This document shows, piece by piece, positions 1-23,421 of a stretch of DNA of 23,421 nt. Made by a program: the position numbers and the translations under genes. This DNA is from a virus. Position 1 is the first letter of the stretch, and every line of letters begins with the position of its first letter. The notes under the pieces are model-generated. The model did no database searches. It saw only the letters and a program-made list of their open reading frames with translations, and had not been told where the DNA came from. The stretch is from the IMG/VR virus record IMGVR_UViG_3300038463_000066, positions 1-23,421 of that record, one strand, 5' to 3'.

Positions 1-1
1 A

Positions 2-109
2 CCATCAACCAACCTACCAAACACTACGACTCTCGCCGTAGCTATAAAGGCTCGCAATACGGGCACGGCCATAACCGCATTAGTCTATGAGGATATGACA
101 CAAACATGA
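2..109 (+). CDS. 3' end of an upstream gene (partial)
   Basis: This frame is open from the window edge to a TGA at 107-109 that overlaps the next start codon (ATG at 106) in the ATGA arrangement used repeatedly in this operon. The 35 visible residues are rich in Thr, Ala and Asn (ending YEDMTQT), like an end fragment of a virion protein. A second frame is also open from base 1 to a TGA at 88-90, and its peptide is rich in Tyr, His and Arg. I prefer the first frame because of the overlap and the composition. The function cannot be told from this fragment. Confidence 0.45.
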   Translation, partial: PSTNLPNTTTLAVAIKARNTGTAITALVYEDMTQT

Positions 110-501
110 AAAAGCTACTTTTAATATGCCTCATCATGTTCAGCGGCATCGCCTCGGCGACGCCCTATCCCATTGGCTCCTCGCCGACCGTTATCGTCAA
201 TGCCGCCAGCATGACATCGACGGTTACGAGCCCGGTGATACAAATTTGGGGCGTCGCGCAGATTGATTGCCAAGAGCTATGGACGGGAACGCCAAGCGGC
301 ACGTTCGCCTTTTATGTCAGCGAAGACCAAGTAAACTGGGACCCCTTGACGCTATCGACGACCATCACGGCTAGCGGCTCCGCCGGCCATGGCACCATGG
401 AACTTATGGGACTTGCCGCGCCATACTTCCAAGTAGTCTATACGCCATCGGCTGGCACCGGATCGCTAACCATCACTTGCTACGCGAAGTTTAGAACATG
501 A
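106..501 (+). CDS. small secreted-type protein of the fibre region
   Basis: This is a 131-residue protein of unknown function. Residues 1-18 form a classical Sec signal peptide: two Lys, a hydrophobic core LLLICLIMF, and an Ala-Ser-Ala cleavage site before TPYP. The rest is rich in Thr, Ser, Gly and Val and looks like an all-beta domain, with two Cys (in QIDCQ and TITCY) that could pair outside the cytoplasm. The stop overlaps the start of the next gene by four bases (ATGA at 498-501), so the two are probably translationally coupled and may act together, for example as a fibre and its accessory. A GAGG stands about 13 bases before the start, which is a long spacing. I do not recognise a family. 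Confidence 0.7.
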   Translation: MKKLLLICLIMFSGIASATPYPIGSSPTVIVNAASMTSTVTSPVIQIWGVAQIDCQELWTGTPSGTFAFYVSEDQVNWDPLTLSTTITASGSAGHGTMELMGLAAPYFQVVYTPSAGTGSLTITCYAKFRT

Positions 502-3197
502 AAAAAATCATACTCGCTATTTTCTTGCTAGCAACGGTGGCAGACGCGCAACAATATGCTACCTGGCCGGTGGTAAGCGGCGGCGGCGGCGGCTCCGGGA
601 CTGTTACTAGCATAACGGCTGGGACTGGGCTAAGCGGCGGCACAATCACAACTAGCGGCACAATTAGCCTGGCGATTCCAGTTACCGTACCTGATGGCGG
701 TAGCGGCGATACGTCCATTACTGCAAATGCAGTAGTCGTCGGGAATGGCACTAATCCTCTAGCCATTGTGACAAACAATGCTTCGGCGACCAATGAATTT
801 TTGACGCAATCAAGCTCAGGAGCGCCGGCATGGGCGGCGCTGGTGTCTGGGGACATCCCGAACAACGCCGCGAACACGAGCGGATCAGCGGCTTCATTTA
901 CCGGGAGCTTATCCGGCGACGTTACCGGAACGCAAAGCGCCACGGCCATTGCGGCCAATGCAGTTACAAACGCCAAGCTAGCTCAAATGCCATCCAATAC
1001 GTTTAAGGGGAATAATACCGGATCGACCGCGAATGCTATAGACATGACGGCGGCTCAAGCCGTGGCAATCCTTCCAACGGTTGTTGGGGATAGCGGGAGC
1101 GGCGGCGCGCAGGGGGTTATCCCGGCTCCGCCGGCTGGTTCTTATGCGGCCGGTGATTACTTGCTCGCTAATGGAACTTGGGCATATGTTGACCAATCGA
1201 AACCGTATTACCAGCCATTTACGATGATAAGTAAAACGGCTAACCCGACCGCGTTGTCAAAAATTAACAATGTCCTGGTTTATACCGGCGTTAATGGGAA
1301 AACGTATGCCGTTACAATCGGCACAGTGTCTTCCACCCTGGCTATCTATGACGCTACCGATCAAGCCTCCCCTATATTGCTATCGAACATGGCGACACTC
1401 CAAGGATCATATAACGCCGTTCATGCTCTAATTTCAGGCGTTGATTACATCATTGTCGCGTCAAGCGGCGGGTATAACCTATACATTATCAACGTTTCAA
1501 ATCCGTATTCTCCGACTATAACGACAACGTTCAATTTAACGTCCGCGACGGGCTCGACTTACAACATCGCTTATTCAAACGGCATGGTTTATCTAGCTTG
1601 CCAAACGGTTGGTTTAAAAGTCGTCGATATCGGCAATGGAATCGGCGGCGGTACGCTAACCGCTCCAGTTGTTACTTATACCCAAGGCGCTGCAAAATCA
1701 TTCGGTGTCGTCGTATCTGGAACTAACCTATTTACTACGCAATATTCGACAAGTCCGTATGCGACGCGTCTCCTAAATTCTTGGACACTAACTGGTCTTG
1801 GAACTGTTGGCGTGCCTTCGTTGGTGCAGAGTCTGACGCTGCCGGGGTTGGGTGAGGCGCTTGGTGTGAGCATTAATTCCAGCGCCACGACGGCGTTTGT
1901 TGCAATCAACACAGGCGTGCAGCAACTCGATATAGTCGACATCACCACGCCGTCATCGATGGCCAACCTAACTCAAGTTACGATGCCAACCGGTTACACA
2001 ATCTCTGCCGCAATGACGGCTGTACCTTACGGTAACTACCTATTTATGCCGGTTGGGTCGAATGCCACCTATGGTGGCGCCGTGCTCATGTACGACATCA
2101 CCAACCGCAGCAACCCGGTGTTAATTAATAATGTCGTGACTGGGGTGGCGACGGTTCCGTTTGGCGGCATCGCAATATCGGGCGGATATATTTTTGCGGG
2201 TGACTACGGAGTTGCTCCCGGCTCAACGGGATCTCTCGACATTTTTACGATGCCGTTGACGACACCAACGTGGGGATTGGCAACCGGAAGCAATTTGAAC
2301 GTCATCAACTCGGTTGGCATAGGATCGACGGCGCCACAGGGGATACTCGACGTTGAAGGCGGCTCAGCGGCAGCGGCGGCAAGCGGCACCAACATTAATA
2401 TCGTCGCTCAGAACGGCGGCTCTACCGCCGGCAATAACGGCGGCAACGTTGTCATCACCGCCGGCACGGCGTCAGGCACCGGCGCTACTCTCGGCCAGCG
2501 CGGCGGCATCATCCTGAACGCTCCGACGGCAACCACCTACCTCGCGAGCGCGCCGACTGTCCCCGCCGTCACCATTGAGGCTTATGGAAACTCAAGCGGT
2601 GGCCAAATGATGAATTTAGTCGGTAACGCCGCGCTGGACTTCGTATCCCTATCAAGCCAAACCAATGCACCTCCGATCGCCTGGTCATACTCGGATTCAA
2701 GCCCGAATAGCCCAATCGCCAATATCAACGTGACGACCGGCAACGGCAAAGGCAACACCATCGGCTTCGGCACGAATTATTCGCCGACAAGCGGCAACCT
2801 TCAGTATTTCATGAACTTCACCGGCTTTGACAAGGGTAGCCTTTTAATCGGTGCGACGTCACAGGGCACCTACCCGGACGCGGTGTTGCAGGTCAACGGC
2901 GCCATTGCCACGGCGGTTGCCGCCAAGACGACAACCTACACGGCAAACGCTAACGACTCGGTGATTCTTTGCAACGCCACGAGCGCGGCTTTTACCGTGA
3001 CGCTGCCGACGGCGGCAAGCATCACGGGCACCGAGTACATGATCAAGAAAACGGATAGCTCGGTGAATGCCTGCACGGTCGGCACGACATCCAGTCAGAC
3101 TATCGACGGCAGTACAACCTACGCGCTGTCTCTGCAATACAAGTACGTTCGCGTCATTTCAGACGGCGCTAACTGGCAAATCTTTGGAAATAACTAA
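498..3197 (+). CDS. tail-fibre-like protein with signal peptide and beta-propeller-like centre
   Basis: This 899-residue protein starts with a signal-peptide-like segment (MKKIILAIFLL, cleavage after Ala-Asp-Ala at residue 17). Next comes a Gly/Ser/Thr-rich region containing GTVTSITAGTGLSGG, a motif common in phage fibre and collar proteins. Residues about 240-590 carry repeated blades ending in patterns such as LYIINVSNP, LKVVDIG, LDIVDITTP and LMYDITNRSNP. These resemble LVIVD-type beta-propeller repeats. A glycine-rich region follows, and residues about 810-899 resemble the C-terminal beta domain seen in many phage fibres (YTANANDSVILCN, then VTLPTAA). The likely role is host recognition or surface adhesion. 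A signal peptide on such a protein is odd, because virions assemble in the cytoplasm. The fibre assignment rests on composition and motifs, not on a receptor-binding match. Confidence 0.7.
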   Translation: MKKIILAIFLLATVADAQQYATWPVVSGGGGGSGTVTSITAGTGLSGGTITTSGTISLAIPVTVPDGGSGDTSITANAVVVGNGTNPLAIVTNNASATNEFLTQSSSGAPAWAALVSGDIPNNAANTSGSAASFTGSLSGDVTGTQSATAIAANAVTNAKLAQMPSNTFKGNNTGSTANAIDMTAAQAVAILPTVVGDSGSGGAQGVIPAPPAGSYAAGDYLLANGTWAYVDQSKPYYQPFTMISKTANPTALSKINNVLVYTGVNGKTYAVTIGTVSSTLAIYDATDQASPILLSNMATLQGSYNAVHALISGVDYIIVASSGGYNLYIINVSNPYSPTITTTFNLTSATGSTYNIAYSNGMVYLACQTVGLKVVDIGNGIGGGTLTAPVVTYTQGAAKSFGVVVSGTNLFTTQYSTSPYATRLLNSWTLTGLGTVGVPSLVQSLTLPGLGEALGVSINSSATTAFVAINTGVQQLDIVDITTPSSMANLTQVTMPTGYTISAAMTAVPYGNYLFMPVGSNATYGGAVLMYDITNRSNPVLINNVVTGVATVPFGGIAISGGYIFAGDYGVAPGSTGSLDIFTMPLTTPTWGLATGSNLNVINSVGIGSTAPQGILDVEGGSAAAAASGTNINIVAQNGGSTAGNNGGNVVITAGTASGTGATLGQRGGIILNAPTATTYLASAPTVPAVTIEAYGNSSGGQMMNLVGNAALDFVSLSSQTNAPPIAWSYSDSSPNSPIANINVTTGNGKGNTIGFGTNYSPTSGNLQYFMNFTGFDKGSLLIGATSQGTYPDAVLQVNGAIATAVAAKTTTYTANANDSVILCNATSAAFTVTLPTAASITGTEYMIKKTDSSVNACTVGTTSSQTIDGSTTYALSLQYKYVRVISDGANWQIFGNN

Positions 3198-3209
3198 GGG
3201 AGTTTCACT

Positions 3210-3497
3210 ATGGTTAGGCGTTTTGCTTTAATTCTTTGTCTTGGCTTGGCAGCGTCGGCATTCGCGGACACGGCACCAACGGTGTATGCCGCAAAAAACC
3301 CGCTCGTTAGCGGTCAACCGCAAACGTATGAAATCTACACGTTGGCGTCGGCCGAAGACGCTAGCGGCAACACCGTGCAAGTCCGTCACGACATTATTAA
3401 GTCCACCACGGTGACTCAGCTTAACAACGCCGTGACTCAGTTGACGACGCAGCAAGCCAACATCGCTTCGTATTTGGCCCTGATTAACGCGCTGTAA
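3210..3497 (+). CDS. small protein with signal peptide and C-terminal coiled coil
   Basis: This is a 95-residue protein of unknown function. Residues 1-19 form a signal peptide (MVRRFALILCLGLAA, cleavage after Ala-Phe-Ala). The middle is a short beta-like segment, and the last 35 residues (VTQLNNAVTQLTTQQANI) show spaced hydrophobic residues with Gln/Asn/Thr, suggesting a short helical or coiled-coil tail. A GGGAG ribosome binding site lies eight bases before the ATG. It follows the large fibre-like gene by 12 bases and is the third consecutive gene with a signal peptide. It could be an accessory or chaperone of the fibre, but nothing in the sequence proves this. Confidence 0.65.
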   Translation: MVRRFALILCLGLAASAFADTAPTVYAAKNPLVSGQPQTYEIYTLASAEDASGNTVQVRHDIIKSTTVTQLNNAVTQLTTQQANIASYLALINAL

Positions 3498-3514
3498 GAA
3501 AAAGGTGACCGCTC

Positions 3515-3601
3515 ATGGCTGACAAGGAAGTCATTGCCAAAAATAATGACGTGGCTGCCTCGCAAGGAAGCGGTGCAGCCGCGTCACCTAGCGGTCAATC
3601 A
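3515..3601 (+). pseudogene. orphan portal 5' end left of the endonuclease insertion
   Basis: The 29 codons from the ATG at 3515 encode MADKEVIAKNNDVAASQ followed by a Ser/Ala/Gly-rich stretch. This resembles the start of the true portal at 4272 (MAEEIKKNNDTASAAQG). The bases around the start are also alike: AGGTGACC, then C plus ATGGCTGA. The reading frame then runs into the antisense strand of the endonuclease gene, so no portal body follows. I read it as the original or co-transferred portal start, cut off when the endonuclease gene arrived. The frame happens to stay open to 4279. The two copies differ at many positions, so this is not a recent exact duplication. Confidence 0.55.
3538..3580 (-). 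terminator. possible weak terminator for the endonuclease gene
   Basis: On the minus strand, just past the stop of the endonuclease gene, the arms GGCTGC (3575-3580) and GCAGCC (3553-3558) can pair. An inner CGC/GCG stem lies around a six-base loop, with a two-by-two mismatch between the stems. A T-rich stretch (TTATTTTT) follows about seven bases after the hairpin. The gap before the T-run is longer than in a classical intrinsic terminator, and the hairpin lies inside the orphan portal codons. It may therefore be chance. Confidence 0.25.
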
Positions 3602-4210
3602 CTAAGCCATTTTTTCCGGTTTGCTGGCGCTGCGGCCATCTTTTTTCGGTGGGGTAAACACCTTATCGAGTGGCCAGCCTTGGTCAAGACGATACTGCAG
3701 CGTTTTCATGCCTATGCCCGATTCACGCCCCCATGCGGACAAGCTAAGCGTTTTACCTTTATAAGTAATGTTTCGATTCGTAACAAGATTTTGCGATTGC
3801 TCAAGTCTAGTAGCCCAGCGGCAATTACTTTTGCAATACCCCTTATTGCCGTCTACTCGATCAATAGTATGTTTTGGGCTAGGGGGCTCGCCCATATCCA
3901 GTATGAAGTTTTCAAATTTTTCCCAACGCTTACAAACGCGAAGGCCACGGCCGCCATATCTTTTAAAAGCAAAAGCGTTTGGATTGTCGCATCGCTGCCG
4001 CATAGCATTCCAATTTTTATAAACCGGGTCAAGGTTGCGCCCATGAGTGCGCCGGAATTCCCTAAGCCAGCAACCGCACGACTTAACTTGATCATGGGTC
4101 AAGTGAGTCGTGCGTACGTCCTTTGTATTGCCGCAATCACACAAGCAATGCCAAGTTCGGTAATCAAGCTGTTTAATCACGGTCAACCGAAAAAACTTTC
4201 TACCAATCAC
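3602..4210 (-). CDS. HNH-type homing endonuclease candidate
   Basis: This 202-residue protein belongs to a type common in phage genomes. Numbered from the GTG start, Cys22, Cys24, Cys26, Cys45 and Cys47 (LCDCGN, then SCGC) look like a zinc-binding N-terminal module. A central region has RYGGRG (84-89) and IDRVDGN followed by NCRWAT (116-134), the conserved core of these HNH/AP2-associated endonuclease-like proteins. The C-terminal part (SAWGRESGIGMKTLQYRL) resembles a helix-turn-helix DNA-binding unit. I chose the GTG at 4208-4210 because a perfect AGGAGG lies five bases upstream and the family usually begins near IGRKFFRLTV. A longer ATG start at 4273 would overlap the portal start. It is the only supported minus-strand gene and is AT-richer than its neighbours, consistent with recent arrival. 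Nicking or cutting activity is inferred. Confidence 0.75.
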   Translation of the reverse strand: MIGRKFFRLTVIKQLDYRTWHCLCDCGNTKDVRTTHLTHDQVKSCGCWLREFRRTHGRNLDPVYKNWNAMRQRCDNPNAFAFKRYGGRGLRVCKRWEKFENFILDMGEPPSPKHTIDRVDGNKGYCKSNCRWATRLEQSQNLVTNRNITYKGKTLSLSAWGRESGIGMKTLQYRLDQGWPLDKVFTPPKKDGRSASKPEKMA

Positions 4211-4232
4211 GTATGCCTCCTCTTGAAAAACC

Positions 4233-4261
4233 TTTCTAAACTTAAGTATGCAGTTTGTCAA
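4233..4261 (-). promoter_or_regulatory. candidate sigma70-type promoter for the endonuclease
   Basis: On the minus strand a perfect TTGACA (4261-4256) is followed, after 17 bases, by TAGAAA (4238-4233), which matches four of six positions of the -10 consensus. A transcript would begin around 4226, just before the AGGAGG at 4221-4216. The site would let the endonuclease be expressed on its own, against the direction of the late operon. The -35 hexamer sits next to the portal ribosome binding site. Confidence 0.5.
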
Positions 4262-4271
4262 GAGGTGACCC

Positions 4272-5894
4272 ATGGCTGAAGAGATAAAAAAGAATAACGA
4301 TACGGCCAGTGCGGCACAAGGCGTTCAAGGTGGACAGCCACAAATGGATATGCGAGAGTTAGGCCAGACCGGTCTTAAGAGATTTTCAGGTTTTTTGTAC
4401 GAGGAATTCCTTAAAGAGCTTACAGGCGAGCGCGCAATTGAAGTGTACAAGGAAATGGGTTGGAATGACCCGACTTGCTACGCCATTCTTTTTGCCATCA
4501 CCATGCTCTGCCGGCGCGTCAAGTGGTTCGTGGAAGCCGCGTCATCGTCCAACCGCGAAGACCAAGCCGCCGGTGAGTTTCTTGAAACGTGCATGAACGA
4601 CATGTCTAGCACGTGGATTGACACGCTCACCGAAATCCTGTCCATGCTGCAATACGGTTACTCGGTTCACGAGATTGTTTATAAGCGCCGGTGCGGTGAC
4701 GTCTTTGACCCGTCCATGCGCTCTAAGTACGAAGACGGCCGGATTGGCTGGCGTAAAATCCCGATTCGCTCGCAAGACAGTATTTACCGTTGGCAGTTTG
4801 ACGACAATGGCGGCATTCAGGGCGTTGAGCAACTAGCCCCGCCGCACTACTACCGGATAACCATACCGGTTGAAAAAATGTTGCTCTTTCGCACCACGAC
4901 TTTCAAGAATAATCCGGAAGGGCAAAGCGTACTACGCGGCGCTTACCGAAGCTGGTGGATGAAAAAACAGATTGAAAATATTGAAGCCGTCGGCGTTGAG
5001 CGCGACCTTGCCGGCTTGCCCATGGCGCTGGTGCCGCCCGAAATCATGTCCAAGAATGCCAGCGCCGACCAAAAAGCCCAGCTTGCTGCCATCACCAATA
5101 TCGTCACCAACATTCGGCGCAACGCCCAAGAGGGCGTCATTATGCCGATGGACTATGACGCGGGCGGCAAACTACGTTTTGAATTAAAATTACTATCGAC
5201 CGGCGGCACGAGACAGTTTGACACGTCGGGAATTATCAACCGCTATGACCAGCGCATGGCTATGACCGTGCTTGCCGACTTCATGTTGCTTGGTCAAGAC
5301 AAGGTGGGCAGCTTTGCGCTTTCTAGTTCAAAGACCAATCTATTCGCAACTGCTATCGGTTCTTTCCTTGACATTATTGCCGACGTTTTCAATCGGTATG
5401 CTATCCCGCGCCTCTTTGCGCTTAATGACTTTTCAATCACCGACTACCCCAAAATCAAACATGGCAATTTGGGCAGTGTTGACCTTAACGAGCTTGGCAC
5501 CTTCCTTCGCAATTGCGCTCAGTCTGGCATCATGTTGGCCCAAGGCCCCGACGCCCAAAAGCACCTAATGGAAATTGCCGGGCTGCCGACGTCGGACACT
5601 CCCGAAGAGGAAACGGAAACCTTTATTGAGGATCCGAGCGGTAAGGCTGGCACGCCTGACGAGCAAAAAGACGATGACGTTGGCAGCGGTGCGCAACAGC
5701 CTATGGGTGCCGGGCGCCAAGGGCCGGAAGCCGAGCTTGGCCCGGAGCCCATTTCGGAAGTCGGGCAGCAACCGCCTTACGACAACACCAGCGGCACCAC
5801 CGAGGAAACCGACCAACACCGAAGCTTTCTAGGTAATAAAAACCGAAGCTTTCTAGGTAATAAAAACCGAAGCTTTCTAGGTAATAAAAAATGA
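4272..5894 (+). CDS. portal protein (DUF935/Mu gp29-like)
   Basis: This 540-residue protein should form the dodecameric ring at the capsid vertex through which DNA passes. Residues about 50-160 (GWNDPTCYAILFAITMLCRR, then EILSMLQYGYSVHEIVYKRR) match the layout of DUF935-type portals: a two-helix motif, then the 'sequence with GYSVHE' strand. Residues about 440-516 are Pro/Glu/Gly-rich and probably disordered. The last 24 residues are three copies of the octapeptide RSFLGNKN (the last ending KK), encoded by a perfect 24-base tandem repeat. The ATG at 4272 has AGGTGACC just upstream. The stop overlaps the next start in ATGA. The gene lies directly after the endonuclease insertion, and its 5' end is duplicated at 3515. 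Confidence 0.85.
   Translation: MAEEIKKNNDTASAAQGVQGGQPQMDMRELGQTGLKRFSGFLYEEFLKELTGERAIEVYKEMGWNDPTCYAILFAITMLCRRVKWFVEAASSSNREDQAAGEFLETCMNDMSSTWIDTLTEILSMLQYGYSVHEIVYKRRCGDVFDPSMRSKYEDGRIGWRKIPIRSQDSIYRWQFDDNGGIQGVEQLAPPHYYRITIPVEKMLLFRTTTFKNNPEGQSVLRGAYRSWWMKKQIENIEAVGVERDLAGLPMALVPPEIMSKNASADQKAQLAAITNIVTNIRRNAQEGVIMPMDYDAGGKLRFELKLLSTGGTRQFDTSGIINRYDQRMAMTVLADFMLLGQDKVGSFALSSSKTNLFATAIGSFLDIIADVFNRYAIPRLFALNDFSITDYPKIKHGNLGSVDLNELGTFLRNCAQSGIMLAQGPDAQKHLMEIAGLPTSDTPEEETETFIEDPSGKAGTPDEQKDDDVGSGAQQPMGAGRQGPEAELGPEPISEVGQQPPYDNTSGTTEETDQHRSFLGNKNRSFLGNKNRSFLGNKK
5819..5890 (+). repeat. three perfect tandem 24-base repeats
   Basis: Units lie at 5819-5842, 5843-5866 and 5867-5890. Each begins CCGAAGCTTTCTAGG and ends TAATAAAAA. 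They are in frame, adding RSFLGNKN three times to the portal C-terminus. The last unit ends exactly at the ATG of the next gene (5891), so its TCTAGG also serves as the only visible ribosome binding region for that gene. Identity between copies implies recent slippage or selection. Confidence 0.95.
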
Positions 5895-6085
5895 AAGAAT
5901 CAGAGTTGCAGCGCCGGGTGAGAGTTGAGCGCGAAGACCGCAATAAGTGGATTGCTGAGCAAGTTAGGACGGGCGCTATTATTCCCGCAAAAATGGACAT
6001 GTCGCAAAGTTGGTGGCCGGCGCGTCCGGCTATCAAAAAAGATAAACGGGAAATCGCCCGCCTATATGGAGTAGAAAAACTATGA
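5891..6085 (+). CDS. small charged protein after the portal
   Basis: This 64-residue protein is of unknown function. The N-terminal half (LQRRVRVEREDRNKWIAEQV) is highly charged and probably helical. The middle has a WW pair (SQSWWPARPAI), and the C-terminus is basic. The start overlaps the portal stop by four bases, and the end overlaps the next start by four bases (ATGA at 6082-6085), so it is coupled on both sides. Its position between portal and the Mu F-like protein suggests a minor head role, but no family is recognised. Confidence 0.65.
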   Translation: MKESELQRRVRVEREDRNKWIAEQVRTGAIIPAKMDMSQSWWPARPAIKKDKREIARLYGVEKL

Positions 6086-6615
6086 TGCTAGTGACGCTCA
6101 CGCCCTATATCCCGGGCAGCTTTGGTGGCTCTAAACTCGGCGCCCAACGGGACTATAATTTAGACGCGGTTAAATCCTTTCACGTCATTAAAGACCAACA
6201 CAATGGACATGTTTATACGGTGCTTAATTTTGGTGGCCGTGACCTTGAAAATGTGGCCGAATCAAAAGCCGCTATCTTGGAAACCATTGGCGCCAAGGCC
6301 AAGACGCTTACCGCCGTCGATTTACCGAAGCCCGCCCCGCGTGTGCTACCGCCCGCGCGTGATGACCACCACACCGCTACCGGCGCGCCCCGTGCCGCCG
6401 CGCACACGCGCCCGTCTGAGCCCCCACCAAGCCGGCCCTACGTGCGATCAACCGTTGACGCCGCCGACGCGCCGCGCCCAACCGACCGTAAGCCCCCGCC
6501 GGCTGCCGACGCTGCCCCGGCTGTCGAGACTACCACCGCTGCCGCGTCTACCCCGGTGACGAAGACCGAAGCCCCGAAAGTTGAAGTCAAGAAAGCCAAG
6601 TGGGAAAAGAAATAG
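6082..6615 (+). CDS. hypothetical protein with Pro/Ala-rich disordered tail
   Basis: This 177-residue protein has two parts. Residues 1-75 look folded, with strands such as SFHVIKDQHNGHVYTVLNFG and a helix around ESKAAILETIGAKA. Residues about 80-177 are low-complexity Pro, Ala, Thr and Arg ending in a Lys-rich tail (VEVKKAKWEKK), almost certainly disordered. Two adjacent ATG codons (6082 and 6085) are possible starts; the first overlaps the preceding stop. The gene stop (TAG, 6613-6615) directly abuts the TTG start of the next gene. I do not recognise a family; a minor head or DNA-packaging accessory role would suit the position. Confidence 0.6.
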   Translation: MMLVTLTPYIPGSFGGSKLGAQRDYNLDAVKSFHVIKDQHNGHVYTVLNFGGRDLENVAESKAAILETIGAKAKTLTAVDLPKPAPRVLPPARDDHHTATGAPRAAAHTRPSEPPPSRPYVRSTVDAADAPRPTDRKPPPAADAAPAVETTTAAASTPVTKTEAPKVEVKKAKWEKK

Positions 6616-7578
6616 TTGAGCCTGCAATTTTATTCCACCATCGCCAAAGCGTCCGACAAGCCGCCAAATAAGCGGAAGCCGCGCAAGCGCACCAAAGTGA
6701 CCGAGACACAACGGCGCTCGGAAGCGCTGCAAAAGTTTATGTCTAACGCCATGCGTCTGGACTTGGTGTCGGGCTTTAGGACTTTTAAAAAACGGGTTTC
6801 GGCGGAAGCCCTCATGGGAGCGTGGAAAAGCGGCGACTATTCCAAACTTTTTGCCCATATTCCGTGGGATAAGCTGCCCGGTGACCTGGGCAAAGCCAAT
6901 GCGGCAGTGGCGCGCACCGCCCAAAAAGCCGGGGAAATGCAGCTTGAAATCTTGCCGCCAAACATCAATAAAAAGCTGCGCTTCGACGTGGAAAACCCGG
7001 TATTGCGGACCTACCTGCAAAAGCGCACGGCCGAGTTAGTCACCCGCGTCAACGCCGACACCAAGACCGTCATTCGGGATGCAGTGACCCGGTCTTTCAC
7101 CACAGCCGTCACCCCGCGCCAAGTCGCCGACCAAATCAAAGGGTCTATTGGACTATTGCCAAGTCACGCCCTCGCCGTGGAAAAATACCGCGAGGGTTTG
7201 GTGGAAGCTAAAGTTGCGCCGGCTCAGGTCGAAAAGCTAGCTGACGCCTACGCCGACAAGCTTTTGGACTATCGCGCCATGAATATCGCCCGCACCGAAA
7301 CCAGGGGGGCGATCAATCAAGGGCAGTTGTCAGTCTGGCGCGAAGGTGTTAATCAAGGGTATATTGATAGAGAGACGGCTGAGAAAGAGTGGTTAGTGGA
7401 CGGCGCCCCTTGCCCTATATGCGAGCCAATGGACGGCACGCGTGTTGGCATTGACGACGCTTTTGAAGTCACTTACCCCGACGGCACAGTTGAGTACGTG
7501 CAGACGCCGTCGGAAATTCACCCGAGTTGCCAGTGCAGTATGGCACTGCATTTTGGTGAGACAGAAATAGAGCGATAA
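6616..7578 (+). CDS. phage head morphogenesis protein (Mu F/SPP1 gp7-like)
   Basis: This 320-residue protein is a minor head protein expected next to the portal inside the capsid. The N-terminal 60 residues are basic. The C-terminal half matches the Phage_Mu_F pattern: a helix ending YRAMNIARTETRGAINQGQ, then WLVDGAPCPICEPMDG and a final HPSCQCSMAL. Cys266, Cys269, Cys305 and Cys307 form two CxxC/CxC pairs that are typical of the family and could bind zinc. The start is TTG at 6616, immediately after the preceding stop, with GGGAAAAGA upstream; no better in-frame start exists nearby. In some phages this domain carries C-terminal toxins or other enzymes. Here it ends without one, and the enzymatic domains sit in the next gene. 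Confidence 0.85.
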   Translation: MSLQFYSTIAKASDKPPNKRKPRKRTKVTETQRRSEALQKFMSNAMRLDLVSGFRTFKKRVSAEALMGAWKSGDYSKLFAHIPWDKLPGDLGKANAAVARTAQKAGEMQLEILPPNINKKLRFDVENPVLRTYLQKRTAELVTRVNADTKTVIRDAVTRSFTTAVTPRQVADQIKGSIGLLPSHALAVEKYREGLVEAKVAPAQVEKLADAYADKLLDYRAMNIARTETRGAINQGQLSVWREGVNQGYIDRETAEKEWLVDGAPCPICEPMDGTRVGIDDAFEVTYPDGTVEYVQTPSEIHPSCQCSMALHFGETEIER

Positions 7579-7611
7579 AAAGACGTCACGAGCCAAGGAA
7601 GGCGAGAGACA

Positions 7612-9918
7612 ATGGGCAGAGTGATTGACGCGGTTAAACGCGTCGTGGGCAAAGGTCAACCAACGTCAAGCGACGTGCATGTGAATGCACCGCTAGGCTC
7701 GCGCCGTCGTCTTAAAAAGAATGACGTCGATAATACTGACACCGACCCGCCGCTCAATAACCTCGAAGCGGAATTTATTCACGCCGCCATCGGCCGCAAG
7801 ACCATGGACGCGCCCCAACCTTTTGGTGCCGAGCCCGACGACGATGACGAGCAAGACGACGATGACGTTGAAAAGCGCCGGCACAATATTGATGACGACG
7901 AAGACGAAGACCTTGAAGACGACGAAGACTATGACGACATTGAAAAGGCTAGTCCGCGCCGTGTGGCGTCGGTTGCCGTCATGCACGGTGACCACTTGCT
8001 CATGGGAAAGCGTCGTGACAATGGTAAGTGGACGATGCCCGGTGGGCATGTTGACGACGGCGAAGACTTCCATAGTGGTGCGCTTCGGGAATTACTCGAA
8101 GAGGCTGGAATTGAAACGGACAGGCTTGACGCTCTTACCGACGTCAATGAAAAAACCGACAAAGCGGGCTTACCGCTACACGTGCAAGGCTTTGGCCTAG
8201 ACCTGACCGACGATGATCGGCCGCCCACCACCATGCAGGGGGACCCTGACGGTGAAGTGCATCGGTGGCAGTGGGTCAATACGGCCGACGGTTTGCCGGA
8301 CGATATCGCCGAAAATATGCACGTGCCACCCGAGCATAATATTTTAATGCACGCGCTCGGGCTGGCCGAGCCGGTCGAAAAAGACGACGCGCCAGACGGC
8401 TCGTGGCTGCACGACTATCAAAATCTTGTCAGCGGCATGGACTATGAAGCTGAAGACGCGGGGGACAATGACCACGACACCCACCGAGCCATTGCCGCCG
8501 CTAATCTTGCTGAAGACCCGGACCACTACAAAGACGCCCGCGCCGAAGACGGCGAAGACGTCGGCGACGGGCTCAACCTTGACCTCGGTAGCGGTCAAGC
8601 TCGGCAATCAGGTTATTTGGGTGTGGACACGTACAAATTCGATCACGGTACTATCGTCCATGATTTGACATGCGGGTTGCCCTTCCCCGATGGTTGCGCT
8701 TCCAATGTCCGCATGGTGAACGCGCTGCACACGGTTGACCACGGTGGCGACATTAAGCCGCTACTGTCTGAAATTCAGCGCGTGCTCATGCCCGGAGGTC
8801 AGTTTTATTATGAGGGACCTTCTGATATCTCGAATGATGCAGGCCAGCTTGAAGGACTGGCAGACGTCACGCCCGAAGAGGTTGGCAAAGACGCGGCCGG
8901 CGACAACAGTGACACCGGTTTCCCCGAAGGCGATAATGACACGCGATGGCATTACCACGTCTTCTCTCGCCTCGCGAATCCTGACGCAGCCGCGTCCGAT
9001 GACGCTCAGCCTCGAATCGGTCTTGCCGCGCAAGACAATCTTGGGTCGGATACTTTACTCGCCTCTGACGTTGACAGCTATTATTCTGAAGACAGCACGA
9101 CAACTGGCGCGGGTAATCGGCGGCATGGTTATCCCTCGCAAGGGGCGCTAGTCGCCAAGGGTGGACCGGGTAGCGGACCACACCCAGGCGAGGGCGGTGA
9201 AGGCAAAAAGCCTAAAGAGAAAAAAGACCCGGCCACCATGTCAGTTGGTGAGCTTAAAAAAGAATACGCTTCGCTTCATGAAAAACAATCAAAGAATACT
9301 AGCGCGCAAATTGAAGCTGGCTTCGGCACAATGCGCCCATCGGATATGCGCCAGCAACAGCCCAATCACCCCCTAACAAAAGAAATGGATGCCATAAGTG
9401 ACCGCATGTTTGCCATTCGGCATGAAGCTGAGCGGCGCGGTGGTCCGGGTTTTTCTGTTGACCAGCTTACGCGTATTCATAAGCCTATAGGTAAATCAGC
9501 ATACATCGCCAAGTCTCTCACTGGTGAAGGTTTCCAGACCACCAAGTTTTGCCCAATCTTTAAAGCTGTCGCGTCTCAACAAATTGTCTATTGCGTCGTG
9601 CTCACGCCCGACGAAGCTGACGAGCAAGATGATTTTATGGACGCCGACGAAATTGAAAAGACGGCGCACGAGTATTTACTAAAATCGCGCGTCATCGGCT
9701 CAAACCACACCAAAGCTATTCAAGCCGCGCCGGTGGAAAGCTATATCGCGCCGTGCGACTTTGACGGCAACGGGCAGTATGGTCCGCAAACCGTAAAAAA
9801 AGGCTCGTGGTGCATCGGCATCAAAGTCTTCGACAAAGACGAGTGGAAAAAAGTTGAAAAGGGCGAATATCAAGGCGTCAGCGTTGGTGGTCTTGGCTTG
9901 CGCGACCGAATGAATTGA
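7612..9918 (+). CDS. Nudix / methyltransferase-like / XkdF-type prohead protease fusion
   Basis: This 768-residue protein has a clear multi-domain order. Residues 16-28 read QPTSSDVHVNAPL, nearly the capsid protein N-terminus. Residues about 75-115 are an Asp/Glu-rich linker. Residues about 117-260 form a Nudix hydrolase with an intact box at 145-167 (Gly145, Glu151, Arg159, Glu160, Glu163, Glu164, Gly166). Residues about 320-430 look like a class I SAM methyltransferase (LNLDLGSG, GVDTYKF, LPFPDG, RVLMPGGQFYYE). KGGPGSGPHPG follows at 516-526, then a charged helical stretch. Residues about 657-768 match XkdF-type prohead protease (IVYCVVLTPDEAD, SNHTK with His699, VESYIAP, GVSVGG with Ser757); His699 and Ser757 are the candidate catalytic pair. 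The start has AAGGAAGG upstream. The protease should cleave scaffold and capsid during maturation. The substrates of the extra domains are unknown. Confidence 0.8.
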   Translation: MGRVIDAVKRVVGKGQPTSSDVHVNAPLGSRRRLKKNDVDNTDTDPPLNNLEAEFIHAAIGRKTMDAPQPFGAEPDDDDEQDDDDVEKRRHNIDDDEDEDLEDDEDYDDIEKASPRRVASVAVMHGDHLLMGKRRDNGKWTMPGGHVDDGEDFHSGALRELLEEAGIETDRLDALTDVNEKTDKAGLPLHVQGFGLDLTDDDRPPTTMQGDPDGEVHRWQWVNTADGLPDDIAENMHVPPEHNILMHALGLAEPVEKDDAPDGSWLHDYQNLVSGMDYEAEDAGDNDHDTHRAIAAANLAEDPDHYKDARAEDGEDVGDGLNLDLGSGQARQSGYLGVDTYKFDHGTIVHDLTCGLPFPDGCASNVRMVNALHTVDHGGDIKPLLSEIQRVLMPGGQFYYEGPSDISNDAGQLEGLADVTPEEVGKDAAGDNSDTGFPEGDNDTRWHYHVFSRLANPDAAASDDAQPRIGLAAQDNLGSDTLLASDVDSYYSEDSTTTGAGNRRHGYPSQGALVAKGGPGSGPHPGEGGEGKKPKEKKDPATMSVGELKKEYASLHEKQSKNTSAQIEAGFGTMRPSDMRQQQPNHPLTKEMDAISDRMFAIRHEAERRGGPGFSVDQLTRIHKPIGKSAYIAKSLTGEGFQTTKFCPIFKAVASQQIVYCVVLTPDEADEQDDFMDADEIEKTAHEYLLKSRVIGSNHTKAIQAAPVESYIAPCDFDGNGQYGPQTVKKGSWCIGIKVFDKDEWKKVEKGEYQGVSVGGLGLRDRMN

Positions 9919-9928
9919 GGCAACATTA

Positions 9929-11407
9929 ATGTCAACACTCTCTCGCATACAAAAAGCCATTCGGTTGCACACATTGGAAGCTGCCGAAGTTAGTCTAGTT
10001 CCGCAAGGCGCCAACCGCCGGCGGTTTTTAATATTTAAAAGGGGCGGGAAAGATATGGAAGCTGATCCCGTTGAAAAGGGCGGACCGGGCAGCGGGCGCA
10101 AGCCGGGCGGCGGCAGCGGTGACAAGAAAGAGCCTGAGAAAAAAGACGAAGGTAAAAAGGGCGAAGGCAAGACCATAGGGAAAACTACGTCGGGTAAAGA
10201 CATTCACGAGACGGGCGAAAAAAGCACCAAGGGCTGGTCAAGCCAAGACCATATGGACGCCTTTCACGCGCACACGGAAAAAGGCATGGACGCTCATGCG
10301 GCGATGATGGCCCATCCGTCTTTTCAGGCTGCACGCACCGCTGGTGACCACTATCGCACGCCTGAACAGGCAGCGGCAATTTCCAGTGACCCAAAAGTAC
10401 GTGAGCACCAAGCTACAAGCGACAAGCATCATGCGATCGCGGAGCAACATTATCAAGCATCTAAGAAAGTAAAAAAATCTCGTTTTGGGGAACTTATGGC
10501 AAAAATCAGAAAAGCTGACCCGAAAATGATGGAACGGGTTCAACAGTGCATGACCAGCTACGGCACCAGTAAAGTTGCCAAAGCGCCAGACGGTGGCGGC
10601 GACGGTAAGGTGCGCGCTGGCGGCACTGTCGGTGATTCAAACCCGGCGCCCGCTTCCTTATCTGACGAAGCGCAAGCCGCTCTGAAAGCTGCCGCGCGCA
10701 TCCTTGGGCCGCACGTCGACGAAATCCCGGCGGACCTGGTGCATAAGGTCATTGAAGCGAGCGGCTATGAAGTGAAGGAAAACCCGGAAGGGCCTGAAAC
10801 CGGTGCCGGTGATGGTCAGACCGAGTTGCCCGATAGTGTGAACAAGAAAAAAGACGGGTCGGCCGTCGATAACAACGGAGAGGAACACGTGAGCAAATCA
10901 GCAAGTGATACTCCGTCTCTCGAAGGTCTTGACCCGAAGACCCGTGAGACACTGGAAGGCGTTTTCAAGTCCAACGCTGAGTTGGTCCAAAAGAACGCTG
11001 ACCTTGAAAAACGCGTCAAAGACGCGGAAGTGAAGGACCGTCAGCGTGAAATCGTCGCGAAGGCTTCGGCTTTCACGGCGCTGGCGCTGCCGCAAGACCA
11101 AATCGTGGCCATGCTGACCGGCGCCGATGCGCAAGGCAAGGAAGCGCTGGAATTGGTCGAAAAAAACTTGAGCGTGCTTAACGAGCAAGCGGCCAAGTCC
11201 AATCTCTTTAAAGAGCTTGGCTCGAATCTGCCCAAGGGCGGCAACTCGGAAGCCGACCTTGACCGCAAGATTGCCGCGCTCGGTGACAGCATTGTTGCCA
11301 AAAGCGGCGAAAAAATGACCGACGCGCAAAAGTATGAGCGGGCGCTATTTTCGCCGGAAGGCCAAGCGCTCTATAAGCAACACCAAGCTGCACGCGGGGG
11401 CATCTAA
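9929..11407 (+). CDS. scaffold-like protein with protease-type N-terminal strand
   Basis: This 492-residue protein lies between protease and decoration genes, where scaffolds are encoded. Residues 13-34 (LHTLEAAEVSLVPQGANRR) match the C-terminal strand that in S78/XkdF-type proteases follows the catalytic Ser. KGGPGSGRKPGGG at 50-62 echoes the motif in the preceding protein. Residues about 108-180 are His- and Ala-rich (DAFHAHTEKGMDAHAAMMAH). The C-terminal 170 residues are helical with a coiled coil (NAELVQKNADLEKRVKDAEV), typical of a scaffold. GAGG precedes the ATG by eight bases. An internal GTG at 10889 with a strong ribosome binding site could produce the C-terminal scaffold alone. Assignment as scaffold is inferred from position and composition. 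Confidence 0.7.
   Translation: MSTLSRIQKAIRLHTLEAAEVSLVPQGANRRRFLIFKRGGKDMEADPVEKGGPGSGRKPGGGSGDKKEPEKKDEGKKGEGKTIGKTTSGKDIHETGEKSTKGWSSQDHMDAFHAHTEKGMDAHAAMMAHPSFQAARTAGDHYRTPEQAAAISSDPKVREHQATSDKHHAIAEQHYQASKKVKKSRFGELMAKIRKADPKMMERVQQCMTSYGTSKVAKAPDGGGDGKVRAGGTVGDSNPAPASLSDEAQAALKAAARILGPHVDEIPADLVHKVIEASGYEVKENPEGPETGAGDGQTELPDSVNKKKDGSAVDNNGEEHVSKSASDTPSLEGLDPKTRETLEGVFKSNAELVQKNADLEKRVKDAEVKDRQREIVAKASAFTALALPQDQIVAMLTGADAQGKEALELVEKNLSVLNEQAAKSNLFKELGSNLPKGGNSEADLDRKIAALGDSIVAKSGEKMTDAQKYERALFSPEGQALYKQHQAARGGI
10889..11407 (+). CDS. nested scaffold from an internal in-frame start
   Basis: Within the preceding gene, GGAGAGG (10877-10883) lies five bases before an in-frame GTG at 10889, a better ribosome binding site than most true starts in this window. 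Translation from it would give 172 residues beginning SKSASDTPSLEGLDPKTRET, then the coiled coil and helical C-terminus. That is a normal size for a separate scaffold. Lambda makes its scaffold Nu3 from an in-frame start inside the protease gene C, so the arrangement has precedent. Weaker internal starts are visible at 10055 (after GGGGCGGGAA) and 10496 (after GGGG). Confidence 0.55.
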   Translation: MSKSASDTPSLEGLDPKTRETLEGVFKSNAELVQKNADLEKRVKDAEVKDRQREIVAKASAFTALALPQDQIVAMLTGADAQGKEALELVEKNLSVLNEQAAKSNLFKELGSNLPKGGNSEADLDRKIAALGDSIVAKSGEKMTDAQKYERALFSPEGQALYKQHQAARGGI

Positions 11408-11410
11408 TCC

Positions 11411-11827
11411 ATGACAATCACAAACAATGCAGCGTATGAAATCCCAAAATTCAACTTTGGCGTGCTGGAAGCCAACGTTGACATGTCAAGCGAAGCGACG
11501 TGGCAATACACGCTCGTGGACGTTGCCGCCGCGTCGGGCGCCGGGCTCTTGGGTCCGGCCGCGCTTGTGGCGCCGTCGGGTGGCGCTGCCGGCCTTGGCG
11601 TGCTCCAAAATAACCCGCAACTCGCGGAAGCGGGCACGGTCATGGTCCACGGCGTCACCAAGGCGCAAGCCGGTGGCACGTTTTCCATTGGCGCTATCCT
11701 GATGTGCGATAGCTCGGGCCAACTGATTACCGCTACCAGCGGCAACTTTGGTGTGGCTAAGGCGCTGCAAGCCGGCGTCTCGGGCACTATCGTGTCGGTC
11801 TTGCTTTACGGCTACGGCAAGCAATAA
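11411..11827 (+). CDS. head decoration protein
   Basis: This 138-residue protein is small, acidic-neutral and rich in Gly, Ala and Val. It has a beta-strand pattern typical of phage head decoration proteins: QNNPQLAEAGTVMVHGVTKA, then GTFSIGAILMCDSSGQL and a C-terminal VSVLLYGYGKQ. It lies between scaffold and major capsid genes, where such proteins normally lie, and would bind the expanded capsid surface to stabilise it. The ATG follows the previous stop by three bases, with GGGGG upstream. The family call rests on size, order and the strand pattern. Confidence 0.75.
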   Translation: MTITNNAAYEIPKFNFGVLEANVDMSSEATWQYTLVDVAAASGAGLLGPAALVAPSGGAAGLGVLQNNPQLAEAGTVMVHGVTKAQAGGTFSIGAILMCDSSGQLITATSGNFGVAKALQAGVSGTIVSVLLYGYGKQ

Positions 11828-11860
11828 CAAAACCATTTTTAAAAGAAAGGCGAATATTCA

Positions 11861-12832
11861 ATGCCTCAACCGACACGAAGCGACGTCCACGTAAACCGCC
11901 CGCTTACGAATATCAGCATTGCCTATATTCAAAAAGCGGCCGATTTCGTGGCCGACAAGGTTTTTCCGATTGTCCCGGTCATGAAACAGTCAGACCGGTA
12001 CTTCAGCTACACCAAAGATTATTGGTTTCGCACGGTCGCGGATAAGCGCGCCCCGGCAACCGAGTCGGCTGGTAGCGGTTTCCACGTTGATAATACGCCG
12101 TCGTATTACTGCGACGTGTGGGCCGCGCACCAAGACGTTGACGACCAGACGAGGGCCAACGCTGACGAGCCCCTGAATATGGATCGTGACGCGACCTTGT
12201 TCGTCACTCAAAACTTGATGCTTCGTCGTGAGCTTCAATTTTTGGGCACCTACATGGCCACGGGCGTGTGGACGGGCTCTAGCACGGGCGGCGACATTTC
12301 GCCGAGCACGCAATGGGACAGCAACGCGGCTGACCCAATGTATGACGTCGATTTCCAAAAGCAGTACGTCAAGAGCCAAACGGGCTACATGCCCAATACG
12401 CTGCTTGTGTCGCCCGACGTATTTTTCGCGCTCCGCAACTGCCCGGCCGTGCTTGACCGTATTAAGTACACCCAACGCGGTGTCGTGACCACGGACTTGC
12501 TCGCCGAAGTGCTTGGCGTCGAAAAATTCTTGGTTGCTTACGGCGTGGTGAATACCGCGGCCGAAGGCGCGACCTTCGCCGGCCAGTACATCACCAAAAA
12601 CCAAGCCCTCTTGGTTTATGCCAACCCGGCCCCGTCGATTTTGCAGCCGTCCGGTGGCTACATTTTCTCGTGGCAAGGTCTTTACGGCGCGGGCGCCTAC
12701 GGCAACCGCATTAAGTCTTTCCGTATGGAGCCCCTGGCTTCGGACCGGATTGAGGGCGAAATGTCTTTCGCCATGAAGCTGGTTTCGGCTGACGTCGGAA
12801 TGCTCTTCGTTAACGTGCTCGGCACACCGTAA
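11861..12832 (+). CDS. major capsid protein
   Basis: This 323-residue protein should form the capsid lattice. The N-terminus (PQPTRSDVHVNRPLTNISIA), followed by a stretch on a virion shell theme (FVADKVFPIVPV), matches a recognised family of phage major capsid proteins. Later segments fit as well: FLGTYMATGVWTG, NTLLVSPDVFFALRN, and near the C-terminus IKSFRMEPLASDRIEGEM. An HK97-type fold is inferred from family and context. The gene has its own ribosome binding site (AAAGAAAGG) and one of the longer gaps in the region (33 bases), consistent with strong expression. Residues 3-15 are nearly repeated in the Nudix-protease fusion (residues 16-28). Confidence 0.88.
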   Translation: MPQPTRSDVHVNRPLTNISIAYIQKAADFVADKVFPIVPVMKQSDRYFSYTKDYWFRTVADKRAPATESAGSGFHVDNTPSYYCDVWAAHQDVDDQTRANADEPLNMDRDATLFVTQNLMLRRELQFLGTYMATGVWTGSSTGGDISPSTQWDSNAADPMYDVDFQKQYVKSQTGYMPNTLLVSPDVFFALRNCPAVLDRIKYTQRGVVTTDLLAEVLGVEKFLVAYGVVNTAAEGATFAGQYITKNQALLVYANPAPSILQPSGGYIFSWQGLYGAGAYGNRIKSFRMEPLASDRIEGEMSFAMKLVSADVGMLFVNVLGTP

Positions 12833-12848
12833 TAGTGGAGTTTGCAGT

Positions 12849-13154
12849 ATGTACGTGTGCCAAAAGGGTGAGCTTAAACTCAAGTCTGGTCAGGTGGTCC
12901 GCCGTGGCCAAGTTGTACCGGACGCCGAAAACTGGCCAGAAAACATACTGCATTTCCATATTCGCACAGGCATTTTGCGAAAAATTGCCGACGCGCCAAA
13001 ACTTAAGGGTAGCCACGCCAGCGTCACCGTTGACGTGGCACCCCTTAAGCCGGCGTCACCGGTCCCAGCCCCGGCGCCGACCGAAGCTAAAGCTACCGTG
13101 AAAGCGTCCGAAAAGAAACCATCTCGCGATCATAACCGCAAAAAGGGGCGTTAA
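12849..13154 (+). CDS. small protein after the capsid gene
   Basis: This is a 101-residue protein of unknown function. Residues 1-50 look folded (ELKLKSGQVVRRGQVVPDAE, then ENILHFHIRTGILRKI). Residues 60-101 are Pro/Ala/Lys-rich, ending SRDHNRKKGR, and are probably disordered and nucleic-acid or surface binding. The ATG at 12849 is preceded by GTGGAG at eight bases. A GTG at 12835 opens a different frame that I reject. Small proteins of this layout often sit between capsid and connector genes in phages, but no family name is certain. Confidence 0.7.
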   Translation: MYVCQKGELKLKSGQVVRRGQVVPDAENWPENILHFHIRTGILRKIADAPKLKGSHASVTVDVAPLKPASPVPAPAPTEAKATVKASEKKPSRDHNRKKGR

Positions 13155-13157
13155 GCC

Positions 13158-13622
13158 TTGACTTGGACCTATAGCGGCAACCCTGGTTTGAGCGCCAAAG
13201 ACGCAACGCGTTTTTACATTGGCGACACGGATCAGCGTAATCAGCTTTTGCAAGACGGCGAGATTGAGTACGTGCTCAATATATACAATAACACGCCGAT
13301 TAATGCCGCTATCCGCTGTTGTGAAATGATTATGGCCAAGGTGACCCGGTTGGTCGACGAAAGCGTTGGGCAGGTAAAGCTGTCCTACTCGCAGCGCGTT
13401 AAAGCCTTCCGCGACCTTCGCAACGACCTGGTAAACCGCCTAGCCACCGAAGACGCGACGCCGTTTGCCGGCGGCATTTCAATCGCGCAAGTAATGGCCA
13501 CTAATCAGAATGCGGACCGCGTGCGCCCAAGTTTCACTGACCACATGATGCAAAATAATCTGACGTCACCGTGGATTTTGGGCGGTGAGTGTTATTTTTG
13601 GCTTTACTCTGGGCCGGGCTAA
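13158..13622 (+). CDS. head-tail connector (adaptor) protein
   Basis: This 154-residue protein resembles gp6-like head-tail adaptors: ATRFYIGDTDQRNQLLQDGE, then YVLNIYNNTPINAAIRCCEM, then YSQRVKAFRDLRNDLVNRLA, all helical. It would form a ring below the portal. The start is TTG at 13158, three bases after the previous stop, with AAGGGG about ten bases upstream. No ATG lies near, and the conserved opening begins directly at this codon. The stop overlaps the next ATG by one base (TAATG at 13620-13624). Confidence 0.72.
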   Translation: MTWTYSGNPGLSAKDATRFYIGDTDQRNQLLQDGEIEYVLNIYNNTPINAAIRCCEMIMAKVTRLVDESVGQVKLSYSQRVKAFRDLRNDLVNRLATEDATPFAGGISIAQVMATNQNADRVRPSFTDHMMQNNLTSPWILGGECYFWLYSGPG

Positions 13623-14098
13623 TGCTGAAAGCTCACGTCAAGATCACTGAGCATAACGAAAAGCTGAAAAAGCTCAAAGAACGGCTAAAAGGCATCAAGA
13701 AAGCATATGTGTCGATCGGTGTGCATGAAGACGCAGGGGAATATGAGGGAGGGCTGGAAGTGTTTCAAGTGGCGCTATGGAATGAATTTGGCACGGAAAC
13801 TATTCCGGCGCGTTCATTTTTTCGCTCCACGCTTGCCGAACACGAAGCCGACATAAACCACTGGCGCGCCGACCTCCTCAAGGAAGTCATTGAAGGTAAA
13901 ATCACGGTGCAAAAAGCTCTTAGCACCATTGGCTTTCGCGTGCGCGAGCTAATTAAAAACAAAATTAATTCCAATGTCCCTCCCGAAAATGCCCCGAGCA
14001 CGGTGGCCAAGAAAAAGGCCGAAGGCGTTGCTCCACGCACGCTTGTGGAAACTGGCCTGTTACTGCGCTCTATAGAGTTTAAGGTGGTGCTCGAATGA
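13622..14098 (+). CDS. HK97 gp10-like / virion morphogenesis protein
   Basis: This 158-residue protein is probably a neck or tail completion component. The segment AYVSIGVHEDAGEY, then ALWNEFGTETIPARSFFRST, is characteristic of HK97 gp10-like and related virion morphogenesis proteins. So is the C-terminal EGVAPRTLVETGLLLRSIEF. I chose the ATG at 13622 because it overlaps the previous stop as TAATG and gives the family's usual N-terminus. The longer reading from a GTG at 13589 would add a hydrophobic stretch encoded within the connector gene and has no good ribosome binding site. The stop overlaps the next ATG by four bases. Confidence 0.75.
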   Translation: MLKAHVKITEHNEKLKKLKERLKGIKKAYVSIGVHEDAGEYEGGLEVFQVALWNEFGTETIPARSFFRSTLAEHEADINHWRADLLKEVIEGKITVQKALSTIGFRVRELIKNKINSNVPPENAPSTVAKKKAEGVAPRTLVETGLLLRSIEFKVVLE

Positions 14099-14445
14099 TC
14101 CAACTGCAAGACCAAGTTAGGATTATTCAAGAGGGCAATAATCTGCCCGTCTTTCGCAATTTAACTACTCAAATCATCGACGGTAAGCCCGTCGTCACCC
14201 AAGTCAAAGAGTTTCAAATCGCTGCCAACGTCCAGCCCATGGGCGCGCGCGACCTGCTACTAGTGCCGGAAGGTGACCGTTTCAAAGAACAGTATTGGCT
14301 TTGGACGCCGGGCGCCCCGCTATGCATCGCCGACCGGGTCGTGTGGTGCGGGGCTAACTATGAAGTGCAAGGGCTCCAAAACTGGGGCAGCTACCAGCAA
14401 GTACGAATCATGCGAATCGACGTCGGACCTTTTGCAACGCCGTGA
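14095..14445 (+). CDS. head-closure-position protein of unknown family
   Basis: This 116-residue protein starts in an ATGA overlap with the previous gene and lies between the gp10-like and tail terminator genes, where head-closure or neck proteins usually lie. It is beta-rich, with DQVRIIQEGNNLPVFR at the start, KEQYWLWTPGAPLC in the middle and QQVRIMRIDV near the end. The stated role comes from gene order only; I do not recognise the family. Confidence 0.6.
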   Translation: MIQLQDQVRIIQEGNNLPVFRNLTTQIIDGKPVVTQVKEFQIAANVQPMGARDLLLVPEGDRFKEQYWLWTPGAPLCIADRVVWCGANYEVQGLQNWGSYQQVRIMRIDVGPFATP

Positions 14446-14451
14446 GTTTTA

Positions 14452-15018
14452 ATGGCCAAGCTTCCCACATTACCGCTCAACTTTTTCTCGCTAAGGAAAA
14501 CCCTTATCGACGAAGTGCAGCGCGTGACGGGGCTGACTTGCATAGTTGACCAGCCTGAGACCCAAGGCGTCAACCGGCCGATCAAGCCATATATGTCTCT
14601 TCGCACCATCGGGCCAGCCGTGAAAAAAGGTGACGATGCCCACTGGCAGAATCCTGGCACGAGCGGCTGGAATGTCGGTGGGCAACGCAAGATGACGGTG
14701 CAGTTTAATTGCTTCGGCAACGAGCACGAGGAAGCCTACAATTATATGTCGGTGGTGCAATCCGCCCTTGAAACGGAAACTACGCAAGCCAACTTGCGGG
14801 CCGGCGGCATTGCCGTATGGCTCAACGGCAACGTCAACGACCTATCCCTCTTGCTCAATACTGGCTTTGAGGGCAGGTCACAAATGGACGTCGCTTTTGG
14901 CGTTGCTGCCAACGTCAATGAAGACCTTAGCTACATTGAATCGGTCACGGTCACCGGTGAAGTGACTTCCGACCAGGGTGAAGAGACAACTTTAACTGAC
15001 ACCGTTACTCAGCCTTAA
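14452..15018 (+). CDS. tail terminator (neck terminator-like) protein
   Basis: This 188-residue protein matches phage neck/tail terminator proteins: a first helix TLIDEVQRVTGLTCIVDQPE, then KPYMSLRTIGPAVKKGDD, MTVQFNCFGNEHEEAYNYM and VVQSALETETTQANLRAGGI. The repeating theme of Trp/Phe-rich strands after helix 1 is typical. It would cap the tail after sheath and tube assembly and join it to the head. It starts six bases after the preceding stop and lies directly before the sheath gene. The C-terminal 20 residues are acidic and Thr-rich. Confidence 0.7.
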   Translation: MAKLPTLPLNFFSLRKTLIDEVQRVTGLTCIVDQPETQGVNRPIKPYMSLRTIGPAVKKGDDAHWQNPGTSGWNVGGQRKMTVQFNCFGNEHEEAYNYMSVVQSALETETTQANLRAGGIAVWLNGNVNDLSLLLNTGFEGRSQMDVAFGVAANVNEDLSYIESVTVTGEVTSDQGEETTLTDTVTQP

Positions 15019-15035
15019 ATCACGAGGGAAAAATA

Positions 15036-16394
15036 ATGAGCGCATTGGACCAGATTGTTAACATTGTCATCACCCAACAAACGGCCGCCGTGCAGCAACC
15101 GTCTTTCAGCATTCCGCTGATTGTCGGCCCCAATGCGCCTAGCACGCTAACCTACTTCACCAGTGCGGCGTCGATGCTTCAGGGCGGCTACGTGACGTCG
15201 GATATTGAATACGTGTATGCGTCCGTTATGATGGAGCAAGCTCTGACGCCGACTCTTTTCGGAGTCGGACAGCGCACGGTGGCCGTGGCCCAGGTCGACA
15301 CTATCGCCGTCAGCACGCTCATAGGTACAGGCCACACCTACGTCTTTACTATCAACGGCCACTTGCTCAGCTACCTTTCAAGCTCGGACACTCAGCAATC
15401 AATCTTGACCGCGCTAAACACTCAGCTTGCGGCGATTACGCCGACACCACCGGGGGTGGGCGTGGTGACTGGCACGGGCTCGGGCGCCTTGCTCACCATC
15501 ACCGGTGCGTCGCCGGGCTTGGGGATTTCTTACACCGCCGTCGACACCGATTTGACGCACGTCAACGTCACGCCGGTCAATGGCATCGCCAACGACTTAA
15601 ATAATATCGTCAATGCTACCGGTGGCTCCAACTGGTATGGCATGTGCTTGGCTTCCAATCAAGCTTACGACATTCTGCAAGCCGCGTCGTTTATCGAGGC
15701 CACCGGCAACCGTATTTTTGTGGCCTCGTCAAATGACTCCAATATCCCGACGTCGCTGACGACAGACCTCGCTAGCCAGCTTAAAGCTTTGAGCTATACG
15801 CGTACCGCCTGCATATACTCGCCCGGTAGCTATAATCTCGGTATTGACGCCGGCTGGCTTGGTGGGCAGTTGCCGCAAACTCCGGGCGCGTCCACGTGGG
15901 ATCTAAAAACTATCGTCGGTGTTTCGCCCGACACGTTTACCGCTGGTCAAGTTACTAACATGATCGGCGTGCCCGGCGTCGGCACTGGAAAAAATGTCAA
16001 TATCTACCAAACCGTCGGCGGGGTGAATATCACCCAAAGTGGCATCATGGCCGGCGGTCAATATATCGACATAACCATTTTCATTGACTGGCTGCGTGTC
16101 ACCATGCAGACCAACATTTTCGCGTTGCTCGTCAACAATCCGAAAATCCCTTACACCGATAAGGGCCTGACGGTCGTTGAAAATGCCGTGCGCCAAACGC
16201 TCGTGCAGGGCAGCGACAACGGCGGCACCGGCGGTGTTGACTATAGCTCCATCGTCGTCAACGCGGTGCCCGTGGCTAGCATCCCGTCGAATGACCGGGC
16301 TATGCGCTACGTACCGGCCGGCTCGGTCGCTTGGTCTTGCCGCTTGACTGGTGCCATGCAAAATATCGTCGTCAATGGTGTTGTCAGCGTTTAA
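15036..16394 (+). CDS. tail sheath protein (DUF3383)
   Basis: This 452-residue protein begins MSALDQIVNIVITQQTAAV, the typical opening of DUF3383 contractile-tail sheath proteins. Residues about 75-185 include an inserted Gly/Thr-rich domain (TVAVAQVDTIAV, then STLIGTGHTYVFTINGHLL). The C-terminal half has NWYGMCLASNQAYDI, ASFIEATGNRIFVAS and DWLRVTMQTNIFALLVNN, which match the sheath core. It would polymerise around the tube and contract on infection. GAGGGA lies eight bases before the ATG. Its presence is the strongest evidence for a myovirus-type tail here. Confidence 0.88.
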   Translation: MSALDQIVNIVITQQTAAVQQPSFSIPLIVGPNAPSTLTYFTSAASMLQGGYVTSDIEYVYASVMMEQALTPTLFGVGQRTVAVAQVDTIAVSTLIGTGHTYVFTINGHLLSYLSSSDTQQSILTALNTQLAAITPTPPGVGVVTGTGSGALLTITGASPGLGISYTAVDTDLTHVNVTPVNGIANDLNNIVNATGGSNWYGMCLASNQAYDILQAASFIEATGNRIFVASSNDSNIPTSLTTDLASQLKALSYTRTACIYSPGSYNLGIDAGWLGGQLPQTPGASTWDLKTIVGVSPDTFTAGQVTNMIGVPGVGTGKNVNIYQTVGGVNITQSGIMAGGQYIDITIFIDWLRVTMQTNIFALLVNNPKIPYTDKGLTVVENAVRQTLVQGSDNGGTGGVDYSSIVVNAVPVASIPSNDRAMRYVPAGSVAWSCRLTGAMQNIVVNGVVSV

Positions 16395-16423
16395 TCAATC
16401 AAACCAAGGGGAGAAAATAAACC

Positions 16424-16855
16424 ATGGCAGCCAATGTTGTTTTACAGTACGACCCAAAAGCTTTTAGCCTGATTTTAGGCGGTAATATTATTTCTGGTTT
16501 TGCCGATGACTCGTTTGTCTCGGTTGAGCGCGATATGGAAGCCTTCACCAAAAAGACCGGGGTGGACGGCATTACGACCCGCGCCAAAAATAACGTGCAG
16601 ACGGGCAAAGTTACTATCCGTCTTATGCAATCCTCAGCGTCTAACGACGTCTTATCAAACTTAGCTTTGCTGGACGAAGCTAGTAGCGGCGGCATCGTGC
16701 CACTTACTGCTAAGGACGGCTCGGGCCGCTCCATTTTTAGCAGCGAATCGGCTTGGGTCCAGAAAATGGCTAAATCGGAATGGAAAAAAGACACCAATGA
16801 AAACGAATGGGTTATTGATTGTGGCGCTCTAGCCGTTTTTGTCGGGGGCAATTGA
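16424..16855 (+). CDS. tail tube protein (DUF3277), first copy
   Basis: This 143-residue protein starts MAANVVLQYDPKAFSLILGG and has the DUF3277 pattern: IISGFADDSFVSVERD, then TTRAKNN, TIRLMQSSASND, and a final FVGGN. DUF3277 proteins lie after the DUF3383 sheath gene and are the tube subunits. AGGGGAG stands upstream of the ATG. A paralogue follows six bases after the stop. By hand alignment the two share about half of their residues. Confidence 0.85.
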   Translation: MAANVVLQYDPKAFSLILGGNIISGFADDSFVSVERDMEAFTKKTGVDGITTRAKNNVQTGKVTIRLMQSSASNDVLSNLALLDEASSGGIVPLTAKDGSGRSIFSSESAWVQKMAKSEWKKDTNENEWVIDCGALAVFVGGN

Positions 16856-16861
16856 TAATTC

Positions 16862-17299
16862 GTGGCTGCTAACACCGTCCTAAATTATGACCCCAAAAAA
16901 ATCCAACTCATTGTTGGCGGGTATATCATTGGCGGTTTTGCTGACGACGAATTCCTTGAAGTTGAGCGCGACGTCGACGCCTACACCAAATATGTCGGCG
17001 TCGGCGGTGAAACGACTCGAATTAAAACCACCAATAGGTCCGGGAAGCTTACGATTAAGCTCATGCAAAGCTCGCCGTCAAATGACGAGCTTTCACTTTT
17101 AACTGAGCTTGACGAATTTGGCGACGCTGGCGCTGTCCCTCTGTTGGCGCGCGACGGCAACGGCTCTACTCTCTTTACCTCGGTTTTTTGCTGGGTCAAG
17201 CGCTTCCCAAAAGTTATGTGGCGCCGGGAAGTCCAAGTATATGAGTGGGTGCTAGACACCTCTAGCTTGTCAATTTTTGTCGGAGGTATAAGCACATGA
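16862..17299 (+). CDS. tail tube-like protein (DUF3277), second copy
   Basis: This 145-residue protein is a paralogue of the preceding one: MAANTVLNYDPKKIQLIVGG, IIGGFADDEFLEVERD, TIKLMQSSPSND and FVGGIST. The start is GTG at 16862; the nearest GGGGG lies about 13 bases upstream, a weak site that may lower expression. The stop overlaps the next ATG by four bases (17296-17299). It could be a second tube subunit, a tube initiator, or a variant used at one end of the tail. The conserved core is intact, so it is not decaying. Confidence 0.82.
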   Translation: MAANTVLNYDPKKIQLIVGGYIIGGFADDEFLEVERDVDAYTKYVGVGGETTRIKTTNRSGKLTIKLMQSSPSNDELSLLTELDEFGDAGAVPLLARDGNGSTLFTSVFCWVKRFPKVMWRREVQVYEWVLDTSSLSIFVGGIST

Positions 17300-17787
17300 G
17301 AGAGTTGGTTGGCGTCACGGTCGACGATAAGCTTTACGAGTTTCAGCAATTCACCACGACGGTAGGGCTTAAAACCTTGAGCCACCTCGCCCGCATTATT
17401 GGTGAACCGCTCATGCTGGCGCTTGGGGTATTTTTTAAAGACGCGCCGGCGGAAGGTGCGCCTAAAGTCCCTTTCGGCCAGCGCGAGGTCAACACCGACG
17501 TGCTCGCTAAAGCCGTCCACGCCCTGATTACTCAGCTTAGTGGTGAAGGCACGGACGAAGCCATACGCCTGATAAAAACCTTGGTCAGCGGTGACGGTGT
17601 CCTTTGTGACCACAAAAAAGTTATTTTTGACGAGCATTTTCGTGGCGCGGAAGGTCTAGCGCATTTAGCCAAAGTGGTGCGCGCGGCTCTTGAGGCACAA
17701 TACGGAAATTTCTTAGGCGCCGTGTCCGCCCAAATGTCCGGGCCGGCAGTCACGGCGGTCAAGGGTCCGGCGGTTATTCGCCGGTAG
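17296..17787 (+). CDS. tail assembly chaperone (short form)
   Basis: This 163-residue protein lies between tube and tape measure genes, the fixed place of tail assembly chaperones. It begins MRELVGVTVDDKLYEF, and its body is helical (LSHLARIIGEPLMLAL, ALITQLSGEGTDEAIRLIK, AHLAKVVRAALEAQYGNFLG). Ribosome binding site GGAGG lies ten bases before the ATG. Near the 3' end, AAATTTC at 17706-17712 is a canonical slippery heptamer in the right frame (A AAT TTC). The -1 frame is open from there to 17978, so a longer form is likely. It should bind the tape measure protein during tube assembly. Confidence 0.78.
   Translation: MRELVGVTVDDKLYEFQQFTTTVGLKTLSHLARIIGEPLMLALGVFFKDAPAEGAPKVPFGQREVNTDVLAKAVHALITQLSGEGTDEAIRLIKTLVSGDGVLCDHKKVIFDEHFRGAEGLAHLAKVVRAALEAQYGNFLGAVSAQMSGPAVTAVKGPAVIRR
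17706..17712 (+). promoter_or_regulatory. slippery heptamer AAATTTC for -1 frameshift
   Basis: The zero frame reads A AAT TTC, so slippage by one base gives AAA TTT with all wobble-compatible pairs preserved. It obeys the X XXY YYZ rule used by most tail chaperone genes. The -1 frame has a stop at 17691-17693, just before it, and stays open from 17694 to 17975, so the shift must occur after 17693. A second, weaker option CAAGGGT lies at 17760-17766. Confidence 0.6.
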
Positions 17788-17978
17788 CGCCTGACTCGGT
17801 ACCTTGGGAAATATGGCGGTGCGTCCTAGAGGGAGGTTGCTCATTGATTGAAATACAAACTCAATGGAGCGTCACCGACCTACAAGACTGCCATGAAGCT
17901 CTAGACGTTAAGCATGACCTTGAGTGCGCGGCGGTTGAAGACGCTAAACGGCGAGCGGCGCAAAGGAATGACCGATGA
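17712..17978 (+). CDS. -1 frame extension of the tail assembly chaperone
   Basis: Read in the -1 frame from the slippery site, this adds 88 residues to the first 139 of the short form, giving a 227-residue product. The added part includes DSVPWEIWRCVLEGG, then EIQTQWSVTDLQDCHEALDV and an Ala/Arg-rich helix. This is the usual composition of the frameshifted C-terminal part of chaperones of the lambda GT type. The stop at 17976-17978 overlaps the tape measure ATG at 17975. Alternatively, GGGAGG at 17831-17836 and a TTG at 17844 could start a separate 44-residue protein from the same frame. Confidence 0.65.
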   Translation, partial: LRRRVRPNVRAGSHGGQGSGGYSPVAPDSVPWEIWRCVLEGGCSLIEIQTQWSVTDLQDCHEALDVKHDLECAAVEDAKRRAAQRNDR

Positions 17979-19519
17979 TCATAAGCGAGCTTTTAGCCCA
18001 TATCGGTTTTGAAATCGAGGAGGCCCCGCTCGAAAAGTTAGAAAAGGGTTTAGACGCGATTAAAGAGCGTTTGAATCTAATCATTGGCTTTGAAGCCGTC
18101 ACTAAATTATATGAACTGTCGGAGCGTTTTGCTCACTGGGGTGAAGAGCTACACCTAACAGCCGAAAACCTGGGGATGACGACTGAATCACTCCAAGGTC
18201 TAAATTACGCGGCTGAGAAAAGCGGCGTCAGCCAAGAAATGCTGAGCACAAGCTTGGCGCGGTTAGCGCGGCAGCTTTACGCGGCTAAGACCGGCAGCAA
18301 GGAAGCCCAAGAGCAATTCGCTAAGGCTGGTATTTCCGGGGAGCAAATCACCCGGTTTAAAACCACCGAAGACGCGCTTTATGGTGTGTCGGCCGCGCTA
18401 GCTAGTGTCGAAGACCCGATTAAGCGTATGGCGATCGCCCAGCAAATGCTCGGGCGCGGTGGTACGCGTCTTATCGCCTTCCTCGGTAAAGGGCCAGCGG
18501 CTATCCGCGAAGAGGCAGCCGAGTTAAAAAAACCAGGGCTGCAACTGAGCGGCCCGCAGATTGGCGCCCTGGTGCAGGTCGAACACGCCTTCGTCAAGCT
18601 TCACGCCGTAATGCACGCCATAGGGGCGCAGATTGCTTCCTTCGTCGCTCCGACGTTTACCTACCTTATAGACAAGTTTACCGAGCTATATGGTGCCAAT
18701 AAAAACGTCATTGGCTCAGGCATTCACGTTTGGCTCACCGTGCTTTCCAACATGCTGGCTTATGCCGGCGGCTTAGTGGCGGGGCTGACGCAACGGTTTC
18801 TTGGCATGTCTGGCGCCATTAAACAGGCTTTTAAAGCAGAAGGTATGGCCGGCGTTTTTGAGTTATTAGAGAAAAAAGTCAAGGAAGCTTTCAGCGACGA
18901 AAATCTGAAAAAGCTCGAAGACGCTTTACAGTCAATGCTTGGCTCAACTGCCTTCGCGGAAGCCATAAAAAGTGCTCTCAATATTGCGCTGATTGTTAGT
19001 GGCTTTGCTGCGTCCATTGGTTTTGAAATTGCTAAGGGCTTTCTCAAAGCGTTGCTTAAAGTCGTCCCGGATATTTTGGGCACCAAATCTTTAGCCGACG
19101 TTAATTCAATGGTGGGGTATGGGCTTTCCGCCGAAGATTCCGGTGGCATCGTCGGCAAGCAAAATAACGAAGAATCTTACGGTACGCGGGCGTTAAATGC
19201 CGTACTCAACCAAGGCGAAGGTGAAACTCTACCTGGCATCGCTGCCGATGCTATATACAACGGGGCAAAAAAACTCTTTGGCGGTGGCACTGGCTTAGCC
19301 ACAACGCCGAGTGCGGCACTACCTCAACCGCAAGACACACCCAACGTGGCTGGCGCGTCGATTGACGCCCCTATCACCAATAACATTTACATTCCCCCGG
19401 GCGCGACCGTGCAACAGGCGCGGGAGCTTGGTGAAGCGGCCGCCGAAGCATCGCACAAAAAGCTTTTTGAATTTATCATGCGTGGCACTTATCAAAGTTT
19501 ACCGGCGGGAGGTAGCTAA
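17975..19519 (+). CDS. tail tape measure protein
   Basis: This 514-residue protein has the opening of a tape measure protein: a helical N-terminus (LEKLEKGLDAIKERLNLIIG), then ENLGMTTESLQGLNYAAEKS and LARLARQLYAAKTGSKEAQE, and later DPIKRMAIAQQMLGRGGTRL, common in this family. A hydrophobic region follows (SNMLAYAGGLVAGLTQRFL, NIALIVSGFAASIGFEIAKG). The C-terminus is Pro/Ala-rich, then EAAAEASHKKLFEFIMRG. Tape measure length sets tail length, so a protein this short suggests a short tail. No lysozyme or peptidase domain is seen. The start overlaps the chaperone extension stop in ATGA. Confidence 0.83.
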   Translation: MIISELLAHIGFEIEEAPLEKLEKGLDAIKERLNLIIGFEAVTKLYELSERFAHWGEELHLTAENLGMTTESLQGLNYAAEKSGVSQEMLSTSLARLARQLYAAKTGSKEAQEQFAKAGISGEQITRFKTTEDALYGVSAALASVEDPIKRMAIAQQMLGRGGTRLIAFLGKGPAAIREEAAELKKPGLQLSGPQIGALVQVEHAFVKLHAVMHAIGAQIASFVAPTFTYLIDKFTELYGANKNVIGSGIHVWLTVLSNMLAYAGGLVAGLTQRFLGMSGAIKQAFKAEGMAGVFELLEKKVKEAFSDENLKKLEDALQSMLGSTAFAEAIKSALNIALIVSGFAASIGFEIAKGFLKALLKVVPDILGTKSLADVNSMVGYGLSAEDSGGIVGKQNNEESYGTRALNAVLNQGEGETLPGIAADAIYNGAKKLFGGGTGLATTPSAALPQPQDTPNVAGASIDAPITNNIYIPPGATVQQARELGEAAAEASHKKLFEFIMRGTYQSLPAGGS

Positions 19520-19522
19520 CAC

Positions 19523-20212
19523 TTGAGCGGTTTAGCTTCCATATTTGGTGACCACGTTGTCATTATGCAGCAAGAGCCGCAAATTCCTATTGTGGCTTTT
19601 GATTGTTCCATTATGGAAACCCATAGCCGGGAAAGCGTTGTCACGGAATTTGAGACAGAAAACGGCGACACAATTTCTGACCACATTGTAGTGAAGCCGT
19701 TTAACCTCCACATCCAAGGGATTGTGTCTAACTCGCCGCTTAGCTCGCTGGCCGGCCTAGCAACGGCGGCAGTCACTACGGTAGCTACGGCCGTAGCTCC
19801 ACCGGTGGGCGTGCTCGGCAAAAATGCCGCCGCTCTCGCCGCGCTGCCGCTTATTCCTAACCCTTTTGCCCCGGCCAACACGGCTTACCAAAGCTTGCTC
19901 AATCTGCAAAATCTTAAGCTGCCGTTCACCGTACAGACTACGCTCTACACCTATAAAAACATGTGGGTGAAAAAGCTATCAGTGCCGCGCGACGCCCAGC
20001 GCGGCAACGCGGTTTTCTTTGAGCTTGACCTGGTGCAACTGCTACTAGTGACACCGACCACGGTTAACATCGGGCAATTCGCTGCCGCCGACCTTGCGGC
20101 AAGCCAGTCAAATAAAGGTGAGCAATCGGCAACCGGGCCAAGCTCAGGGGTAGTAGCCAACTATAATGCCGGGTTAGCGGGCAATGCGCCGCTGCCGCTT
20201 GCGGGGCTGTAA
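19523..20212 (+). CDS. Dit-like distal tail / baseplate protein
   Basis: This 229-residue protein has the N-terminal domain of Dit-like baseplate proteins: PIVAFDCSIMETHSRESVVT, then FETENGDTISDHIVVKPFNL and IQGIVSNSP. This is the standard theme of a beta barrel that anchors tail tip or baseplate. The middle is Ala-rich, and a second conserved part reads LKLPFTVQTTLYTYKNMWV, then LSVPRDAQRGNAVFFELDLV. The start is TTG at 19523 with GGGAGG ten bases upstream and no nearby ATG. Gene order directly after the tape measure supports the role. The C-terminal 40 residues are low-complexity. Confidence 0.75.
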   Translation: MSGLASIFGDHVVIMQQEPQIPIVAFDCSIMETHSRESVVTEFETENGDTISDHIVVKPFNLHIQGIVSNSPLSSLAGLATAAVTTVATAVAPPVGVLGKNAAALAALPLIPNPFAPANTAYQSLLNLQNLKLPFTVQTTLYTYKNMWVKKLSVPRDAQRGNAVFFELDLVQLLLVTPTTVNIGQFAAADLAASQSNKGEQSATGPSSGVVANYNAGLAGNAPLPLAGL

Positions 20213-20213
20213 A

Positions 20214-20579
20214 ATGGCCGGACCAAATGCCAATCTTTCAAATGGTCAAGAGCTAGTCGTGCTGCCACTGGCCAACGACGTGCCGTGGTACCTGTATTTC
20301 ATAAGCCTTTCGGCCACGCAATACGTGCAACGCTTTCGGTTCAATACCCGCATGAACCGGTGGATAATGGACATAGCCGACTCCATGAATAACGATATTC
20401 TTGACTCAGTGCCGCTCTTGATTAACCGCAACCTCACCGGGCAGTTTAATTACCTGCCGGGTTTCCCCCCGGGTCAGTTTTTCGTTTTAGACAGCACAAA
20501 CCAGGGCACGCAACCCACACGGTATTCCTTTGGTGTAGATCATTTGGCCTATTACTTAGATCCAACAGCCACCACATGA
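20214..20579 (+). CDS. baseplate plug family protein
   Basis: This 121-residue protein is similar in layout to baseplate plug proteins of small contractile phages (Pam3 gp18 type). It begins with a strand ELVVLPLANDVPWYLYFISL, then RFRFNTRMNRWIMDIADSMN, DILDSVPLLINRNLTGQFNY and a C-terminal FGVDHLAYYLDPTATT. I chose the ATG at 20214, one base after the previous stop, over an upstream in-frame GTG/ATG-like start at 20184 that lies inside the Dit-like gene and would add a basic stretch. Role and neighbours (Dit-like before, hub after) agree. Confidence 0.72.
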   Translation: MAGPNANLSNGQELVVLPLANDVPWYLYFISLSATQYVQRFRFNTRMNRWIMDIADSMNNDILDSVPLLINRNLTGQFNYLPGFPPGQFFVLDSTNQGTQPTRYSFGVDHLAYYLDPTATT

Positions 20580-20585
20580 GCGTAA

Positions 20586-21563
20586 ATGTCACTTTTTGAC
20601 CCAGTAAATAGCAACATTATTCCGACGCCAAACTTGTCGCCGGAAGGGTTGCCTATTTCTCAAGATAGTGCTTACGACCTCGATAACCAATCTTATGCAT
20701 TTAATCGTCAATGGCTTGTGCAAATCATCAGCCCTTTTTCTGGCCCCGTGTCTTATGACTCGCTACGCACAACTTTCGACATAGAAAAAACGGCATTCGC
20801 TACCGCCAATAAGGGCACTATCAGCCTCTACAATCTTAACGACCAGTCTCGTTCTGACTATCTTATGGGCGCGCGTATGAGCCTGGCCCTAGGCTACGCG
20901 GGCATTGGTGGCCCGCTTATTCCAATTTTCTCATACGCTGACATTTGGCGCGTAACTCACTCGCGCAAAGGCGCCGACATTATCACCACGCTTGAATCAG
21001 GCGAAGGGGAGCGCAACCTTCAAGAAAGTATTTTCAACCAATCGTTTCCCGCTAACACGCCGGTGGCTTCAGTGCTTCAGGCGCTCATTACCGCCATGGG
21101 TCTGACCCAAGGCCCCATGATCGGCGTGCCGTCAACTCCCTATAATTCGGCTCTAGCCCTGTCCGGCGCTTGCCGTGACATTATGGATAAAATAGTAGTC
21201 AAAGAGCTTGGGCTTCGGTGGTGGGTTGACGGTCAGACCGTTAAAATTGCACCACCGGGCACACAGCTTTCGGTTGACGCAGTTTTAGTGAGCGTCGACA
21301 CGGGGCTGATTGGCACGCCAAACCTTGGCGGACCTAACGGCGGCGATAACGTCATCACTTTTGTCAGCTTGATTAACCCCGCCTTGGTGCCGGGGGCGGC
21401 CGTCAGTATTGTCAGTAAATTTACGACCAAGACCGCAATTATAAAAACCTCTAAATTTTCCGGCGACACGCACGAGAGCAAGTGGACCGTCACCTGTGAA
21501 TGCACCCCAATGGTGGCTCAACAGGTTTCGTCGTCAACCGGATTTGCGGGTAGCATAGCATGA
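20586..21563 (+). CDS. baseplate hub protein
   Basis: This 325-residue protein has hub-like features: an N-terminal strand region (FNRQWLVQIISPFSGPVSYD, then LRTTFDIEKTAFATANKGTI and LYNLNDQSRSDYLMGARMSL) typical of late control/hub proteins, then GEGERNLQESIFNQSFPANT and VVKELGLRWWVDGQTVKIAP, which match the mid domain, and a C-terminal WTVTCECTPM. It would form the trimeric hub on which the spike sits. The gene starts six bases after the plug gene, and its stop overlaps the spike gene start (ATGA at 21560). Confidence 0.75.
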   Translation: MSLFDPVNSNIIPTPNLSPEGLPISQDSAYDLDNQSYAFNRQWLVQIISPFSGPVSYDSLRTTFDIEKTAFATANKGTISLYNLNDQSRSDYLMGARMSLALGYAGIGGPLIPIFSYADIWRVTHSRKGADIITTLESGEGERNLQESIFNQSFPANTPVASVLQALITAMGLTQGPMIGVPSTPYNSALALSGACRDIMDKIVVKELGLRWWVDGQTVKIAPPGTQLSVDAVLVSVDTGLIGTPNLGGPNGGDNVITFVSLINPALVPGAAVSIVSKFTTKTAIIKTSKFSGDTHESKWTVTCECTPMVAQQVSSSTGFAGSIA

Positions 21564-22324
21564 GCTTAGCCGACAACGACTATAGCCCGACGTCGACACC
21601 TACCGACGGTGAGACACCGACGCTTGACGTGGTTCTGAGGGCTTTTATTGATGCAGCCCTACGGGACGCGCGCGTATGGCTGCCGGTGGAAGTGGTGGCC
21701 GTCGTCCCTGGTACTTTTAACCGGGTGAGCGTTCAGCCGCTCTTGCTCCGAACATTTTCGACGCTGCCCGCACCGGTGCTAATGCCGGTTTTGCAGGATT
21801 TGCCTGTCATCCAACCGCGTGGCAACAGCTACGGGATTAAGTTGCCTGTAGCTGTAGGCGACACGGGTATTGCACTTTTCTGCGACCGAAGCCTAGACGT
21901 CTGGAAAGTTCAAGGCGGCCAAGTCAATCCGGGAAGTGTGCGGACCCATGATTTATCTGACGGGGTTTTTGTACCTGGGCTTTATCCTCTCAATACCCCG
22001 CCGGCTACCCCAACCACCGTTGGCGGTCCGCTGGACTTGGTGCTTTATAACGGGCTAGCCCAATTGCTAATGCAGCCGGGTGGCACCTTCATGCAAGGCA
22101 ATGGGGCCCTGGAAACCTACGCGCTTTTGGTGAAGTCAATGACCACGCTAAACACTGCCTTTGCAGCGCTGGCCACAGAGTTTGCGTCTATTGCATCGAC
22201 GGGGGCAACGCCCACGCCGGGCTCACTCTTTGGGGCTTTCGCCGCACCACTAGCGGCGGCGACGGCCGCCTTAACGGTTTTAACGACTAGCTTCACCGCC
22301 TTAATGGGCTTGCCGGGGGAATAA
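21560..22324 (+). CDS. baseplate spike protein (Gp138-type N-terminal domain)
   Basis: This 254-residue protein has the OB-fold pattern of Gp138-type membrane-piercing spikes: LPVEVVAVVPGTFNRVSVQP, then PVLQDLPVIQPRGNSYGIKL, VGDTGIALFCDRSLDVW, and RTHDLSDGVFVPGLYPLNTP. This is followed by a Gly-rich segment and an Ala/Thr/Leu-rich C-terminal helix region. Spikes of this family puncture the outer membrane after sheath contraction. The hub precedes it and the gp25-like wedge follows, the expected order. Confidence 0.8.
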   Translation: MSLADNDYSPTSTPTDGETPTLDVVLRAFIDAALRDARVWLPVEVVAVVPGTFNRVSVQPLLLRTFSTLPAPVLMPVLQDLPVIQPRGNSYGIKLPVAVGDTGIALFCDRSLDVWKVQGGQVNPGSVRTHDLSDGVFVPGLYPLNTPPATPTTVGGPLDLVLYNGLAQLLMQPGGTFMQGNGALETYALLVKSMTTLNTAFAALATEFASIASTGATPTPGSLFGAFAAPLAAATAALTVLTTSFTALMGLPGE

Positions 22325-22325
22325 C

Positions 22326-22742
22326 ATGGCAGCCGCTTTTAACGACATTGCCTTAGACAACAATCCGCTTTCGTCCACCTTTGGCGACGTCTACCTAGTG
22401 AATGGTGACCTGGCTACGGTCAGCGGTTCAGCGGCAATCCTGCAAAATATTTTACAGACGCTTGGGGTTTTTCTGGGCGAGTGGTTTCTCAATACTTCGC
22501 TCGGCATTGATTACTTTGGAAGTGTATTGACGAAAAACCCAAACCAACAGATTATAGACGCAATATTTATCAGCCAAATTTTAGCGGTGCCAGGGGTGAC
22601 GGCGTTGACGGCTTACTCTTTCACGCGAAATAACGCTTTCCGTTCTTTGGCAATCAACTTCACGGCTCAGACTACGCAAGGAATTGTTAATTACAATGGC
22701 ACCCTGCCCACGGGCACCGTAGCAACGGGGACACCTACATAA
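22326..22742 (+). CDS. baseplate wedge protein (gp25/W-like)
   Basis: This 138-residue protein matches gp25-like wedge proteins: DIALDNNPLSSTFGDVYLVN, then ATVSGSAAILQNILQTLGVF, the conserved acidic/Trp part LGEWFLNTSLGIDYFGSVLT, and PNQQIIDAIFISQILAVPGV. Such proteins trigger sheath assembly at the baseplate. The ATG follows the spike stop by one base, and its stop abuts the start of the baseplate J-like gene (TAAATG at 22740-22745). Confidence 0.78.
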   Translation: MAAAFNDIALDNNPLSSTFGDVYLVNGDLATVSGSAAILQNILQTLGVFLGEWFLNTSLGIDYFGSVLTKNPNQQIIDAIFISQILAVPGVTALTAYSFTRNNAFRSLAINFTAQTTQGIVNYNGTLPTGTVATGTPT

Positions 22743-23421
22743 ATGACCACCTACGGCCTGACTCCCAATGGTCTTGTCATCATGCGCCAGTCTGACATTA
22801 TCAGTCAGCAACAGGCGCAAATACAGGCGGCTTTTGGGCAAAATATCAATTTCGCCGCTCAGGCGCTTTTCGGTCAATTAAGCGGCATATCGTCGGAACG
22901 GCTGGCGCTCTTGTGGGAGCAATTGGAAGCGGTCTATACGTCGCAATACCCGTCCGGCGCGGAAGGCACGAGCGTCGATAATATTTTAGCTCTCAGCGGA
23001 TTGAGGCGGCTGCCAGCGGCGCCCACTAAGACGGCGCCTACCAACACTAACGGCGTTAATGGTCTAGTGCTCTACGGCACGCCCGGCACCGTGGTGCCAG
23101 TTAATTCTATAATTTCCATGCAAGGAAATTCCAGTATTCAGTTTACGCTTGATAGCGCGGTCACCATTTTGGCTGCCGTCAATGCCGTCCAAATCATTTT
23201 GCTCACGGCGTCGCCAACGTCAGGCAATTTCACTTTTCAAATCCTGGACGCATCCGGCAACATTCTAACGTCGCCAAGCCTGCCGTGGAATACGCCGACA
23301 AATACCACGCAAGTAGCCTGGAATATCCCGCCGGCTTCCGGCAACTTCAAGCTGACGCTGACCAACGCTCTAGGTACCTACACCACGCCGTCGCGCCCCT
23401 ATAGCGTTTCCGCCGCGACCT
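22743..23421 (+). CDS. baseplate J-like protein (5' part, runs off the window)
   Basis: The gene runs past the window end, with 226 codons visible. It begins MTTYGLTPNGLVIMRQSDII, then a helix QQQAQIQAAFGQNINFAAQA and LFGQLSGISSERLALLWEQL. This is the usual opening of baseplate J/gp6-like wedge proteins, including a conserved EAVYTSQYPSGAEGTSVDNI and ALSGLRRLPA. The next region, GTPGTVVPVNSIISMQGNSS and the strands that follow, contains an inserted beta-type domain starting near residue 150 (TASPTSGNFTFQILDASGN). The ATG directly abuts the preceding TAA. Confidence 0.75.
   Translation, partial: MTTYGLTPNGLVIMRQSDIISQQQAQIQAAFGQNINFAAQALFGQLSGISSERLALLWEQLEAVYTSQYPSGAEGTSVDNILALSGLRRLPAAPTKTAPTNTNGVNGLVLYGTPGTVVPVNSIISMQGNSSIQFTLDSAVTILAAVNAVQIILLTASPTSGNFTFQILDASGNILTSPSLPWNTPTNTTQVAWNIPPASGNFKLTLTNALGTYTTPSRPYSVSAAT

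Follow-up and report, generated by a model that had tools for sequence, protein, structure and literature searches.

Mobile endonuclease open reading frames that import a foreign end of a gene and displace the native one have been described in fungal mitochondria, for atp6 in Allomyces and for atp6, atp9, cox2 and nad3 in Glomus (PMC3630166), and the Allomyces atp6 element is the closest known case to the phage locus discussed here. Among phages, the free-standing homing endonucleases SegF, SegG and MobE of the T-even group reside beside conserved genes and co-convert the flanking sequence (PMC2988022). What the T-even systems show is replacement of flanks and splitting of genes (nrdA, gene 60 and gene 43), often with cleavage at a considerable distance from the gene; duplication is not mentioned in the review of T-even homing (PMC2988022). 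In the Cluster J mycobacteriophage Omega, the HNH gene 51 lies beside lysin A and the neighbouring gene gained a new 3′ end, which its authors tentatively ascribe to errors of repair or to a donor with a distant sequence context (PMC3706429). HNH and other nuclease genes have furthermore been found beside essential genes in homing endonuclease islands, where they mark exchange boundaries (PMC10448857). Co-conversion and split genes are well known for phages (PMC2988022) and the logic of doubled ends for fungal mitochondria (PMC3630166); for homing endonucleases of phages, the limited open-access literature searched yielded no description of gene ends doubled on either side.

The locus lies in a 23.4-kb phage fragment (23,421 nucleotides, hereafter the window) with a block of head and tail genes, in which a minus-strand HNH endonuclease gene is flanked by two starts of the portal gene. 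As in Allomyces and Glomus, the endonuclease ORF stands between a presumed foreign end that is fused to the gene and a presumed displaced native end, and the differences between the two ends are mostly silent. The fungal cases concern doubled 3′ ends in mitochondria, with a LAGLIDADG ORF in atp6, whereas in the window the endonuclease is of the HNH type, belongs to a phage, is encoded antisense to its target and accompanies a doubled 5′ end. With SegF, SegG and MobE it shares a free-standing endonuclease beside a conserved gene. Unlike the window, the Omega insertion lost 35 bp of its target, and no doubled end is described in the part of the report available (PMC3706429); the islands involve another, AP2-linked HNH group, and the accessible text on them does not describe doubling of gene ends (PMC10448857).

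The complete portal gene (4272-5894, plus strand) is firmly assigned by its profile matches (phrog_113, E=5e-84; Portal_Mu, E=6e-30), and its 5′ end is referred to below as copy 2. Close to its 3′ end (5820-5893) a 24-bp unit occurs three times, each encoding RSFLGNK and a linker residue. Further downstream, positions 7612-9918 encode a single protein of 768 aa that combines a NUDIX domain, a methyltransferase-like part and an XkdF-type head protease (PF14550). Upstream, the ORF list contains a small plus-strand gene of 95 aa (3210-3497), for which profile searches gave no family above the cut-off; its matches are confined to the window's phage type, and relatives sought with it as an anchor yielded the same phage only. 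A 59-kb contig (L001) has an arrangement identical to that of the window, at 99.98% identity over 10 kb, and represents the same phage type, so that it offers no independent support. From position 858 onwards no difference separates the window from the 59-kb relative over at least 7.6 kb; upstream of this position the 5′ part of a tail-like gene (498-3197) is replaced (window 1-858 versus L047 1-2649), with 899 aa encoded in the window compared to an open frame of 1262 codons in the 59-kb relative.

The endonuclease gene (3602-4210, minus strand) encodes 202 aa, and its assignment to the HNH group is firm, judging from its matches to phrog_374 (E=7e-61) and other HNH PHROGs. Translation probably begins at the GTG at 4210, which is preceded by a ribosome-binding site GAGGAGG (4216-4222, minus strand), rather than at the ATG at 4273. 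A possible promoter, TTGACA-17-TAGAAA (4233-4261, minus strand), was read by eye; it is weak and failed the sigma-70 rule. In an alignment of 36 HNH sequences the zinc-ribbon cysteines are invariant, as is a G/W/R/Y/N/W core, and the AlphaFold model of the protein has a mean pLDDT of 91.6. Searches of Pfam and NCBIfam gave no match for the protein, and a Foldseek comparison of the model with the PDB gave none with E<=0.001. A group I or group II intron around the gene was ruled out, as no Rfam match was found in the window; the gene is complete with a start and a stop of its own, runs antisense to the portal gene and is accompanied by about 70 nt of other sequence, not enough to accommodate a group I intron. 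By its sequence, the gene is thus free-standing and outside any self-splicing intron or intein. A second, partial HNH relative comprising the zinc-ribbon part only is present in the 59-kb relative (G001, 50270-50488).

The original prediction, made from the letters of the window, placed two portal-type starts on either side of the minus-strand endonuclease, and both were confirmed, at 3515 and 4272. Copy 1 starts 17 nt past the stop of the 95-aa gene with ATGGCTGAC at 3515, preceded by the ribosome-binding region AAAAGGTGACC (3500-3510, plus strand), and encodes the peptide MADKEVIAKNNDVAASQGSGAAASPSGQ. Copy 2 starts with ATGGCTGAA at 4272 after AAGAGGTGACC (4260-4270, plus strand) and encodes MAEEIKKNNDTASAAQGVQGGQPQMDMREL; the two ribosome-binding regions form a direct repeat (D5) with 91% identity. 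The first start had been described as running for 29 codons before it enters the insert; it does end early at the insert, yet its length is 28 codons (3515-3598, plus strand), and its last codon abuts the HNH gene, the stop of which lies at 3602. When the peptides of all 1167 start codons of the window were ranked against portal starts, copy 1 was the top match to copy 2 (score 37) and also to the portal start of the relative L024 (about 42-43, with the next best at 32), and summed over five relatives it ranked second, behind copy 2 alone. At the DNA level the repeat test of the flanks was modest, with about 0.8% of cross-locus flank pairs scoring as high as the window. Related portals of this group begin with a variable stretch of a few residues that includes K-N-x-D, for instance MTVKEPVQKNNDESS in L002, MSDDKELVRKNSDVPS in L024 and VIEKVTKNDDVPAS in L025. 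On these peptide comparisons copy 1 is a genuine portal start, and the finding that it matches portal starts stands against an origin in an unrelated conserved gene.

The doubled start is best explained by free-standing homing with co-conversion, a reading to which we assign a probability of roughly 0.74. The endonuclease gene would have been located directly upstream of the portal start in a donor phage, and the portal gene of the recipient would have been cut near its 5′ end and then repaired from the donor. At the right junction, recombination inside the conserved portal body would have imported the donor's portal start together with the endonuclease, while at the left junction donor DNA would have been joined without homology inside the start of the recipient's gene, of which the first 28 codons would persist as a stub. 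Copy 2 would now supply the start of the portal protein. Copy 1 is presumed to be the native and copy 2 the imported end, as copy 1 directly follows the upstream gene; position is the only guide here, as the portal relatives are 58-68% identical and the search among them gave none that is close and has an empty site, whereas in the fungal cases close relatives prove which end is native. The nuclease activity of the HNH protein, the site of cutting and the direction of transfer are likewise inferred. No donor phage was found, and at this level of identity (58-68%) the portal body shows no visible breakpoint between donor and recipient.

The portal loci of relatives are in line with an extra start that belongs to the endonuclease. 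In 14 testable portal loci, none of which has a detected HNH gene, the 1.5 kb upstream of the portal contains no further portal-like start, so that the extra start is linked to the presence of the HNH gene. Several of the relative contigs are fragments, and the search accordingly covers the portal neighbourhood. In the relatives L002, L024, L025, L028, L043 and others a single portal start follows an upstream gene of unrelated identity, and the search for HNH relatives at the portal found none. An upstream frame in L024 (score 33) was considered as a second start and rejected as an Ala/Pro-rich frame. The suggestion that the same endonuclease might sit at portal starts of other phages found no support, as an HNH relative beside the portal was seen in none of the fetched portal loci outside the window's phage type; the annotated phages BcepMigl and PdC23 were considered as examples, and their HNH genes are not near the portal. 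Insertions of another kind were noticed in other contigs: the portal homologue of L052 (3264-5651) carries an in-frame intein-like insert of about 350 aa, and a terminase-like ORF of 1219 aa in L009 (522-4181) apparently has two intein-like inserts.

Base composition contributes less than had been supposed. The insert had been called AT-richer than its surroundings, which holds slightly (47% G+C in the HNH gene versus 48-58% in other late genes), but the contrast was overstated by quoting a single line with 67%. The low G+C adds little in any case because portal 5′ ends are also AT-rich in the relatives L003, L031 and L032, in which no HNH gene was detected. A G+C dip at the portal 5′ end was considered as a trace of a conversion tract and ruled out, since relatives without a detected HNH gene show the dip too. 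The portal starts of L003 (1416-1560), L031 and L032 form AT-rich islands in G+C-richer genes, with no HNH relative detected nearby.

Among the alternatives, a duplication of the portal 5′ end in place, at insertion of the HNH gene or by repair slippage, followed by drift of the copies, retains the most weight, although we consider it improbable. It would account for the leader AGGTGACC-ATGGCTGA, which is common to copies 1 and 2 and occurs in no relative's start. Against this, copy 2 is closest to the portal starts of L025 (54) and L002 (46) and copy 1 to that of L024, in a comparison that involves about 28 residues of copy 1 and relatives too distant to show which end they match; neither copy is closest to the other, which favours an imported start over a local duplication. 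Moreover, the aligned core of the two copies comprises eight codons, in which five of the six identical residues are encoded by different codons, whereas in a stub without function amino acid replacements would be expected to accumulate no more slowly than silent changes. Since a drifting stub would be free in its amino acids, the silent-site pattern points to two lineages, each of which was selected as a portal start before they were joined. The original statement that a simple target duplication is unlikely is thus supported, since the copies have different closest relatives and since doubled ends differ mainly at silent positions.

Because the core in the window is just eight codons long, the same scar was sought elsewhere, in a survey of HNH relatives of the same family from viral contigs, the left and right flanks of which were compared as protein. 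Doubled, diverged gene ends around the HNH gene were found at five further independent places, three of them 5′ ends and two 3′ ends. In L069/L070 the 5′ end of an IMPDH/GMP reductase gene (PF00478) is doubled, with a stub MSDLVRSYNFKDVAICQKENICNSRLDAK, the stop of which overlaps the HNH start, followed by the HNH gene and the full gene beginning with MFKKSYKFSDIAIYQKENICKSRLDTK. L123 has the doubled 5′ end of a helicase gene (MNYHEFLARKRIVDP before and MKSYHEFLEKKRIIDP after the HNH gene), and L183 that of an unnamed gene with 39 aligned residues. The 3′ ends concern L095, where ESYYRHIKLTSSGV and a stop precede the HNH gene, ESFYRHIKLTSSGV and a stop directly follow it and the complete gene is a homologue of phiKZ042, and an ATP-dependent DNA ligase in L219. 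In the 5′ cases the HNH gene is adjoined downstream by the complete gene and upstream by the stub, and the 3′ cases are mirrored. The mechanism would take the general form of a nuclease gene linked, in the donor, to one end of its target gene; in the 3′ cases the donor's gene end would be imported and the recipient's old end left as a stub, in mirrored order. The IMPDH/GMP reductase gene with the doubled start (L069, 4609-6675) also has an intein-like insert with a LAGLIDADG domain.

Pooled over the doubled ends, including those of the window and of a further, ambiguous locus (L067), the silent divergence pS is 0.86 compared to a pN of 0.22, which is lowered somewhat by the choice of pairs by protein similarity; differences at the three codon positions number 31, 31 and 79, and 54 of 88 identical residues are encoded by a different codon. 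The excess of pS over pN and the codon switches indicate that most of the divergence arose while both ends were under selection as protein, and the recurrence of the silent-site pattern at five other HNH loci again speaks against local duplication. L067, a similar case with two tail-gene starts around an antisense HNH gene, was kept apart because tail genes often share N-termini. The survey matches L166, L078, L132 and L012 were rejected since they look like composition artefacts.

A further alternative, which we regard as less likely still, is that two portal genes recombined in the usual mosaic fashion, the HNH gene being uninvolved or having entered the gap afterwards. Tail genes of this phage are indeed mosaic, the window and L001 differ upstream of 858 and are identical after it, and the two tail-gene starts of L067 could reflect plain module exchange. 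Doubled ends are nevertheless commoner beside HNH genes: by a positional rule, a doubled end adjoins 9 of 135 HNH genes versus 11 of the 644 control genes from these contigs (P=0.003), and by inspection five of the HNH matches are clean while the control matches are repeats or of low complexity. In addition, L095, L123, L183 and L069/L070, which make up four of the five clean cases, have a copy that begins no more than 8 nt from the HNH stop. The scar is present in only about 4% of the surveyed HNH loci. That copy 1 might be a separate small gene or leader peptide and no portal remnant is very improbable, since, despite its own ribosome-binding site and a frame that stays open for 254 codons, two comparisons rank its peptide first in the window against a portal start, and profile searches assign the 254-aa frame to no family. 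Homing with co-conversion, by contrast, agrees with the differing affinities of the copies, with the single starts of relatives without a detected HNH gene at the portal and with the same architecture recurring around the same HNH family.

The open frame itself (3515-4279, plus strand, from the ORF list) runs from the ATG of copy 1 through the antisense HNH gene and the leader and ends in the TGA at 4277-4279, overlapping the portal ATG by 8 nt. As an open plus-strand frame requires, none of the 24 Leu and Ser codons of the HNH gene is TTA, CTA or TCA, for which the chance is P 0.003 under phage codon usage and 0.0008 under the gene's own third-position bias, values to be read in the light of the frame having been picked after it was seen; the leader staying open adds a factor of about 0.3. 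A general avoidance of such codons in antisense HNH genes was rejected as an explanation (121 observed versus 102 expected in 20 loci), and four of these 20 loci have none of TTA, CTA and TCA, compared to about 1.6 expected. L068 and L135 are further antisense HNH genes without these codons (2.4 and 1.8 expected, respectively). An inverted repeat (I3, 4219-4265, with arms at 4219-4231 and 4253-4265) can pair with the portal ribosome-binding site in the plus-strand RNA and with that of the HNH gene in the minus-strand RNA; its folds on the two strands (-16.3 and -22.2 kcal/mol) are weak by their z values (-1.3 and -1.6). Hiding of the ribosome-binding site is known as a control of T4-type endonuclease genes (PMC2988022). 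The open frame together with a hairpin over the portal ribosome-binding site makes a translational bridge conceivable, if unproven and rather doubtful, in which ribosomes would start at 3515, read 254 codons, stop at 4277-4279 and restart at the portal ATG at 4272, opening the hairpin. Under such a bridge, selection would have removed TTA, CTA and TCA from the HNH gene, which would keep the bridge open and the late operon downstream unsilenced.

Taken together, the window and the survey suggest that homing endonucleases of phages have, on repeated occasions, replaced the start or end of an important gene by a foreign one while the old end is kept as a stub. Such stubs would mark the side that was repaired without homology, would point to likely cut regions and could be searched for in any genome. 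The locus in the window would also link invasion by an endonuclease to changes at the N-terminus of a portal protein.

Follow-up and report, generated by a model that had tools for sequence, protein, structure and literature searches.

The tail assembly chaperone region

The window analysed here (the whole 23,421 bases of the virus record IMGVR_UViG_3300038463_000066) is a tailed-phage structural module, and its chaperone gene raises the question of what the bases between it and the tape measure gene encode. The features of the region are collected in Table 1. The order of the tube-like, chaperone and tape measure genes matches the lambda G/GT-type layout, and the tape measure gene is followed by a Dit-like protein and then by plug-like and hub-like proteins. 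The chaperone scored 37.1 bits against Phage_TAC_15 (PF21822), for which the cut-off is 22.

A sequence-only reading of this DNA had proposed that the gap between the two genes, empty in standard gene calls, hides a -1 frameshift product of the chaperone. The gap of 187 bases indeed contains no plus-strand ORF of at least 50 residues from a start codon. The open -1 frame was found as described, and the heptamer AAATTTC lies in the proper phase, since the chaperone frame divides it as A AAT TTC. Slipping there joins 139 residues to 88, which agrees with the 227-residue fusion that had been predicted. There are no other in-phase heptamers in the overlap; CCCAAAT at 17729 was considered as a slip site and rejected since it is out of phase.

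Table 1. Coordinates of features in the chaperone region of the window
Feature	Position	Strand	Evidence or remark
Tail sheath	15036-16394		phrog_205, E 1.3e-73
Tail-tube-like paralogues, adjacent pair	16424-16855 and 16862-17299	+	KPP10_Orf10, E 1.5e-9 and 1.4e-6; both phrog_280
Tail assembly chaperone, short product TAC-N, 163 aa	17296-17787	+	Phage_TAC_15, E 5.5e-9; phrog_1613 (tail assembly chaperone), E 6.3e-6; lies between the tube-like genes and the tape measure gene
GAGG, a Shine-Dalgarno-like candidate stimulator (GGAGG in many relatives, weakened here)	17692-17695	+	ends 10 nt before the heptamer; putative function
Open -1 frame relative to the chaperone	17694-17975	+	stop TGA at 17976-17978, overlapping the tape measure ATG as ATGA
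Slippery heptamer AAATTTC	17706-17712	+	chaperone frame A AAT TTC; -1 frame AAA TTT C; correct phase for a -1 slip
-1-frame part of the long product TAC-NC	17712-17978	+	88 aa plus TGA; homologues in the 34 diverged contigs; differences in the -1 frame most frequent at codon position 3
Conserved C-domain core, WEIWR ... HEALDV	17805-17909	+	alignments; confident helices in the AlphaFold2 model
GGGAGG and TTG	17831-17836 and 17844-17846	+	TTG in the -1 frame; GGGAGG-TTG codes Glu-Gly-Gly; not conserved; probably incidental
Tape measure protein	17975-19519	+	best E 8.4e-26 among phrog_9483 and further tape measure families; ATGA shared by its start codon and the -1 stop

Considered by itself, the window is suggestive only. 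In dinucleotide shuffles, a -1 frame open over the 62 codons past the chaperone stop had P = 0.030 and an in-phase XXXYYYZ within the overlap had P = 0.275, which makes the arrangement no more than mildly unusual. What places the -1 arrangement beyond chance is its conservation in diverged relatives.

Several other observations were made in the window. The tube-like pair (16424-17299, plus strand) looks like a duplication of the kind described for tube genes of Vandenendeviridae in the available text of a recent paper (PMC12846349). The head module contains an unusual fusion next to its portal and Mu F-like genes: one ORF of 768 aa (7612-9918, plus strand) matches a NUDIX domain (E 1.1e-16) and an XkdF-type phage protease (E 1.2e-29), and a further stretch weakly resembles a methyltransferase (E 1.2e-4). 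At the C-terminus of the portal-like protein (Portal_Mu, E 5.8e-30), the peptide NRSFLGNK is repeated three times in tandem (5820-5894, plus strand). Amid the structural genes, both strands carry long open frames at 3515-4279 (plus) and 3602-4273 (minus), neither with a Pfam match at E <= 0.01; by eye, the 223-aa minus-strand frame resembles an HNH-type homing endonuclease.

Conservation and coding character of the tail

Five IMG/VR scans yielded 34 distinct diverged contigs, plus the near-identical L002, and the 35 distinct contigs referred to below are these 34 and the window. Loci are numbered L001 to L047, of which 13 are not counted: L001 (the window); L002 and three further loci of its contig, which scarcely differ from the window; and 8 that duplicate contigs counted already. 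One of the scans relied partly on the peptide query E[AV]QYGNF, in which the residues are constrained and the codons are free. Neither alignment covers all of the 35: A5 has 32 rows and A6 has 28. One scan of bacterial genomes with A4 found no relative.

In 35/35 distinct contigs, a homologous tail is encoded in frame -1 relative to the chaperone, as judged by tblastn where both parts matched and by ORFs for L023-L026, where tblastn missed the chaperone and the ORFs give the same -1 relation. All 21 loci retrieved with the chaperone as query had the tail, and all 28 relatives scanned matched Phage_TAC_15 (E <= 0.01). The main interpretation of the sequence-only reading, a -1 frameshift product of the chaperone, was supported, with a heptamer accompanying the tail in every one of the 35. 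That reading had also named relatives lacking both the heptamer and the open -1 frame, or carrying the tail as a separate, well-initiated gene, as evidence that would speak against it; every relative had both, and 26 of the 35 loci had no start ahead of the conserved core.

Past the chaperone stop, differences in the -1 frame numbered 2234, 1775 and 3908 at codon positions 1, 2 and 3 (178 pairs of 55-98% identity, the pairs not being independent). By this measure, the tail is evolving as a protein. At the tail stop, ATGA is seen in 17/35 loci (counted by eye). In the alignment, a basic FFRRxxR directly follows the slip site, then comes a variable linker, and then the core W-x-x-[WHQ]-R ... L..[IV]Q..WS.DDL.[DE]AHEALD. 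The AlphaFold2 model of the tail (pLDDT 81.8) consists of a disordered linker and three high-confidence helices. Compared with structure libraries, this model had no viral match at E <= 0.001, the best being an uncharacterized phage protein at 9.3e-3; the chaperone model (pLDDT 86.0) had no match in the PDB at E <= 0.001, and profile searches of PDB sequences returned nothing credible. In a GC-rich subgroup (L014-L024), the chaperone stop lies 130-136 nt past the slip site, so that the short product, which has a Ser/Thr/Pro-rich end, extends in another frame into the beginning of the C-domain core.

The main alternative, found in some phage annotations, is that the tail is a small gene of its own, with translation beginning either at TTG 17844 after GGGAGG (44 aa) or through coupling to the end of chaperone translation. 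GGGAGG-N7-TTG is a plausible initiation site, L008 likewise has an ATG preceded by GGAGG, and within the tail segment a hypothetical protein of its own is annotated in the records of the phages BP63 and 254. However, no ATG, GTG or TTG exists in the -1 frame from the slip site to the core in 26/35 loci (in 3 of the 26, the core motif was unrecognised and a fallback position was used), and the unconserved TTG of the window would initiate within the core. A separate gene also leaves the heptamer and its codon choice, described below, unexplained, and we consider it very unlikely. The GGGAGG/TTG pair had been put forward in the sequence-only reading as a second way to translate the end of the tail. 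Both elements exist, with the TTG in the -1 frame, but as a conserved feature the start found no support, because it loses the W-x-x-W-R half of the domain and because a start preceded by GGAGG was seen at only one other of the 35 loci (L008). A sub-product from TTG 17844 may still be made in addition to the frameshift product.

Codon choice at the probable slip site

The same codons hold an in-phase heptamer in 35/35 contigs: AAATTTT, TTTTTTC/A/G/T or both, and AAATTTC in the window, which is the sole locus with TTC in its slip site. The slip-site codons are kept against local codon bias. The first Phe codon is TTT in 34/35 loci, the window being the exception, compared to a mean TTT share of 39% among Phe codons over loci. 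Asn at the slip site, where present, is AAT in 22/22 (mean use, 37%), and the Gly before it is GGA in 17/21, compared to 9.4% of the 381 other Gly codons in the same genes. The four Gly-Asn loci without GGA all have the T6 heptamer. Conversely, the six loci without a T6 run (the window, L004, L008, L037, L046 and L047) all read GGA AAT TTY, with AAATTT intact. Such either-or retention of AAATTT or T6 would be expected if selection maintains at least one slip site, and it speaks for AAATTTC as the working site in the window. According to the available text of one study, heptamers of the class R_RR.U_UU.Y, to which A_AA.U_UU.C belongs, are shifty in E. coli beyond what their mixed composition predicts, and the excess was attributed, probably, to the UUY codon (PMC4066793). 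On this evidence, it is highly probable that the slip takes place at 17706-17712.

Fusion by transcriptional rather than ribosomal slippage was also considered. T6-T7 runs, on which RNA polymerase can slip, occur in most relatives. The window has only AAA-TTT, however, and the conserved A_AAT in codon phase is not needed for polymerase slippage; this explanation appears slightly less probable even than a separate gene. A further alternative is that chaperone and tail are truly one frame, split by an error in sequencing or assembly or by recent breakage of the gene. The tail is homologous only across frames, as expected of a broken gene, but the probability of this alternative seems negligible and the conserved two-frame arrangement in effect refutes it: an assembly slip is unlikely because a second contig, L002, has this locus too and differs from the window by a single base in 8,489 bp, and the 34 diverged contigs and the named complete phage genomes keep the -1 relation.

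An upstream element and downstream RNA structure

Many relatives read CTGGAGGTGCAGTACGGAAATTTTTTC upstream of the slip site; here the spacing from the end of GGAGG is 10 nt to AAATTT and 13 nt to TTTTTT. The Glu codon that forms GGAGG is GAG in 33/33 loci with Glu at this position, compared to 178/290 Glu codons elsewhere in the same genes. L009, L044 and L045 have GAG here although their use of GAG elsewhere is 10-20%. Anti-Shine-Dalgarno pairing along the gene peaks at this element, with a mean of about -10.4 kcal/mol compared to -1.5 overall. Synonymous shuffles of the local peptide gave a combined p of 5e-6, which is indicative only, because the product over loci takes related sequences to be independent; singly, p was below 0.05 in 5/35 loci. 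The GAGG of the window is the weakest element among the loci (synonymous-shuffle p 0.36). A stimulatory Shine-Dalgarno sequence is found at about the same spacing in dnaX, and the available text of one paper mentions such a sequence for IS911 (PMC4066793). The upstream GGAGG-like element likely stimulates the frameshift.

Folds of the 60 nt downstream showed no consistent signal over the 35 loci (mean z -0.89; 7/35 below -2; window 0.14), and downstream RNA structure was rejected as a stimulator for this reason.

Domain families and named phages

Of 32 aligned tails, 24 matched phrog_4364 (best E 6.4e-11), 10 matched phrog_4625 and 5 matched phrog_3976, all at E <= 0.01. The window tail scored E 0.00089 against phrog_3976 and E 0.0022 against phrog_4625, and the whole open frame scored E 0.021 against phrog_4364. 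DUF6889 (PF21829) was matched by 11/32 aligned tails at E <= 0.1; when ten tails were tested singly, one, L043, exceeded the cut-off (24.6 vs 23.9). The window tail had no Pfam match at E <= 1, hence none to DUF6889 or to DUF1799 (PF08809), and DUF1799 was absent among the Pfam matches of the 32 tails at E <= 0.1. Judged by these scores, the window tail is a relative of DUF6889 and not a member. The three PHROG families and DUF6889 are all labelled as of unknown function.

Named relatives of the window chaperone were sought by tblastn, which gave 7 weak matches only (E 0.2 or worse); the tape measure gave 14 distant matches, and the named phages were reached through the tails of relatives as queries. 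Five named groups (Rosemountvirus, Kleczkowskavirus, Proteus, Erwinia and RcapMu) have the tail in -1 with an in-phase XXXYYYZ. A homologous or similar -1 tail accompanies TTTTTTC in Rosemountvirus yarpen and BP63, CCCTTTT and TTTTTTC in Kleczkowskavirus RHph_Y55, and TTTTTTG in Proteus phage ZX7 and Erwinia phage LS-2018a. These phages differ in having neither an AAATTT heptamer at the site nor GGAGG at a spacing of 10-13 nt. Tails of the named phages also match among phrog_4364, phrog_4625 and phrog_3976, and the chaperones of all four tested records with annotated genes (yarpen, 254, RHph_Y55 and ZX7) match Phage_TAC_15. No gene is called for the tail in the yarpen, RHph_Y55 and ZX7 records; in those of BP63 and 254, it is a hypothetical protein. 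In the record of Rhodobacter phage RcapMu, a potential -1 frameshift is marked between the chaperone-like gp49 and gp50, a small ORF that precedes the tape measure gene, and the RcapMu tail weakly resembles that of the window in tblastn (E 2). In contrast to the window, the RcapMu tail is a DUF1799 (E 5.9e-11), a family that the window tail does not match, and its slip site is GGGAAAC.

Pseudomonas phage vB_PseuGesM_254 (L050, 1373-1420) has a -1 tail and reads TCC GTT TTT ACA, with no in-phase XXXYYYZ. This suggests slippage on the T run, as in the published GTTTTT motif. That motif comes from a paper of December 2025, which, in its available text, argues for a chaperone frameshift in Vandenendeviridae (56 alleles from 159 genomes) and Andersonviridae (PMC12846349). 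Those phages, among them Adele, resemble the window in their duplicated tube genes and in a tail, ahead of the tape measure gene, that earlier annotation had treated as a hypothetical protein (PMC12846349). They also share a Phage_TAC_15 chaperone, a likeness tested on phage 254, which is of similar size and whose kinship to the group is assumed. The motif differs: GTTTTT is absent at the window slip site, which reads GGAAATTTC, and the relatives of the window read GGAAATTTTTTC. An upstream Shine-Dalgarno-like element goes unmentioned in the available text on the Vandenendeviridae and Andersonviridae frameshift (PMC12846349).

A literature search, with most subscription papers outside it, did not find the overlapping A_AAT_TTY/T_TTT_TTN site, GGAGG 10-13 nt upstream, the C-domain identity of phrog_4364, phrog_4625, phrog_3976 and DUF6889, any mention of DUF6889 or PF21822, or a joint treatment of Rosemountvirus, frameshift and chaperone.

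Discussion

We conclude that a -1 programmed ribosomal frameshift in the tail assembly chaperone gene, as in lambda G/GT, is very probably the explanation of this locus. A programmed shift giving products of 163 and 227 aa is favored because the -1 tail and the heptamer are conserved, the codons at the slip site are abnormal, the tail is under protein-level selection, 26/35 loci have no start ahead of the core and the named relatives agree. Points that speak against it are the TTC and the weak GAGG that set the window apart, the lack of a distinct downstream structure, the modest improbability of the window taken alone and the -1 tail of phage 254 with no XXXYYYZ.

According to this mechanism, most ribosomes would read through the chaperone gene to produce TAC-N. 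A minority, with tRNA-Asn and tRNA-Phe on AAT TTC, would slip one base back onto AAA TTT and read to 17975, producing TAC-NC, which would consist of TAC-N minus its last 24 residues, a basic flexible linker (LRRRVRP...) and the helical C-domain. Lambda, with the slip site GGGAAAG, differs from the window in its chaperone family and slip site, and its tail has no detected sequence relation to that of the window. The likeness lies in the arrangement, as the available text of one paper describes for gpG and gpGT: a short chaperone and a -1-frameshifted long one, coded between the tube and tape measure genes, with the N part binding the tape measure protein and the C part binding the tube protein (PMC5009743). 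By analogy, the abundant short form would cover the tape measure protein of this phage, and the scarce long form would bring in tail tube subunits. The sequences directly show the frame, the heptamer, the conservation of both and selection on the tail as a protein; from these and from the analogy we infer that slippage occurs, how often, what each part binds and whether the GGAGG-like element upstream assists.

A wider proposal is that the shift in this chaperone lineage is driven by a cassette, GGAGG-N10-AAATTTTTTC, in which an upstream stimulator and two overlapping heptamers, never both lost, replace a downstream structure, and that the three PHROG families and DUF6889 are frameshifted C-domains. 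The window phage would then have a weakened version (GAGG, AAATTTC). We consider the chances for and against this proposal to be evenly balanced. If it is true, the GAGG and AAATTTC of the window predict a lower ratio of long to short product.

The mechanism itself is long known, as in lambda G/GT, and has been argued for Vandenendeviridae and Andersonviridae; the window probably adds a different slip site. Tail-chaperone frameshifting is common to many tailed phages and specialists will not be surprised by the general mechanism; the second half in the chaperone family of the window had until now escaped recognition. The either-or pair of overlapping slip sites, together with the invariant upstream GAG, makes the role of a Shine-Dalgarno stimulator in tail-chaperone frameshifting testable by reporter. 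A stretch that gene callers leave empty or call a hypothetical protein would become the second half of a known assembly factor, and a candidate function is offered for several families of unknown function.
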